A stretch of DNA of 64,000 nt from Sulfuriferula sp. AH1 (GTDB lineage Bacteria > Pseudomonadota > Gammaproteobacteria > Burkholderiales > Sulfuriferulaceae): positions 2,790,001 through 2,854,000 of the forward strand of contig NZ_CP021138.1 in the NCBI RefSeq assembly GCF_002162035.1. Reading direction: 5' to 3'. The notes beneath the pieces were generated by a model. That model had not been told where the DNA came from. It was given only the letters and a program-made list of their open reading frames with translations, and ran no database searches. The position numbers and the translations under genes are program-made. Positions within the stretch are counted from its first letter, which is position 1, and every line of letters starts with the position of its first letter. Positions 1-64,000 of the stretch are shown here, piece after piece.

Positions 1-34
1 GAAATTTACCGGACGTGAGTTACGCGACACATGA
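1..34 (+). CDS. C-terminal end of NodI-like ABC transporter ATPase (partial)
   Basis: Only the last ten codons are inside the window, read in frame 2 and ending at the TGA at 32-34. The peptide KFTGRELRDT resembles the usual C-terminus of NodI/daunorubicin-type ABC ATPases, which end in T-G-R-E-L-R-[DE]. The stop overlaps the ATG of the following permease (ATGA at 31-34), the standard arrangement of an ABC-2 exporter pair. The identification rests on this short tail plus the neighbour, so it is tentative. Confidence 0.55.
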   Translation, partial: KFTGRELRDT

Positions 35-813
35 ACTACTTTGGCCACCCTCAACTGTCATGGCGCTTCATTCCGGTGTGGCGGCGCAATTTCCTGGTCT
101 GGAAAAAACTGGCCGGCCCCAGCATCCTCGGCAATCTGGCCGACCCGATGTTTTACATGCTCGGTTTCGGCTATGGCCTGGGCAGCCTGATCCCGCAAGT
201 GGGCGGCGCCAGTTATATGGCCTTTCTGTCGGCGGGTACCATCTGCTACTCCACGATGAACAGCGCCACCTTCGAAGTGCTGTATTCCGGCTTCTCGCGC
301 ATGCACGTGCAAAAAACCTGGGAAGCCATCCTCAATGCGCCGCTGACGCTGGATGACGTGATGTTTGCCGAACTGAGCTGGGGCGCATCCAAGAGTCTGC
401 TGTCCGGACTGGCGATACTTGCGGTGATCTGGGCGCTCGGCCTGCAGCAGAACTGGCTGCTGAGCCTGTGGGTGATCCCGGTGGTGGTCCTCATCGGCCT
501 CACCTTCTCCGCGATGGGGCTGGTGATGACCGCGCTGTCGCCCAGTTACGATTTCTTCATGTACTACTTTACGCTGGTCATCACCCCGATGGTGCTGCTG
601 TGCGGCGTATTCTATCCGGTAGAGCGCATGCCCGAGATTCTGCAAAATGTCGCGGCGGTGCTGCCGCTATCGCACGCCATCAATCTGGTGCGCCCGCTGA
701 TACTCGGTCATATTCCAACCGCCATCACTACCCATATCGCCGCGATGCTAGCCTGGGCCGGTGTCAGTTACTGGCTGGCAGTCGGGCTGACGCGACGCAG
801 GATACTGAAATAA
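31..813 (+). CDS. ABC-2 type transporter permease, NodJ-like
   Basis: Inner-membrane permease of 260 residues, the normal length for the NodJ/DrrB group of ABC-2 exporters. About six hydrophobic segments are visible: around residues 40-60, 65-85, 110-140, 145-170, 178-195 and 230-250. The segment LLCGVFYPVERMPEILQ, followed by P-L-S-H-A-I-N-L-V-R-P, is the conserved ABC-2 signature region. It would pair with the ATPase whose last codons overlap its start to export a lipo-oligosaccharide, polysaccharide or drug-like substrate. The substrate cannot be told from sequence. It converges with the HiPIP gene, whose end lies 18 bp downstream. Confidence 0.9.
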   Translation: MNYFGHPQLSWRFIPVWRRNFLVWKKLAGPSILGNLADPMFYMLGFGYGLGSLIPQVGGASYMAFLSAGTICYSTMNSATFEVLYSGFSRMHVQKTWEAILNAPLTLDDVMFAELSWGASKSLLSGLAILAVIWALGLQQNWLLSLWVIPVVVLIGLTFSAMGLVMTALSPSYDFFMYYFTLVITPMVLLCGVFYPVERMPEILQNVAAVLPLSHAINLVRPLILGHIPTAITTHIAAMLAWAGVSYWLAVGLTRRRILK

Positions 814-831
814 TCGATTCGCAATGCCGGA

Positions 832-1113
832 TTATTGCTGAAAATACTGACACCAGCCATGCGGATTGATATCGCCTTCAACCAACCTGCATGCGCCATT
901 GCCCTTTCCTGATTTGACGGCAATATAATGCACGCAGTCATCGCAATCGGGCTTGCCTTTCAGGTGAATTTCATAATGCGCACTCGCCTTTGTCATCTTG
1001 GCCGCAGCGGCATCTCTTATTAGCACCGTGGGAATAATAGATATCCCCGCCAGCGAAGCTGATGTTTTTAAAAGATCACGACGCGACACCACCCGGTTTT
1101 TGATTTTATCCAT
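832..1113 (-). CDS. High-potential iron-sulfur protein (HiPIP), Tat-exported
   Basis: A 93-residue precursor of a small periplasmic [4Fe-4S] electron carrier. The N-terminus carries a twin-arginine signal (SRRDLLKTSASLAG followed by a hydrophobic stretch and an Ala-rich cleavage region near residue 38). The four cluster cysteines follow the HiPIP pattern: C-x2-C in PDCDDC, one in GACRLVEG, and one in HGWCQYF. HiPIPs shuttle electrons from bc1-type complexes or thiosulfate/iron oxidation to oxidases or reaction centres. The gene is the last in the exbD-tonB-receptor-exbB-phosphoesterase run, 31 bp after the phosphoesterase stop, so it may be co-transcribed. A functional link between these genes is not obvious. 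Confidence 0.93.
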   Translation of the reverse strand: MDKIKNRVVSRRDLLKTSASLAGISIIPTVLIRDAAAAKMTKASAHYEIHLKGKPDCDDCVHYIAVKSGKGNGACRLVEGDINPHGWCQYFQQ

Positions 1114-1144
1114 AGCACCCCCCTAGACCAATTTCATTAATATC

Positions 1145-2842
1145 TTATTTCCCAAAATCAAACAAAGGCATCAAATCACCTAGCGCCGGACGATTTAGCG
1201 GTATGTAAGGATTCTTTTTATTGGATACAGGATTCGGCAGGTTATCGCGGCTACGCTGCGACAGCGTCGGCAAATTCCAGTTACGTTCAATAAATTTGGC
1301 GATGGAAGCATGGTCATAATAGGTATGATCGACTGCCCCCTTGCGCGCATAAGGCGAAACAGCGATCATCGGCACCCGCGTACCGTCACCGAAGAAATCC
1401 AGGAATTGCACATATCCGGAATCATAGTAGCCGCCACCTTCGTCAAACGTGATAAGAATGGCCGTCTTTTTCCACAATGCCGGATTGGCTTTGACCCGGT
1501 CGACCACATCCTTGACCAGTTCTTCAAAGCCGGTTTCCATCGCATAGCCGGGGTGACCGGAAATACTGTCATAGGTCGAAATAAAAGTAACTGCCGGGAA
1601 GTGTCTGGCATCTTTTACATCCACATAAAACTGTTGCAGATCCAGCAGCCTGTTCTGGTCAGCACCTGTCATGGTCGACTTGAAGAATGTCAACGGGTCG
1701 CACATGCCGCAATATTCCCTGTCAACTTTTTTACCATCATTACGCCCGCCGCTGTACCACTTCCACGACAGTCCCGCCGCGCTCATGGTATCGCCAATAG
1801 TCGGCATGACCTGGGGTGGCAGCAACCATTTATCGTGTCCCAACGTAATCGACTGAAGATTCGCCGTATAGGATGGATCAAGATTGTTAACCATGTAATA
1901 GGTGCCTGGCTCACAGTTGCCATTATTGAACGGACGATAAGGCAAACTGTTCAGATAATGCTGGATGGGTGCGACTCCATCGGCAGCCTGATCTGCGCAC
2001 TGCACATAAACGCCGCCGTTTTCCACGAGCTGCTTGCCATTTTTGAGCAATTGCAATCGCAATATCTGCTCGACAGGAGGCACGGCTTTCTTGCCGTTCT
2101 CGGTATGAATAGCCACATCAGCCGCTACGATAGCCACATAATTTGCGGCGGTTCCTCCGAGAATTGCCTGATGATAGTTATCGGCAATCGCGTAACGCTC
2201 GGCCAGCTGTCTGAAATACGGCGCATCCCCCTGAGCCATGTTGTAAAAACCCATGGCCACAGCACCCTGATGGGTAGGTACCGACTCGACTGCGTTAATA
2301 TCGTTTCCACGATAAAAACCGAAATTTTCCGCCGTCCATACAAACAAGTCGCTGGCCCCGCCATTCACCTGCTGCCACATCTGAAAAAACCGGTGAATCG
2401 GATCGCCCGTATGCGCGCCGGCACTTACATAAGTGGTGATCTGAAACGGCCCGTTTGCCAACTCGGCCGGGAACCGGGAATCCGGTACGCCTTGTTGCTG
2501 GCCTACAGCCCCGGAAGCATAGGGCTGTGGCAATATACGGTAGCTTCCGGTGATAGGCGGCGTCGGGCTATAACCTTTGCTCATGTCCGCCGTTTTCTGG
2601 GCAGCCAAATGGTAATTTGGTCCCGGAGTTCCGTCCTCACGCACAATGCCTGCGGAAAGAAGGTTCCTGATCGATTGCCCATTTGGAGTTTTATAAACAC
2701 CGTATAGATTATCGAACGAACGATTCTCACCCACTACGACTATCACATGCTCGATGGGAGTAGTCGCTTTGGGTGCAGCACCCGCGTGCAGCGGCAGCAT
2801 GCCAATGACTGCAGCCGTGGTAACGGCAAAGCGTGACAGCAT
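1145..2842 (-). CDS. Secreted phosphoesterase (acid phosphatase / phospholipase C family)
   Basis: A 565-residue protein with a Sec signal peptide (about residues 1-22, ending in HAGAA). It is followed by the family signature EHVIVVVGENRSFDNLYG, in which E and N of GENRSFDN are the metal-binding and nucleophile region of the phosphoesterase family PF04185 (AcpA, phospholipase C). Further conserved blocks are IADNYHQAILGGTAANY and, near the C-terminus, TFDEGGGYYDSGYV and RVPMIAVSPYARKGAVDHTYYDHASIAKFIERNW. It would hydrolyse phosphate monoesters or phosphodiesters in the periplasm or outside the cell. The gene lies 37 bp after exbB in a TonB-system operon, suggesting that released phosphate or organic product is imported by the neighbouring receptor. 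Confidence 0.9.
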   Translation of the reverse strand: MLSRFAVTTAAVIGMLPLHAGAAPKATTPIEHVIVVVGENRSFDNLYGVYKTPNGQSIRNLLSAGIVREDGTPGPNYHLAAQKTADMSKGYSPTPPITGSYRILPQPYASGAVGQQQGVPDSRFPAELANGPFQITTYVSAGAHTGDPIHRFFQMWQQVNGGASDLFVWTAENFGFYRGNDINAVESVPTHQGAVAMGFYNMAQGDAPYFRQLAERYAIADNYHQAILGGTAANYVAIVAADVAIHTENGKKAVPPVEQILRLQLLKNGKQLVENGGVYVQCADQAADGVAPIQHYLNSLPYRPFNNGNCEPGTYYMVNNLDPSYTANLQSITLGHDKWLLPPQVMPTIGDTMSAAGLSWKWYSGGRNDGKKVDREYCGMCDPLTFFKSTMTGADQNRLLDLQQFYVDVKDARHFPAVTFISTYDSISGHPGYAMETGFEELVKDVVDRVKANPALWKKTAILITFDEGGGYYDSGYVQFLDFFGDGTRVPMIAVSPYARKGAVDHTYYDHASIAKFIERNWNLPTLSQRSRDNLPNPVSNKKNPYIPLNRPALGDLMPLFDFGK

Positions 2843-2879
2843 GATAAATCCTCACATTGATGGCTGCAGCCGGGTCACT

Positions 2880-3482
2880 TTAACGTGCGCCCAGCAAGGT
2901 CAGGGTAATCAGTTTCATCTGATTGGTTACTTCTTCTGCTTTGGCATTGAAATAGTTGTAGAACAACATCGCATACATGGCGATGAAAATGCCCACGCCG
3001 GTAGCGTACAGGGCCGTACCAATGCCGCGGCTGACGGCGGCCGGATCGGCGGCAACATTGCCTGACGACAAACTGTAGAAGGCATCAATAATGCCCAGTA
3101 TGGTACCTAGCAGACCCAACAGAGGGGATAGCGTAATGATCGTATCCAGTATCCATAACCGGGAAATAACGGTGGGCTGCTTTTCCACATAAATCGACTG
3201 GGCGATGTATTCCATCTGCTCATGCCCATGATTTTCCTGCGACGCTTCAACCACTTCGCAAATCGCTTTTGCCTGAGGGCTCTTGTGATCCTTGAAAACA
3301 TCCAGTATTTCGCCATGCAGGCTTTTATCGTGCAGGTGGCTGCGAATGAAACCCACTACATCCTTGCCTTCGCGCAAAGTCGCTGCGAAGTAAATAAATC
3401 GTTCGATAATTACATAGGTAGCAAGCAGAATCACCGCTACCATGATGTACATAACAATGTCGTGTATCTGTGTGAACGTCAT
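2880..3482 (-). CDS. exbB: ExbB/MotA/TolQ-family proton channel
   Basis: A 200-residue inner-membrane protein with three hydrophobic segments: residues 8-28, 112-135 and about 155-180. The conserved ExbB region ILDTIITLSPLLGLLGTILGIIDAF is followed by RGIGTALYATGVGIFIAMYAMLFYNYF. Together with ExbD it forms the proton-driven motor that energises TonB. It lies between the receptor gene and the phosphoesterase gene, unlike the usual exbB-exbD adjacency; exbD is at the other end of the operon. A strong terminator-like hairpin separates it from the receptor gene, so it may be expressed at a lower level than the upstream genes. Confidence 0.92.
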   Translation of the reverse strand: MTFTQIHDIVMYIMVAVILLATYVIIERFIYFAATLREGKDVVGFIRSHLHDKSLHGEILDVFKDHKSPQAKAICEVVEASQENHGHEQMEYIAQSIYVEKQPTVISRLWILDTIITLSPLLGLLGTILGIIDAFYSLSSGNVAADPAAVSRGIGTALYATGVGIFIAMYAMLFYNYFNAKAEEVTNQMKLITLTLLGAR

Positions 3483-3493
3483 AACAAATTCCT

Positions 3494-3523
3494 TGAAAAA
3501 ACCGGAACCCGAACGGGTTCCGG
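3494..3523 (-). terminator. Rho-independent terminator or attenuator after the TonB-dependent receptor gene
   Basis: On the minus strand, 17 bases after the receptor stop codon, a 9 bp GC-rich stem (CCGGAACCC / GGGTTCCGG, arms 3502-3510 and 3515-3523) is followed by a run of six T. That is the form of an intrinsic terminator. It sits inside the apparent operon, so it probably acts as partial termination that reduces exbB and phosphoesterase expression. Confidence 0.7.
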
Positions 3524-3539
3524 TCGATTGCCAGCCTGC

Positions 3540-5747
3540 TTAAAACTTGCCTGTTACGCTAAAGAACACTTGACGCGGTGCGCCAACCTGCAAAGTCTGC
3601 GTGGTGCCATTCGGATCGGAATAACCAAAGCCGTTGGTGCCCATTGAAGCAAAGTACTGTTTGTCGAGCAGATTGTTGATGTTGACCTGCGCCTTGACTT
3701 CCTTCAGGAAACCGACATTCTTCGTGCGATAACCCGCACCCAGATTCCACAGCCAGCGCGCATCTACAGAGTTATCGTTGGAATAGGTGTAGTAGCGCTT
3801 GGAAGTATAATCACCGCCTAAACGCGCAAACCATGTACCGTCGTCATAAGCCAGTTCGGTTTTGAACATTTGCTCCGGCACACCGACAACCTGCTTGCCG
3901 CTTACGTATTGAACAGTGGAGCCGTTAACGTAGTTGTCCTTGTACTGGGTGCTGTTAATGCTCAGCGCATTGAACCAGGACCAGGTGCGGGCCAGTTTCC
4001 AGTTCAGGCTCAGATCGAAACCGTTGGACTCGACTTTGCCCACGTTCGCCAGAACAGTCGGACTGCCGACAATCCCCGCGCCACTGCTGATGCTCAGCAG
4101 ACGGTCGTAGAAGTCCACGTGGTACAGCGACAAAACGCCGTCCAGCTTCTCGTGATGGAAACGCCAGCCGCCTTCATAGGTATCCGATGTTTCCGGACGC
4201 AGATCGCCCTGGATCGCCGCGAAACCGGCCTGAGTCGTGCTAAACGGCTGGGTGTAGATTGCACGCATGTTTTGCGCAAATCCAGCGAAAAGTTCGTTGG
4301 ACTGATCCAGCTTGTACACCATACTCAACTGCGGAAGGAAAGATTTCTTGGAAGTAATCGTGCCGGACGGGTAGTTTGCACCGGTCGTTTCAGTACCGGT
4401 CACATCCACCTTGGGCGACTTGAAGCCGGCATTCACCGTCAAACGCGGCGAAACGGTGATGGTGTCCTGGGCATACCATTGCATGGTTTTCTCGGTGTAG
4501 TTGAACGCCCAGTCGGTACGGAACGGATTGGAAGGAATCACATACGGGCTCAGCGGATCGGTTGCCGTGGTGGCATAATAGCGGCGAGCTTGATCGAAGT
4601 CGTCGTTTTCATACCACAGACCGCCGTTCAGCTTGTGCTTGCCCATCGTATAAGTCAGGCTGGACAACAGGCCGGTACGGTCGATGTCATACTCGGTCGT
4701 ACGCACGGACGGCGTATTGCTCACTGGCGACAGCACATAAGGCGTCCACCACAAGCCGGCACCGTGGTTGGTGTGCTTGTAAATGGTGTTCTTCCAGCGC
4801 AGGTTATCGTTGATCTTGGAATCCAGGGTTACACCGCCCAGATAATCTTCACGTATACCGGAACCGGCATAATACGCATCGTCAACCGAGGTTTCACCGC
4901 TGGTCCAGATACCTTGCGAAGACTGGATGGCTTTTTGCCAGTCCGGGTAGTAGTTATCCCAGTTGTAACCCAAACGGCCCAGCATCTCCTTGGACATATC
5001 CTGGTAATCGACTTCCTGGCGATCGGACCAGTTCAAGAAGGCAGACAGCTTGCTTTCGCCGAAGAATTGCACGTATTTGGTATTGATCTGCTTATTGCGC
5101 TGCTCGCCGTGACCTTTCCATTTGTCGGAATTCTGATCTACTGCACTGATATAGAACTTGCCGCCATTGCTCAAACGACCGGTATCCAGGCGAAAATAGC
5201 TGCGGCGCGAGAAGTCGCCGCCCAGCATCTGGCTGGCAACCGCACCGGATTGCTCATCAGGGTCGGTCGAATAAAACTGCACTGTGCCACCCAGATTGCT
5301 GGTGGAAGCGGTATCGAGGGAGCCGGTACCTTGCGACACCTGCGCATGCGAAATATTCTCGGTCGAAATGGCACGCGAAATATGCAGACCGTTGTGGTTG
5401 CCGTAGCTCATGTCACCCAATGGCACATCATCCAGTGTATAGCCCAGCTGATTCGAGCTGAAACCACGCACACTGATGGTGGTAGACCACTCATAGGCAC
5501 CGAAACTGTCGCTGGATTCAAAGTGCACACCTGGCACCTTGTCCAGCACTTTCAGCGGACTGCTGCCTGGCGCAGCTTCCTCTATATCCTTCTTTGAAAG
5601 ATTCTGTACCTGGCGGGTTTGTCCCTGACCGAACACCGAAATTTCATCGGTTTGAACCGCATCATCCTGCGCATAAGCGCTGCTCATAAGCGCTGAGGAA
5701 ACCAGCAATACAAGCGGACGAAGAGATAGCGCTTTACTCATTTTCAA
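3540..5747 (-). CDS. TonB-dependent outer-membrane receptor
   Basis: A 735-residue receptor with a signal peptide (residues 1-26, ending SAYAQ). A TonB-box-like segment (DEISVFGQGQTRQVQ) is followed by a plug domain: PLKVLDKVPGVHFESSD, then TTISVRGFSSNQLGYTLDDVPLG. The C-terminal barrel ends in the typical aromatic strand VFFSVTGKF. The plug is FecA/FpvA-like in general form, but the ligand is not evident. Its position between tonB and exbB, with a secreted phosphoesterase in the same operon, suggests uptake of a product of that enzyme or an organophosphate-bound nutrient. This is inferred from context only. ATG at 5747 is preceded by an A/G-rich Shine-Dalgarno-like stretch. Confidence 0.93.
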   Translation of the reverse strand: MKMSKALSLRPLVLLVSSALMSSAYAQDDAVQTDEISVFGQGQTRQVQNLSKKDIEEAAPGSSPLKVLDKVPGVHFESSDSFGAYEWSTTISVRGFSSNQLGYTLDDVPLGDMSYGNHNGLHISRAISTENISHAQVSQGTGSLDTASTSNLGGTVQFYSTDPDEQSGAVASQMLGGDFSRRSYFRLDTGRLSNGGKFYISAVDQNSDKWKGHGEQRNKQINTKYVQFFGESKLSAFLNWSDRQEVDYQDMSKEMLGRLGYNWDNYYPDWQKAIQSSQGIWTSGETSVDDAYYAGSGIREDYLGGVTLDSKINDNLRWKNTIYKHTNHGAGLWWTPYVLSPVSNTPSVRTTEYDIDRTGLLSSLTYTMGKHKLNGGLWYENDDFDQARRYYATTATDPLSPYVIPSNPFRTDWAFNYTEKTMQWYAQDTITVSPRLTVNAGFKSPKVDVTGTETTGANYPSGTITSKKSFLPQLSMVYKLDQSNELFAGFAQNMRAIYTQPFSTTQAGFAAIQGDLRPETSDTYEGGWRFHHEKLDGVLSLYHVDFYDRLLSISSGAGIVGSPTVLANVGKVESNGFDLSLNWKLARTWSWFNALSINSTQYKDNYVNGSTVQYVSGKQVVGVPEQMFKTELAYDDGTWFARLGGDYTSKRYYTYSNDNSVDARWLWNLGAGYRTKNVGFLKEVKAQVNINNLLDKQYFASMGTNGFGYSDPNGTTQTLQVGAPRQVFFSVTGKF

Positions 5748-5786
5748 ACTCCCTGATTAGAAAAAAGCCGGCACATATTCAACCAG

Positions 5787-6524
5787 CTAGTAATTGATGG
5801 AAAAAACCAGTTTGGTACGAAATTCCTTCTGGTTTTCCCCTACCCAGGCATCTGGCGGAAATGATGCAAAAGTCGCAGAACGTACCGCGCGCAAAGCCGC
5901 CTGGTCCAGCAATGCGTAACCTGATGATGTAGCCACTTCGGCACGCACAAGCGTGCCTGTACGATCCAGCACGTACACCACCTCAACCACCCCACTCATG
6001 CCCAAATCGCGGGCTGAATCCGGAAAAATCTTCTTGCGTTCGATCTGCGTACGGACATCTTGGGCAAACCGGCCTTCAGCTGCGGCATTGCGTTGCACAG
6101 GTGCCGGTGCCGGCTCAGCCTTGGGCATTGCTTTTTCATGTGGCGCCACAGGGGGCGCAGGGTCGGCTCTCGGTAGTGTCCTGGCCAGCGGATCAACCGC
6201 AGCATCAGGCACGCTTACCGGTTTCGCTTCTGGCACCGGGGACGGCTTGGCGACGACCGGGGAACGGACTGGCTTCTGCGCAGCCGGCTTGGGAGGCGGC
6301 TCCTTGGGTTTTGGCTGCTCAAGCGGCGGCAACTCGACCGGCTTTGGCAGCTCCACCGGGGGATCGGCCAGAGTGATTTGGATGGGTTGCTCGACAGGCA
6401 TCGCTTCATGCCGGATAGCCATGTGCGAAATCGCCAATGCCAGCAGCACGCCCACCAGAAATGAACTGCCACTTGCAATCCATTCGCGCTTGTCATACAC
6501 CATGGGGATAGTTGCAGTGCTCAT
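5787..6524 (-). CDS. tonB: Energy transducer TonB
   Basis: A 245-residue TonB protein. A single N-terminal membrane segment (about residues 16-36) is followed by a long periplasmic Pro/Lys/Glu-rich spacer (LPKPVELPPLEQPKPKEPPP and onwards, residues 55-140). The C-terminal TonB domain contains FPDSARDLGMSGVVEVVYVLDRTG and SSGYALLDQAALRAVRSATF, the typical S-G-x2-x-LD-x-AA-x2-[AV] pattern. It links the ExbB/ExbD motor to the receptor encoded immediately downstream. A dedicated TonB next to one receptor suggests a specialised uptake system. Confidence 0.95.
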   Translation of the reverse strand: MSTATIPMVYDKREWIASGSSFLVGVLLALAISHMAIRHEAMPVEQPIQITLADPPVELPKPVELPPLEQPKPKEPPPKPAAQKPVRSPVVAKPSPVPEAKPVSVPDAAVDPLARTLPRADPAPPVAPHEKAMPKAEPAPAPVQRNAAAEGRFAQDVRTQIERKKIFPDSARDLGMSGVVEVVYVLDRTGTLVRAEVATSSGYALLDQAALRAVRSATFASFPPDAWVGENQKEFRTKLVFSINY

Positions 6525-6545
6525 GTCTTCACTCCGACGGCATTC

Positions 6546-6953
6546 CTATTTATGCGCAGAAGCAATAGCAACTGACGTGATACCGGCTGACTTCACGGTA
6601 TCCATCACGTCAATCAGTTGCTGAACCGAAGCATCCCGGTCACTGTTGACGACAACGTCAACGGCTTTGTTAGTCTGAACAAGTTTGAGCAAGGCCGCAT
6701 GCAGTCCATCCAGGGAATAACTCACCCCGTCCAGCTGTACCTGCCCATCTTTGGTAACAGTCACTACGGCATGTGTCCGTACCTCCAGTTTTTCGGGCTT
6801 GCTGGAAGTCGGCAATTGCGTCTTGAGTCCCAGCGCAGGAATCACGTTCAAGCTAATCAGCACAAAAAAAACCAGCAGAAACATCATGACGTCAATCATG
6901 GGGATAATCTCGATACGAGCCTTGCGCCGGGGCTCTTCATGCCAAAACAACAT
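6546..6953 (-). CDS. exbD: Biopolymer transport protein ExbD
   Basis: A 135-residue protein with a short cytoplasmic N-terminus (MLFWHEEPRRKARIEIIP), one membrane helix beginning MIDVMMFLLVFFVLISL that contains the proton-carrying Asp typical of ExbD/TolR, and a periplasmic domain. The last part, VVVNSDRDASVQQLIDVMDTVKSAGITSVAIAS, is the classical ExbD C-terminal fold. It is the first gene of the minus-strand TonB operon and is divergent from gltB; the 358 bp gap between them must hold both promoters. Confidence 0.94.
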   Translation of the reverse strand: MLFWHEEPRRKARIEIIPMIDVMMFLLVFFVLISLNVIPALGLKTQLPTSSKPEKLEVRTHAVVTVTKDGQVQLDGVSYSLDGLHAALLKLVQTNKAVDVVVNSDRDASVQQLIDVMDTVKSAGITSVAIASAHK

Positions 6954-7245
6954 AAGAATCCTTAACTCGGGAAATGTTACAAAAAATCACAAACCGTTAC
7001 TGTCGGTTACAATATCTTCAGCATTCTGAAAGGAACGAATGACAACCTTAAAAAGGATTTATTAATAATTTATTAAATTAGAACAAGCTTATATAAAGTG
7101 ACTGACGCCTGTTATACCTGCCTTGATGGCTGTAACCGCATGATAACGATCTGTGTTATCTCGCCATCAGCAACGATCCGCGTCTGCAGTACGGCATTGC
7201 GCCAACAGAAGAAGCCTGAATTCATGGTAAAAATTTATATTAGCA

Positions 7246-7275
7246 TTGCCTGATACCGCTTGAACGAGGTAGAAT
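7246..7275 (+). promoter_or_regulatory. Putative sigma-70 promoter of gltB in the 358 bp exbD-gltB gap
   Basis: TTGCCT at 7246-7251 and TAGAAT at 7270-7275 are separated by 18 bases and lie about 40 bases before the gltB ATG. The rest of the 6954-7311 gap holds no convincing ORF. Its exbD-proximal part (about 7040-7110) is AT-rich and is where the divergent exbD promoter is expected, but no clear consensus was found there. Confidence 0.35.
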
Positions 7276-7311
7276 CGAGGACATTTCGTTTTAACTTTTA
7301 TATCGCTACCA

Positions 7312-10300
7312 ATGGACAGACAAAGCTGGTTGCAGGGGACTCTTTACCGCCCCGATTTCGAACAAGATAGTTGTGGTTTCGGCCTGATGGCCCAGCTGGA
7401 TGACCAGCCGAGTCACTGGCTGGTGCAGACGGCGATTTCGTCCCTGGCCTGCCTGACCCACCGCGGGGCTGTCGCTGCCGACGGCAAATCGGGTGATGGC
7501 TGCGGTTTGTTATTCAAAAAACCTGATGCATTCCTGCGTGCGGTTGCCGCCGAATGCGGTTTTACCCTGAATTCCCATTATGCCGCCGGCGTGGTGTTTC
7601 TGAATCAGGATACCAACTTTGCAGCCGTCGCTCGCGATACACTGAATCGCGAACTGACTAATCAGGGCCTGGTTGTTGCCGGCTATCGCCAACTCCCGGT
7701 CAATATTTCCGTATGCGGCAAATACGCACTGGCGACGTTGCCGCACTTTGAGCAGATATTCGTCAATTGCCCGGAAGAAATGGACGCCGAGATCTTCGAG
7801 CGCAAACTCTATATCGCCCGCCGCCTGACCGAAAAAACGCTGGCAAATGACAAGACTTTCTATATTCCGACGCTGTCCGGCAATGTAGTGCTCTATAAAG
7901 GGCTGGTGATGCCGGACGCATTACCGGTTTTCTATAAAGATTTAAGCGACGAACGCTTTGCCTCTTCGCTGGCGGTTTATCATCAGCGCTTCTCCACCAA
8001 CACCTGGCCGGAATGGCGTCTGGCGCAGCCGTTCCGCTACCTCGCGCACAACGGTGAAATCAATACCGTACAAGGCAACCGTAACTGGTCACTGGCGCGT
8101 GAGCGCAAATTTGCGACGCCGCTGTTGCCAAACATAGCCGATGTCAGCCCTATCGTATCGCGCAACGGTTCCGACTCCTACAGCATGGATAACATGCTGG
8201 AAGGTCTGGTCATGGGCGGTGCGGGGCTGTTCCGCAGCTTGCGTATGCTGATTCCGCCCGCATGGCAGAACGTGCCGGAAATGGACGCTGACCTGCGCGC
8301 CTTCTACGAATATAATTCCATGCACATGGAACCATGGGACGGCCCTGCCGGCGTGGTATTGACCGATGGCCGTTACGGCGCCTGCCTGCTTGATCGCAAC
8401 GGCCTTCGTCCGGCGCGTTATGTGGTCACCAAAGACCGTCATTTCACCATCGCTTCCGAGATCGGCGTGTGGAATTACGCGCCCGAGGACGTCGTGCAGA
8501 AAGGCCGCATCAAGCCGGGGCAGATGATTGCAGCCGATCTGGCGACCGGCAAGATACTATTGCCTGCCGACATCGAAGCCGAACTGAAATCAGCTCGACC
8601 CTACCGGGAATGGCTCAAGCAATCGCAGCGCCTTGAGCTGGGCATGGAACAGGATGCCAAAGTGGCGCGCCTGGATGCCCCCAGCCTCTCCATCTACCAG
8701 AAACTGTTCGGCGTGAGCTTTGAAGAACGCGACCAGATTCTGCGCGTGCTGGCCGAAGACGGTCAGGAAGCCATCGGCTCAATGGGCGACGACACGCCGA
8801 TGGCGGTATTGTCGCAGAAGGTACGCTCGCCATTCGACTATCTGCGTCAGCAGTTCGCCCAGGTCACCAACCCGCCGATCGACCCGATCCGCGAAGCCGT
8901 GGTCATGTCGCTGAATACCTGCTTCGGCCCGGAACGCAATTTGTTCGAACAGACGCCGGAACATGCCCACCGCCTGGAAGTTCCATCGCCAGTGCTGTCG
9001 CATGACGCATTCACGCATCTGACCACATTGACGGACCCGGCCTACCGTTCGGTACACCTGAAACTGTGTTACCACCCGGCAGAGACCAACCTGAAAGCCG
9101 CGCTGGAGAAACTCACAGCTGACGCGATCGCCGCAGTAAAAGCAGGCAACGTCATCCTTGTGCTTTCCGACCGCAGCATCGGCAAAACCCTGTTGCCTAT
9201 CCACGCCCTGTTTGCCGTCGGTGCGGTGCACCATGCGCTGATTGCAGCCGGCTTGCGTTGCGACTGCAACATCATCGCCGAAACCGCCTGCGCGCGCGAT
9301 CCGCATCAGATCGCATGCCTTATCGGCTATGGCGCGACTGCGGTTTATCCTTACCTGGCCTATCAGGCGATTCTGGAAATGATAGACAGCGGCGAAGTCA
9401 AACTCAAGCCGGAAAAAGCGCTGGCCAATTATCGCAAAGGTACCGACAAGGGCCTGCTCAAAGTGTTGTCGAAAATGGGTATTTCAACCATTGCCAGCTA
9501 CCGTGGCGCTCAGCTGTTCGAAGCCGTCGGCGTGCATGAGGAAGTCATCGACCTCAGTCTGAAAGGCACGGTTTCGCGTATTTCCGGTGCAAATTTTGCC
9601 GATTTCGAAGAAGATCAGAAGCAGCTCGCACGTGCAGCGTTCAACCCGATGCGCCCTATCGGCCAGGGCGGCTTGCTCAAATTCATCTTCGGCGAAGAAT
9701 TCCACGCCTACAACCCCGATGTGGTAATTCAACTGCAGAAGGCCGTTAAATCAGGTGATTACGAGCTGTACAAGAAATATGCCGGGCTGGTCAACGGCCG
9801 CCAGGTCGCCATGCTGCGCGACCTGATGGGTTTGCGTGAAGATACCCAGGCGATTCCGCTGGAAGAAGTCGAATCCGTAGAAAAGATCCTCAAACGCTTC
9901 GATTCGGCAGGAATGTCGCTCGGCGCGCTGTCACCCGAAGCCCACGAAGCGCTGGCTGAAGGCATGAACCGCATCGGCGGACGTTCCAACTCCGGTGAGG
10001 GCGGTGAAGATCCTGTGCGTTACGGCACGATGAAAATGTCCAAGATCAAGCAGGTCGCATCCGGACGTTTCGGTGTCACCGCGCATTATCTGGTCAATGC
10101 CGAAGTGTTGCAGATCAAGATTTCACAAGGCGCGAAACCGGGTGAAGGCGGCCAATTACCCGGGCATAAAGTATCCGAAATGATCGCCCGTTTGCGTTGC
10201 GCCAAACCCGGAATCTCACTGATTTCGCCGCCGCCGCATCATGACATCTACTCAATCGAAGATCTGGCCCAATTGATTTTCGACCTGAAGCAGGTCAATC

Positions 10301-11756
10301 CGCAAGCACTGGTATCGGTCAAGCTGGTCGCAGAACCGGGCGTGGGTACGGTTGCCGCGGGCGTTGCCAAAGCCTATGCCGATCTGATCACCATCTCCGG
10401 TTACGATGGCGGTACCGGCGCATCCCCCTCACCAGCGTGAAATACGCAGGTACGCCATGGGAACTCGGGCTCACCGAAGCCCAGCAGGTATTGCGAGCCA
10501 ACGGCTTGCGCGGCCGTGTGCGCGTACAGGCGGACGGCGGCCTGAAAACCGGCTATGACGTGATCAAGGCCGCCATTCTGGGCGCCGAGAGCTTCGGCTT
10601 TGGTACCGCGCCGATGATCGCGCTCGGCTGCAAATACCTGCGCATTTGCCACCTCAACAACTGCGCTACCGGCGTAGCGACCCAGGACGAACGTCTGCGC
10701 AAGCAGCATTTCATCGGTCTCCCGGAAATGGTGGTGAACTTCTTTACTTTCGTCGCAATGGAAACCCGCGAATGGATGGCCAGGCTGGGTATCCGCAGTA
10801 TCGAGGAACTGATCGGCCGCATCGACCTGCTCAAACTCAATCAGGGCGATACCGCCCGCCAGGGACGCCTGAATCTGCAGACATTGCTGAGCCAGGGCGG
10901 CATCCCGGAGACCGAACCGCGCTTCTGCGTGGAAGCCTCCAATCCATCGTTCGACAAGGGCGAACTGGCAGAACATATGGTCAAGGATGCCATGCACTGC
11001 ATCCAGACCAAAACACCAACGACGCTGGAATATACCGTGCGCAACGTGAACCGCTCGATAGGCGCACGCTTGTCCGGCGAGATCGCCCGCGCGCATGGTG
11101 CAGAAGGCCTTCCGACCGGTTGCCTGACCATCAAATTGCGTGGTTCGGCCGGCCAGAGCTTCGGTGTATGGAACCATAACGGCCTGGATCTGTTGCTGGA
11201 AGGCGATGCCAACGATTACGTCGGCAAGGGCATGTCGGGCGGCATCATTGCCATCCAGCCACCCAAGCAGTCGGGTTTCGTTGCACATGAAGCCGTGATT
11301 ATCGGCAACACCTGCCTGTATGGCGCAACAGGTGGCGAGCTGTTTGCCGCCGGCCTCGCTGGTGAGCGTTTCGCAGTGCGTAACTCCGGTGCTTACGCGG
11401 TCATCGAAGGCGCAGGCGATCACTGCTGCGAATACATGACCGGCGGCTGCGTTGTGGTTCTGGGCGAAACCGGTATCAACTTCGGCGCAGGCATGACCGG
11501 CGGCTTTGCACTGGTTTACGATGCAAAAGGCGACTTTGCGCATCGTTACAATAATGAGCTCATTGATATCCAGCGCATCCATACCGAACCAACGGTTGAA
11601 TATCGCCACTTCCTGAAGCAGCGCCTCGAGGCGCATGCCATGCATACCAACAGTGCACGGGCACAATGGATGCTGGCGCACTTCAATGAAGTTGTGGCGC
11701 AGTTCTGGCTGGTGAAGCCCAAGGCTGCAACTTTGGATAGCTTGTTAAAGGCTTGA
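7312..11756 (+). pseudogene. gltB: Glutamate synthase (NADPH) large subunit, gltB, with a single-base frameshift
   Basis: Catalyses transfer of the glutamine amide to 2-oxoglutarate. The reading frame opens at 7312 and has the glutaminase domain after a short propeptide (nucleophile Cys21 in FEQDSCGFG, then HRGA and GDGCG). The central and FMN/synthase domains follow, with [13 protein letters not shown] and, after the break, GLTEAQQVLRANGLRGRV. The frame stops at 10438-10440 right after GGTGASP. The continuation (KYAGTPWELG, then the Fe-S region and the Gln-rich beta-helix) is in the next frame to 11756. Adding one base in the C5 run at 10424-10428 restores the family sequence [21 protein letters not shown] and gives 1481 residues, the normal GltB length. 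The rest is intact and gltD follows, so a sequencing undercall is the likelier explanation. Confidence 0.9.
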
Positions 11757-11893
11757 TAGCACATTAGGGCAAGCCATGGTACAGAGTGACTCTGCGGCGC
11801 AAACGGTAGCGATCGGCACCGGCTTGCGCACTCCGCCTCACCGTGCCGGTTTGTGCAACGACGCAAATGCGTCCCTGAAATAATTTGGTTTAG

Positions 11894-13306
<1,413 letters not shown>

Positions 13307-13326
13307 ACCGGACATTATGGCTTGCC

Positions 13327-13348
13327 GGGGTAAGCAGCCGCTTACCCC
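13327..13348 (+). terminator. Hairpin after gltD (possible terminator)
   Basis: Nine-base-pair stem GGGGTAAGC / GCTTACCCC with a 4-base loop, 20 bp after the gltD stop and 28 bp before hemE. It lacks a long T run (the next bases are ATTTCC), so it could be a weak terminator or an mRNA processing or stability element. Confidence 0.45.
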
Positions 13349-13375
13349 ATTTCCAATTACTTGCACTCGATAACA

Positions 13376-14440
13376 ATGTCAAAACTCAGAAATGATACCT
13401 TCCTGCGCGCGCTAATGCGCCAACCCACTGAATATACGCCGGTCTGGATGATGCGCCAGGCAGGTCGGTATTTGCCCGAATACAATCAGACGCGCGCCCG
13501 CGCGGGCGATTTTCTGTCGCTGTGCAAAAATCCGGATCTCGCTACCGAGGTCACATTACAGCCTTTGGCACGTTTTCCACTGGATGCCGCCATTCTTTTC
13601 TCGGATATCCTGACCATTCCCGATGCAATGGGTCTGGGCCTTTATTTCGCCCAGGGCGAAGGCCCGAAATTCGAGCGGCCGTTACGAGAAGAATGGGAAA
13701 TACGCGCACTCACAGCCCCTGATCCGCATGAGCATCTGGGTTATGTCATTGATGCCGTCAGCCAGATCCGGCATGCGCTGGACAATAGCGTGCCGCTGAT
13801 CGGTTTTTCCGGCAGCCCGTTTACCCTGGCCTGCTACATGGTGGAGGGAGAAGGCGGCACCGATTTTTCCACAATCAAGAAAATGCTGTATCAGCGCCCG
13901 GATTTACTGCATCACATTCTCGCCACCAACGCATGCGCAGTGACGGATTATCTCAATGCACAGATCGAAGCGGGCGCACAGGCCGTCATGATCTTTGACA
14001 CCTGGGGCGGCGCGCTGTCTCATGCGGCGTACCACGAATTCTCATTGCAATACATGCAGCAGATTATTGCCGGCCTCACACGTAAGCACGAAGGCGCCGA
14101 TGTGCCTGTCGTGCTCTTTACCAAAGGCGGCGGCAACTGGTTGGAAAGCATGGCTGCGACCGGCTGCGATGCGCTGGGACTGGACTGGAGCATCGATATC
14201 GGGCAAGCGCGCCAGCGCGTCGGCGATCGCGTTGCACTGCAAGGCAACCTGGACCCCGCCATCCTGCTAACCGACCCTGACACCGTACGCAATGAAGTAG
14301 CCAAGGTTCTGGCAAGTTATGGTCAGGGCCACGGCCATGTCTTCAATCTGGGTCATGGCATATCCCAGTTTGCGCCGCCTGAAAATGCAGCCGCATTGGT
14401 AGAAGCGGTGCATAACCTCAGTCCTGCCTATCATCGCTAA
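13376..14440 (+). CDS. hemE: Uroporphyrinogen decarboxylase
   Basis: A 354-residue cytosolic enzyme that decarboxylates the four acetates of uroporphyrinogen III to give coproporphyrinogen III in haem synthesis. It contains both family signatures: [15 protein letters not shown] near the N-terminus and [16 protein letters not shown] in the middle. [14 protein letters not shown] and the C-terminal [16 protein letters not shown] are also present. The in-frame TTG at 13361 would add five residues; the ATG at 13376 gives the family N-terminus ([12 protein letters not shown]). It follows gltD in the same direction. Confidence 0.97.
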
Positions 14441-14620
14441 CATCCCGCTGGCGGATTCGGCCCTGAATCTGCCGGCCTTCCCTGCTCATCGCCCCGAATC
14501 AATTTTTTGGTGCATGATCACCCGAGAAAATCCCGCATCAGAACGCCCATAGTTAGCTTGCTTTGTTATGGTGAATTCTAAGATAGCCAGCTAATCCATT
14601 CATCCAGCAAGGCTTTTTTC

Positions 14621-14643
14621 TTATCCACATAAGCTGTGGATAA
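14621..14643. promoter_or_regulatory. Two perfect inverted DnaA boxes in the hemE-fau gap
   Basis: TTATCCACA at 14621-14629 and its exact reverse complement TGTGGATAA at 14635-14643 face each other across five bases. Both match the strict DnaA-box consensus. They lie in a 397 bp gene-free, AT-rich gap (14441-14837) between convergent hemE and fau. I see no dnaA, dnaN or AT-rich 13-mer array around them, so this is more likely a DnaA titration or regulatory site, or a bidirectional hairpin, than an origin. The rest of the gap shows no gene. Confidence 0.5.
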
Positions 14644-14837
14644 CTTTGTGGGTAAAACGAAAATAAAACGCTAAACCCGCTAACCGTAAAGACTTTTGCT
14701 AATTCGATTAAAAAATTCGCAACAAAATAGTAACAATAAATTCAATGGGTTATGTTTTGCTGATGGAACTTGAATTAGGCCATCAAAAAATTCTATATGG
14801 CGCACCCTCATTGTGCATAAGTAAAGCTTAATATTGC

Positions 14838-15428
14838 TTAAAACCGCCCAAAACGGTGCAGACCCTGCTCGGTCAGTATGGCATTGAGCGGGATGTCCCA
14901 AGGATCGTGCGGCAGTTTACCGGCAACATGCTGGCAGGCAAAAGCGACGCCGACCAGATAAGGGCGTCGCCAGCGTTGCCGCTGCAGCAGGAACGCCAGA
15001 CTGGCATCGTAATACCCGCCCCCCATGCCGATACGGTAACCGAAATCGTCATAACCTACCAGCGGCATGAACACCAGATCCAGATGCTGGGCTCGCACTG
15101 TCTTGCGTCCATGGTTTTCAGCGATGCCAAAGCGGTTATAGGTCCAGCGGTTACCGGCTTCCAGCCGGTTAAACCAGAGCTTCTTGCCGCGACCGAACGG
15201 CAACATCGGCAAATAGGTCTGTTTGCCCAGGCTCAGCACACGATTCAGCAATGGCAAGGTATTGATTTCAGCACCGTGCGGCAGATAGGCGCCGACATGC
15301 TGGTAGCGCCGCAACAAGCCGGCACGCAATGCATGCCGTACAATCTGCCGCGCCGCCTGCGTCCGCTGGCTAGCGCTTAGCGCACGGCGGCGGCGTTGCA
15401 ACTGGCTGCGTAACTGGGTTTTATCCAT
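14838..15428 (-). CDS. fau: 5-formyltetrahydrofolate cyclo-ligase
   Basis: A 196-residue enzyme that converts 5-formyl-THF to 5,10-methenyl-THF using ATP. The 5-FCL features are the Arg-rich N-terminal helix (MDKTQLRSQLQRRRRALSASQR), YLPHGAEINTLPLL, LVFMPLVGYDDFGYRIGMGGGYYDASLAFL and the C-terminal VGVAFACQ. The start at 15428 is chosen over 15449, since it fits the family N-terminus and the upstream ATG has no ribosome binding site. It lies downstream of zapA and the 6S RNA, the arrangement widely conserved in Proteobacteria. Confidence 0.93.
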   Translation of the reverse strand: MDKTQLRSQLQRRRRALSASQRTQAARQIVRHALRAGLLRRYQHVGAYLPHGAEINTLPLLNRVLSLGKQTYLPMLPFGRGKKLWFNRLEAGNRWTYNRFGIAENHGRKTVRAQHLDLVFMPLVGYDDFGYRIGMGGGYYDASLAFLLQRQRWRRPYLVGVAFACQHVAGKLPHDPWDIPLNAILTEQGLHRFGRF

Positions 15429-15559
15429 ATGCACATTTCTCGGCATCAACTGTATTGCTTTAAAAATTGGGTTTTACACAAACATGAGCCGACAAGATAT
15501 TTTATCGTGCCTTGATACGCGAAAGATTGGGAGTTGCACAAGAATCCGCCTGGGTGGGA

Positions 15560-15740
15560 GGGTGCCCCCCGCCAATGCCGTCAGACCGCTATCTTGAACC
15601 TAGGGTTCAAGGGGTCACAGCGCAAGCGCATCAGGCACATTAACGGGTAACGCGCACACCAGCACTCATCTATAGCTGCAACCTTGGCAAATTTATTGGT
15701 TCAAAGAATTCGCAGTCTAGGCGCACACCGCAGGGAGCAT
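15560..15740 (-). ncRNA. ssrS: 6S RNA (ssrS)
   Basis: Found by position and structure: the 320 bp gap between zapA and fau is the usual site of 6S RNA. On the minus strand the 3' half contains TTGAACCCTAGGTTCAAG, the conserved small hairpin of 6S RNA. CGGCAT and a G-rich 3' end follow, as in the E. coli molecule. The G-rich 3' end (complement of 15562-15573) can pair with CTCCCTGC near the 5' end (complement of 15730-15738) to close a long rod. 6S RNA binds sigma-70 RNA polymerase in stationary phase. Ends are approximate (about 180 nt). The small palindrome reads on both strands; the minus strand is chosen from the 3' flank and the zapA-6S-fau order. Confidence 0.75.
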
Positions 15741-15750
15741 AGCGGAGAGG

Positions 15751-16086
15751 TCAGGAGGATAGTGAATCGGGCGTATCGAACAAAGTTTCCTGCGGCCGCA
15801 ACGCTTCATCTATCATCGCTTCCATGGTTTCGATTTTACGCTCCAGCGCACTGATGTCAACGCCATTTTGTTTGGGGCGATTTTGCAGCTCGAAGGCGAT
15901 ATTCAGTGCCGCCATCACCGCGATACGCTCGACGCCGATAACCTTGCCCTGTTCGCGGATCTCGCGCATTTTCTGATCCAGATACTGCGCGGCTGCCTGC
16001 AATGCTTCCTGTTCGGATTCCGGACATGCGACACGAAATTCGCGTCCGAGAATATTGATATCCATGCTCTTGCTATCACGGCTCAT
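15751..16086 (-). CDS. zapA: Cell division protein ZapA
   Basis: A 111-residue FtsZ-associated protein. The family core DINILGREFRVACPESEQEALQAAAQYLDQKMREIRE is followed by the helix VIGVERIAVMAALNIAFELQ and a C-terminal coiled coil (ISALERKIETMEAMIDEALR). ZapA tetramers cross-link FtsZ filaments in the division ring. The start overlaps the stop of the upstream coiled-coil gene by four bases (16083-16086). An internal start at Met8 (MDINILG) is also possible. Confidence 0.94.
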   Translation of the reverse strand: MSRDSKSMDINILGREFRVACPESEQEALQAAAQYLDQKMREIREQGKVIGVERIAVMAALNIAFELQNRPKQNGVDISALERKIETMEAMIDEALRPQETLFDTPDSLSS

Positions 16087-16283
16087 AATTCGGCCCCGGG
16101 AATCTTGGATAACAGCGATTCCATGCGCGTGCGTGCGTAAATTACCCGCTCGCTGAGCTGCTTGTTATGATCGTTGGCCACCGCAAGCTGCTGGCGCAAT
16201 TTTTGATTCTCGGCACGCAAACTCTGGCACAATTCCAGCATTTGGCGTAATTTGATATCGAGCGAATTTAATTGAGATTCCAT
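16083..16283 (-). CDS. Small coiled-coil protein upstream of zapA (ZapB-like, TIGR02449-type)
   Basis: A 66-residue protein, almost entirely one alpha-helical coiled coil: MESQLNSLDIKLRQMLELCQ and onward, with heptad leucines to about residue 58. The length, charge pattern and translational coupling to zapA (ATGA overlap) match the small ZapB-like proteins that sit beside zapA in many Proteobacteria. The reading frame is open upstream to 16319, but Met at 16283 gives the family start. A role with ZapA at the division site is inferred from context. Confidence 0.75.
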   Translation of the reverse strand: MESQLNSLDIKLRQMLELCQSLRAENQKLRQQLAVANDHNKQLSERVIYARTRMESLLSKIPGAEL

Positions 16284-16318
16284 AGCTGTACTATAATTGG
16301 AAAAAATCAGCCGAGTCA

Positions 16319-16687
16319 ATGACTCATCGCCATTATTTGAAGGTAAATGCTAAGTATATGGATAATATCAGTCAATTTGTAGATCCGAACGCGAATTTCG
16401 ATGAAAACAATCCGCTGCGCGAAGACGCCGTGCATTACACCGCTATCAATGCCCGCGGCAAGACGTGTGAGCTGGTTGATAACACAGGAGAAGATCTCGA
16501 CCCAGCTGAGTGCCGGGATATCCTCAACGGCTTGCTGGAAAACGACATATTCGGTTTCCGCACCCTGTCTGCCAATGGCGGTGACACCATCAGCCTGGAT
16601 CGACGCGAGTCCACCCATGTGCAAGTCGGCGACGACCTGTACCGTCTCGTCGTATTCCGTTATCAGGCTCGCATCGAGTTGTTTTAA
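16319..16687 (+). CDS. Conserved-looking hypothetical protein, first of a two-gene unit
   Basis: A 122-residue acidic soluble protein with no signal peptide or membrane segment and no family I recognise. The likely true start is either 16319 or Met14 (MDNISQFVDP, ATG at 16358); neither has a strong ribosome binding site, although GAAGG lies 15 bases before the second. Coding quality is supported by a regular codon pattern and by the 1 bp overlap (TAATG) with the next gene, showing translational coupling. It is divergent from the zapB-like/zapA unit. Confidence 0.7.
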   Translation: MTHRHYLKVNAKYMDNISQFVDPNANFDENNPLREDAVHYTAINARGKTCELVDNTGEDLDPAECRDILNGLLENDIFGFRTLSANGGDTISLDRRESTHVQVGDDLYRLVVFRYQARIELF

Positions 16688-17214
16688 TGGCCTATCTGCT
16701 CGACTACATCAAATCGCGCTGGGCGCCCAAAGGCAGTGTCGTCACTGCCGGTGTACCGCCCGAGCAGCGGGTGGATCAGGTACCGGTCACCCCTGATCTC
16801 ATCGCGCGCCATCTGGCAGGTGCGCCATCGTTGCCGCAAAACGATGCGGCGCGAACCATGCTCTACGCCGCCTTGTCCGACCCTCTGTTTATCCAGATTG
16901 GCCCGCGCCCGCTGGCTCAACAGCTTATCGCCCGCGGACTGGATGCCGAACTGGAAACGCTGGTCAAATGGCTTACCGTCCTCACGCTGGAAGTTACCCG
17001 GGAAATGTACATCAATGCAGCCCGCCATCGCGAGGGCGCCGTAGGTATCCGCTTGTTTCCGGTTGCCACCCAGCCGCAAGCAGATATTGCCGCGCTGTGC
17101 AGCGCCGACTCGTACGGACTGGGTGCCGGCATATACCCGTTCGATGCCGTGCCTGCCAATCCCACTCCAGGCCAGACTTGCGGGTTCTATGTTCGTGTCG
17201 TGCTCGAAGATTAG
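16687..17214 (+). CDS. Hypothetical protein coupled to the preceding gene
   Basis: A 175-residue soluble protein, not recognised. It has an N-terminal Tyr/Leu-rich start (MAYLLDYIKSRWAPKG), a helical middle (PLAQQLIARGLDAELETLVKWLTVLTLEVTREMYINAARHREGAVGI) and a C-terminal segment ending GFYVRVVLED. Its ATG overlaps the stop of the previous gene by one base, so the two products are probably made together. It ends 38 bp before the cobalamin riboswitch; nothing links it to cobalamin except position. Confidence 0.7.
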   Translation: MAYLLDYIKSRWAPKGSVVTAGVPPEQRVDQVPVTPDLIARHLAGAPSLPQNDAARTMLYAALSDPLFIQIGPRPLAQQLIARGLDAELETLVKWLTVLTLEVTREMYINAARHREGAVGIRLFPVATQPQADIAALCSADSYGLGAGIYPFDAVPANPTPGQTCGFYVRVVLED

Positions 17215-17251
17215 CCGTATCGGTTCAATTTCGCTATAATTCGCGCACTTT

Positions 17252-17420
17252 GTCAGGTGCTGTACGCGTCAAAAGCGCACAGTTAAACGGGAAACTGGTA
17301 CAAAGCCAGTGCTGCCCCCGCAACGGTAAGCAAGTGTGGGCGCGTCATCAAGCCACTGTGTTATCACAACATGGGAAGGCGGCGCGTCAAATCTTGCGAG
17401 CCCGGATACCGGCCTGATAA
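17252..17420 (+). promoter_or_regulatory. Cobalamin (AdoCbl) riboswitch
   Basis: The conserved core elements of the B12 aptamer occur in order. CAGGTGC lies at 17255-17261, and GTTAAACGGGAA (the family GGGAA block) at 17282-17293. The B12 box is GCCAGTGCTGCCCCCGCAAC (17305-17324), followed by GGTAAGC. The 3' element is GAGCCCGGATACCGGCC (17398-17414). A TATAAT at 17235-17240 just upstream is a candidate -10. It precedes the btuB/btuM/cob operon, which it should repress when adenosylcobalamin is plentiful. Confidence 0.95.
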
Positions 17421-17503
17421 TGAACCGAAACATTGCGGGGAGGCAATGATGACGTGCATCCTCACCGCGCCAGCCGCATGAAGACTCACTGACTGATTTA
17501 ACT

Positions 17504-17552
17504 CTCCCGCTGTTTCATTTATCCACCGCAAGCGGGGAGCTTGCGTTTATTT
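17504..17552 (+). terminator. Riboswitch expression platform: terminator with competing anti-terminator
   Basis: A terminator-like hairpin CGCAAGC / GCTTGCG (17527-17533 and 17539-17545) is followed by TTTATTTC, directly before btuB. The left arm overlaps a second possible stem in which CTCCCGCT (17504-17511) pairs with AGCGGGGAG (17531-17539). The two structures exclude each other, as expected for a transcription-terminating riboswitch. Confidence 0.6.
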
Positions 17553-17563
17553 CAGGAATCAAC

Positions 17564-19389
17564 ATGCAATCACGTTACACCCTGAGCGCTATTGCGCTCG
17601 CCGTCACCACTTATGCCCACGCCGACACCCCAGCTATGTACTGGATGATGTCATCGTCACTGCGACGCGCACGCCCATCACCGTACAACAGGCCACCAGT
17701 GACATCACTGTCATTAGCCAGGAACAAATCCGCAACGCCGGTCAATCAACCCTGGTTGAATTGCTGCAAGCGCAAACCGGTTTGGAGCTTTCGCAAAACG
17801 GTGGCGCCGGAACCAGCTCCAGCATCTATATCCGTGGCGCAAACGCAGCGCACACCCTGGTATTGATAGACGGTATTCGCGCAGGCTCCGTTACCCTCGG
17901 CACAACTCCATTGGAAACGGTTGCGCTGGATCAGATCGACCATATAGAAATTTTGCGTGGCCCTGCCAGCAGTTTATATGGCTCGGACGCGATAGGCGGC
18001 GTCATCCAGATTTTCACCAAAAAAGGCCAGGGTGCGCCTAAACTCAATGCCGCAGTGGGTTTGGGTAGCTACGGACGCAATCAGGCGCGCGTGGGCTACA
18101 ATGGACAAGTCGGCGATACCCGTTTCAGTATGGGAGCAGGCTATGATAAAACCAATGGCGGCTTCTCGACACTACGTCCGGGCAGTTATGGCTACAACCC
18201 TGATAATGACGGCGACACAAAATACAGCGCGCATTTCAATCTCGATCAGGCCATCAACGCACAGAACAATATCGGTTTAATCACTTTATACAATCGCGAC
18301 CGCGTTGAATACGATGCCAATGCAACTGCTTATGATGATGCCATCAATCAGGTTAATTCGGTATCCGGCTACTGGAAAAGCCAGTTCAATCCGATTTGGC
18401 AAAGCCGTGTTGTGGTGGGGCGAGGCGAAAACCTCAGCACCAGCTTCAAGAACAACAATGCTATCAATCACTACAATAGCAGCCAAACCCAATATCAATG
18501 GCAAAACGATTTCAAATTACCAGTGGGCTCACTCACCGCGATTGCCGAACGCAACGAGCAACAGGTCAATTCCAGCCAGACTTATACGCTGTACCACCGC
18601 AACATTGATGCCCTGCAACTCGCTTATCAGGCAAACATAGCTGCACACAGCATACAAGCGTCGATACGCCGCGATGATTATAGCGATTTGGGCGGCCACA
18701 CCACGGGTACATTGGGTTACGGCTACGCCATCAATCCGAACTGGCGCGCCAGGGCATCTTATGGCACGGCATTCCATGCGCCGTCATTCAACGACATGTA
18801 TTACCCCAATATCGGCTGGTACACGGGCAATCCCAATCTGCGCCCGGAACAATCGCGCCAGGCTGAATTGGGGCTACGCTACCAGGCCGGCATCAATCAA
18901 TTTGGCATTACTGCATTCGAAAACCGGGTAAAAGACTTAATCATCTACGACAGCTCGGTTTACCCAAGCACCATGTCCAATATCAATACCGCAAAAATTC
19001 GCGGCATTGAGCTCTCCGGCGCTACCGAACTGGCCGGTGTACAGGTCAAAACAAACTACACCTGGCAAAACCCGGAAGACGGGACTACCGGAAATTTATT
19101 AGCGCGCCGTGCTCGTCAGCATGGCACTATCGATTTGGCTAAATCGGTGGGTGACTGGACATTCGGCGCACAAGCCATTGCATCAAGCATGCGTTACAAC
19201 GATGCGGCCAACACCACCCGCCTGGGCGGCTATACCCTGGTCAATCTGCGTACCACTTACCAGGTCAACAAGGAATGGCGCGCCATTGCCAAATTAAACA
19301 ATGCTTTCAACAAAGACTACCAAACCGTCAGTGGCTACAACACCCCGGGCGCAAATATTTTTGTTGGTTTAGAATGGCAACAGAAATAA
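17564..19389 (+). pseudogene. btuB: Vitamin B12 TonB-dependent receptor BtuB, with a single-base frameshift
   Basis: Outer-membrane cobalamin receptor. The start and signal peptide (MQSRYTLSAIALAVTTYAHA) lie in one frame. From about 17632 the TonB box and plug (DVIVTATRTP, SSIYIRGANAAHTLVLIDGI, IEILRGPASSLYGSDAIGGV) and the 22-strand-type barrel to the end (GANIFVGLEWQQK) are in another. One extra base in the CCCC run at 17628-17631 joins them as ADTPSYVLDDVIVTATRTP and gives 608 residues, close to the E. coli BtuB length. Directly downstream of the riboswitch. Either a real inactivation, with uptake left to another receptor, or a homopolymer undercall. The remainder has no further damage, favouring the latter. 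Confidence 0.88.
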
Positions 19390-19403
19390 GTTGATCCAGG
19401 GTT

Positions 19404-19429
19404 CCGGGTGGCAATGACACGCCACCCGG
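19404..19429 (+). terminator. Hairpin between btuB and btuM
   Basis: A 9 bp GC-rich perfect stem CCGGGTGGC / GCCACCCGG with an 8-base loop lies 15 bp after the btuB stop. No long T run follows (CCCTTTAACC). It is probably a weak terminator or an mRNA processing element lowering expression of the downstream cob genes. Confidence 0.45.
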
Positions 19430-19453
19430 CCCTTTAACCACCAGGAGTCCATC

Positions 19454-20014
19454 ATGCACCTCACTCACCGCCAGCAAATCAACATCGGCCTCATCCTCAC
19501 ACTCATCATGGCGCTCACACGCAGCCATCACTGGGCGACATTACATGCGTTACCCGATGCTTCCTGGGCGATTTTCTTTCTGGTAGGCGTGTATCTGCGG
19601 CCATTATGGATAGCGCCGGGTTTGATTGCAGCGGCAATGCTGATTGATTACATCGCCATTACCCAATTCGGCGTATCCGGTTTTTGTGTCTCCCCCGCTT
19701 ACTGGCTACTGATACCGGCTTATGGCGCTCTGTTCATTGCGGGACGTGTGTACGCGCAACACTACAGCATGAGCCTGGCCACGCTGCCATGGCTGGCAGG
19801 CACGGCGTTAGTCGGTACGGTAACGGCTGAGCTGCTCTCCAGCGGCGGCTTTTATTTCTTCTCCGGGCGCTTCGCTGATCCTTCGCTGGCTGGATTCGTG
19901 CCGCGTTTCTTCGAATATTTCCCCACCATGCTGTCATCATTCACTCTGTATCTTGGCCTCGCGGCGATCATACATTTGCTGCTAGCCCCTCTACAGGAAA
20001 ACACCGCAGCATGA
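19454..20014 (+). CDS. btuM: BtuM-type cobalamin transporter (solitary ECF S-component), copy 1
   Basis: A 186-residue inner-membrane protein with about six hydrophobic helices. It has an N-terminal L-P-D-A-S motif (HALPDASWAIFFLVGVYLRP) and the loop SGFCVSPAYW, whose Cys78 matches the single cysteine that coordinates cobalt in the characterised BtuM of Thiobacillus denitrificans (Cys80 there). BtuM proteins import, and can decyanate, cobalamin without an ECF energising module. The placement between btuB and cobO in a riboswitch-controlled operon agrees. A paralogue with the same motifs lies at 31748-32302. The family assignment rests on these motifs and context, since no alignment could be run. 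Confidence 0.8.
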   Translation: MHLTHRQQINIGLILTLIMALTRSHHWATLHALPDASWAIFFLVGVYLRPLWIAPGLIAAAMLIDYIAITQFGVSGFCVSPAYWLLIPAYGALFIAGRVYAQHYSMSLATLPWLAGTALVGTVTAELLSSGGFYFFSGRFADPSLAGFVPRFFEYFPTMLSSFTLYLGLAAIIHLLLAPLQENTAA

Positions 20015-20631
20015 GCCTGACTCCGGAACAAATCGCCGAAAAAAATGCCCGCCACGCTGCCCGCATGGTACGCAAAAAAGCGGTGATAGATGCCTCTATC
20101 GCCCGTGCCACGGAAGACCGCGGTTTGCTCATCGTCATCACCGGCAATGGCAAAGGCAAAAGCACCTCGGCTTTCGGCACCATGGCCCGTGCGCTTGGCT
20201 ACGGCATGAAAGTCGGCGTTTGCCAGTTTATCAAAAGCCGTACCGACACCGGCGAAGAGGCTTTCTTCGGCAAGAATCCCAATGTTGAATGGCATGTTCT
20301 GGGCGATGGCTTTACCTGGGAAACCCAAAACCGCGAACAGGATATCGCTACTGCGGAACGCGGCTGGGCAGTTGCCACGCGCATGTTGAACGACCCCGGC
20401 TACCAGCTCGTGGTGCTCGACGAACTCACCTATTTGCTCAAGTACGACTATCTGGACAGTGACATGGTGCTGGATACCCTCGCTAACCGCCCCGACATGC
20501 AGCACGTCATCGTCACCGGACGCGGCGCACCGGACGCGCTCAATGAACTGGCCGATACCGTCTCCATCATCGCCGATGAAAAACATGCCTACCGTGCCGG
20601 GGTCAAAGCACAACGGGGTATCGATTTGTGA
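20011..20631 (+). CDS. cobO: Cob(I)yrinic acid a,c-diamide adenosyltransferase
   Basis: A 206-residue CobO/BtuR/CobA-type ATP:corrinoid adenosyltransferase. After a basic N-terminal helix (EKNARHAARMVRKKAVID) comes a P-loop GNGKGKST (about residues 45-52). Family blocks GTMARALGYGMKVGVCQFIKS, VVLDELTYLLKYDYL and VIVTGRGAPDALNELADTVS follow. It attaches the 5'-deoxyadenosyl group to reduced corrinoid. The start overlaps the btuM stop by four bases, and its own stop overlaps the next gene (GTGA), so the operon is translationally coupled. Confidence 0.96.
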   Translation: MSLTPEQIAEKNARHAARMVRKKAVIDASIARATEDRGLLIVITGNGKGKSTSAFGTMARALGYGMKVGVCQFIKSRTDTGEEAFFGKNPNVEWHVLGDGFTWETQNREQDIATAERGWAVATRMLNDPGYQLVVLDELTYLLKYDYLDSDMVLDTLANRPDMQHVIVTGRGAPDALNELADTVSIIADEKHAYRAGVKAQRGIDL

Positions 20632-21923
20632 GTGCCGCTACTTGCCCCGCATTATTCATTGCCGCACCAGCATCCAATCAGGGCAAAACCACGGTTACTG
20701 CCGGCCTGGCGCGCTACCACCGTAATCTGGGACGAACTGTGCGCGTGTTCAAAACCGGGCCGGATTTTCTCGACCCGATGATACTGGCACGCGCCTCCGG
20801 TCACCCCGTTTACCAGCTTGATTTATTCATGGGCGGCGAGGCGCACTGCCGCCAGTTGCTCTGGCAAGCTGCGCAAACTGCCGATTTAATCCTGATTGAA
20901 GGTGTCATGGGCTTGTTCGACGGCGCGCCCTCATCGGCCGATTTGGCCGTGACATTCGGCATTCCGGTGTTGGCTGTCATCGATGCAGGGGCAATGGCAC
21001 AAACCTTTGGCGCAATGGCGCACGGCTTGGCAAGCTACCGCACTGATTTGCCGTTTGCGGGTGTATTGGCGAACCGGGTTGCCAGCGCCGGCCACGCACA
21101 CATGTTGCAAAATAGTGTGCGACAAGGCACCCGTTACTACGGCGCATTATTTCGCGATGATGCAATCACGCTGCCCGAACGTCACCTGGGTCTGGTGCAA
21201 GCCAACGAAATCGCTGATCTCGAAATCCGGCTTGATACCCTCGCCACCAAATTTGCCGATACTGAACTGGCGCAATTGCCACCTGCCGTCACATTTACCG
21301 AACCGCCTGCCGCACCGGCTACCCCTGTATTACTCAGCGGCGTGCGTATTGCGGTTGCACGTGACGATGCATTTGCTTTCATTTATCCCGCCAACCTCGA
21401 CGTATTGCGCGAACTGGGTGCCACGGTCGAATTTTTTTCCCCGCTGACGGACAGTTCTTTACCAGATGCTGATGCGCTCTACTTGCCAGGCGGCTATCCT
21501 GAGCTACACCTGGATGCTTTGCAAAACAATACCGCCATGGGTGACGCAATCCGCCGGCATCATGCCGCGGGCAAACCCATCGTCGCCGAATGCGGCGGCA
21601 TGCTGGCATTACTGGACAGTCTCAGCGACAAGCACGGCAAGCAGGCTTCCATGTTCGGGCTGCTGACAGGTGATGCGGTGATGCAGCCCCGCCTGACTGC
21701 ACTGGCGTTGCAAAGCGTCGACCTGCCAGAAGGTACATTGCGGGGCCACACCTACCATCACTCGCGCCTGACTACTACGCTGACTCCGCTTGCCAAGGGT
21801 CTCTGTCCAAATGGCTACGCTACCTCTGAGGCTGTTTACCGGGTGGGACGGTTAACAGCCAGTTATATCCACACATATTTTCCCAGCAACCCACCGGCCA
21901 TTGCTGCACTTTTTACGCCGTGA
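20628..21923 (+). CDS. cobB: Cobyrinate a,c-diamide synthase
   Basis: A 431-residue CobB/CbiA enzyme that amidates the a and c carboxylates of (hydrogeno)cobyrinate with glutamine and ATP. The N-terminal dethiobiotin-synthetase-like domain has PALFIAAPASNQGKTTVTAGLARYH and FKTGPDFLDPMILARASG. The C-terminal class I glutaminase domain has LPGGYPELH and the catalytic Cys in IVAECGGMLALL, then GHTYHHSRL. It starts with GTG, overlapping cobO by four bases. No genes for the earlier corrin-ring steps lie in this window. Confidence 0.95.
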   Translation: MSAATCPALFIAAPASNQGKTTVTAGLARYHRNLGRTVRVFKTGPDFLDPMILARASGHPVYQLDLFMGGEAHCRQLLWQAAQTADLILIEGVMGLFDGAPSSADLAVTFGIPVLAVIDAGAMAQTFGAMAHGLASYRTDLPFAGVLANRVASAGHAHMLQNSVRQGTRYYGALFRDDAITLPERHLGLVQANEIADLEIRLDTLATKFADTELAQLPPAVTFTEPPAAPATPVLLSGVRIAVARDDAFAFIYPANLDVLRELGATVEFFSPLTDSSLPDADALYLPGGYPELHLDALQNNTAMGDAIRRHHAAGKPIVAECGGMLALLDSLSDKHGKQASMFGLLTGDAVMQPRLTALALQSVDLPEGTLRGHTYHHSRLTTTLTPLAKGLCPNGYATSEAVYRVGRLTASYIHTYFPSNPPAIAALFTP

Positions 21924-22573
21924 GCACGAACAAATTCAGCCAGGCTGAGTGTGATGCCGTATACCGCGTTATTCGCGAGCGGCGCGATATGCGTCATTTT
22001 CTGCCTGACCCGATCGATACCGACACCCTGCACCGCCTGCTTGCAGCCGCGCATCAGGCACCCAACGTCGGCCTGATGCAGCCCTGGCGTTTTATTCGCA
22101 TTACCCAGCCGGTACTGCGTCGCAGCATCCATGCACTGGCCGAAACCGAACGTATGCGCACAGCCGAAGCACTCGGCGAACGCCACAATGAATTCATGCG
22201 CCTCAAGGTAGAAGGTATCCTCGATTGCGGCGAACTGCTGGTCGCCGCGCTGATGGATGGCCGCGAGCGTTATGTATTCGGCCGTCGCACCCTGCCGGAA
22301 ATGGATCTGGCCTCAGTCGCCTGCGCGATACAAAATATGTGGCTAGCCGCAAGGGCAGAGGGATTGGGTTTGGGCTGGGTATCCCTGTTCGACCCTGATG
22401 CGCTGGCGCAATTGCTGACCATACCTGCAGGAGGAAAACCGGTTGCCATTTTGTGCCTGGGCCATGTCGCAGAATTTTATCCCGCCCCCATGCTGGAACT
22501 GGAAGGCTGGGACACACGTCGCGCGCTGGACAATATGCTGTTTGAAAACAATTGGGGAAACAAAACCCCATGA
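21920..22573 (+). CDS. bluB: 5,6-dimethylbenzimidazole synthase BluB
   Basis: A 217-residue flavin-destroying enzyme that makes the lower-ligand base DMB from FMNH2 and O2. It has the nitroreductase-like fold. BluB features are [17 protein letters not shown] at the N-terminus, [19 protein letters not shown], then [29 protein letters not shown] and [13 protein letters not shown]. The start (GTG) overlaps the cobB stop. Presence of oxygen-dependent BluB indicates that the cell makes true B12 aerobically. Its stop overlaps the cbiB ATG. Confidence 0.95.
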
Positions 22574-23484
22574 CCGGCGACTGGCTGATGCCGCTAGGCG
22601 TACTGCTGGATGTTTTGCTGGGTGAGACGCGCCACTGGCACCCGCTGGTCGGCTTTGGCCGACTGGCGAATCACCTGGAATCGCGACTGAACCGGCAACA
22701 GCCACTGTTTTTCAATCGTCTGCTGGGTATTCTGGCACTGATGCTGGTAGTTATACCCTGGGTGTATCTGGCATATCTCCTGGCGGGGGTCCCCCTTTAC
22801 GGCAACCTGTTCAGCGTGCTGATTCTCTATTTCACCCTGGGTTTGCACAGCCTGGCCGCACACACCCGCCCCATTGCCACCGCGCTAAGCGCTCATGATG
22901 TGCCCACAGCTCGCGAGCAATTGGCCCGTGTTGTCAGCCGCGACACCACCACGCTGGATGAAACCGGTATTGCCAAAGCAGCGGTTGAAACCGTGCTGGA
23001 AAACGGCAACGATGCAGTGTTTGCCGCCCTATTCTGGTTTGCCCTCGCCGGTGCGCCCGGTGCGCTGGCGTATCGGCTGGTCAACACGCTGGATGCCATG
23101 TGGGGCTACAAAACCCCGCGTTTTTACGCCTTTGGCTGGGCCGCCGCGCGGCTGGATGATGCGCTGAACTACCTGCCCGCCCGCTTGACGGCGCTGACGT
23201 ACGCCCTGTTCGGCAAAACACGGCAAGCCCTTTCCTGCTGGCGCAAGCAAGCCCCGCAATGGGACAGTCCTAACGCTGGTCCGGTCATGGCAGCCGGAGC
23301 CGGGGCTTTGGGTGTGCAATTAGGCGGCGTAGCGGTCTATCACGGACAAGAAGAAATTCGCCCTCAACTCGGTGCCGGGCCAGCGCCTGTAGCAGCCGAC
23401 ATTGATCGTGCACTAACACTGATACACAAAGGGGTATGGCTTTGGCTGGTACTCCATGCGGCAATGGGGCTGTGGCATGCTTGA
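22570..23484 (+). CDS. cbiB: Adenosylcobinamide-phosphate synthase
   Basis: A 304-residue inner-membrane protein (CbiB/CobD family) that joins cobyric acid to aminopropanol phosphate. It opens with [26 protein letters not shown], the family D-x-x-x-G-[ED]-x4-H-P-[LV] motif. Several hydrophobic helices follow, then [34 protein letters not shown] and [21 protein letters not shown]. The ATG at 22570 overlaps the bluB TGA (ATGA); an in-frame upstream ATG at 22552 would overlap more and is less likely. It overlaps cobD by eight bases. Confidence 0.95.
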
Positions 23485-24454
23485 GCATGGCGGCCGCCTG
23501 CGCCTTGCCGCGAGCGAGTGGGGCATCGCCGTGGAAAGCTGGCTGGATTTATCCACCGGCATTAATCCCGATAGCTGGCCTGTGCCTCCGATCCCACCCC
23601 ATCTCTGGCAGCGCCTGCCAGAAGACGACGATGGCCTATTAGTCGCCGCGCAACACTATTACCAAGCCCCCCATATTTTGCCCGTGGCCGGCTCGCAAGC
23701 GGCATTGCAGGCCTTGCCGGCACTGCGCGCCCCTGGCCGGGTGGGCATGTTTTTCCCAAGCTATGCCGAGCATGCACACGCGTGGGAAAAAGCCGGCCAT
23801 ACTGTCGTCCCCCTGACAGCCGATGCCATGCAACTGGACGACATCGACGTATTGCTGCTTATCCATCCAAACAACCCGACCGGAACCCGTTATGACAGCG
23901 CCCAGTTACTCGACTGGCACAGTCAGCTAGCCGCCCGTGGTGGCTGGCTGGTCGCGGATGAAGCCTACATCGACGTCGATCCCATGCACAGCCTGACACC
24001 TTACACTAATCGCAGCGGGCTTATCGTCATGCGCTCGCTGGGCAAGTTTTTTGGGCTGGCGGGTGCACGCGTCGGCTTTGTCATGGCGCAGGCCGAGTTA
24101 TTGCAGCGTCTGCAAGCCGAGCTTGGTCCGTGGACCATTGCCCACCCCGCACGCTGGCTTGCCATACAGGCTTTGCAAGATAGCGCCTGGCAGGCATACA
24201 GCCGGGCTCAGCTTGGGCAATCAACGGAACGACTGGCTGGCCTGCTACAACAGCATAAACTCGCCGTGCACGGCCGCACAGCGTTATTTCACTGGCTCAT
24301 TACCCCGCATGCCGCTCGGTTATACCAGCATCTCGCACAATGCGGCATATTGACGCGCCTTTTTACCGAACCCGTCAGCCTGCGTATTGGCCTGCCCGGT
24401 ACAGAGGCTGACTGGCAGCGTCTGGAACAAGGATTAAGCACATGGCAACGCTAA
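23477..24454 (+). CDS. cobD: L-threonine-O-3-phosphate decarboxylase-like aminotransferase
   Basis: A 325-residue PLP enzyme of the CobD/CobC group supplying aminopropanol phosphate to CbiB. It starts [17 protein letters not shown] and has [13 protein letters not shown] (family L-D-[FL]-S-x-N-x-N/P region). The PLP core consists of [26 protein letters not shown] and the Schiff-base lysine in [16 protein letters not shown]. The C-terminus has [18 protein letters not shown]. The start at 23477 is chosen for the family N-terminus and the short overlap with cbiB. The stop overlaps cobQ by 13 bases. Confidence 0.92.
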
Positions 24455-25890
24455 TGGTGCAAGGCACCACCTCCGACGCCGGCAAGAGCACACTGGTAAC
24501 AGCGCTATGCCGCTGGCTGATGCGCCAGAACGTAGCCGTCGCCCCGTTCAAGCCGCAAAATATGGCCTTGAACAGCGCCGTAACCGCAGACGGCGGCGAG
24601 ATCGGCCGCGCACAGGCCGCGCAAGCCCGCGCCTGTGGCCTGTTCCCGCATACCGACATGAACCCCGTGCTGCTCAAACCCAATTCAGATACCGGCGCGC
24701 AGGTCATCATTCACGGCCACAGCATCGGCAACATGGAAGCACTGGATTATCATGCCTACAAAGGCACCGCGCGCGCTGCGGTACTGGCTTCGTACCAGCG
24801 CCTGAACGCCCAATATCAGGCCGTTATCGTGGAAGGTGCCGGCAGCCCCGCTGAAATCAACCTGCGCGAAGGCGACATTGCCAACATGGGCTTTGCCGAA
24901 GCCGTGGATTGCCCGGTGATCCTGATTGCCGACATCGACCGCGGCGGCGTGTTCGCCCATCTGGTCGGCACGCTGGCATTGCTGTCCGCATCGGAACAGG
25001 CGCGCGTCAAAGGTTTTGTTATCAATCGTTTCCGTGGCGATTTGAGTTTATTGCAGCCCGGTCTGGACTGGCTGGAAGCCAAAACCGGCAAACCGATATT
25101 CGGCGTGTTGCCGTATTTGCCCGGCCTGAATCTGGAGGCGGAAGACGCACTGCCACACAAAGCCGAGCAGCCGCAGGGACAATTCAACATCATCGTCCCC
25201 GCCCTGCCGCACATCAGCAATCACACCGATTTTGATGCATTGCGCCTCAACCCATACGTCAATCTGCAATTCATTGCGCCCAACAGTTCACCCTCGCCCG
25301 CCGACCTCATCATCCTGCCCGGCTCAAAGTCCGTGCGCACCGATATCGCCTGGCTCAAACAAAAAGGCTGGGACAGCGCCATCGCCAGACACCTGCGCTA
25401 CGGCGGCAAACTCATCGGCATCTGCGGCGGCCTGCAAATGCTGGGCACAGCCATCCACGACCCGCTGGGCATAGAAGGAGAAGCTGGCAGCAGCGCCGGA
25501 CTGGGTCTGCTGGAACTGGAAACTACACTGGCGGCGAGCAAGCAGTTACGCAATGTCAGCGGCATCCTCAGCCTCAACCATGCCGCCATTGCCGGCTATG
25601 AAATCCACGCTGGCATCAGCCAGGGTGCAGCGCTGCAACATCCCGCGGCATGGCTGGACGGCAACCGTCCGGACGGCGCCATCTCGCCCGATAGGCAGAT
25701 ACTCGCTACCTATGTCCACGGCATTTTCGACATCCCCGCAAGCTGCGACGCGCTGCTGGCATGGGCCGGTTTGCATCAGGCACACAGCCCGGACCTGGAT
25801 GCACTCTATGAAGCCAGCCTGGACAGACTCGCCGACAATGTCGAACAGCATCTGGACACCTCAAAATTGAAAGCCATGCTCAACCTATGA
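24442..25890 (+). CDS. cobQ: Cobyric acid synthase
   Basis: A 482-residue CobQ/CbiP glutamine amidotransferase that amidates the b, d, e and g side chains of adenosylcobyrinate diamide. The N-terminal ATPase domain starts [22 protein letters not shown] and has [23 protein letters not shown]. It continues with [14 protein letters not shown] and [19 protein letters not shown]. The glutaminase domain has [14 protein letters not shown], the nucleophile in [12 protein letters not shown] and a C-terminal TYVHGIFD. The stop overlaps cobU by four bases. Confidence 0.96.
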
Positions 25891-26474
25891 CCCATCTCAT
25901 CCTCGGCGGCGCCCGCTCCGGCAAAAGCCGCCATGCCGAACAACTCGCGATAGCCAGCCAGCGGACTGTCAGCGTCATCGTCACCGCCCAGGCGCAAGAC
26001 GACGAAATGGCCCAGCGCATCGCCCACCACCAAGCCAACCGCCCCTCACACTGGCAAGTCATCGAAGCGCCGCTGAATCTGGCCGCGGCACTGCAAATTC
26101 ACGCCCGCGACGGCCACTGCATCATCGTCGATTGCCTCACCCTCTGGCTCAGCAACCTGCTATGCCAGACACCCGAACAACTGCAACACGAACGCGACGC
26201 ACTGCTGACCCTGCTCCCCACCCTGCCCGGCACCGTATTGCTGGTCAGCAACGAAGTCGGCATGGGCATCATCCCTCTAGGCGAACTCACCCGCCGCTTT
26301 GTCGATGAAGCAGGCTGGCTCAATCAGGCGGTAGCAGGAGTATGTGAGCGGGTGACGCTGGTGGCGGCAGGGTTGCCGCTGGTGTTGAAGCAAGAAATAA
26401 CTAGTACAGACCATGCAAATAACCCCGAGACTGCCGGTTTTCGAGAATTGCCTCGACCCGACTTCCAGCGGTAG
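25887..26474 (+). CDS. cobU: Adenosylcobinamide kinase / adenosylcobinamide-phosphate guanylyltransferase
   Basis: A 195-residue bifunctional CobU/CobP enzyme. It begins [21 protein letters not shown] with the P-loop GGARSGKS, and has [13 protein letters not shown] and [34 protein letters not shown], all diagnostic. The normal family end is around GLPLVLK. Here about 25 extra residues ([20 protein letters not shown] and onward) follow, with no resemblance to the family. This suggests that the original 3' end was altered at the junction with the AT-rich island that begins just downstream. Last gene of the plus-strand cobalamin run. Confidence 0.94.
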
Positions 26475-26574
26475 CAGCCTTGCGCAAAACCGCCCGGTTG
26501 CTAGATGGCTCATTCGGTAATCCCCTCACCCAATAGAAGCATTTACACAATCTAAATTTACAGCTTCCATAGCG

Positions 26575-27054
26575 TTATTTTTGTTGTTTTCTTACGTATT
26601 TACCGTCAGCAATAACTGCGTGACCAAAACCGCAACCGAAATTGTAATCATCTGTTTTTTCTTCAACTAAAACATATTTTTTTGTAAAAACCATCTTAAT
26701 TTTGCAAGATGGGTCATCATCATGCGGTTCATAAATGGCTGTATTATTTTTGTAATTCAATGTGGAAATAAAAGAGCCTGAGTTATAACTAGAAAGTCCT
26801 TTGTTTACATCGAATTCAACGTGAACGCTCCCTTTGCTAATAAGTTTTGCTTTGATGTTCCCAGAATAACCATCAAAGCCGATTACTTTACCCTTTGAGG
26901 TTTTTATATACTTTGGTGGTGGTGTTAACTCATAAATTCCTGTCGGATTAACATATAATTTTTCTATGTTTGTGCTGGCGTTTACAGAGGATATTAATGA
27001 CATCAAAACAAATGCTTTAATGAATACCTGAAATCGTTTAGTGATCTGCATCAT
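26575..27054 (-). CDS. Hypothetical secreted protein, candidate immunity protein
   Basis: A 159-residue protein starting at the double Met (MMQITKRFQVFIKAFVLMSL) with a Sec signal peptide ending near SSVNAS. The mature part is beta-rich, with two cysteines (PSCKIK, NFGCGFG) that could pair. Not recognised. It is the last gene of an AT-rich minus-strand cluster behind a PAAR gene and two cell-wall-hydrolase-like sequences. A periplasmic protein in that position is typical of an immunity protein against a peptidoglycan-targeting toxin, but this is inference. The ORF continues upstream to 27162, overlapping the lysozyme-like fragment; the shorter start is preferred for its signal peptide. Confidence 0.6.
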   Translation of the reverse strand: MMQITKRFQVFIKAFVLMSLISSVNASTNIEKLYVNPTGIYELTPPPKYIKTSKGKVIGFDGYSGNIKAKLISKGSVHVEFDVNKGLSSYNSGSFISTLNYKNNTAIYEPHDDDPSCKIKMVFTKKYVLVEEKTDDYNFGCGFGHAVIADGKYVRKQQK

Positions 27055-27304
27055 AGCTTTCCCCCATAAACATGGTGGCTTCTTGCCTTCTTCTGCGTAC
27101 ATTTCCGTGACTAGCTCTATAACTTCTAATAAAATTAGGCATCTCAGTATAGTTTCCAGCATTCACAATGCTGATAATTTCTGGTGTATGCCCAATACCA
27201 TTGTTAAATACTAAAGATACGAGTGAATCGTACTCGTATTGATGCAGTGGTACATGAACAGAGTTATTAACAGGCTCGATGTTAATAATGGGGGGGATTA
27301 CCAT
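27038..27304 (-). pseudogene. C-terminal fragment of a phage-type (GH24) lysozyme-like domain
   Basis: The 88-residue ORF matches the C-terminal half of T4/P22-type lysozymes: LHQYEYDSLVSLVFNNGIGH (family Q-x-[EQ]-x-D-A-L-[VL]-S-[FL]-x-[FY]-N), NAGNYTEMPNFIRSY and RRRRQEATMFM (family [NR]-R-R-x-x-E). The N-terminal lobe with the catalytic Glu is absent, so it should be inactive as an enzyme alone. It starts directly after the stop of the neighbouring secreted protein (TGAATG). It is most simply a remnant of a second lysozyme effector in a T6SS-type cassette, although translation of the fragment is possible. Confidence 0.65.
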
Positions 27305-27835
27305 TCATTGCCATGTAGTAGATAAAGCTTTCATGTTCTCCCACTCTTCTAAACTTAAATCTAAATTCTGCTTTTTATTAAGTCTTATCAATTTGATTTT
27401 AGTGGAAGTCCCTTTTTCTGAAAGGTAATAACCGTCTTTTTGAACCATTGTACCGATAACAGCATTAGAGGTTATTTTTCCTGAAAATTCAAGTAACTCT
27501 TTGGAAGGTCTGTCTTTCTTTATAATCCCAGGCACAGATTCAGAGCCAGCGGAAAGTTTTGCTTTAAATGATAAATAATGGCGTTTAGGCTCGTATTTAA
27601 TATCGTATAGCACTCCAGATGCTGGCTCCTCCGATCCGTTAGCCATACCTATACGCCCGACAATTTCCTTATTGAACTTGTAGAGACCCAGATTGAAACC
27701 AGAAAGGCAATGAGGGTCTTCACCAGCATCCCAAAACATATTAGAGTATTCGCCAATTGAAACCGCTTTAGACTCATTTGCAAATGCACTGTTAACAGAG
27801 AGCAGCATAAACAACGAAAATATAAATAATTTCAT
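27305..27835 (-). CDS. Hypothetical secreted protein, candidate immunity protein for the M15-like effector
   Basis: A 176-residue protein with a clear Sec signal peptide (MKLFIFSLFMLLSVNSAFAN, cleavage after AFA). The mature protein is polar and beta-rich (VGRIGMANGSEEPASGVLYD, RHYLSFKAKLSAGSESVPG) and its end is Lys/Asn-rich. Not recognised. It starts one base after the stop of the M15-like peptidase gene. That close coupling and the export signal fit a periplasmic immunity protein paired with a cell-wall-degrading effector. AT content is well above that of the flanking cobalamin genes. Confidence 0.65.
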   Translation of the reverse strand: MKLFIFSLFMLLSVNSAFANESKAVSIGEYSNMFWDAGEDPHCLSGFNLGLYKFNKEIVGRIGMANGSEEPASGVLYDIKYEPKRHYLSFKAKLSAGSESVPGIIKKDRPSKELLEFSGKITSNAVIGTMVQKDGYYLSEKGTSTKIKLIRLNKKQNLDLSLEEWENMKALSTTWQ

Positions 27836-27836
27836 C

Positions 27837-28460
27837 TTAGTGTCCTGTCGCTGACCAGTGTGGTCTATCTTGGGTACCGCCAACAAATTTTATGACTCCA
27901 TAGCTACGTCCTACTTCTTTTAGTTGTAAATTCATTCCATCTCTTGGTGTTGTTGTGATTGTGACCATTGTTCCATCTTGTTTAGCTATACATAAATTAC
28001 CACTCCATGAAATAGACATATCAATAGCTATGCGCTCCATATGCAAAGTATGCAATGAGGGTGGAGTATCTTGAGCTAAGATTTGTATGCCAAATCCATA
28101 TACCATCTTACGGGCTGCTTCAACTGAGGCTTGATGAGTAGTGTGTACCCATTCTATATTTATATTATTCATGTGCGGTACGTTTGCCGGATTAAAACCA
28201 TTCCGATAAATTTTATGCGCCCAATGCATTAAATAAGCTCTTTCTGGCGGTCGGTATGTCGAACTAATATTTTTATGTCCACCAGCTGCTTCAATCGCAG
28301 CAATAAAAGCATCGCAAGAAGCTTTAAACTCCGGTGTCAGTGTATTAGTTGAGTTACTTCCGGGAAATCGTGAACACCATTGAGGACCACTTAATTCATC
28401 GTGTACCTCAACAACCACAGGGTTCTGAATTGTTACAGGTGTTAGTTGTGCTGTCGTCAT
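27837..28460 (-). CDS. Peptidase M15-like peptidoglycan hydrolase, putative T6SS effector
   Basis: A 207-residue protein with no signal peptide, in a position to be delivered by the PAAR protein with which it overlaps by 53 bp. Features of M15/VanY-type zinc peptidases are NISSTYRPPERAYLMHWAHKI (family S-x-Y-R-[ST/P]). Next is SLHTLHMERIAIDMSI, which corresponds to S-x-H-x3-x-A-x-D with His and Asp as zinc ligands. The C-terminal DRPHWSATGH corresponds to the [ED]-x2-H-W motif. It would cut peptidoglycan stem peptides in a target cell. A secreted protein gene follows by one base. The assignment is motif-based. Confidence 0.65.
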   Translation of the reverse strand: MTTAQLTPVTIQNPVVVEVHDELSGPQWCSRFPGSNSTNTLTPEFKASCDAFIAAIEAAGGHKNISSTYRPPERAYLMHWAHKIYRNGFNPANVPHMNNINIEWVHTTHQASVEAARKMVYGFGIQILAQDTPPSLHTLHMERIAIDMSISWSGNLCIAKQDGTMVTITTTPRDGMNLQLKEVGRSYGVIKFVGGTQDRPHWSATGH

Positions 28461-28992
28461 AATATGGAACCTCTATTTTTGCTATTTGGGCTGAGTTTGA
28501 AAAGACTTTTTCGGTATGCCCGTTTTCATCCGTAACACCTTCAAACTCACGTCCATCATCTAACGTTATTTTGTATCTGGCATTCGAGGCATTCCTTCCT
28601 GTTTTTGCGTATTTAGCATGAAAAAATAGATCGTACTTAATCCCCACATCATCTTCTTCAGCCACATAAGGACTGAACAAGGACGCAAACGCATCGCTGC
28701 TGTTATTGCTGCTCGCATTACCGCCGCCCATGTCCTTGTAGGTAGGTTGTTGGCTGGCAATCAGGACTGCTCCGCACGAAGTTTTGTAGCCATCCAGTGC
28801 TACGGGTGCGCCATCCACTATCATAGTGGGGTCACCCTCAATAATGCTGGTCGCCCTTTTGCAGTGCGGACAATAAACCTTATCCCCCAATCTTGCGATT
28901 CTGCGTCCGTTCGTCGTTGAGAATGCTGAACCCTCTAGTACCGTTCCGCCATGTGAGGTTTTGTCGCCTTCGACAATAAATGCTCTACCCAT
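28408..28992 (-). CDS. PAAR-domain protein (T6SS spike tip) with C-terminal extension
   Basis: A 194-residue protein. Residues 1-80 form a PAAR domain: GRAFIVEGDKTSHGGTVLEG, GRRIARLGDKVYCPHCKRAT, IVDGAPVALDGYKTSCGAVLI, with its regular Gly/His/Cys pattern. A Ser/Asn-rich linker is followed by a small beta domain (KITLDDGREFEGVTDENGHTEKV) often found behind PAAR or VgrG as a carrier or adaptor region. It caps the VgrG spike and carries effectors. No vgrG, hcp or tss genes are in the window, so this is an orphan cassette dependent on a T6SS elsewhere. First gene of the AT-rich island; the 228 bp upstream holds no other gene. Confidence 0.85.
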   Translation of the reverse strand: MGRAFIVEGDKTSHGGTVLEGSAFSTTNGRRIARLGDKVYCPHCKRATSIIEGDPTMIVDGAPVALDGYKTSCGAVLIASQQPTYKDMGGGNASSNNSSDAFASLFSPYVAEEDDVGIKYDLFFHAKYAKTGRNASNARYKITLDDGREFEGVTDENGHTEKVFSNSAQIAKIEVPYYDDSTTNTCNNSEPCGC

Positions 28993-29220
28993 CTTGCCCC
29001 CAAAGTAAGTTATTTGCGTATCCGACAGGGCGGATACAGTTTTTAGTATGATTAAGAATAATGTTTGTGATTATTATGTCGCAATTTTCTTGCGTATAAG
29101 ACGGCGTTTATCTTACATTATTTGGCGCAATGATTAAAGCCGAAAAAACATTGCAATGGGGATTGCCTAACTTCAGCTATTTGCTTTATACGGTTTTAGA
29201 AGAACTCCAACGCGTATATA

Positions 29221-29742
29221 TCAAAGGTCGTACCGATACACCCCGCCACACTCTGACTGAAATGCAAAACTGTCCACCAGCGAAATATCATTTAGCAACG
29301 CATGCGCAACGCGTATCACCCCCGCATGGGTTACGACCACAACACGATCATGCTGTGCCATATCCTCCAGAAAAGCACCTACCCGCTGTGCCAGCTGTAG
29401 ATACGATTCGCCCTGTGGCGGCTGCAGATTCACAAAGTCATTTGCCCAGACGCTGATGGCTGGTTCGCCGATAGCATCCCAGGTCATGCCTTCCCACATA
29501 CCGAAGTCCATTTCGGCCAGACGAGGATCAATCTGCGCGTGCGACGCGAGGTGTTGCGCCAATACCTGACAGCGCTGCGCCGGGCTGGTGTAATACACCG
29601 CTTCGCCCATATCCGCCAGTTGCGCTTTGATCTGGCTAGCCTCGGCATCAAAACTGTCGGCCAGCGGTACGTTGATGCGCCCATAGCACACGCCCGCCAC
29701 GGCAACACGGGTATGCCGCACCAGTATCAGTTCGGTAGTCAT
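29221..29742 (-). CDS. cobC: Alpha-ribazole phosphatase / histidine phosphatase
   Basis: A 173-residue histidine phosphatase with the phosphate-binding LVRHTRVAVAGVCYGRINVPL near the N-terminus (RHT, the second half as in CobC), then YTSPAQRCQVLAQHL, LAEMDFGMWEGMTW and VVVVTHAGVIRVAHALL with the second catalytic His. The context with cobS (start overlap ATGA-type, 29739-29742) argues for removal of the 5'-phosphate of alpha-ribazole phosphate or adenosylcobalamin phosphate. The ORF extends upstream, but Met at 29742 fits the family start. Confidence 0.9.
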   Translation of the reverse strand: MTTELILVRHTRVAVAGVCYGRINVPLADSFDAEASQIKAQLADMGEAVYYTSPAQRCQVLAQHLASHAQIDPRLAEMDFGMWEGMTWDAIGEPAISVWANDFVNLQPPQGESYLQLAQRVGAFLEDMAQHDRVVVVTHAGVIRVAHALLNDISLVDSFAFQSECGGVYRYDL

Positions 29743-30488
29743 AGCAGGGCCACCACCCCCATATAAAACACGGTTTCGCTCAACTGTTGCGCCGCACCCA
29801 GCGCGTCGCCGGTGTAGCCGCCGAGCTTGCTGGAGAGGGTGCGCGCCAGCCACAGACGCAACAGTAGCAGTGGCGGTAACAGCCACACCATGCTGACGGG
29901 CAACCACAACAGCGGCAGCAATCCAATTAACAAAGCCAGCCCCAGCGCGGGCAGGCTCAAGCCCTGTGCCACCACCTGCACTTTGCCGCCGCTGCTGCGG
30001 GCGTAATCGTGGGTGTAGATGAAGCTCACGGCAAAGGCGCGGCTGAGGCCGTGACCGGCTATCAGTATTAACGGCACGGATGCCGACGGCGCACTCAGCA
30101 ACGCGGTGAATTTCAGCCCGAGCACCGCCAGCAACGCCAGCACGCCATAGGTGCCAACACGTGAATCCTTCATGATTTCCAGTCGGCGCTCCACGGTCAG
30201 ACCGCCGTAGACACCGTCGTAAAAATCGGCCAGCCCATCCTCATGAAACGCGCCAGTGAGCATCAAACCAAAAGCCAATGCCAAGAGTAACGCCAGTGCA
30301 GGCGGCCAGAATAATGTAGCCAGGCTATACACGCCCGCCAGCAGTGCGCCGACCAGCAAACCAATCAAGGGGAAATAGCGTACCGACTGGTTCAGCTGCG
30401 TGTCGACAAAGCCCACCCAGGCGGGAACGGGAATGCGCGTCAGAAAGGCCAGCGCAGTAAGGATGAGACGAAGCTGCTTAAATAACAT
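29739..30488 (-). CDS. cobS: Adenosylcobinamide-GDP ribazoletransferase (cobalamin synthase)
   Basis: A 249-residue integral membrane protein joining alpha-ribazole to adenosylcobinamide-GDP, the last assembly step. It begins with LILTALAFLTRIPVPAWVG and has the CobS signature FHEDGLADFYDGVYGGLTVERRLEIMKDSRVGTYGVLALL (conserved H-E-D-G-L-A-D-x2-D-x3-G and K-D-S-x-x-G-x-Y-G). About six further hydrophobic helices and a C-terminal GYTGDALGAAQQLSETVFYM follow. It overlaps cobC by four bases. Confidence 0.95.
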   Translation of the reverse strand: MLFKQLRLILTALAFLTRIPVPAWVGFVDTQLNQSVRYFPLIGLLVGALLAGVYSLATLFWPPALALLLALAFGLMLTGAFHEDGLADFYDGVYGGLTVERRLEIMKDSRVGTYGVLALLAVLGLKFTALLSAPSASVPLILIAGHGLSRAFAVSFIYTHDYARSSGGKVQVVAQGLSLPALGLALLIGLLPLLWLPVSMVWLLPPLLLLRLWLARTLSSKLGGYTGDALGAAQQLSETVFYMGVVALL

Positions 30489-30510
30489 GCCAGGTTAAAC
30501 TGCTTCGTGT

Positions 30511-30635
30511 CCACGAAAAACACAACGATGGTTCACACCACTCCGTATCCGGCCGATATTTGCCAACAGCTCATAGCAGTGCATCAAATAATCTATTCCC
30601 GAATTCATTTTTCGTGCCTTTCGTGTTTTTCGTGG
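30511..30635. repeat. Inverted repeat between cobT and cobS
   Basis: CCACGAAAAACAC at 30511-30523 and its exact reverse complement GTGTTTTTCGTGG at 30623-30635 are 99 bp apart in the 154 bp gap between cobT and cobS. TTTCGTG is repeated several times around the right arm (TTTTTCGTGCCTTTCGTGTT). This looks like a small dispersed intergenic repeat or MITE-like element. I see no ORF in it. Confidence 0.5.
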
Positions 30636-30642
30636 AAAAAAC

Positions 30643-31683
30643 CTAAGCTTGCAAGTGCTCACTCACGCCCGCCGACTCAAATGTGGCCATATCGTTCAGA
30701 AAGGCAACGGCAGCCACCAGCAACGGATACGCCAGCGCAGCGCCGGTGCCTTCGCCCAGACGCAAACCCAGATCCAGCAGTGGACGCGCTTGTAAATGAT
30801 TGAGCAGCTGGCGATGGCCATGCTCATCGGAACAATGGCTGAATACCGCATAATCGCGTAATGCCGGTTGCATCGCGCTGGCTGCCAGATAGGCTGCGCT
30901 GGCGATAAAGCCATCCACCAGCACGAGCATGCCGCGCTGGGCTGCGCCGAGCATGGCGCCTGCCATCATCGCGATTTCCAGCCCGCCATAACAGCGTAAG
31001 GTTTCCAGCGCATCAGCGGATTTGCCGTGCAAAGCGACCACATCAGTCAATATGCTTAATTTGCGCACCAGACCGGCATCGTCCAGCCCGGTACCGCGAC
31101 CGACGCAATCGGCCAGCGGCAGACCGGTATAGACATGCGTGAGCAGAGCCGCCGAGCTGGTATTGGCGATGCCCATCTCGCCCAGCCCGAGCACGTTGCA
31201 GCCCTCGTCGGCCAGACCTTGCGCCAGCGCCGTACCGTGAGCCATAGCCTGCTCGCACTGCGCTGCGCTCATCGCCGGCTGCTCGGTCATGTTCGCGCTG
31301 CCCAGTGCTACCTTGCGGTCGATCAAACCCGCCACACCGCCAAAATCGGCATTCACGCCGGCATCGACCACACGCAAATCCAGACCATGAGCACGGCAGA
31401 ACACATTGATCGCCGCGCCGCCACGCAAAAAATTAAGCACCATCTGTTCGGTGACTGCCTGAGGGTAAGCGCTCACCCCCGCATTGGCGATGCCATGATC
31501 GGCAGCGAATACCAGCATGGCCGGCTTGTGCAATTGCGGTGTGAGCGTGGCCTGCACCAGGCCGACTTGCAGCGCAAGCGCTTCCAGTTGTCCGAGTGCG
31601 CCCAGCGGTTTGGTCTTCTGGTCGATCTTGCTGCGCAGCGCTGCTGCCAGCCCGCGATCCAGAGAAGGAATAAAATTCGACAT
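30643..31683 (-). CDS. cobT: Nicotinate-nucleotide-dimethylbenzimidazole phosphoribosyltransferase
   Basis: A 346-residue enzyme activating DMB to alpha-ribazole 5'-phosphate. Conserved blocks are [60 protein letters not shown] and [17 protein letters not shown]. The catalytic Glu region near the C-terminus is [17 protein letters not shown]. The ATG at 31683 is used, with a tandem ATG three bases upstream. It starts 64 bp from the divergent btuM copy 2, so a shared promoter region is likely. Confidence 0.95.
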
Positions 31684-31747
31684 CATCGTCACGCAAAACT
31701 CATATTGTCGCATAATACGGGTTCACAGAATTCTTGAGGAATACCCC

Positions 31748-32302
31748 ATGCCTAATCTATCGACCTCGCAACGCCTGAGCGTACTGCTCGCCCTGGTGGC
31801 CATGATCGCTTCGACGCGCATGAGCCATTTCGGCAGCGCCAATCTGCTCCCTGACGCTAGTCTGGCGATGTTCCTGCTCGGAGGCCTCATGCTCGGCGGC
31901 GTATCCGGCTTTATCGTACTGATGCTTGCTACATTCGGGCTGGATATCTACATGGCACAATCCTCCGCCGAAGCAGCCTGGTGCTTCAGCCCCGCTTACA
32001 CCGGGCTCATCCCCACCTACGCCGTGCTCTGGCTCACCGGCATGGGACTGGCGCAGAAGCAACGCTTTGTCCGGCCGCTGCTTGCGCTCGCGGCCAGCAG
32101 CGCTGCAGTCGGCGTGGCTTTCATCGTGTCCAACGGCTTCTTCCTTGCGCTCAGCGGCACCGCTGCCCCGCTTAGCCTCGGCGAATTTGTGCTGGCCGTG
32201 GCGCCTTACTTCCCTGCCTATCTGGCGTCGGCCATGCTCTATCTGACCCCGGCACTGATAGCGGCGGCGCTGTGGCAGAAATCGCGGGCCATCGCAGAAT
32301 AA
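31748..32302 (+). CDS. btuM: BtuM-type cobalamin transporter, copy 2
   Basis: A 184-residue membrane protein clearly related to the product of 19454-20014: the same LPDASLAMFLLGGL block near residue 34 and AAWCFSPAYTGLIPTYAVLW with a single Cys at residue 79, the position of the cobalt-ligating Cys in BtuM. The start is set at ATG 31748, where TTGAGGA lies eight bases upstream; the ORF otherwise extends through the divergent cobT. Keeping two paralogues in one cobalamin locus suggests either different corrinoid specificities or redundancy. Confidence 0.78.
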   Translation: MPNLSTSQRLSVLLALVAMIASTRMSHFGSANLLPDASLAMFLLGGLMLGGVSGFIVLMLATFGLDIYMAQSSAEAAWCFSPAYTGLIPTYAVLWLTGMGLAQKQRFVRPLLALAASSAAVGVAFIVSNGFFLALSGTAAPLSLGEFVLAVAPYFPAYLASAMLYLTPALIAAALWQKSRAIAE

Positions 32303-32436
32303 CGCAGATTTTACGAGCGATAACTAGCATCGGCCAAAATGGAATGCAATAGGATATATATTCGACAGAAAAGGTGTCAATTACTTATACAATACAAGCC
32401 ATTAACTCATTAATCATAGCGCCGGGAGCTCACATT

Positions 32437-33227
32437 ATGAATACCATCAGACGGCTGTCATCCGGGTATCTGCATCTGTGTCTCATGCTGTGTTTGTTGA
32501 CCGCCGTATCGCCCAGTATTGCTGCCGCCCCGCTTCCCGGGGCGAAACAACAAAATGTAACCCTGGCTAACGGCACCGAGATTCCGGTCACGATGTTTCC
32601 GGGCCGCAGCAACGCCATCCTGCTCTGGCTGCCTTCTGAAAACGGCCTGGTTCCGGCCGAATTCAATGCCGCGAGTGAAATCGCCAAATCCGGTGTCGAA
32701 GTGTGGCTGGCAGATTTGCATGCCGCCTATTTCCTGCCAATAGTCCCAGCAGCCTGCAGCAGATACCGGTGGACAATGTTGCCCGGCTCATTGCTGCCAG
32801 CGCCCGCCGCAGCGGCAAGAAGATTTATCTGGTCAGCGAAGGTAATGGCGCCGCACTGGCACTGACAGCCGCGGCTGCATTGCACGATGACCGGCGCGAC
32901 TTGCGCGGCGCGATCCTGCTATCGCCCAACCTCTATGTCGCTACCCCCGAGCCGGGTGAAGATGCACGGTATCTGCCGGTAACCACGGCCACTCACCTCC
33001 CGCTTGCCATCCTGCAGCCCGAACTCTCGCCCTGGCGCTGGCACCTCGATCAGCTCCAGACCCTGCTCAGCCGGGGCGGCGCAAGCGTCGCGATCAAACT
33101 GTTACCCAAGGTGCGCGACCGTTTTTATTTCCGCGACGATGCCTTGCCGGCGGAACAGGCACTCGCGCCATCCCTGCCGCAATTAATAATAAATGCCTAT
33201 AAACAACTCGGAGGAAAGCAACCTTGA
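32437..33227 (+). pseudogene. Secreted alpha/beta-hydrolase-like protein with a single-base frameshift
   Basis: It starts at ATG 32437 behind GGGAG with a signal peptide (LCLMLCLLTAVSPSIAAAP). The first frame runs to about 32738 (GVEVWLADLHAAYFLP). The continuation (NSPSSLQQIPVDNVARLIAA, then KKIYLVSEGNGAALALTAAA and RGAILLSPNLYVA) is one frame over, to 33227. One base inserted near 32736-32739 gives a 263-residue protein. G-x-G-x-A in VSEGNGAALAL has the position of a nucleophile elbow, but Ser is replaced by Asn, so catalysis is uncertain. The 3' end overlaps the TTG start of the next gene. It may be a real pseudogene or an undercalled base. Confidence 0.65.
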
Positions 33228-33736
33228 AGAATATCTGTCTATCAATCCTGCTCAGCCTGGCCCTGGCCACGAGCGTCGCCCAAGCGCGCGAACTCAAGCC
33301 TTATCAGGGCGGCGCTACCCCGCCGCTCGCGCTCAAGGATCTCGCCGGCAACACGCACAAGCTCGAGGACTACCGCGGGCGCGTGGTACTGGTTAATTTC
33401 TGGGCCAGCTGGTGCCCGCCCTGCCGCGCCGAGATGCCGTCGATGCAGCGCCTGAAGGAGAAGCTAGCCGGCAAGCCCTTCACCATCCTCGCCGTCGACA
33501 TGGGTGAAACGCCCGATGTCGTCAGCGCCTATATCAAAACCGTCCATACCGACTTTACCGTGCTGCTCGACAGCGACGGCCATGCGCTCAAAAGCTGGAA
33601 AGTGTTCGCCTTCCCTACCAGCTACGTGATCGACGGCACCGGCAGGATACGCTATGCGCTGTTCGGCTCAACCGAATGGGATGAAGCGGAGACGCTGCAA
33701 AAGATCAACGACCTGCTGCCCTCCGCCACACCCTGA
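33224..33736 (+). CDS. TlpA/ResA-like periplasmic thioredoxin
   Basis: A 170-residue protein with a signal peptide (MKNICLSILLSLALATSVAQA) and a thioredoxin domain of the TlpA type: LKDLAGNTHKLEDYRGRVVLVNFWASWCPPCRAEMPSM. The active site is W-C-P-P-C, followed by FTILAVDMGE and the cis-Pro region FAFPTSYVIDGTGRI. It would reduce periplasmic disulfides, often for c-type cytochrome maturation. The start is TTG at 33224 with GGAGG nine bases upstream, overlapping the preceding gene. The stop overlaps the next ATG (TGATG). Confidence 0.9.
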   Translation: MKNICLSILLSLALATSVAQARELKPYQGGATPPLALKDLAGNTHKLEDYRGRVVLVNFWASWCPPCRAEMPSMQRLKEKLAGKPFTILAVDMGETPDVVSAYIKTVHTDFTVLLDSDGHALKSWKVFAFPTSYVIDGTGRIRYALFGSTEWDEAETLQKINDLLPSATP

Positions 33737-34884
33737 TGAATGCACCCGCTCCTGCTGCTGAAATCAGCATAGTCGCTATCATCGCCGACCTTCCTGCGGC
33801 CCAGTGGGACGCGCTGACCGGCGGCAACCCGTTTCTGTGCCACGCATTCCTGGCGGCATTGCAGGAATCGGGCTGCGCGACCCAGCGCACGGGATGGCAG
33901 GCGCAATTTATCACGCTGTGGCAGGACGACCAACTGATCGGTGCGCTGCCGCTTTATCTCAAGCGCCACTCCTACGGCGAATATGTGTTCGATTGGGCCT
34001 GGGCGGAAGCGTACGAACGCCAGGGACTGGACTATTATCCCAAGCTGCTGTGCGCCGTGCCCTTCAGCCCGATTACCGGTCTGCGTGCACTTGGCGCGAC
34101 AGCGGGGGTCCGTGCCACGCTGATTCAGGCCGCCCTGCAGATGGCGCAACAACTGGAGGTATCCTCTCTGCACTGCCTGTTCCCCGACGAGATGCAAGTC
34201 CGGGAATTTCAGCAGGCGGGCATGATGTTGCGCCAGGGTGTGCAGTTCCACTGGCAGAATCCGGGCTATGCCGATTTCGACGCCTATCTGGCGGCAATGA
34301 ACAACGACAAGCGCAAGAAGATCAAGCAGGAACGCCGCCGCGTGCGCGATGCCGGCATCAGCTTTACCCATCACACCGGTCAGAACATTACGTCTGCGCA
34401 CTGGGCGTTTTTCGTGCGCTGCTACGACAGCACTTATATCCAGCACCGCTCGACGCCGTATCTGAATCTGGATTTCTTCCAGCGCATCGGCATCACCATG
34501 CCGGACAATGTGCTGCTGATCATCGCCTGGCGCGACGGCCAGCCTATCGCCAGCGCGCTCAATATCTACACGCCGGACACTCTGTATGGCCGCTACTGGG
34601 GCGCGCTGGAATACCATCCCGGCCTGCATTTCGAGACCTGTTACTATCAGACGATAGAATTCTGCATCGCCGAAAAAATCGCGGTATTTGAAGGCGGCGC
34701 GCAAGGTGAACACAAGATTGCCCGCGGCTTTCTACCAGTCACCACCTGGTCAGCACATTGGCTGGCACACCCCCGATTCAGTCGCGCGGTGGAAGATTTT
34801 CTGGCGCGGGAAACCGAAGGCATGTCTCGTTACACCGATGAGCTCAATGAGCACAATCCGTTCAAGCAGCTGCCGTCAGACTGA
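33736..34884 (+). CDS. FemAB-like / GNAT-superfamily protein (PF04339 type)
   Basis: A 382-residue cytosolic protein of the family annotated as peptidoglycan biosynthesis/recognition or GNAT acyltransferase. Family blocks are WDALTGGNPFLCHAFLAALQESGCATQRTGWQ, GALPLYLKRHSYGEYVFDWAWAEAYER, YPKLLCAVPFSPITGLR and FHWQNPGYADFDAYLAAMNNDKRKKIKQERRRV. Towards the end are GRYWGALEYHPGLHFETCYYQ and FEGGAQGEHKIARGFLP. The substrate is unknown. It is translationally coupled to the thioredoxin gene (TGATG), and its 3' end overlaps the convergent methyltransferase gene by nine bases. Confidence 0.85.
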   Translation: MNAPAPAAEISIVAIIADLPAAQWDALTGGNPFLCHAFLAALQESGCATQRTGWQAQFITLWQDDQLIGALPLYLKRHSYGEYVFDWAWAEAYERQGLDYYPKLLCAVPFSPITGLRALGATAGVRATLIQAALQMAQQLEVSSLHCLFPDEMQVREFQQAGMMLRQGVQFHWQNPGYADFDAYLAAMNNDKRKKIKQERRRVRDAGISFTHHTGQNITSAHWAFFVRCYDSTYIQHRSTPYLNLDFFQRIGITMPDNVLLIIAWRDGQPIASALNIYTPDTLYGRYWGALEYHPGLHFETCYYQTIEFCIAEKIAVFEGGAQGEHKIARGFLPVTTWSAHWLAHPRFSRAVEDFLARETEGMSRYTDELNEHNPFKQLPSD

Positions 34885-35469
34885 TTTGCGCCATGCCAGC
34901 AGCCGGTTGTTGGACGGCATCGCGATATCCTGCACCAGACTCAACCCTTGCGCCGCCGCCAGCTCGCACACAGCTTCAAAATCGCGGATGCCGATGTGCA
35001 AGTCACGCGCTTTCAGCCAAGCGTCAAAATCGGCATTGCTCGCCGATGTATAAGCACCGCCATAATTGAACGGCCCATACAGGCAGAGCACGCCGCCCGG
35101 CTGCAACACCCGGCCGATACCGGCGAACATGCGCTGCACCGCCGGCCACGACACGATATGCACGGTATTGGCGTTAAACACGGCATCTACGGCAATCACC
35201 GGCCACACGGCGTCATTCACGTCCAGCGCCAGCGGCGGCAGCACATTAGGCAATCGCGCCTCGGCCAGCCATACCCGGATACCCGCGTGATTGGCCGGCA
35301 GATCGCTGGTCTGCCAGCTCAGATGCGGCAACGCCCTGCCAAAATACACTGCGTGCTGGCCAGTGCCGCTGGCGATTTCCAGCACGTGGCGGCGCTCGGC
35401 AAACAGCATTTGCAACTGCTCGAGTATAGGCGCCTGATTGCGCTCGCAGGATTCGGAGTAAGGTTTCAT
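34876..35469 (-). CDS. DUF938-type SAM-dependent methyltransferase
   Basis: A 197-residue protein starting MKPYSESCERNQAPILEQLQ, the characteristic DUF938 N-terminus. It is followed by the SAM-binding motif HVLEIASGTGQHAVYFGRALPHLSWQTSDL and VDAVFNANTVHIVSW, then GGVLCLYGPFNYGGAYTSASNADFDAWLKARD. The substrate is not known. The start codon shares a base with the stop of the gene upstream (35469), so the two minus-strand genes are coupled. Confidence 0.9.
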   Translation of the reverse strand: MKPYSESCERNQAPILEQLQMLFAERRHVLEIASGTGQHAVYFGRALPHLSWQTSDLPANHAGIRVWLAEARLPNVLPPLALDVNDAVWPVIAVDAVFNANTVHIVSWPAVQRMFAGIGRVLQPGGVLCLYGPFNYGGAYTSASNADFDAWLKARDLHIGIRDFEAVCELAAAQGLSLVQDIAMPSNNRLLAWRKSV

Positions 35470-36239
35470 TATTTCCAGTTTATCTCGTAAGCGGTTTTGG
35501 CGCCGATCACGCAGGCTGCCAGGCTTTTCGGCATAACCGCCCGCCTAGGTGCGACCGCAATGCGCCCGGCCATGATCTCCGCCAGTTTCTGCGGGTAACG
35601 GATGCCGTTTTCAGGCTCGGCAAAACCGTCAGGATATACCGGCTGCAGATTGCCATCGTATTTATCCGTAGCACCGAGGGTATGCAGCAGCTCATGGGCA
35701 ATCACCACATTGTTCTGCCCATCCTGAGCGGGCCGCGCATAGGCATGGATCACGCCGAGCAGACCTTTCTGCATTCCCAGCGAATGTTCCAGCGGTATGC
35801 CGTCCTCGCCCTGATGGTAGACCACAAACAGTTTTATCCGCCCCAGACTGTGCCAGAACGAAGTGTTATGAAACACGTAATAACGCAGTCGCAAGCTCCA
35901 CCACAGCGTATCCAGCATGCTGCCATTCACCGGCTGCGGCGGTGGTGCGCTCGCCACCACGTTGCCCAGCGTCATCTGCGGCAGTGGCAGCGGCTTGAGC
36001 CGATAACGCTCACTCTGGCTGCGCATGAATTCGGGAATCGCCCGGAACCGGTCCGCACTCAATCCCGCGATATATTCCGCAACCGCTTCCGTACCATCGC
36101 CGTTGACCGGATATATCACCACTTGCAGCGGCTGCTGCCACTGCGCCACCGACCACCGCTCCCAGAAAGTAACGGCCGTTATGGTGCCCAGCAGTGACAA
36201 CAGGATTAATATGCGCAAACGGCGGAATGACAAGATCAT
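35469..36239 (-). CDS. Membrane-anchored putative zinc metalloprotease (HExxH), unknown family
   Basis: A 256-residue protein with one N-terminal membrane anchor (RILILLSLLGTITAVTFWERW) and an extracytoplasmic domain. NVVIAHELLHTLGATDKYD holds an H-E-x-x-H zinc motif followed by a downstream Asp, as in metzincin-like peptidases. No specific family is recognised. It is coupled to the methyltransferase gene at 35469. Metal-dependent proteolysis is inferred from the motif only. The 164 bp between it and the cytochrome gene holds only a hairpin. Confidence 0.65.
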   Translation of the reverse strand: MILSFRRLRILILLSLLGTITAVTFWERWSVAQWQQPLQVVIYPVNGDGTEAVAEYIAGLSADRFRAIPEFMRSQSERYRLKPLPLPQMTLGNVVASAPPPQPVNGSMLDTLWWSLRLRYYVFHNTSFWHSLGRIKLFVVYHQGEDGIPLEHSLGMQKGLLGVIHAYARPAQDGQNNVVIAHELLHTLGATDKYDGNLQPVYPDGFAEPENGIRYPQKLAEIMAGRIAVAPRRAVMPKSLAACVIGAKTAYEINWK

Positions 36240-36360
36240 CTTTCAAAATCAGGGGAAGGCAGGCTGGCTCATATTAGATCAGCGCAGCACGATTGACCAG
36301 CCTTGGCGTAACACAACTGCGGATAGCAGATGCGGTGACTCGCGTACACCGCCATGGAAA

Positions 36361-36381
36361 CGGGCGCCTTGCAGACGCCCG
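36361..36381 (-). terminator. Hairpin after the diheme cytochrome gene
   Basis: Minus-strand stem CGGGCG / CGCCCG with a nine-base loop, followed by TTTCC, 23 bp past the cytochrome stop codon. It has the form of a weak intrinsic terminator. Confidence 0.4.
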
Positions 36382-36403
36382 CTTGCAGCAGATACCGCAG
36401 CAT

Positions 36404-37048
36404 TTACTGCGAAATTGTCGACACATACGCCGCAACAGCCTTGATTTCATCCGGCGTGAGGTCATGAGTAATCACCTTCATCACTGCACCGGCAGGGCGC
36501 ATTTCAGTGTCCTTGAACACCCGCAGCTGCTTGGCGACATAGTCTGCATGCTGTCCTGCGATACGCGGGAATATGCCATTGCCCTGACCGCGGGCACCGT
36601 GGCAAGTCTCACATGCCGGAATATTCTGGCTGGTCAGCCCCTTCATGAAGATCGCTCTGCCGTCCGCTTCCAGTCGGGGATAGACGGACTGATCGGCAGC
36701 TGGCTTCTGTTGCGCGAAATACGCGGCCAGCTGCTGGATTTGCGTATCGGTCAGATGCCGGGAAATGCCCCACATGTATTCCGAGCCTGCCGGATCGGAG
36801 CGCCCATGGCTTCTGAACTCGGTCAATTGCGCAATCAGGTAGGTTTCCTGCTGCCCTGCCAGCCTGGGGAAAGTAGGGTTAGTGGAATTACCATCAGCGC
36901 CGTGGCAGATCGAGCATACCTGCTGCGCCAATGCCTTGCCCGGGACAGCGGGATCGGCCAGATTGCGGGAACTCTGCGTCTGCGTCGTCGTGCAACCCGC
37001 TGCGATTGTGGTCAGCGCCAGGATGAAACCGATCGTGACTTTATGCAT
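36404..37048 (-). CDS. Diheme cytochrome c (c4-like), lipoprotein
   Basis: A 214-residue protein starting at MHKVTIGFIL, with a lipoprotein signal (TTIAAGC, Cys19) and two cytochrome c domains. Haem motifs are CSICH (45-49) and CETCH (146-150), each followed by the c4-type FPRLAGQ / FPRIAGQ and later Met ligand regions (YMWGIS, MRPAGAVM). The c4 fold passes electrons between periplasmic or outer-membrane donors and terminal oxidases. It is encoded 75 bp behind a cytochrome-porin fusion, reminiscent of the Cyc2/Cyc1 pairing of iron oxidisers; see the neighbouring entry. Confidence 0.9.
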   Translation of the reverse strand: MHKVTIGFILALTTIAAGCTTTQTQSSRNLADPAVPGKALAQQVCSICHGADGNSTNPTFPRLAGQQETYLIAQLTEFRSHGRSDPAGSEYMWGISRHLTDTQIQQLAAYFAQQKPAADQSVYPRLEADGRAIFMKGLTSQNIPACETCHGARGQGNGIFPRIAGQHADYVAKQLRVFKDTEMRPAGAVMKVITHDLTPDEIKAVAAYVSTISQ

Positions 37049-37123
37049 GATGCTATCTCCCATTTTCTGTTATTCATGTCAGGCCTGCGCCCTGCGACTT
37101 CAGCATTAATCAGCAGAAAGCGC

Positions 37124-38422
37124 CTAATATGCGCCCCATACATAGAACAGCAATGTGTTGTCATCGCTGGCTTTTCTGCCTGCCCCATCGGTGTTGGTGG
37201 ATACGCCATTCACCTTGTCAAACAGGGTATATTGCACGCCGAGTCGCAGATACTGCAACGGCATCCAGAATATTTCCGGGGTCCAGCCTTGCGTGCCGGT
37301 TTGCGTCGCTCCGGCATTATTTACGCTATTGCTGACATCGAAGTAGGAAAGCGTCGCACCGTACTTGGCCTGATAGACATAAGATGCCTTCGCCCGGAAC
37401 GAATCGACGCTCTCCGCCAGCGTCCCCAGTGTGCCGGAATCGATGGTTTCATGGATGCGGGTCACAGTTGCGGTGACCGTATGCGGATCGAGCAGATACT
37501 GATACTGGAAATCGATGCTGTTATCGCGATAGCGGTCGGTCGCTGTCGTCAGATTAGTCGGATCCGGGTATTGCTGCACATCCAGATGCGTCACTCCGAG
37601 CATCGCATTATGCGCTCCCCAGGCATGGGTCAGCGCCAGCCGCAGATAAGGGTTAGTGCCTTTGATTACCGTCTGCGTGCCGTTACCCTGAGTCATGAAG
37701 GAAAACACGCCATCGCCGGTACGGTAACCGGTCAGCTCCGCATAGACGGTCTGATTCCAGTACACATAAGCCCCTGCGCCGACCACTTGCTGTCCCAGCC
37801 CGCCATCCAGCATCGGCGTTGTCGCCGCACCTATGCCCGTGCTGCCAGGCACCACACCGTAACCCCAGGCCGGTGTGCTATTCCATACGTCCTGTACGCC
37901 AGGATTGTTATGCACCGTGACGCCGTAAATCAGATCGGTTTTGTTATCGACCAAACGGTCGGCATAGCGAAAATCCATGTTGTCCGCGCCGGTATGCCCG
38001 GAGAAACCGATTTTATCGGAAGGACTGGCGTAATTATCGTAAGTGATCTGGGCGAACACACCGGTCTTGTCGGTGATCTTGCCGGCGAGGAACAGGCTGC
38101 CGGTATTGAAGGTAAGCGTACCGTCCTGAGTGTGCCCGGCGGCGGAATCGGCCACTTTTACCCTATTCGAGGTAAACACGCCCATCACTGAAAGCGGCAC
38201 GGTGCGCTCGCCGATGGTATAGCCGGTGAGCTTGAACATGCGTCCGTATGGCGTCAGCTCGGGAAACTGGCCGCCGGCATGACAAGCAAGGCAATTCTGC
38301 CCTGTTTGCCGCACAAAAGCGGGAACGGCCTCGGCATTGAATGACATAAGCGCCGTAAGGAAAGATAGCAACAGGGTGACCAACTGCATGGTCCTCATGG
38401 ACTTGTATTCCAATATTTTCAT
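37124..38422 (-). CDS. Fused monohaem cytochrome c - outer-membrane beta-barrel (Cyc2-like architecture)
   Basis: A 432-residue protein with a signal peptide (about residues 10-33). Directly after it comes a single haem site CLACH (44-48) in the context VPAFVRQTGQNCLACH, then FPELTPYGRMFKLTGYTIG. The remaining 370 residues show alternating hydrophobic/aromatic beta strands and end with LLFYVWGAY, as expected of an outer-membrane porin. This order (one N-terminal c-haem plus barrel) is that of Cyc2 and related cytochrome-porins that take electrons from outside the cell. A GGGGG-type ribosome binding site precedes the ATG at 38422. Whether iron is the donor cannot be told. Confidence 0.72.
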   Translation of the reverse strand: MKILEYKSMRTMQLVTLLLSFLTALMSFNAEAVPAFVRQTGQNCLACHAGGQFPELTPYGRMFKLTGYTIGERTVPLSVMGVFTSNRVKVADSAAGHTQDGTLTFNTGSLFLAGKITDKTGVFAQITYDNYASPSDKIGFSGHTGADNMDFRYADRLVDNKTDLIYGVTVHNNPGVQDVWNSTPAWGYGVVPGSTGIGAATTPMLDGGLGQQVVGAGAYVYWNQTVYAELTGYRTGDGVFSFMTQGNGTQTVIKGTNPYLRLALTHAWGAHNAMLGVTHLDVQQYPDPTNLTTATDRYRDNSIDFQYQYLLDPHTVTATVTRIHETIDSGTLGTLAESVDSFRAKASYVYQAKYGATLSYFDVSNSVNNAGATQTGTQGWTPEIFWMPLQYLRLGVQYTLFDKVNGVSTNTDGAGRKASDDNTLLFYVWGAY

Positions 38423-38624
38423 ACCACCCCCTTATAAGATATATTTATCTTGAATTCAGTCTAGGCTACTCAGCTTACAACACACTGACTGATTTCCGGC
38501 AGCACACCAGATTCAAGGATAGTTCAAACATCGGGAAATGGTAGAAATACTCGCAAGTCCGGAAAATAGCGTATCTCTGGCATAATGGCATCATGCCGAC
38601 ATACGCAGTTAAACAGGAAAAATA

Positions 38625-38834
38625 ATGACCTACGAAGAATATCTGGACGAAGTAACGACACTTATCGCGGAAAGATACAAACTGATAGATGCGGCCGCGA
38701 TCCGTCTAGTAATGCAGGCGCAGGAGGCTGATTTCTTTGTGGCCCACGATGAAAATTCCGCCTTGCGCACCAAACAGCAGGCGAAGCTGGATGCACGCAC
38801 TATCTTTGAGCAACACCAGCAGCGCAGTTCATGA
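38625..38834 (+). CDS. Small hypothetical protein
   Basis: A 69-residue, charged, helical protein (MTYEEYLDEVTTLIAERYKL and onward) with no membrane segment and no family recognised. Support for a real gene: AGGAAA six bases before the ATG, and codon use like its neighbours. It ends six bases inside the convergent GGDEF-EAL gene. Confidence 0.6.
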   Translation: MTYEEYLDEVTTLIAERYKLIDAAAIRLVMQAQEADFFVAHDENSALRTKQQAKLDARTIFEQHQQRSS

Positions 38835-41270
38835 GTTAGCGCCAAGATAAACGGCGAACTCGTCCGCAGGCATCGGGCGGGCAAAATAATAGCCCTGTAT
38901 CTCGTCACAATACTGCAGACGCAGCAACGAAAGCTGACGTTCATCTTCTACACCTTCGGCGATGGTCTTGAGATTGAGGCTCCTGGCCATCTGGATAATG
39001 GCTCTAACGATTGCTGCATCGTTGGGATCATCCGCCATGTCACGTATGAACGACTGATCGATTTTCAGTTTATCGACTTCAAAGCGCTTCAGATAGGACA
39101 GGCTGGAATAACCCGTACCGAAATCGTCAATGGACAGCTTGACGCCCAGCGCTTTCAGCCGCCGCAGCCTGCTCAACACCTTTTCTGCATCCTGAATCAG
39201 GATCGATTCGGTCAATTCCAACTCGAGCAACGCCGGATTCAGGCCGGATTCGGTCAGCGCCCGCGTCACACTTTGTTCCAGATCGCCACGTTTGAATTGT
39301 ACCGCAGAGAGATTCACCGCAATGACCAGCTCCGGCAGACCCGCCTGCTGCCAGGCCATTGCCTGTCGGCAGGCTTCCTGCAATACCCAGTCGCCGATCG
39401 GCACGATAAGCCCGCTGTCCTCGGCTACCGAAATGAAGCGCCCCGGCGGCAACATGCCTAACTGCGGGTGCTGCCAGCGCAGCAATGCTTCTGCGCCGAC
39501 GACTGCCCCGTTACTCAGGCTGATCTGGGGCTGGAAGTAGAGTGACAACCCGCCTTTTTCCAGCGCCTGGCGCAGGCCGTTACGTATCTGCAAATGATCG
39601 ACCACATTGATGTTCATTTGCGCTGTATGGAAGCGATAGGCATTGCGCCCCGATTCCTTGGCCTGATACATCGCCGTGTCGGCTTTCTTCAGCAGGGTAT
39701 CGAAATCATCGCCGTCGTTGGGATAGACGGCGATGCCAATCGACAGCGAAGTGGATAATTCGTAATGCTCGATATGGAAGGGCTGCGCCAGATTCTCCAG
39801 TATCTTCTCGGCTACGACCATGATCGCATCGTCGTCATGGATGTCGGTGAGCACGATCAAAAACTCGTCGCCGCCTTGCCGGCTCAGAATATCCGTGTCG
39901 CGCAGGCATTCCCGCAAGCGCGAGGCAACCTGCTTCAACAGCGCATCGCCGACCATATGGCCCAGCGAATCGTTGATGGTTTTAAAATTATCCAGATCCA
40001 GGAACAGTAACGCAGACTTGGTTTGCGTGCGATCGGCTGCCCGTATCGCGAGCTCCATGCGGTCCTTGGCAAGCAGCCGGTTAGGCAGCTGCGTCAGCGC
40101 ATCGTGATAGGCCAGAAATTCGATCTGGGCTTGCGCCTGCTTTCTTTCCGTCACATCCAGCGCCATGCTCACAACATATCTGCGTCCGTCAGCCAGTTTA
40201 CCGACGGGCGCCGCACTGATGTGCCAGATACGCGTACTGCCATCCTTGCAGGTAATCGTATTCTCACCGCGATCGGCCCGCTGCGTGGTCGCATACAATT
40301 TGGAGATGCTCTGCTGCACCAGCCACGCCTCTTCTCCATACGCCCTTTCAGTCCAGTGCCTGATGGTCGGAATGTCCGCATGGACATAACCGGTGACCTC
40401 CGCCCAGGCTTTATTGATCCCCAGCACCTCGCCATCTTCGGCATGGATAATCATCGGTAACGGCGCTTCCGCCATGACACTGCGAAAGCGATCTTCGCTC
40501 TGGCGTAATTTGTCCTCTATTTTTCGCGCGTGGCTAAGGTCATGCATACTCATCAGGATGCCGCTGGCGGCGCCGTGATCGTCGCGGATGATTTTGACGG
40601 TGATTTCGATAGGAAGACCGGGGGCAGGATTGTCCGGATGATCGGCTTCCATCGTGATCACCGCGTCCAGCTTTTCTTCCTGAGCCAGGCATACCGGGCA
40701 AGGGACGGGCTCACCGGATGGATGGGCCACATCGCGCATAAGCTTGCCTATCGCCTGTGCTGGCTCGATTCGCATCAGCGAATAGAATTTCTTGTTCGCC
40801 CTGACCAGGCGGCGATCGGCGTCCAGCAGACAAATGGCATCCTCGAAAGAATCCATCACCTGAGTCCATTCGGAGGCTTCGCGTTTCAGCGAGAGATCAG
40901 CCTGCCTGCGTTCGGCAATATTGCGAGCAATGACAATCACACTGGGTTGCAGTTGCTCTGCCTCCAGCAACTGCAGAATAAGCTCTACCGCAATGCTTCC
41001 CGCATGTTTGCAGCGCTGCAAGGTTTCCAGACGGATAGTGCGTACCGCGCCTTGAACCAGCGGCAGCAGCATTTGACGAAAACTCTCTTCATCAAATTCC
41101 GGCTTGATATCCAGCGGGGTCATTCCCAGCAATTCGGCTTGGGCATAACCTGTCTGACGGACGGCGCCATCATTCACATAACTGAAACGCAGCGAATCCA
41201 GCGCAAAAATAAACACGCCGTCCTCGATCACATCCAGTATGGGTAATGCTTGCTCAGATAACCGATTCAC
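38829..41270 (-). CDS. PAS-GGDEF-EAL signalling protein
   Basis: An 813-residue cytoplasmic c-di-GMP enzyme with no membrane segments. Three PAS-type sensor regions lie at about residues 10-115, 130-245 and 250-380 (for example PMIIHAEDGEVLGINKAWAEVTGY). A diguanylate cyclase domain follows (DALTQLPNRLLAKDR, FLDLDNFKTINDSLGH, active site SRQGGDEFLIVL). The C-terminal phosphodiesterase domain has GAEALLRWQHPQLG, ELTESILI, KLSIDDFGTGYSSLSYLKRF and KTIAEGVED. Both catalytic motifs look intact, so net activity cannot be predicted. A decayed GGDEF gene lies just upstream. Confidence 0.95.
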   Translation of the reverse strand: MNRLSEQALPILDVIEDGVFIFALDSLRFSYVNDGAVRQTGYAQAELLGMTPLDIKPEFDEESFRQMLLPLVQGAVRTIRLETLQRCKHAGSIAVELILQLLEAEQLQPSVIVIARNIAERRQADLSLKREASEWTQVMDSFEDAICLLDADRRLVRANKKFYSLMRIEPAQAIGKLMRDVAHPSGEPVPCPVCLAQEEKLDAVITMEADHPDNPAPGLPIEITVKIIRDDHGAASGILMSMHDLSHARKIEDKLRQSEDRFRSVMAEAPLPMIIHAEDGEVLGINKAWAEVTGYVHADIPTIRHWTERAYGEEAWLVQQSISKLYATTQRADRGENTITCKDGSTRIWHISAAPVGKLADGRRYVVSMALDVTERKQAQAQIEFLAYHDALTQLPNRLLAKDRMELAIRAADRTQTKSALLFLDLDNFKTINDSLGHMVGDALLKQVASRLRECLRDTDILSRQGGDEFLIVLTDIHDDDAIMVVAEKILENLAQPFHIEHYELSTSLSIGIAVYPNDGDDFDTLLKKADTAMYQAKESGRNAYRFHTAQMNINVVDHLQIRNGLRQALEKGGLSLYFQPQISLSNGAVVGAEALLRWQHPQLGMLPPGRFISVAEDSGLIVPIGDWVLQEACRQAMAWQQAGLPELVIAVNLSAVQFKRGDLEQSVTRALTESGLNPALLELELTESILIQDAEKVLSRLRRLKALGVKLSIDDFGTGYSSLSYLKRFEVDKLKIDQSFIRDMADDPNDAAIVRAIIQMARSLNLKTIAEGVEDERQLSLLRLQYCDEIQGYYFARPMPADEFAVYLGANS

Positions 41271-41409
41271 TTAAATCTCCAGACAGCCTGACTCCTGCGG
41301 ATTAGATGGCTTAATCTCATTCAGGCTTATCAATGCCATCCTGAATTTTACGGGAGAAGCTGCGGAGTTAAACTGGTAGATTTGGCTAATCGGCACAGGA
41401 ACAATCAAC

Positions 41410-41760
41410 CACTGCCGGCTATACCGTAACGGTCATGTTGCGGCCTTGCGCTTTGGCTTGATACAACGCGTGGTTGACCCACGCAAAAAAAGCATCTATC
41501 GATTCTTCCGGCAGATACTACGCAATCCCTAGGCTCACCGTGACCGCTTCCTCGGTCTGATCGAAAGCAAAATCATGCGCAGATACCGCAAGACGCAATT
41601 GCTCGGCAACCCGCATGCCTGCTCCCGGTTACAGTCAGGGAACATGATCAGGAATTCCCCACCGCCCCAGCGCGCAATAACGTCGCCAGTGCGCACACAG
41701 CCATGCAGTTAATTTTGCTATGGTGCGGATTACGTCGTAGGAAAACCGATCAGCAGGATT
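41410..41760 (-). pseudogene. Decayed diguanylate cyclase (GGDEF) gene
   Basis: Minus-strand translation in changing frames gives DRFSYDVIRTIAKLT, HGCVRTGDVIARWGGGEFLI, RVAEQLRLAVSAHDFAFDQT, AVTVSLGIA, a stop in frame, then YLPEESIDAFFAWVNHALYQ and GRNMTVTV. This is the second half of a GGDEF domain (active site as GGGEF) broken by at least two frameshifts and one stop. Nothing intact remains. It fills most of the 675 bp between the GGDEF-EAL gene and gcvPB; the rest holds no gene. Confidence 0.8.
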
Positions 41761-41945
41761 CCACTGAGCCAGCCCGGAAGGCGGGGTTTTTCTGAAGCGA
41801 GAGGCATAAAACGGGATCCGGTTCAGGAATCAGGATGGTTGGAGGCGAACAATCTACCGCAACTCAATTCAACCGCACTCGGCATTCGCTCGGCGCTGAT
41901 GCTGCAATTACGACTGCGACATCAACGCCTTTATACAGCACTGGC

Positions 41946-43400
41946 TCAGGCAGCAGGCTGACGCCACACCAGATCCAGCTCGCGGGCAGCCTTGACGTCG
42001 TCGAGGCGGCGCACCGGCTGGGTGTACGGCGCGCCCCTGACCAGCTCCGGCGTCGCGTAGGCTTCGGCCAGGATGGTCTTCATCGCGGCCACGAACGCAT
42101 CCAGCGTTTCCCTGGATTCGGTTTCAGTCGGCTCAATCAGCAGGCATTCCGGCACCAGCATCGGGAAATACGTAGTCGGCGCATGGTAGCCGTAATCCAG
42201 CAGGCGCTTGGCAAAGTCCATCGCGGTGACGCCGGTTTCATCCTTGAGCTTCTTCAGGGTGACGATGAACTCGTGGCTGGCGCGACGCGTCGGGAACGCG
42301 ATGTCGAATCCGGCTTTCTGCAACTCTGCCAGCAAATAGTTGGCATTCAGCGTGGCAAATTCGGCGACGCGATGCATACCTTCCGCACCCAGCATACGGG
42401 CATAGATGTAAGCGCGCAGCAGCACGCCAGCATTGCCATGATTGGCGCTCATGCGACCGATAGTGGCGGGAATGTCGCCTTCCACCAGCAAGCGGTACTG
42501 GCCATTTTCCCTGGTCACTACCGGCACCGGCATGTACGGCAGCAGACGTGCAGCCACACCCACCGGACCCGCACCTGGTCCGCCGCCGCCATGCGGAGTG
42601 GAGAAGGTCTTGTGCAGATTCATGTGGATAACGTCAAAGCCCATGTCGCCGGGTTTGACACGGCCGAGGATGGCGTTCAGATTGGCACCGTCGTAATACA
42701 GCAGGCCACCCGCATCGTGCACGATCTTCTGGATCTGCTGGATTTTCTTTTCAAACACGCCCAGCGTGGACGGGTTGGTCAGCATCAGCCCGGCGGTATG
42801 CGGCCCCACTGCAGCCTGCAATGCTTCCAGATCAACGTCGCCTTCCTTGTCGGTCGGGATCTCGCGCACGGTATAGCCGCACATCACTGCGGTAGCCGGA
42901 TTGGTGCCGTGCGCTGCGTTCGGCACGATGATCTCGCGCCGCGCATCGTCGCCGCGGGCATCGTGATAAGCCCGGATCATCGCCACGCCGGCGAATTCAC
43001 CTTGTGCGCCGGCCATCGGTGCCAGCGATACGCCGGCCATGCCGGTGACGTCCTTGAGCATTTCCTGCAGCTCGTACATCGACGCCAGAAAGCCCTGACC
43101 GGTCGTTGCCGGTGCGAACGGGTGCCGCGCCAGAAAACCCGGCAGCATCGCCAGACTATTGCAGGCACGCGGGTTGTATTTCATGGTGCAGGAACCCAGC
43201 GGGTAGAACTGCGTATCGATGGAAAAATTCTTCTGGCTCAGGCGCGTGTAATGGCGCACCACATCCATCTCCGAGGCTTGCGGCAGCAGCGGCTCGTCCT
43301 GACGCAGCAGACTGGCAGGCAGATCACTGATGTCGGCGGCATGAGCCGGCATTTGTGCATGGGCGGCACGATGAGGGCGGGAATGTTCAAATATCAGCAT
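41946..43400 (-). CDS. gcvPB: Glycine dehydrogenase (decarboxylating), subunit 2
   Basis: A 484-residue PLP-dependent half of the two-subunit P-protein. Family blocks are [42 protein letters not shown] and [16 protein letters not shown]. The PLP lysine lies in [23 protein letters not shown], followed by [32 protein letters not shown]. It decarboxylates glycine and passes the aminomethyl group to lipoyl-GcvH. It is the last gene of the gcv operon, 14 bp after gcvPA. Confidence 0.97.
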
Positions 43401-43414
43401 GGTCGTCTCTATGT

Positions 43415-44761
43415 TTATTTGCTCAGGATTTGGCTCAATTGCTGCGCATAGCGCTGCAGATCGGCGGCGGTCTTGGTTTCCGTGGCACAGATCAGCAGCG
43501 CATTACCCAGTTCCGGATAGTCCGCACTGAGATCATGCCCGCCCAGTATGCCCTGCGCCTGCAATGCAGCCAGCACCGGCGCGACCGGACGATCCAGCTG
43601 TACCACCGCTTCATGGAAATAATATCCGGCAAACGCCTGCTTCACACCGAGAATGGCGCTTAACTGAGCGAGCAGGCTGCGCATATTCGCATGCGAGCTT
43701 GCCGCTACCCGCTTCAAACCCTCCGGCCCCAGCAAGCTCATGTAAATGGTGGAGGCCGTCACCACCAGCCCCTGATTGGTACAGATGTTCGACGTGGCCT
43801 TGGAACGGCGTATATGCTGTTCGCGCGCCTGTAATGTCAGCGTGAAACCCTGCTTACCTTCCAGATCGACGGTGCGCCCGACGATGCGCCCCGGCATCTG
43901 CCGCACCAGCGCCTGTTTGCACGCCATGAAGCCGTAATACGGCCCGCCATTGGACAGCGGCGCGCCCAGCGGTTGGCCGTCGCCGGTGGCGATATCCGCA
44001 CCTGCCGTACCCCATTGGCCGGGTGCCTTGAACAACGCCAGACTGGTCGGATTGGTGAGTGCAATCACGCGACCGCCATGAGCGTGCGCCCAGTCGGTCA
44101 GCGCATCGACATCTTCCAGCGCACCGAAAAAATTCGGCTGCGGGATAACCAACGCGGCAAAGTCGCCCATGTCGGCGCTCGGTACCGGCGTGGTGCCGCT
44201 GACAGGATCATAGTCCAGCTCCACCAGCTCGATGTGCTGATTCTTCACCATGCCACGCACCACCGCGCGATACAGCGGCGATACGGTTTTCGGCATCAGC
44301 ACGCGCATCGCGCCCTTGTGTGCGCGCACCGCCATCAGCACCGCTTCGGCCAGTGCCGAACCGCCGTCATACAGCGACGCATTGGACACATCCATGCCGG
44401 TCAGGCTCGCCATCATGGTCTGGTATTCGTAAATCAGCTGCAGCGTGCCCTGCGAAGCCTCGGCCTGATACGGGGTATATGCGGAATAGAACTCGCCGCG
44501 CGTGGTAATTTGCCAAACCGCTGCCGGAATATGGTGCTCATACGCGCCGGCACCGATGAAATTCAACTGCCGTCCATCCAGCTCGGCGCGGTCCTGCATC
44601 AGCCGGCTGATTTCCATTTCGGTCATCGCCTCGGGCACTTGCGTCAGCTTGCCGCTGCGCAGCGCTTCGGGGATTTCATCAAACAAGGCGTCTATCGACG
44701 GTGCGCCGATAGCAGCGAGCATCTGGGTTACATCTTCATCGGTATGCGGAATAAATGGCAT
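43415..44761 (-). CDS. gcvPA: Glycine dehydrogenase (decarboxylating), subunit 1
   Basis: A 448-residue partner of GcvPB. It starts [19 protein letters not shown] and contains [83 protein letters not shown] and [12 protein letters not shown], all characteristic. A split P-protein is usual in several bacterial lineages, where many Proteobacteria have a single long GcvP. It lies 24 bp after gcvH. Confidence 0.97.
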
Positions 44762-44785
44762 GGCGAGTCCTGTTATTATTCGATC

Positions 44786-45175
44786 TTAATGTGCTTCGGA
44801 TTCAACCAGCGCCTGATAAGCCGCGGCATCCATCAAGCTGTTGACATCGGCGCTGTTGGCCGGTTTGAGCTTGAACATCCATGCCGCATAGGCATCCTGG
44901 TTAATAGCTTCCGGTGCAGCCTCGATGTCGGCGTTAGCGGCGACCACTTCGCCGGCGATAGGTGCGTACACATCGGACGCAGCTTTAACCGACTCCACCA
45001 CAGCGCACTCTTCTCCAGCAGCCAGGGTACGGCCAACAGCCGGGTTTTCCACGAACACCATATCGCCCAATAAATCTTGCGCATGCGCGGTGATGCCTAC
45101 GGTGACTGTGCCATCCGCATTAGTTTTAACCCACTCGTGGGAGGCGGTATATTTCAAATCTGCAGGGATACTCAT
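44786..45175 (-). CDS. gcvH: Glycine cleavage system H protein
   Basis: A 129-residue lipoyl carrier. It begins with [20 protein letters not shown] and the lipoylation site is the Lys in [22 protein letters not shown]. The C-terminal helix is [11 protein letters not shown]. It shuttles the aminomethyl intermediate between the P, T and L proteins. It is encoded 30 bp after gcvT in an operon that also supplies its own lipoyl synthase. Confidence 0.97.
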
Positions 45176-45205
45176 GTGTGTTACTCCTAGGTTATCTGTC
45201 TAAAT

Positions 45206-46282
45206 TCAGGAAATTAATGAATGGCCAGTACGCGCGAACGGGTAGCTTACCACTTTCGCTCTAAGCTGTTTGTCACGCACAGCCACCTCGACTTCTGCGC
45301 CCGGCGCAATGCCTAGCGGGATACGTGCCAGCGCGATAGATTGCTGTAATGTTGGGGAAAAAGTGCCGCTGGTGATTTCGCCTGCACCGTGTTTGGTCTG
45401 CACCACCTGGTGTGCGCGCAACACACCTTTGTCCAGCAGCACCAGGCCGACCAGTTGCAGATTGATGTCGCGCGACAGCAACGCGGCTTTACCGATGAAA
45501 TCGCGCTCGCTTTTCAGATCGATGGTCCATGCCAGGCCGCATTCCAGGGGGTTGGTGGCTTCGTCCATATCCTGCCCGTACAGGTTCATCCCTGCCTCCA
45601 GACGCAAGGTGTCGCGCGCGCCTAATCCTATCGGTTTCACGCCCAGGCTGGCGAGCCGGTGCCACATCGCTTCGGCTTCTGCCACCGGCAGCATGATTTC
45701 GAAACCGTCTTCGCCGGTATAGCCGGTACGGGCAATAAAGTATTGCTGAAATTCCACCGCGTTAAACGGCTTCATCGCCTCACTCACTGCTTGCGCACCG
45801 GGGATGGCCTCCCACACCTTGGCACGTGCATTAGGGCCCTGCACAGCGATCATCGCCAAATCACGACGTGGCGTGACAGTAAGCGCTCGCCCCTCCGCCT
45901 GTTTAAGCATCCAGGCCACGTCTTTGTCTGCGGTACCGGCATTCACCACGATACGGAACCAGTCCTCAGTCATGAAATAAATGATCAGATCGTCAATAAC
46001 GCCGCCTTCGGGATTGAGCATGCACGAATACAGCGCCTTGCCGCTCACCGTGAGCTTGTCCACATTATTGGCCACCAGCCCACGCAGGAAACCGCGTACG
46101 TCGCCACCCTTCACGTCCACTACCAGCATGTGGCACACGTCGAACATGCCGACGTCATTGCGCACCTGATGATGTTCTTCGATCTGCGAACCGTAATTGA
46201 CCGGCATATCCCAGCCGCCGAAATCGACCATCTTTGCACCCATGTCACGGTGTGCTGCATTCAGTGGAGTCTGTTTTAACAT
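45206..46282 (-). CDS. gcvT: Aminomethyltransferase (glycine cleavage T protein)
   Basis: A 358-residue THF-dependent enzyme. It starts [32 protein letters not shown] and has [13 protein letters not shown], where most family members have Ser in place of Cys. Next are [12 protein letters not shown] and [23 protein letters not shown]. It ends with the C-terminal barrel ([21 protein letters not shown]). It releases ammonia and makes 5,10-methylene-THF. It lies 28 bp after lipA. Confidence 0.96.
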
Positions 46283-46310
46283 GTGTATCCTGTCTGTAAA
46301 ATTTCAGCGG

Positions 46311-47243
46311 TTAAATTGAGTGCTGCTGTATTTCTTCTGCATAGTAACTGCTGCGCACCAGCGGCCCGGCCTTGACCCAGTCGAAGCCCATGGCGCGCGC
46401 ATCATTTTCGTATTCGGTAAAAGCGTCCGGGTGGATGTATTCGATCACCGGCAAATGATCCAGCGACGGCCGCAAATACTGCCCCAGCGACACCCGCGAT
46501 ACGCCAGCGTCACGCAGGTCGCGCAACACGGCCAGCACCTCGTCGCGGGTTTCGCCCAGGCCCAGCATCAATGCTGATTTGGCGGCGACGCCCGGCTGCT
46601 GGGCGGCCAGCGCCAGTAAACTTAATGAACGCTCATATTTGGAACCGCGGCGCGCGGTCTGATACAGGCGCGGCACCGTTTCCACATTATGCCCCCACAC
46701 CAGATCGCGGCGCACAGCTTCAGGCAAATCAGCCAAGGTCGCCATCACCGTGGCAACTGCGTCACTCTGATTCTGGCGAAAGTCGGGGGTAAGAAATTCC
46801 ACACCGATCTGGGCATCGCGCAAACGCAACTGGCGCAAAGTTTCCGCGAAGATGCCCGCGCCACCATCGGCCAGGTCATCCCGGTTTACCGAGGTCAGCA
46901 CGATATAGCGCAATTGCAACTCCAGCACCGCCTCGGCGACGCGATTGGGTTCATCAGCATCCAGCCAGTCCGACTTGCCAGTTTTCACCGCGCAGAAGCC
47001 GCAGGCGCGCGTGCAGGTATCGCCCAGCAGCATGAAAGTTGCGGTGCCGCGACTCCAGCATTCGCCGCGATTCGGGCAGCGCGCCTCTTCGCATACGGTA
47101 TGCAGGCGATGCGCATGCACGGCCGCATCGGTCTTGCCGTAATGCATATCCTGACCCAGATTCTGACGAATCCAGATCGGCATACGCACAGCATTGGGCT
47201 GACGGCCAGACTCGGAAATAATATTGATGGTATTGATAGTCAT
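46311..47243 (-). CDS. lipA: Lipoyl synthase in the gcv operon
   Basis: A radical-SAM enzyme inserting two sulfurs into octanoyl-lipoyl domains, here about 310 residues. The auxiliary cluster motif CEEARCPNRGECW is followed by the radical-SAM motif CTRACGFC. Family blocks LTSVNRDDLADGGAGIFAETL, HNVETVPRLYQTARRGSKYERSL, SALMLGLGETRDEV and LGQYLRPSLDHLPV follow. The terminal Ser ligand lies in VKAGPLVRSSY. The start is taken at MTINTIN (47243). In-frame starts at 47279-47285, with a G-rich ribosome site at the riboswitch end, are an alternative that adds 12-14 residues. Directly under glycine riboswitch control, presumably to lipoylate GcvH. Confidence 0.93.
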   Translation of the reverse strand: MTINTINIISESGRQPNAVRMPIWIRQNLGQDMHYGKTDAAVHAHRLHTVCEEARCPNRGECWSRGTATFMLLGDTCTRACGFCAVKTGKSDWLDADEPNRVAEAVLELQLRYIVLTSVNRDDLADGGAGIFAETLRQLRLRDAQIGVEFLTPDFRQNQSDAVATVMATLADLPEAVRRDLVWGHNVETVPRLYQTARRGSKYERSLSLLALAAQQPGVAAKSALMLGLGETRDEVLAVLRDLRDAGVSRVSLGQYLRPSLDHLPVIEYIHPDAFTEYENDARAMGFDWVKAGPLVRSSYYAEEIQQHSI

Positions 47244-47286
47244 GGTCGGTAAATAAAAAAAGTGGTAACGATGTGCCATCATCACC

Positions 47287-47478
47287 CCCCTGTCCTATTT
47301 ACCTGAGAGATTACAGCACGATGATCGCGCCGTGTGCCCCTTCGGTGGACGCTGTTCGCGTCGCTCTCCAGAGATGCCCTGTGATTTGCGGTTCGGGAGC
47401 CTGAGCGATTCTGGGTGAATTACGCCTTCGGCGGCTGTCGCTGACAATTTGGTCAACGATACGCACTCTCCCGCAAAC
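47287..47478 (-). promoter_or_regulatory. Tandem glycine riboswitch
   Basis: The minus strand shows two successive glycine aptamers. The first has GCGGGAGAGTGC, then GCCGCCGAAGGCG and AATCGCTCAGGCTCC, ending ACAGGGC. The second has TCTCTGGAGAGCG, CCACCGAAGGGGC and AATCTCTCAGGTA, ending AGGACAGGGG. Two aptamers in tandem before a gcv operon is the classical ON-switch arrangement, turning on glycine breakdown when glycine is high. The 3' end reaches into the start region of lipA, so control may be at ribosome access; no terminator hairpin is seen. Confidence 0.95.
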
Positions 47479-47609
47479 ACTGCGGACAAGCCCGGACTAT
47501 ACCTGAAATGCGCACAAAATAAAATACGCAGTCCCCTGTACCTGCCTTCATATTAGTGCAGCATTTGCCATTTAGAATCGCAATCTTTGATTGCACCGAT
47601 ACCGATGCC

Positions 47610-48194
47610 ATGCCCCACAACCCGCAGCTTGTCTACTGCAAAACCGCAAAAGGCCACGAAGAAATTGCCGGTCGTCACCACGGCCTGCAATCCCGTCAGC
47701 GCAGCACCCTGATATTGATGGATTGCGCAAAAAGTCTGGGCATCATTGCTACCGCCATACCGCTGCCCGAGCTGGAAAAGACCATCCCCTTCCTGCTGCA
47801 AAGCGGATTCATCGTGTTAGCCGACGAACAGCGCGAACAGGCGACGCGGATTAACGCAATGCAGAATCGGGTGGTGACGAATGACATCAATCTGACGTCT
47901 GCCGCCCTCAAACCGGCCGTCATCACCCCATCCCCACAGCCCCGCTCACCTGCACTGACCCAGGATCCCGCCGTGATCGCAGAAGTGAAACACTTCATGA
48001 CCACGACAGCCAATACCTATCTCGGGCTCATGGGTGCGGAAATAATCAGCCGCATCCAGCGTTGCCACAGTGCGGAACAGCTCATGGCCGCAGTTGCTCA
48101 CTGGCACATGGCATTGCGCGATTCCAAGACCGGAGTTGCATTTGCCGCCGATTTTCTGGAACAGGTTCGATTCGAGCTGCATAACGGCAATTGA
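47610..48194 (+). CDS. Conserved betaproteobacterial hypothetical protein
   Basis: About 194 residues from MPHNPQLVYCKTAKGHEEIAGRHHGLQSRQRSTLILMDCAKS. The N-terminal pattern (K-T-x-K-G-x-E-E-I-x-x-R ... L-x-x-R-x-R-x-x-L-I-L-x-D) is one I associate with a widespread but uncharacterised betaproteobacterial family. A Pro-rich middle is followed by a helical C-terminus (RIQRCHSAEQLMAAVAHWHM). The reading frame is open further upstream (GTG at 47556). No function can be assigned. It is divergent from the glycine riboswitch and overlaps the open frame of the next gene slightly. Confidence 0.75.
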   Translation: MPHNPQLVYCKTAKGHEEIAGRHHGLQSRQRSTLILMDCAKSLGIIATAIPLPELEKTIPFLLQSGFIVLADEQREQATRINAMQNRVVTNDINLTSAALKPAVITPSPQPRSPALTQDPAVIAEVKHFMTTTANTYLGLMGAEIISRIQRCHSAEQLMAAVAHWHMALRDSKTGVAFAADFLEQVRFELHNGN

Positions 48195-48271
48195 ATCGAC
48201 AGCTATCTGAAGCCGCAATTCCGCTATACAATCCGGCTAAATGTCATAAATATTCGTTAGCAGAGATGGTC

Positions 48272-48607
48272 ATGGACACAGCCCCTGAAGATAAGAATGC
48301 CGAGCCCACTCGCACTGAAATCAATGCGCTGCAAGGGCCGGCTGTATTGGAATTCGGCGCCGCCTGGTGCGGACACTGCCGGGCAGCACAACCGCTGATC
48401 GCCCTGGCGTTTGCCGGACAACCACACATACGCCACATCAAAATCGAAGACGGCAAGGGACGCCGTCTGGGACGATCATTTACCGTCAAACTCTGGCCGA
48501 CACTGATCTTTCTAAAGGATGGCCGGGAAGTAGCACGGCTGGTGCGCCCGGATGACGCGACATCCATTGCTGACGCGCTGAACAGGATAAGTATCCTGCG
48601 CAATTAA
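48272..48607 (+). CDS. Thioredoxin-like protein with a transposon-altered C-terminus
   Basis: A 111-residue thioredoxin-fold protein with PAVLEFGAAWCGHCRAAQPLI (active site W-C-G-H-C) and the cis-Pro region KLWPTLIFLKDGREVARLVRP. ATG at 48272 follows AGAG by six bases; in-frame starts further upstream exist. The last codons (Ser-Ile-Leu-Arg-Asn-stop) are read from a Tn7-like end sequence. If the inserted DNA is removed at the repeated ATAAG, the gene would end Arg-Ile-Ser-Gly-stop (TAA at 58231-58233), 10 bp before the glmS stop. So insertion only replaced the last residues. Confidence 0.85.
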   Translation: MDTAPEDKNAEPTRTEINALQGPAVLEFGAAWCGHCRAAQPLIALAFAGQPHIRHIKIEDGKGRRLGRSFTVKLWPTLIFLKDGREVARLVRPDDATSIADALNRISILRN

Positions 48608-48892
48608 AGTCGTAAATAACGATTCCCATAACATATAAATTTATGACCTATAAATTTCAAACCAACCTTTGGTAAAGTCATAAATTCAACATTTTTAAAT
48701 TACTTCAACCAAATCAGAATATCCTGCTAATAAGCTATCAGCCGTTACAAATTTAAGTGGCTCACTCAAAGCCTGGGCAAGCAACATTCGATCAAACGGG
48801 TCCTGATGCATGTCAGGAAGCAGCATAATTCTAGCAGCGTGTTTTGGCGTTATGTCTAACACTTGGTAACCATTTTTTTCTATTTCTTCACA
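48592..48892. mobile_element. Left-end remnant of an older Tn7-like insertion
   Basis: TATCCTGCGCAATTAAAGTC at 48592 differs at four positions from the first 20 bases of the intact element at 48898, and the following 80 bases are also similar (both contain a second AAAGTC-TAAATTCAAC repeat). It is preceded by ATAAG at 48587-48591, the same 5 bp that flank the intact element. A related degenerate right end may be at 58093-58119. Read as the remains of an earlier insertion in the same attachment site, holding a vapC fragment. Confidence 0.6.
48695..48892 (-). pseudogene. VapC-type PIN-domain toxin, C-terminal fragment
   Basis: The C-terminal half of a PIN-domain ribonuclease: GYQVLDITPKHAARIMLLPD, DPFDRMLLAQAL, FVTADSLLAGYSDLVEVI. 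The D-P-F-D-R-x-L-[IL]-A-Q-A block and the T-x-D motif are typical. The N-terminal half, with the first acidic residues, and any vapB are missing. The sequence homologous to PIN stops at the transposon boundary (48893-48897), although the ORF can be opened at 48907 from inside the transposon end. Non-functional. Confidence 0.75.
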
Positions 48893-48897
48893 ATAAG
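48893..48897. repeat. Left target-site duplication ATAAG
   Basis: ATAAG directly before the TGT of the left transposon end, identical to 58222-58226 directly after the ACA of the right end. Five bases is the duplication made by Tn7-family transposition. A third copy is at 48587-48591. Confidence 0.85.
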
Positions 48898-48923
48898 TGT
48901 TCTGCACAATTAAAGTCGTAAAT
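48898..48923 (+). repeat. Left terminal inverted repeat of the Tn7-like element
   Basis: Begins TGTTCTGCACAATTAAAGTC and runs 26 bases, an exact reverse complement of 58196-58221. It includes the first transposase-binding-type repeat (AATTAAAGTCGTAAAT). A second, AGTAAAGTCGTAAATTC, is at 48978-48994. Confidence 0.9.
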
Positions 48924-49087
48924 GACGAGTCCCATTTTATATGGGTTCCAGACCTACCAATTTCACACTAGCCTTTAGTAAAGTCGTAAATTCAACCCTG
49001 TATCTACTATGTCTATTTTACGACTCCGCGTAAATGCCCGATAACAACCCGATGCGGGCATTAATGCTTCTAGTTGAAACCATAAGG

Positions 49088-50309
49088 TGTAGTAGTCGCG
49101 ATCTGATCTGACAGTTCCCCGGTTTGACAGATGCAGCTGTCAGTTCAGATTCAGTTGTTCAATGTGGTGATTTTATCGTGCCATGCCTCCTTTCCGTCAA
49201 TAAGTGTTTGCGTCGGAGTGCGGCCGCAGCACATCTTGCCCTGATGGGTGCGGTCATTGTTGTAATAAACCAGCCATTCATCCAGATCCGTTTGCAGCTC
49301 CGCGATTGACCGGTAAATCTTGCGCCGGAACGCGACCTGATAGAACTCCTGCAGGATGGTCTTGTGGAAGCGTTCACAGATGCCGTTGGTCTGCGGATGA
49401 TTGGCTTTGGTCCTGGTATGCTCGATGTCATTCAAGGCCAGATAGAGCTGATAGTCATGGGATTCCGGTTTGCCGCAATATTCGGTGCCGCGATCCGTCA
49501 GGATGCGTATCATCCCCATGTTCTGCTCGGCGAAGAATGGCAGCACCCGGTCATTAAGCAGATCGGCTGCGGTGATCGGCATTTTGGTCGTGTAGAGTTT
49601 GGCCGCTGCCCACTTCGAATAGGTGTCAACGAAGGTCTGCTGGTAAATCCGGCCGACGCCTTTGAGGGTGCCCACATAGAACGTATCCTGGCTGCCGAGA
49701 TAGCCTGGGTGAGCCGTTTCAATCTCGCCATGCGCCACATCGTCGTCCTGTTTCTTTTCCAGGGCGCCTACTTGCGCTTCGGTCAGCACCTCGCCCGTTT
49801 CAGCAACATGCCGTTCCAGTGCAGTCAGGCGCTTCTTGAACGATTCGAGATCACGCCGCAGCCAAACAGAGCGTACACCAGAGGGAGAAACAAAGATGCC
49901 GCGTTTGCGCAGCTCATTGGATACGCGCACCTGACCAAATGCCGGTTGTTCCAGGGCGAAGGCGGCAACCGCTAATTCTGTGGCCTCTTCAACCCGGTTC
50001 TTGTGGTTCGGCTTTCTGCGATTAGCATCGATCAGGGCGTCGACACCACCGTTTTCCATAGCCGACTGATAACGGTAGAAGGTATCGCGGGAAAAGCCCA
50101 TCACCTTGCAGGCGCGGGACACATTACCGAGTTCAGCAGCCAGATTCAGCAGGCCAACCTTGTGTTTGATAACGTTTTGGTGAAAACTGTTCATGGGGTT
50201 ACTCCTTGGCGCTTGCGCGCTTTGTTTGATAAAGATTCGCACCTATATCAAACCGGGTAACCTCACCTTTGGCAAGGCCATACTGTCAGATCAAGTCGGA
50301 ACTACTACA
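49088..50309 (-). mobile_element. IS481-family insertion sequence, copy 1
   Basis: A 1,222 bp element. Its ends TGTAGTAG ... CTACTACA are imperfect inverted repeats about 28 bp long, sharing GATCTGACAGT. It appears identical to copy 2 (53172-54393), in opposite orientation. The flanks do not show a duplication within this copy. Instead, the 7 bp to its left (CATAAGG, 49081-49087) recur reversed to the left of copy 2, which points to inversion of the DNA between the copies. Confidence 0.88.
49151..50194 (-). CDS. IS481-family transposase, copy 1
   Basis: A 347-residue DDE transposase starting at ATG 50194 behind AAGGAG (MNSFHQNVIKHKVGLLNLAAELG). An N-terminal helix-turn-helix (GNVSRACKVMGFSRDTFYRYQ) is followed by a second HTH region (PNHKNRVEEATELAVAAFAL and GQVRVSNELRKRGIFVS). 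The integrase core (TFYVGTLKGVGRIYQQTFVDTYSKWAAAKLY, ILTDRGTEYC, HTRTKANHPQTNGICERFHKT) carries the catalytic D, D and E. The C-terminus has WLVYYNNDRTHQGKMCCGRTP. The amino-acid sequence is identical to that of copy 2, so the duplication is recent. Confidence 0.95.
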   Translation of the reverse strand: MNSFHQNVIKHKVGLLNLAAELGNVSRACKVMGFSRDTFYRYQSAMENGGVDALIDANRRKPNHKNRVEEATELAVAAFALEQPAFGQVRVSNELRKRGIFVSPSGVRSVWLRRDLESFKKRLTALERHVAETGEVLTEAQVGALEKKQDDDVAHGEIETAHPGYLGSQDTFYVGTLKGVGRIYQQTFVDTYSKWAAAKLYTTKMPITAADLLNDRVLPFFAEQNMGMIRILTDRGTEYCGKPESHDYQLYLALNDIEHTRTKANHPQTNGICERFHKTILQEFYQVAFRRKIYRSIAELQTDLDEWLVYYNNDRTHQGKMCCGRTPTQTLIDGKEAWHDKITTLNN

Positions 50310-50375
50310 CCTACACTATTAAGAAGGTCGTAGAAATTGTGCCGCCATCACGTCCAGAGCAATCGTGGTTGAACC

Positions 50376-50440
50376 TCTAACAATTCGTTGCAGGCACGAC
50401 GACCCTAACGGGCCGTAACCTGAACTCAAACGTTGATTGT
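50376..50440 (+). repeat. Integron attC-like recombination site
   Basis: CTCTAACAATTCGTTGCAGG followed, after about 25 bases, by CCTGAACTCAAACGTTGATT. The left half matches the common attC opening (T-C-T-A-A-C-A-A-T-T-C-[AG]-T-T) and the right half matches the closing (A-A-C-T-C-A-A-[GA]-C-G-T-T). The halves pair imperfectly, as attC hairpins do. The last core base triplet departs from GTTRRRY, so the site may be decayed. No integron integrase gene is in the window. Confidence 0.6.
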
Positions 50441-50444
50441 CTGT

Positions 50445-50494
50445 TTTCGAAATCCGCGAATGTCACTTATAAGTGACATTCGCGGATTTCGAAA
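50445..50494. repeat. Perfect 50 bp palindrome
   Basis: Two 25 bp arms (starting TTTCGAAATCCGCGAATGTC at 50445) meet without a loop at CTTATAAG, axis between 50469 and 50470. It lies beside the attC-like site and in a 294 bp gene-free stretch (50310-50603). It can form a long cruciform or hairpin. A terminator role is possible on neither strand by the T-run criterion; it may be a folded recombination or replication signal. Confidence 0.85.
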
Positions 50495-50603
50495 TGTTCA
50501 AATTGAGGGGCTGGCCGCCACGAAACGTGACCGGAGCCTAGAAAATTCAATAACCGCAGGCCGCAAAGAGAATGCATACGGCCAGTCCCTCTCGAATGCA
50601 GGG

Positions 50604-51320
50604 TTAGGCGCTGATGTGTGTAACTAGATTTGTGACCCACTGTTCTTTGTCCTTTTGCAGCGTGGGTAATGGATGGAAATATTTATTTTCTGTGCTTGGC
50701 TTCATCAGTCCAGTAAGCTCAAACGAGCTAGCCACCTTACTCAAACACCTTTCAATAAGCGGGTCTAAATCAGAGCTGACACCCCATGCGCAAACGATAG
50801 GTGCTTCTGGTTTCTTGTTCAGCTTGCGTCTTAATTCAACGGATCGGTTGTCAGCGAATAATGAATGAGCAGAAAACCCAGTTCGGTTTTCAATATCGTT
50901 ATAGCGTTCAACAAAGCTCCCACTTTTTGGGTCCCTCATGTCTGAGATATTCAAGACTCTGACATGATGCCAGCCGCAATAGTGCATGACTCGCATTACT
51001 TGATACTGGGTGGTATCTGGTTTTGTTGGCACTAACGACACCTCAAGTTGATTTATCAAGCCCTCTGAAATGAAGTTATTTACTTCTACAAGCGGTCTCG
51101 ATGAGCCTGGGTTCATCATGATAAAAATTGCGTCAGGGGAGTCGTCTAGCAACAAGCCAATATCCGATGGTTTTCTTTGACTTGATACGATTTCTAAAAC
51201 ACTTCGGCAATCAATTTTCTCGCCAGACTTCAAATCCACCGAATAGAAATGACCGAACACTTCAAAGTATTTCTTAAGTTGCTCGGCAGGTATGAATTCA
51301 AGCAATTTCTGATACCTCAT
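50604..51320 (-). CDS. DUF1643-like protein, probable integron cassette gene
   Basis: A 238-residue soluble protein. DAIFIMMNPGSSRPLVE, PDTTQYQVMRVMHYCGWHHVRVLNISDMRDPKSGSF and, near the C-terminus, VCAWGVSSDLDP and KYFHPLPTLQKD resemble the N-P-S/D-x-T-x3-x-x-R/L-N-L and H-P-L features of DUF1643 proteins, often found in mobile elements. Function unknown. It ends next to GGGTTAGGCGC (50601-50611), an attC-like core, and starts five bases from the attC at 51325, so it has the form of an integron cassette. Confidence 0.65.
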   Translation of the reverse strand: MRYQKLLEFIPAEQLKKYFEVFGHFYSVDLKSGEKIDCRSVLEIVSSQRKPSDIGLLLDDSPDAIFIMMNPGSSRPLVEVNNFISEGLINQLEVSLVPTKPDTTQYQVMRVMHYCGWHHVRVLNISDMRDPKSGSFVERYNDIENRTGFSAHSLFADNRSVELRRKLNKKPEAPIVCAWGVSSDLDPLIERCLSKVASSFELTGLMKPSTENKYFHPLPTLQKDKEQWVTNLVTHISA

Positions 51321-51324
51321 GGAA

Positions 51325-51388
51325 GCCTAACGTCAGAGCTCAGGGGAAGCGCCGCTTGCGGCGCGTTCCCTGGAGCGCAGTGTTAGGG
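51325..51388 (-). repeat. Integron attC site
   Basis: On the minus strand it opens with CCCTAAC and closes with GTTAGGC, the R-Y-Y-Y-A-A-C / G-T-T-R-R-R-Y core boxes. Inside are CTCCAGGG and CCCCTGAG arms with a GC-rich terminal stem (GCGCCGCAAGCGGCGC). At 64 bp this is a textbook attC. It overlaps the 3' end of the HEPN-like gene, whose last residues (LQGTRRKRRFP) are read from the site, as is common in cassettes. Confidence 0.85.
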
Positions 51389-51858
51389 TCAAGGCGGACA
51401 TAGGCTCTAGCCACTTGATAAACGACAGCAATGGCCTGCCTTGCCGATACCTCAAACCCTCCTTTCGCAAAAATATAGTCAGCCATCGAGAGAGCATCTG
51501 GCGCTCGGAGATAATGAGCTATATCGTTTCTAGTGGATTTCAGCCACGCAATTTCGTCTTTGATGTAGTCAAGCTGTTCATGAATCTCGTCTCGCGCCCC
51601 CTCATTCACATCCTGTAGGAAGAGTTCCACTATCGCGGCCGCGAAGACCACACAGGCAAGGTATGCGCCACTGCAATAGCTACGCTCCAACTCACGCTCG
51701 AGAACTTGAAATTTCTCAGGCGGGCTGTTCTTGCCAAGGCTGTCGTAGTACTTCACTCCCAGGCCGGTAACTACATCTCGACGAGCCATCCATTGCTCGT
51801 AGGTTGGCGGTGCAACACAGAACGCTTCGTTGAGTGCAATAGCGTGTTCAATGCTCAT
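51340..51858 (-). CDS. HEPN-like protein, integron cassette gene
   Basis: A 172-residue helical protein. LKSTRNDIAHYLRAP holds the R-N-x3-H motif of HEPN-type ribonucleases, and a long hydrophobic/acidic helix (ACVVFAAAIVELFLQDVNEG) precedes it. HEPN proteins act as RNase toxins or in abortive defence. No MNT antitoxin partner is adjacent. Its stop lies within the attC at 51325-51388, and an attC-like core (GACCCTAACAGTTATTAGAC, 51873-51892) lies just upstream of its start, so this is one cassette. Confidence 0.65.
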   Translation of the reverse strand: MSIEHAIALNEAFCVAPPTYEQWMARRDVVTGLGVKYYDSLGKNSPPEKFQVLERELERSYCSGAYLACVVFAAAIVELFLQDVNEGARDEIHEQLDYIKDEIAWLKSTRNDIAHYLRAPDALSMADYIFAKGGFEVSARQAIAVVYQVARAYVRLDPNTALQGTRRKRRFP

Positions 51859-51872
51859 GACGGCTCTTCGCT

Positions 51873-51892
51873 GACCCTAACAGTTATTAGAC
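51873..51892 (-). repeat. Partial attC-like core upstream of the HEPN cassette
   Basis: Minus strand GTCTAATAACTGTTAGGGTC, with a GTTAGGG core box, 14 bp before the HEPN start. It probably marks the preceding cassette junction. The stretch 51893-52487 upstream is AT-rich (particularly 52190-52440), and I find no convincing gene in it. Confidence 0.5.
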
Positions 51893-52322
51893 GGACCCAG
51901 CGGTCAGCAATATTGTTAATAATGAGGCGAGTTGTTTTTTGATAAGTTGTTGATTCATATTCACTCCATCAATTTCTCTGTCCGTATAAGATGTAACAAT
52001 ACGGCAAATCAATGACGCTCGCCTGACTGGAATGGAACAGTGGGAATTCATCAGTCTGGTGGCTGCTGTTGCTCGCATTACTGACATTTGATGATTAGAT
52101 TGTGACCGTCCGCTGTGGCCGAATAACGGATATTCGACATTTAGAATTAAAAAACGGTGCAACCAGGGATGCAATTCCAATCATGTTCGTAAGATATCAA
52201 AAATGAATTATGGCGAATTATTACAATTACAATAATTTATTATTTTTGGATAATTTAGCATAATTGCACACTATCAAATTGATTATAAATATATTTTTCT
52301 ATTTATATCATCTGCAAAAAAG

Positions 52323-52409
52323 ATTGGGTTAATAAATTTAAAATTATTGTTAATTATATCCACATGGATATAATTAACAACTCACATCAGTGTTTTTGAT
52401 TAACCCAAT
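52323..52409. repeat. Nested inverted repeats in an AT-rich gap
   Basis: Outer arms ATTGGGTTAA (52323-52332) and TTAACCCAAT (52400-52409) enclose an inner 14 bp perfect hairpin (GTTAATTATATCCA at 52349-52362, its complement at 52365-52378, 2-base loop). It precedes the XRE-family gene by about 80 bp. It could be a MITE-like remnant or an operator and hairpin for that regulator. Confidence 0.6.
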
Positions 52410-52487
52410 GTGCCTGCAATAAACAAAGCATGAAACTGATTTCATAGTTAGCTAACATGGTTGTAGCCACGCAGAAAGTATATTGAA

Positions 52488-52808
52488 ATGACTAAAATCG
52501 AACTAGGAAGCGATAACGTTTATGCTGATATTGGGATGCAAGATGCTGAAGCCATGCTGTTCAAAGCCAAGTTATCCAGCAAAATTACGGAAATCATAAA
52601 ACAACGTAACCTGACACAAAACGAAGCTGGCGCTATTGTTGGAATGCCTCAATCAAAGCTATCAAACATACTTCGTGGACAGTTTAGAGGTATATCTGAA
52701 TTCAAAATGCTTCATTGTCTAAACAAGCTTGGTCAAGACATAGAAATTGTGATTACAAAGGCTCCTCCGAATGAAACCATTGGGAAAACAAGTATCGTAT
52801 TTGCGTAA
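52488..52808 (+). CDS. XRE-family antitoxin (HigA-like), orphan
   Basis: A 106-residue protein with a helix-turn-helix (ITEIIKQRNLTQNEAGAIVGMPQSKLSNILRGQFRGISEFKMLHCLNKLG), the XRE/HTH-37 type found in HigA-like antitoxins and phage regulators. No toxin gene lies beside it: upstream is a gene-free AT-rich stretch, downstream a 58-codon ORF. It may repress from the nested palindrome upstream. Possibly a survivor of a toxin-antitoxin pair disrupted by the IS rearrangement. Confidence 0.8.
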   Translation: MTKIELGSDNVYADIGMQDAEAMLFKAKLSSKITEIIKQRNLTQNEAGAIVGMPQSKLSNILRGQFRGISEFKMLHCLNKLGQDIEIVITKAPPNETIGKTSIVFA

Positions 52809-52939
52809 TGGCGTGCCCACCTAATTATGATAATGGAGTGGTTGGTTTCATTAGAATATGCAACATTTCAATATCAAATCAAATAATACTGACTGGTAAA
52901 ATAGTTGAAATACCCTAAAAAGAAGAGAAGTGCATCGCA

Positions 52940-53116
52940 ATGTCAAAATCGAAAAAAGAACAATTTGCAAAATTAAAACAAGCCGTAGCAGAGACGGCTT
53001 CATTGCGAGCACAGGAGGCGGTGAACAATGGCATTGTTTTTGAATACTTCAAAAAAATTGCTGATGATTCTGTTATACCAGAATCGGAGTCTGTTCTTGC
53101 AGGATACAAGAAGTGA
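52940..53116 (+). CDS. Small hypothetical protein (58 aa)
   Basis: Starts at ATG 52940 behind AAGAGAAG. The product is charged and helical (MSKSKKEQFAKLKQAVAETA, ending SVLAGYKK), in the size range of antitoxins or regulators, with no recognised family. It lies 131 bp after the XRE gene and 55 bp before IS copy 2. Assigned on ribosome site and codon pattern; moderate certainty. Confidence 0.5.
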   Translation: MSKSKKEQFAKLKQAVAETASLRAQEAVNNGIVFEYFKKIADDSVIPESESVLAGYKK

Positions 53117-53171
53117 TCGTGAGTCTGATATTTTAAGGAACTCCGGGTTAGGTTATCCACCAATCCTTATG

Positions 53172-54393
53172 TGTAGTAGTTCCGACTTGATCTGACAGTA
53201 TGGCCTTGCCAAAGGTGAGGTTACCCGGTTTGATATAGGTGCGAATCTTTATCAAACAAAGCGCGCAAGCGCCAAGGAGTAACCCCATGAACAGTTTTCA
53301 CCAAAACGTTATCAAACACAAGGTTGGCCTGCTGAATCTGGCTGCTGAACTCGGTAATGTGTCCCGCGCCTGCAAGGTGATGGGCTTTTCCCGCGATACC
53401 TTCTACCGTTATCAGTCGGCTATGGAAAACGGTGGTGTCGACGCCCTGATCGATGCTAATCGCAGAAAGCCGAACCACAAGAACCGGGTTGAAGAGGCCA
53501 CAGAATTAGCGGTTGCCGCCTTCGCCCTGGAACAACCGGCATTTGGTCAGGTGCGCGTATCCAATGAGCTGCGCAAACGCGGCATCTTTGTTTCTCCCTC
53601 TGGTGTACGCTCTGTTTGGCTGCGGCGTGATCTCGAATCGTTCAAGAAGCGCCTGACTGCACTGGAACGGCATGTTGCTGAAACGGGCGAGGTGCTGACC
53701 GAAGCGCAAGTAGGCGCCCTGGAAAAGAAACAGGACGACGATGTGGCGCATGGCGAGATTGAAACGGCTCACCCAGGCTATCTCGGCAGCCAGGATACGT
53801 TCTATGTGGGCACCCTCAAAGGCGTCGGCCGGATTTACCAGCAGACCTTCGTTGACACCTATTCGAAGTGGGCAGCGGCCAAACTCTACACGACCAAAAT
53901 GCCGATCACCGCAGCCGATCTGCTTAATGACCGGGTGCTGCCATTCTTCGCCGAGCAGAACATGGGGATGATACGCATCCTGACGGATCGCGGCACCGAA
54001 TATTGCGGCAAACCGGAATCCCATGACTATCAGCTCTATCTGGCCTTGAATGACATCGAGCATACCAGGACCAAAGCCAATCATCCGCAGACCAACGGCA
54101 TCTGTGAACGCTTCCACAAGACCATCCTGCAGGAGTTCTATCAGGTCGCGTTCCGGCGCAAGATTTACCGGTCAATCGCGGAGCTGCAAACGGATCTGGA
54201 TGAATGGCTGGTTTATTACAACAATGACCGCACCCATCAGGGCAAGATGTGCTGCGGCCGCACTCCGACGCAAACACTTATTGACGGAAAGGAGGCATGG
54301 CACGATAAAATCACCACATTGAACAACTGAATCTGAACTGACAGCTGCATCTGTCAAACCGGGGAACTGTCAGATCAGATCGCGACTACTACA
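53172..54393 (+). mobile_element. IS481-family insertion sequence, copy 2
   Basis: A 1,222 bp element, apparently identical to copy 1 but inverted, with ends TGTAGTAGTTCCGACTTGAT and ATCGCGACTACTACA. It cuts into a Cas4-like nuclease gene at its right side. The two inverted copies frame the integron-cassette and antitoxin segment (50310-53171). Confidence 0.88.
53287..54330 (+). CDS. IS481-family transposase, copy 2
   Basis: Identical in amino-acid sequence to the product of 49151-50194, with the same HTH and DDE core. It starts at ATG 53287 with AAGGAG seven bases upstream; the frame is open upstream to 53239. Intact, so the element may still be active. Confidence 0.95.
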   Translation: MNSFHQNVIKHKVGLLNLAAELGNVSRACKVMGFSRDTFYRYQSAMENGGVDALIDANRRKPNHKNRVEEATELAVAAFALEQPAFGQVRVSNELRKRGIFVSPSGVRSVWLRRDLESFKKRLTALERHVAETGEVLTEAQVGALEKKQDDDVAHGEIETAHPGYLGSQDTFYVGTLKGVGRIYQQTFVDTYSKWAAAKLYTTKMPITAADLLNDRVLPFFAEQNMGMIRILTDRGTEYCGKPESHDYQLYLALNDIEHTRTKANHPQTNGICERFHKTILQEFYQVAFRRKIYRSIAELQTDLDEWLVYYNNDRTHQGKMCCGRTPTQTLIDGKEAWHDKITTLNN

Positions 54394-54397
54394 ACTA

Positions 54398-54622
54398 ATG
54401 CGACCGATGCTGTCTGGCTTGTCTGCGGTTCATCCTAAAAATATCATCGTGTCTAGCATTCTGTCTGCAGAAATGGTAACAGCCACTCCTAGCGGCAAAC
54501 TTACCAGCACTAATGCCTATAAAGCGGCAAAGCGCTTCCTGTCTGGCGACCACTCGCCAGTCAAAGGGCACCACTGCAAACGCTGTACATACATGACTAT
54601 CTGCCCATCGAACCCAAGCTGA
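54398..54622 (+). pseudogene. C-terminal fragment of a Cas4/PD-(D/E)XK-type nuclease
   Basis: The 74 codons directly after IS copy 2 end in FLSGDHSPVKGHHCKRCTYM followed by TICPSNPS. The C-x2-C-x5-C spacing is that of the iron-sulfur cysteines at the C-terminus of Cas4-like and AddB-like PD-(D/E)XK nucleases. The catalytic part is missing, lost to the IS insertion or rearrangement; I do not find it elsewhere in the element. 145 bp separate it from the Bil operon. Confidence 0.55.
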
Positions 54623-54766
54623 GTTCATAGTATCTGCACCGGCTCGGCTCGCACTCTCCTATCTTCACCACATAACTCCTCAACTGTTTTCCTTTTTCGT
54701 CAGTCATCTCGGTTAAGTAAGTATAAGGCCGTGGTGTACACGGTCACGAGAATGAAGGAGTTTTCC

Positions 54767-55252
54767 ATGACGATCCAAATATTTTTGCAATCTGAGCTTT
54801 TAGCTGACATTGAGGTGATTGAATTGGCATTGAATGCCAGCGAAAAAGAACTCCGCGAGGCATGTCTTGCGAAGCTGCCTGAAGGTCATGAAGCAGAAGA
54901 ATTTCATCTCTTCATTGAGGATGAAGATGACGACCAGCCGTTTCAAAAACTTCATGGCATACCTGGGGGGTTACGAGTACACCTGCACCGCCAGAAAGGT
55001 ATCGATGTGATGGTGCGTTATGCTGGAAGCGACGTGCGGCGTTCATTCCGCCCAAGTTCCACGGTGGGACGCATCAAGCACTGGGCTACGCAAGAGTTGG
55101 GTATTGCAGCATCCGATGCGGCAGAACTGATGCTTCAGGTCAGCGGCACTGATTCCCGCCCTGATGCTGACATCCACATTGGAGCACTCGTCCATGAGCC
55201 TGCAAAGTCGCTGTCGTTTGATTTAGTTCCATCACCCCGTGTCAACGGCTAA
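54767..55252 (+). CDS. bilA: BilA-like protein: two fused ubiquitin-like domains (ISG15-like)
   Basis: A 161-residue protein starting at ATG 54767 behind AAGGAG. Two beta-grasp-like halves are visible. Residues 1-75 have the strand-helix pattern MTIQIFLQ, then ASEKELREACLAKL, EFHLFIEDEDDD, GGLRVHLHRQK. Residues 78-154 repeat it: GIDVMVRYAG, STVGRIKHWATQELG, ELMLQVSGTD, KSLSFDLVP. The chain ends in ...PRVNG, a C-terminal Gly ready for activation. Tandem Ubl domains with an E2, a JAMM peptidase and an E1 downstream define the Bil system, in which BilA is conjugated to a phage tail protein. Assignment from domain order and context. Confidence 0.82.
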   Translation: MTIQIFLQSELLADIEVIELALNASEKELREACLAKLPEGHEAEEFHLFIEDEDDDQPFQKLHGIPGGLRVHLHRQKGIDVMVRYAGSDVRRSFRPSSTVGRIKHWATQELGIAASDAAELMLQVSGTDSRPDADIHIGALVHEPAKSLSFDLVPSPRVNG

Positions 55253-55262
55253 AGGAGTTGGT

Positions 55263-55718
55263 ATGTGTGACGGAAAAGCTGAGATCGAGGCTCATCTACG
55301 TTCTGGTCGATTCCTGTCTGGTGCAGCCAAGGGACGTTGGAGGCTCGTCGAACTGCAATGGCCACTGGCATTCATTGAGGTTGGCGCAAGAGATGGGCGT
55401 CGATTTACGTTGCGCTTCGATTGCATAGGTTATCCAGATCAACCAGTAACGGCGACCCTGTGGGACTTACCAGCGAAACGACAGTTGCCCACCGCCTTGT
55501 GGCCTAGTGGAGGGCGAGTGTCGCAGGTATTTAACCCGGGCTGGAAAGGTGGCTCCGCCTTGTATATCCCGTGTGATCGACAAAGCATCGAGGGGCATGC
55601 CAACTGGCTGTCGGAACACCCCTGGCTTATTTGGAATCCAACACGAGGCCTCCTCCAGTACATCGAAGCAGTCTGCGAAATATTACATAGCCATGAACTC
55701 AACTACCAAGCTGCTTGA
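55263..55718 (+). CDS. bilB: BilB-like E2 ubiquitin-conjugating-fold protein
   Basis: A 151-residue protein, ATG at 55263 with AAGGAG inside the bilA stop region. An N-terminal helix and beta sheet (IEAHLRSGRFLSGAAKGRWRLVELQWPLAFIEVGARDGRRFTLRF) are followed by GGSALYIPCDR with the candidate catalytic Cys104, then HANWLSEHPWLIWNPTRGLLQYIEAVCEIL, a helix common at the end of bacterial E2-like proteins (W-N-P-x-x-G-[LI]). It would carry BilA as a thioester from BilD to target. It lies 10 bp after bilA and overlaps bilC by 26 bp. Confidence 0.8.
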   Translation: MCDGKAEIEAHLRSGRFLSGAAKGRWRLVELQWPLAFIEVGARDGRRFTLRFDCIGYPDQPVTATLWDLPAKRQLPTALWPSGGRVSQVFNPGWKGGSALYIPCDRQSIEGHANWLSEHPWLIWNPTRGLLQYIEAVCEILHSHELNYQAA

Positions 55719-56184
55719 ATTTCGTCCAGGCGTATGGACAGCGCTCATAGCCGACCTGCGCAATAGGGGGAACGGATGCCGTGAGTCTGGCGCCTTTTTG
55801 CTGGGGAACATTGTAAATGGCATTAGGGTCGCGCAAACATGGTTGCCATATGACGAGCTAGATCCATTGTCTCTTAACTATGAGTACATTCGGCTTCGCT
55901 CAGAAGCGTTCTCCAAGCTTTGGGAGATTTGTGAGCAGCACCACATGCAGGTGGTAGCAGATGTGCACACTCATCCACGTGGGCCTGGTCAGAGCCCGTC
56001 AGATCGCGCTAATCCAATGATTGGGCTGGCCGGACACATGGCACTGATTATCCCGCGATTCGCGCAAGGAAATGTAACCCCTGCGGATGTAAGCGTAAAC
56101 GTGTACTTGGGTGCAAAGAGGTGGGAAAGCCATTTTGGGCAGCAGGCTGTAGTGCTCATTAAATTACCTTCAGGAGAGATTTGA
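55693..56184 (+). CDS. bilC: BilC-like JAMM/JAB deubiquitinase-type peptidase
   Basis: A 163-residue zinc peptidase, start ATG 55693 (MNSTTKLLEFRPGVWTALIA). The JAMM residues are present: Glu31 in CRESGAFLLG, His92 and His94 in VVADVHTHPRGPGQSPSDRANPM, Ser101 and Asp104. GLAGHMALIIPRFA follows. In Bil systems this enzyme removes BilA conjugates or trims BilA. It overlaps bilB by 26 bp, and its stop overlaps the bilD ATG (TGATG), so the four products are translationally linked. Confidence 0.88.
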   Translation: MNSTTKLLEFRPGVWTALIADLRNRGNGCRESGAFLLGNIVNGIRVAQTWLPYDELDPLSLNYEYIRLRSEAFSKLWEICEQHHMQVVADVHTHPRGPGQSPSDRANPMIGLAGHMALIIPRFAQGNVTPADVSVNVYLGAKRWESHFGQQAVVLIKLPSGEI

Positions 56185-57488
56185 TGGATGCAGATTCTTT
56201 TCATCGCCTAGCAAAAGTTTTAGCGGACAGCGGCGAAGCAATCAGTCTACAGGATATGGATGCCACTTTCAGCCGCTATGGAGTACGCATCCTGCTTGAT
56301 GATTTATTCTCTTCCAATATCTGTGCACAGGTCATAGCTCTGACTGCGATTAATTCCGCAGCGCGCAGCTTTCGCGGCAATGTCGAAGTGATTGCACCGT
56401 TCAATTCTATACTAATAGCACCTGGCTTCGAGGGCATATCCTTGACCGAGTTCATGTCTTGGCTTGGAATCGGTGACATTGCAATGGAAACAGCGGCTTC
56501 CTGGCCGACGATAAATATAGGCAATCCGTCAGACGCAGGGCCTACGCCAACAATTAGGCCTTGGGCAGATGGTTGGTGTTTCGGTATAGGCAATAACGGA
56601 GCATGTACCACCAACTTCTTTGCTCCCGCATGTGTAGCCGCTGGAGGACTGGCAGTTAGTGAAGCCTTTTCCATACTGCGCCAAGACAATCCTTATGCCG
56701 GACGACGCAACATTACACTTTCGTTGTGGTCAGTTGCATCAGGTACTGCTGACGTGAATCCTCCTGAAGAGGAAGTGCCATCAGTATCCTCAGCATGGCT
56801 TGTGGGTTTGGGGCATCTCGGCCAAGCGTATGCCTGGATATTAGGATTCATGAGGCCAGCCCAGAATGCGACGCTTTATCTACAAGATATCGATGTAGTG
56901 ACCAAGTCCACGCTTTCCACGTCCATGCTGTCCGTGACGAGTGATCTCAATAAGAGGAAGACGCGGATCGTGGCTAAATGGCTCGAACAGCGTGGATATT
57001 CCATAGCACTTGTCGAACGCAGATTTGATGGCGCTCAACGTGTTGGTTTGAACGAACCGCAACTGGCTTTATTTGGAGTAGACAATGCCGCTGCACGACG
57101 AATATTGGAAGGAGCTGGCTTACGTTTTGTGATCGACGCCGGACTTGGATCAGGTTACCGTGATTTTCGCGCCATTCGAGTGCGAACTTTTCCAGGGCCA
57201 TCAGAAGCCGCACAAATTTGGGCTGCGGATAACGTTACAACGAACTCGTCACAGGCCATCGCCTACAAAACCTTGCTTGCGGCAGGAGCTGATCCGTGTG
57301 GTGTTACTACGCTCGCTACGCGCGCTGTCGGTGCGCCGTTTGTTGGTTGCGTTGCAGCAGCCTATGTCGTTGCTGAGTTCATACGTCACGAAATGGGCGT
57401 GAGGCCTGTTGGGTTTATTGACCTCAACTTACGAAATCCTCATGACATAGATGCGGGAACCGTACAGATTTTCGCGCCAATTAATTGA
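56184..57488 (+). CDS. bilD: BilD-like E1 ubiquitin-activating-fold protein
   Basis: A 434-residue protein. The N-terminal 190 residues form an inactive or accessory region. The C-terminal ThiF/E1 adenylation domain has SAWLVGLGHLGQAYAWIL (nucleotide G-x-G-x-x-G), the acidic strand LYLQDIDVVTKSTLSTSML (D-x-D, as in the E1 D-x-D/N-x-x-R-Q region), KRKTRIVAKWLEQRGY and FVIDAGLGSGYRDF. A candidate thioester Cys372 lies in GADPCGVTTLATRAVG. It would adenylate the C-terminal Gly of BilA and transfer it to BilB. ATG 56184 overlaps the bilC stop; AGGAGAG lies just upstream. Confidence 0.85.
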   Translation: MDADSFHRLAKVLADSGEAISLQDMDATFSRYGVRILLDDLFSSNICAQVIALTAINSAARSFRGNVEVIAPFNSILIAPGFEGISLTEFMSWLGIGDIAMETAASWPTINIGNPSDAGPTPTIRPWADGWCFGIGNNGACTTNFFAPACVAAGGLAVSEAFSILRQDNPYAGRRNITLSLWSVASGTADVNPPEEEVPSVSSAWLVGLGHLGQAYAWILGFMRPAQNATLYLQDIDVVTKSTLSTSMLSVTSDLNKRKTRIVAKWLEQRGYSIALVERRFDGAQRVGLNEPQLALFGVDNAAARRILEGAGLRFVIDAGLGSGYRDFRAIRVRTFPGPSEAAQIWAADNVTTNSSQAIAYKTLLAAGADPCGVTTLATRAVGAPFVGCVAAAYVVAEFIRHEMGVRPVGFIDLNLRNPHDIDAGTVQIFAPIN

Positions 57489-57503
57489 TAGAAAGGATGT
57501 GAC

Positions 57504-57827
57504 GTGTTGGAACGATTGGAAAACTATTTTTTAACTGAGCCGGAAAGACTTATTGAGCTGGGAAGAGCTTTAACTTTTATGGGCGTATGGCTTATCCTGC
57601 TCGGCTTCGTAGGCAACGTAGCAACGAGTGCAATAAACGGAATAGGAATTATCGGCGGCCATGCGGGCGCGACGAAAACACTGGCTGACATTTATCCATC
57701 CTTACCTACGTGGTGGGTGCCAGAGACTTTCGTCGGCGCATTACCAGCAATGGCGCTCATGTCCATTGGAGTCTGGTTCAACCTCGAAGGTAGGCGCATT
57801 CGGCGCTTTATGGGTAATTACAGATAG
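57504..57827 (+). CDS. Small membrane protein at the end of the Bil operon
   Basis: A 107-residue protein with GTG start behind GAAAGGATG, 15 bp after bilD. Two or three hydrophobic stretches (LTFMGVWLILLGFVGNVAT, INGIGIIGGHAGAT, FVGALPAMALMSIGVWFNL) and a basic C-terminus (EGRRIRRFMGNYR) predict an inner-membrane protein. It is not one of the four described Bil proteins and I do not recognise its family. Spacing suggests co-transcription with bilABCD, so it may be an associated effector, anchor or unrelated passenger. Confidence 0.65.
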   Translation: MLERLENYFLTEPERLIELGRALTFMGVWLILLGFVGNVATSAINGIGIIGGHAGATKTLADIYPSLPTWWVPETFVGALPAMALMSIGVWFNLEGRRIRRFMGNYR

Positions 57828-58092
57828 GGAGTACTCATCAGCAGTTTCATAAAGCGGACGCTCGCACTGCCCTTTATTCAACACCGCCATGGAATACTGA
57901 GTGACCGCAAGGGCCGAGCAGTTGACATCTGCGATAGCCGAACTATACGGCTTGCATACATTTTTTTGGGTACCGGAATATCGGGCGTTATGGGTGGCGT
58001 GTCTAGCCAGAATCCGTATTCGATTTTTGCCACGTGCAAAGGGGACAAACCTCGGTAGCAGGCGAATGCCGGCTATGAAATCTACCCCCTTC
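57828..58092. other. Gene-free stretch before the right transposon end
   Basis: Between the membrane-protein gene and the right-end repeats, no ORF of convincing quality is seen on either strand (a minus-strand frame over 57741-58094 overlaps the coding gene and lacks a ribosome site). Nothing resembling tnsA, the gene usually nearest a Tn7 right end, was found. Confidence 0.5.
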
Positions 58093-58221
58093 AATTTACG
58101 ACTTTAATTGCGCGGAATAGATAGGCAGTTTCGAAGCCTATTTCGTCGTACTTTAATTTATGACTTTAATAACCTATTTACGACTTTATTAACCTATTTA
58201 CGACTTTAATTGTGCAGAACA
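58093..58221 (-). repeat. Right end of the Tn7-like element: repeat array and terminal inverted repeat
   Basis: On the plus strand, ATTTACGACTTTAAT at 58196-58210, ATTTACGACTTTATT at 58176-58190 and ATTTATGACTTTAAT at 58156-58170 follow each other every 20 bp, with a partial fourth at 58145-58155. The last 26 bases (58196-58221) are the exact complement of the left end. A further copy, AATTTACGACTTTAATTGCG at 58093-58112, resembles the older degenerate end at 48592. Confidence 0.88.
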
Positions 58222-58226
58222 ATAAG
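58222..58226. repeat. Right target-site duplication ATAAG
   Basis: Directly follows the terminal ACA of the transposon and equals 48893-48897. It lies 17 bp outside the glmS stop codon (58244-58246), the distance expected for attTn7 insertion. Confidence 0.85.
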
Positions 58227-58243
58227 CGGCTAACGTTCGCTAA

Positions 58244-60073
58244 CTACTCCACCGTCACCGACTTGGCCAGATTACGTGGTTTATCGACGTCCGTGCCTTT
58301 TTGCAACGCCGCATGATAGGACAACAGTTGCAGTGGAATGGTATGTAATATCGGCGACAACCAGCCGGCATTATCCGTAAGCTGTATCACATGCACTCCT
58401 TCGCTGGCGCTAATGTGGGTATCGGCATCGGCGAACACATACAGCTCCCCGCCGCGCGCGCGCACTTCCTGCAAGTTGGATTTGAGTTTCTCCAGCAATG
58501 CATCGTTAGGTGCGATGGCGACGACCGGCATGTCTTTGTCCACCAGCGCCAGCGGGCCGTGTTTGAGCTCCCCTGCCGGATAGGCTTCGGCGTGGATGTA
58601 GGATATCTCCTTGAGCTTGAGTGCACCTTCCATTGCGATCGGATAATGCATGCCGCGGCCGAGAAACAAGGCGTGCTGTTTGTCGGCAAAACGCTCGGCC
58701 CATTGCGCTACTGCAGGCTCCAACTCCAGCACGCGCTGGACTTCTGCGGGCAATGCACGCAATTCGGCGACATAGGCGGCTTCTGCCGCAGCAGTCAGGC
58801 GGCCGCGCTGTTTGGCGAGCAGCAAGGTAAGCAGGAACAGCGCGGCTAACTGCGTGGTAAAAGCTTTGGTCGATGCCACACCGATCTCGGGACCGGCACG
58901 GGTGAGAAAGCGCAGCTTCGATTGGCGCACCAGCGCAGATTCAGGAACGTTGCAGATCGACAGGGTATATTCATGCCCCAACGCTTGGGCATGATTCAGT
59001 GCAGCGAGCGTGTCGGCGGTTTCACCCGATTGCGACAGCGTTATCACCAGCGCATGCGAATTGGGCACGCTGTCGCGATAACGGTATTCGCTGGCGATCT
59101 CGGCTTGACAGGGAATGCCCGCCAGCGACTCTATCCAGTAGCTCGCCACTTTACCGGCGTGATAGCTGGTGCCACACGCGAGGATCGTGACGGCATTGAT
59201 TTCGGCGAAGACCGCCGCTGCATCAAAACCGAACAATTCCGGCAATAAATGCTCTCCCATTACCGCATCATGCAAGGTATCGGCCAACGCGCGCGGCTGC
59301 TCATGGATCTCTTTTTGCATGAAGTGACGGTAATTGCCCAGCTCGGACATGTCCGACGACTGCTCGGAGATGAAAATATTGCGCTCGACACGCTGCCCGG
59401 CGGCGTCATAGATAGCGACTGCTAACAAGCCCAGGTCGGCGATATCGCCCTCTTCCAGATAAATGACTTTTTGCGTCACCGGCAGCAATGCTGATACGTC
59501 GGAAGCGATAAAGTTTTCTTCTATACCCAGACCGATCAGCAACGGGCTACCGCGCCGAGCGCAAATCAAACGCTGCGGTACATCGGCAGCAACCACGCCG
59601 ATCGCAAACGCGCCTTGCAAATCGGCTACGGTTCTGCGCACCGCTGTCAGCAGATCGCCGTCTATCTTGTAATAATGGTGTATCAGGTGAGCGATGACTT
59701 CGGTATCGGTTTCTGACGTGAAGATGTAGCCCAGCTCACGCAGACGCTGGCGCAGTATTTCGTAGTTTTCGATAATGCCGTTATGCACTACAGCGATCAA
59801 ATCATGACTCACGTGCGGATGCGCGTTAGCTTCATTGGGTGCGCCATGGGTTGCCCAGCGCGTGTGGGCGATGCCCCACTGACCCTGCACCCGCTGCTGT
59901 TGCACGGCTTCGGCCAGCGCCGCCACGCGACCGATGCTGCGCACGCGGTGCAGGCCATTATTAATCACCACCAGACCGGCCGAATCGTAGCCGCGATATT
60001 CCAGGCGACGCAGACCTTCGAGCAAAATGGGTACAACGTTACGTTGCGCTACCGCCCCTACGATGCCACACAT
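58244..60073 (-). CDS. glmS: Glutamine-fructose-6-phosphate aminotransferase (isomerising)
   Basis: A 609-residue enzyme making glucosamine-6-phosphate for peptidoglycan and LPS. The N-terminal glutaminase starts [10 protein letters not shown] with nucleophile Cys2, and has [21 protein letters not shown]. Two SIS domains follow ([35 protein letters not shown]). The C-terminal end [12 protein letters not shown] is the invariant end of GlmS, whose coding DNA forms the TnsD recognition site of Tn7. A Tn7-like element lies right behind it. It is encoded 2 bp after glmU. Confidence 0.98.
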
Positions 60074-60075
60074 GG

Positions 60076-61452
60076 CTATCCTTTCAACTTTTTGACCGGG
60101 CGCTGCCAGCCGGAAATGGTTAATTGTTTGCTGCGCGACAACGTCAGCTCCCCGGCTGGCGCATCCCTGGTGATGGTGGAACCGGCGCCGATGGTCGCGC
60201 CTTTGCCGACGGTGACCGGGGCCACCAGCTGGGTGTCGGAGCCGATGAAGGCATTATCTTCGATCACGGTACGGTGCTTGTTGGCACCGTCGTAATTGCA
60301 GGTAATCGTGCCGGCGCCGATATTCACCTGCTTGCCTACCGTGCTATCGCCGACATAGGACAGATGATTGATCTTGGAGCCGCTATCGACCTGACTGTTT
60401 TTAATCTCGACGAAGTTGCCCACATGCACGTCGGCGGCCAGTATCGTTCCGGGGCGCAGCCGTGCAAACGGGCCGATGTGGTTATCCGCACCCACAACGG
60501 CATCGGCCAGATGGGAAAACGGCGCGATTTGCGCGCCTGCCCCCACTTTTACGTTTTTCAGCACGCAGTGAGCGCCCACACTCACGTTATTGCCCAATTC
60601 CACGAGGCCTTCAAACACACAACCGACATCAATCATGACATCGCGCCCGCATTGCAGCGCGCCGCGCACGTCGATGCGTGCCGGGTCGAGCAGGGTCACG
60701 CCGTAAGCCATGAGCTGGTTGGCCAGCTCGCGCTGCTGCAGCCGTTCCAGTTCGGCTAGCTGCGCCTTGCTGTTGACTCCAAGGATTTCGCGATGATGCG
60801 CAGGCTGGCAGGCCTGCACTTCGATGCCATCGGCAACCGCCATCGCGATAATATCGGTCAGATAATATTCGCCCTGGGCATTGGCGTTACTCAAACGCGA
60901 CAGCCAGCCTGCCAGTCTATGCGTGGGCAGCGCCATCAGCCCGGTATTCACTTCGGTAATCGCGCGTGTTTGCGCATCGGCATCCTTGTGCTCCACGATA
61001 GCGATAACCTTGCCTGCAGCATTACGCACAATACGCCCATAACCGGTGGGGTCGGCCATGCTCACCGTCAACAGAGCCAGCCTGTCCTGCACCGCAACCG
61101 TGGTCAATGCACGCATGGTGTCGGCCGTAGTCAGTGGCACATCGCCGTACAGGATCAGGGTCACGCCGAAATCCGCCAGATGCGGCAATGCCTGCTGCAC
61201 GGCGTGTCCCGTGCCATGCTGTTCGGCTTGCAGCACCCAGGTGATGTCCGCTGCATTGATTGCTTGCGGCACCTGCTCGCCGCCGTAACCGTAGACCACG
61301 CAGATTTGCAGCGGGTCCAGACTGCGTGCGGTATCCAGCAAATGCGCCAGCATGGGTCTGCCTGCCAGCGGATGCAATACCTTGGGTAAATCGGACATCA
61401 TGCGCGTGCCTCGCCCAGCGGCGAGGATGATTATGTTAAACGGGGAAATCAT
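60076..61452 (-). CDS. glmU: Bifunctional GlmU: UDP-GlcNAc pyrophosphorylase / glucosamine-1-phosphate acetyltransferase
   Basis: A 458-residue enzyme. The N-terminal uridylyltransferase has [40 protein letters not shown] and [10 protein letters not shown]. The C-terminal left-handed beta-helix acetyltransferase shows hexapeptide repeats ([44 protein letters not shown]) and [21 protein letters not shown]. It acts after GlmS and GlmM in UDP-GlcNAc synthesis; the glmU-glmS pair is transcribed together. Confidence 0.98.
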
Positions 61453-61503
61453 GGTGATTGTTATGCCTTATCGAGACTGCGCTAGTATAGCAAATCCATG
61501 TAA

Positions 61504-61908
61504 TCAGCGGCCTAGCCTGTCATGATCTTCACGCCGGAATTCACCTTCGATCACATCGGATGGCGTCGGCGCTTGCGCCTTGCGCCCGAACAGTCCCGCC
61601 GGTATCAATAAAATCAGCACAGCCAGCACATCGCTAATGATGCCAGGAAAAATCAGCAGCGCGCCGGCGAGCATGGTGCGGCCGCTTTCAAACAGCGCGC
61701 GGAACGGCGAACCGCCGCCCTGCACCGTCATTATCATGCGCGCGAAAAATGCCAGCCGCTCTTCTGCGATCAGCATCGCGCCTGCCAGCGCCGAGATGGC
61801 CAATAACGCAATTACCCACCAGCCTATGGCTTGGTACACTTTTACCAGTGTATAAATTTCCAATGCGGGGAAACTCAACACTATAATGAAGCCTATTAGA
61901 AAACGCAT
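61504..61908 (-). CDS. fxsA: FxsA-family membrane protein
   Basis: A 134-residue inner-membrane protein. RFLIGFIIVLSFPALEIYTLVKVYQAIGWWVIALLAISALAGAMLI and, after a loop, TMLAGALLIFPGIISDVLAVLILLIPAG match FxsA (F-P-x-x-E-[IL] and P-G-x-[IL]-[ST]-D). The C-terminus is polar and cytoplasmic. In E. coli FxsA counteracts F-plasmid exclusion of phage T7; its general role is unclear. It lies 51 bp upstream of glmU in the same direction. Confidence 0.9.
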   Translation of the reverse strand: MRFLIGFIIVLSFPALEIYTLVKVYQAIGWWVIALLAISALAGAMLIAEERLAFFARMIMTVQGGGSPFRALFESGRTMLAGALLIFPGIISDVLAVLILLIPAGLFGRKAQAPTPSDVIEGEFRREDHDRLGR

Positions 61909-62032
61909 GGTTACCCTTCGCTCTTACTGTGAACATTTTGATCCATGCCCTGTCCGACCACTACAGACACATAAACCATCTTAACCATATTGGTACGTAA
62001 TGTATAACAACAAGCTCCCGGAGATTCCATTC

Positions 62033-64000
62033 ATGCGTTTTTTTGCACTTCTCATGCTTTTTTTCAGCCATATTATGGCGATCCATGCCGATGATTTGCT
62101 TGAACCTGAACAGGCATTTAAGTTTTCTGCTCAATTAATCGATGCCGGGCACCTTGAAGTGCGCTATCAGATTGCAGACGGATACTATTTATACCGCAAA
62201 AAACTCAAATTCGATCTCAAAGGCGCGACCCTCGGCACGCCTCAATTTCCTGCCGGGACCATCAAGCAGGATCCGAATTTCGGCAGCGTTGAAATCTATC
62301 ATCGCGAAGTGCGGATCAAGCTGCCATTCACCCGCACCGATGCGACCAGCATAACCCTCAAGAGTACGGCCCAAGGCTGCGCCGAGGCCGGGGTGTGCTA
62401 TACCCCGATAGACAGCAGCGCCAGCTTTACGCTGCCTGCTGCTGCGCCAGCCCAGTCGGCGCCGACGGCGCTCAGCCCTCTCGGCGAGCTTAAACCTCAA
62501 TCTGCGTCCGATTTCCTCTCGCCGGAACAAGCATTCAAGGCCAAGCTGAGTCTCACCAGTCCGACGACGGCGCAAGCCAATTTCACCATCGCTCCGCAAT
62601 ATTATTTATACCAGAACAAAATCCACTTTACCGTTAAAGCACCGGCAGATCTTACTATCAGCAAAACCGACTTCCCTGCTGCCGATACCAAGCAAGACCC
62701 CAATTTTGGCGAGATGAAAGTCTATCATCGCGATTTTGCTGCCAGCTTGACTTTAAGCCGCGTCCTCAAGCCCGATGAATCTGCCCAGATCACCGTTGAA
62801 TATCAGGGTTGCAGCGAAAAAGGCATATGTTACCCGCCGCAAAACCAGGTGATCACGCTGGGCGCAGGATCGGCACAGCCGAGCATTGCTGCGACCACAG
62901 CTCCGGCAACCAGCGGTGACGAAGATTCGCAAATCAGACGCGCCCTGCAGGGCGGGCATTTCTGGGTAGTCGTGGCCACCTTCTTCGGCGCCGGTTTATT
63001 GCTGGCATTGACGCCGTGCGTATTCCCGATGATACCGATCCTGTCGGGCATCATTGCCGGCCAAAAGCAGGTCACGCGCTTATCCGGATTTCTGTTATCG
63101 CTGGCCTACGTACTGGGCATGGCCATCACCTATGCGCTGGCAGGGGTAGCCGCTGCGCTGTCCGGCACCCTCATCTCCAATGCTCTGCAAAACCCCATCG
63201 CGCTATCCGTAGGTGCCGGCATCTTCGTCGCACTGGCATTATCCATGTTCGGCTTCTTCGAATTGCAACTGCCGAGCTTCATCCAGAGCAAATTTTCTGA
63301 TGCGAGCAACAAGGTCAAAGGCGGCAATTTTGTCGGCGTGTTTATCATGGGCGCATTGTCCGCCCTCATCGTCGGCCCTTGCGTCGCACCGCCGCTGGCC
63401 GCCGCACTGGCGTATATCGCGCAAACCGGCAACACCACTCTGGGCGGCTGGGCATTATTCTCCCTCGCCATTGGCATGGGCGTGCCGTTATTGCTGGTGG
63501 GATTATCCGCCGGGGCTTTGCTGCCGCGTGCAGGCGGCTGGATGAATGCGGTGAAAAATTTCTTCGGCGTACTGATGATTGCCATTGCGATCTGGCTGAT
63601 TACGCCGTTAATCCCGATATGGACGCAAATGCTGCTATGGGCTGCATTACTGATTATCCCAGCCATTTATCTGCATGCACTCGATCCGCTGGCGCATAAT
63701 GCTTCAGGCTGGCAGCGCCTGTGGAAAGGCATGGCCATCGTCATGCTGACCGCCGGCGTAGCATTGATTCTGGGCATGCTGGCCGGCGGCCGCGAATTAC
63801 TGCAGCCGTTATCGGTGTTCAAGCCTGTGGCAAGCAGCGTCGCAGCTCCCAGCAAACTAACGTTTACCCGCGTACACAATCTTGCGGAACTGGATGCGAA
63901 AATCGCTCAGTCGGCCGGCAAAACGGTAATGCTGGATTTTTATGCGGACTGGTGCGTATCGTGCAAGGAAATGGAACACAATACCTTTAGCGATGCCGGT
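62033..64000 (+). CDS. dsbD: Thiol:disulfide interchange protein DsbD, with duplicated N-terminal domain (3' end beyond window)
   Basis: 656 codons are inside the window; the frame is open at the edge. After a signal peptide (MRFFALLMLFFSHIMAIHA) there are two DsbD-alpha domains in tandem instead of one: residues about 22-130 (SAEGxCYTP-like QGCAEAGVCYTP) and about 160-280 (QGCSEKGICYPP). Eight membrane helices follow with the redox Cys pair in ALTPCVFPMIPI and IVGPCVAPPLAA, then the start of the C-terminal thioredoxin domain (MLDFYADWCVSCKEME). It passes electrons from cytoplasmic thioredoxin to periplasmic thiols. ATG 62033 follows CGGAG. Confidence 0.93.
   Translation, partial: MRFFALLMLFFSHIMAIHADDLLEPEQAFKFSAQLIDAGHLEVRYQIADGYYLYRKKLKFDLKGATLGTPQFPAGTIKQDPNFGSVEIYHREVRIKLPFTRTDATSITLKSTAQGCAEAGVCYTPIDSSASFTLPAAAPAQSAPTALSPLGELKPQSASDFLSPEQAFKAKLSLTSPTTAQANFTIAPQYYLYQNKIHFTVKAPADLTISKTDFPAADTKQDPNFGEMKVYHRDFAASLTLSRVLKPDESAQITVEYQGCSEKGICYPPQNQVITLGAGSAQPSIAATTAPATSGDEDSQIRRALQGGHFWVVVATFFGAGLLLALTPCVFPMIPILSGIIAGQKQVTRLSGFLLSLAYVLGMAITYALAGVAAALSGTLISNALQNPIALSVGAGIFVALALSMFGFFELQLPSFIQSKFSDASNKVKGGNFVGVFIMGALSALIVGPCVAPPLAAALAYIAQTGNTTLGGWALFSLAIGMGVPLLLVGLSAGALLPRAGGWMNAVKNFFGVLMIAIAIWLITPLIPIWTQMLLWAALLIIPAIYLHALDPLAHNASGWQRLWKGMAIVMLTAGVALILGMLAGGRELLQPLSVFKPVASSVAAPSKLTFTRVHNLAELDAKIAQSAGKTVMLDFYADWCVSCKEMEHNTFSDAG

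Follow-up and report, generated by a model that had tools for sequence, protein, structure and literature searches.

The window, a stretch of 64,000 nucleotides from Sulfuriferula sp. AH1 that was analysed over its whole length, contains a gene island immediately downstream of glmS, in which defence genes, insertion sequences and cassette-like genes lie between nested transposon ends (Table 1). The main cargo is BilABCD, a predicted anti-phage system, with genes for BilA to BilD present in order (PADLOC, E 5.3e-50 to 9.9e-148). Bil is a bacterial ISG15-like anti-phage system. Two IS481 copies lie in inverted orientation in the island, and between the DUF1643 gene and the 172-aa gene there is an attC-like site that folds well (z -3.96; 0 of 200 shuffles as stable). 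The fold of part of a second probable attC region is weak (z -1.74); this region contains a perfect 50-bp palindrome, perhaps a small insertion. The PIN-domain fragment between the two left ends corresponds to profile positions 63–113 of the 120 in PF01850. As a side observation, the Rfam family psRNA2 (RF02349) matches one end of both IS481 copies (53104–53285 and 50196–50390), and this sRNA family may therefore include insertion-sequence ends.

Table 1. Features of the glmS-proximal island and its flanks, in positions of the window.
Feature	Position	Strand	Remarks
Thioredoxin-like gene, left chromosomal flank	48191..48607	+	frame enters L1 by 3 residues beyond joined-flank length
ATAAG copy 1 (outer left)	48587..48591	.	
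L1, outer, older-looking left end	48592..48690	+	terminus TATCC; sites 48602 and, degraded, 48670
PIN-domain (VapC-like) C-terminal fragment	48695..48892	-	N-terminal half missing; ends at ATAAG
ATAAG copy 2	48893..48897	.	
L2 left end	48898..49025	+	TGTTC; sites 48908, 48976, weak reverse ~49017
IS481-family insertion sequence copy 1	49081..50313	-	transposase 49151-50242
Probable attC region split by perfect palindrome 50445-50494	50405..50606	-	by eye; partial fold weak
DUF1643 gene, cassette-like	50604..51320	-	
attC-like integron cassette site	51318..51392	-	fold z -3.96; cores CCCTAAC/GTTAGGC by eye
172-aa gene without assignment, cassette-like	51340..51858	-	
HTH_37 DNA-binding gene	52488..52808	+	
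IS481-family insertion sequence copy 2, inverted relative to copy 1	53168..54400	+	identical over 1,223 bp
BilA (ubiquitin-like)	54731..55252	+	E 5.3e-50
BilB (E2-like; DUF7665)	55239..55718	+	E 9.9e-56
BilC (JAB protease)	55507..56184	+	E 3.3e-59; match from residue 62, ORF start probably too early
BilD (E1-like, ThiF)	56181..57488	+	E 9.9e-148
107-aa gene, no assigned function	57504..57827	+	
Possible decayed tnsD stretch (weak)	57827..58024	-	no Pfam match
R1', inner right-type end	58094..58119	-	TATTCCGCGC + site
R2 right end	58156..58221	-	three sites, 20-bp spacing
ATAAG copy 3, adjoining glmS	58222..58226	.	
glmS, attTn7 target gene	58244..60073	-	

Sequence comparison identified perfect 26-bp inverted ends with TGT/ACA termini at 48898–48923 (L2) and 58196–58221 (R2), and the ATAAG copies on either side of this pair form a 5-bp target duplication. 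Both ends combine these termini with several TnsB-type sites in an asymmetric arrangement: R2 has three (58156, 58176 and 58196), and L2 has two clear ones at a distance of 68 bp, the third left-hand repeat being a weak reverse-orientation match (TTTACGACT). Between the R2-side edge of the element and the glmS stop codon there are 22 bp (58222–58243). Across 48500–58240, seven sites resemble AATTAAAGTCGTAAAT with at most 3 mismatches, where 200 first-order resamplings yielded 0.09 on average and never more than 1; perfect inverted repeats of at least 26 bp number three in the window, namely the L2/R2 ends, the IS481 pair and one palindrome. An earlier note on this DNA had described a Tn7-like element in attTn7 with perfect ends, an ATAAG duplication and a right end 22 bp past glmS, all of which our analysis confirmed; of the three dispersed left repeats and the closely spaced right ones that it listed, the right-hand array stands as described and the left-hand one is reduced to two clear sites, and the boundaries that it drew give way to those of a larger, composite island.

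This composite structure is apparent from two further ends. An extra outer left end, L1 (TATCCTGCGCAATTAAAGTCGTAAAT), begins at 48592 with its own ATAAG upstream, and shares 80% identity with L2 across 90 bp, its second site being degraded. An inner right-type end, R1', is similar in its interior to the right-end interiors of two Gallionella metagenome-assembled genome (MAG) loci (80% and 85% identity), and R2 matches the right end of a same-genus genome, G002 (89% over 72 bp). Three ATAAG copies beside three ends, together with the further inner right-type end, argue for stacked insertions. When the outer flanks of L1 and R2 are joined with one ATAAG kept, the result is a thioredoxin-like frame that ends in DALNRISG, 15 residues after LVRP, with ...AGGATAAGCGGCTAA... 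as the predicted uninterrupted glmS–thioredoxin junction. The tail after LVRP is 18 residues long in the interrupted gene of the window, 15 in two of five relatives (G016 and G017) and 17, 11 and 13 in the others. Since the joined flanks restore a tail as long as that of the two closest relatives, the island probably spans 48592–58221 (9,630 bp). An empty attTn7 site with a single ATAAG, for which the earlier note had looked to related strains, was not seen in any of the 14 stretches next to glmS, on its downstream side, that were compared within the genus; the thioredoxin gene is absent from all 14 and is located elsewhere in those relatives that have one.

Between the ends we found no tnsA, tnsB, tnsC or target-selector gene, and at E values as high as 10 tblastn of the island with cognate Tns proteins returned no credible match, in agreement with the description of the locus as defence cargo without transposition genes. 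For this reason we class the island as a tns-less derivative and not as a Tn7-like transposon proper. The best sub-credible matches were one to TnsA inside the DUF1643 gene (E=0.003) and one to TnsD at 58024–57827 on the minus strand (E 0.036 and 0.079), 70 bp in from R1' and running inward as a tnsD would. The latter stretch, which is without a Pfam match, scores 25.4 bits, a value reached in 0 of 1000 resamplings (maximum 24.3), counting one of five query results. It may be a decayed tnsD, a hint from sequence similarity that could also have arisen by chance.

We then consider the source genome as a whole (2,916,145 bases, 2 contigs, completeness 99.91), in which the earlier note had proposed to look for a helper tnsABCD with matching end repeats. 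TnsA (PF08722) has no match in it, nor in any of the 13 genus genomes of our order draw, the same model being positive in 64 of 399 genomes of the order. A cognate TnsB was likewise found at 1e-5 neither in the source genome, where two of six first-look candidates were scored, nor in 12 other genus genomes, using an alignment profile (A1) that detects 23 of the 399 order genomes at this threshold. We dropped PF09299 (Mu-transpos_C) as a TnsB test in favour of this alignment; as the model also missed the TnsB of a tns-bearing relative described below (L153), its silence is not evidence of TnsB absence. Its two matches in the source genome are one Mu-like and one Tn5053-type protein. The single TniQ match is Tn5053-type as well, on plasmid C2; no helper was found in this genome, and the end motif (at most 3 mismatches) occurs in it at four places, every one inside the island.

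These searches bear on the possibility that a resident non-Tn7 transposase, either the Tn5053-type Tni proteins of C2 or the Mu-like transposase at C1:716132, moves the island. Both are indeed present in the genome, but we regard this as highly improbable, given that the end motif is confined to the island and found neither on C2 nor at the Mu-like locus, that the TniA frame on C2 is open for just 209 aa, and that 22 bp from glmS is a TnsD-type position. Considered for themselves, the Tn5053-type genes of the 39-kb contig C2 (L005) comprise tniB, tniQ, a resolvase gene and the 209-aa TniA piece, and an ATPase gene follows that of the Mu-like transposase (L096/L089), which suggests a Mu-like prophage.

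Ends of this family are not confined to the window. A scan of genome contigs with the end pattern returned 12 exact-match stretches in 9 other records; seven of these stretches adjoin glmS, judging from translations. With up to 2 mismatches, the pattern was found in 9 of the 399 genomes sampled from the order; in the draw from the class it was found in 1 of 369, which is the source genome itself, and a reversed control pattern hit 2 of 369, so that single loose matches can be due to chance. Within the genus, ends lie at glmS in the source genome, G002 and G017, and a degenerate end is present in G016. By eye, same-genus right ends at glmS (L044:136 and L046:19896) are followed by attC-like GTCCTAAC...GTTATGC, which suggests that cassettes adjoin the right end there too. 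We did not find this end family described in the literature searched, including the available portions of PMC8649781, PMC6360697 and PMC13370975.

Transposition genes rarely accompany these ends. TnsA is encoded in two of the nine end-bearing order genomes (G193 and G291), each time on a contig other than that of the end and against the base rate of 64/399, and a cognate TnsB in one (G291); near tnsA in the first 30 such loci from the order, no end motif of the island family occurs, L060 having a Tn7-type motif. One locus, however, combines both. In L153, 12,547 bases of MAG contig JAJXVB010000015, an end of the family lies 22 bp beyond glmS and is followed by tnsD (PF15978, 237 bits), a TniQ gene and then, on the other strand, tnsC, tnsB and tnsA. 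The contig stops 1.0 kb beyond tnsA, so that the far end lies outside it. As this stretch contains no further end between the two, the end and the tns genes would belong to one element; the earlier idea that such ends belong to a Tn7-like tnsABCD element thus finds its counterpart in another genome. The TnsA, TnsB and TnsC of L153 share 63, 71 and 70% identity with their counterparts in G291 (L119), and no Pfam model matches its TnsB above threshold. The stretch L153:3256–11516 represents a Tn7-like family with tnsA far from the glmS-side end. The same ends adjoin glmS in 7 of the 12 exact matches and tnsABCD in one case; together with seven sites where 0.09 are expected, this refutes for the island locus the notion that they are chance or non-transposon repeats, a notion to which we give virtually no credence.

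Tns genes can also be seen in decay. In G208, an end at glmS has, 131 bp inside it, residues 407–565 of a tnsD (48% identity, E 8.7e-41), the first 406 being absent, with no match to TnsA or TnsB; the contig ends 0.69 kb inside the end, which limits the claim to a truncated tnsD. Three arrangements elsewhere were rejected: the ends of Polaromonas sp. P2-4 at 1492588 and 1598650 as a 106-kb element (duplications ACAGC and CAATT), paired ends in G404 and G412 as units, whose duplications also differ, and the Gallionella tnsABC of G411 and G412 as partners, which are located at comM without such ends.

The terminal trinucleotide varies within the family. Among the ten ends that the order draw yielded outside the source genome, TAT replaces TGT in six (L107, L109, L110, L111, L021 and L023), a change far more frequent than that at any other end position: it makes up 6 of 13 mismatches at the specified positions (binomial P 8.9e-6, for ends that share descent and are thus not independent). 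L1 (48592) and R1' (58119) of the island have TAT as well. Where the duplications of a pair match, every end has TGT, with L1 as the sole exception. The TAT terminus may represent a recurrent inactivation, or else an alternative terminus.

Among 502 end pairs in 24 stretches, duplications match only for the island's own L1–R2 and L2–R2 pairs and for one pair in P2-4, with about 0.5 expected by chance. The P2-4 unit (15,023 bp, 2510334–2525356; L151:835–15857) is flanked by GCCGG, lies outside attTn7 and contains catabolic-looking cargo, as judged from translations, and a search within it gave no tns match between the ends. Units without tns genes and with matched duplications therefore exist. 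Two JS666 plasmids, both of a type classed as conjugative, also have ends of the family; for plasmid 1, the listed features of 181935–349999, in an incomplete gene table, include no Tns product. A search of plasmids returned no match for the left end and none for the Bil operon, and with the TnsB of L153 gave matches below 60% identity only, the best among those listed at 29%.

These observations allow L2–R2 to be read as a tns-less satellite that transposed into attTn7 in its present form, using the TnsABCD of a related element (a plasmid-borne one, for instance) that has since disappeared. We consider this possible though unlikely. The perfect L2/R2 ends, their intact site arrays, the ATAAG on both sides and the sharing of ends with the tns-bearing L153 agree with it, as do the P2-4 unit, the ends on conjugative-typed plasmids and the excess of ends over cognate transposase in the order. 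At the same time, no second copy of the L2–R2 unit occurs among the loci compared, TnsA and cognate TnsB are absent from the source genome and 12 other genus genomes, and R1' and L1 make up a stack, hence L2 and R2 may come from different insertions. The broader proposal of a class of such satellites in Betaproteobacteria, large cargo units that have kept the ends alone and borrow TnsABCD from rare helpers and in which the TGT to TAT change perhaps fixes some copies, we judge rather improbable. The cargo of such a class would be defence genes in the source genome and catabolic genes in P2-4.

We instead favour, as the probable if far from certain explanation, an accreted attTn7 island that has lost its tns genes and kept competent-looking ends. 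One betaproteobacterial Tn7-like family would have inserted downstream of glmS at least two times, and probably three (L1, L2, R1', R2), every insertion using TnsABC and TnsD and duplicating the same ATAAG, by analogy with Tn7. The newest insertion would adjoin glmS, and the three ATAAG copies fit successive insertions. Deletions would then have eliminated the tns genes, cut vapC short and placed R1' next to R2, IS481 and cassette genes accumulating meanwhile, so that what remains would be cargo, mainly BilABCD, between L2/R2 ends that still look usable.

Accretion is supported by four same-family ends in one locus, by ATAAG beside L1, L2 and R2, by the degradation of L1 relative to L2, by the 15-residue thioredoxin tail of the joined flanks, by the interior of R1' and the end R2 matching different relatives, and by the lack of TnsA and TnsB matches in a genus with several ends at glmS. 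Additionally, the tns-bearing L153 has such an end at glmS, G208 shows tnsD decay directly, and a weak tnsD-like stretch lies inside R1'. Against it stand the 26-bp identity of L2 and R2 with matching duplications, as in a single recent unit, the tns-free P2-4 unit, and a thioredoxin tail that differs in three of five relatives; no relative shows an intermediate stage. Tn7-type insertion at the fixed attTn7 gives an identical duplication every time, and because repeated insertions yield the same one, matching ATAAG copies are no proof of one recent event. The earlier reading of L2–R2 as a recently moved unit is consequently not supported in that form. L2 and R2 could form a single unit or derive from separate insertions. 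Their identity over 26 bp speaks for a single unit, and the inner R1' shows that deletions or captures took place in between. Several orders of insertion and deletion fit the data. With its transposition genes gone, the island is probably stranded and immobile in the present genome, and would move only if a related element brought cognate TnsABCD into the cell; such mobilisation in trans is possible.

BilA, BilB, BilC and BilD stand in the same order as in the Bil system, and nothing unusual was apparent in the gene set. Defence systems, insertion sequences and integron cassettes are also cargo of the Tn7-like transposons described in PMC8649781, a survey that, according to its available portion, began from HMMs of core Tn7 proteins, which puts tns-free elements outside its reach. 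Surveys based on transposition proteins thus miss such loci, and an end-based search reveals islands without machinery, as well as a rare tns-bearing family with a TnsB that no Pfam model matches above threshold. Should such units be mobile in trans, Tn7 would spread defence and catabolic genes to a greater extent than the number of tns genes indicates; should they be relics, attTn7 would be a site at which useful cargo is fixed for good.

Among its relatives, the island shares its end family and glmS position with L153, whose TnsD is a strong PF15978 match, but the latter has tnsA, tnsB, tnsC, tnsD and a TniQ gene, with tnsA far from the glmS-side end, unlike in Tn7. With the P2-4 unit it shares the end family, a matched 5-bp duplication and the lack of tns genes, whereas that unit lies away from glmS with catabolic-looking cargo. 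Like Tn7 and the tnsD-targeted Tn7-like elements at attTn7 (L117, L125 and L126), the island lies downstream of glmS with its right end glmS-ward, and it has the clustered right and dispersed left sites, 5-bp duplication and TGT/ACA termini of Tn7-type elements, and a site core close to the Tn7 core present in L117 (CAATAAAGTCTTAAA). It differs from them in being without tns genes, in belonging to another end family and in having layered ends in one locus.
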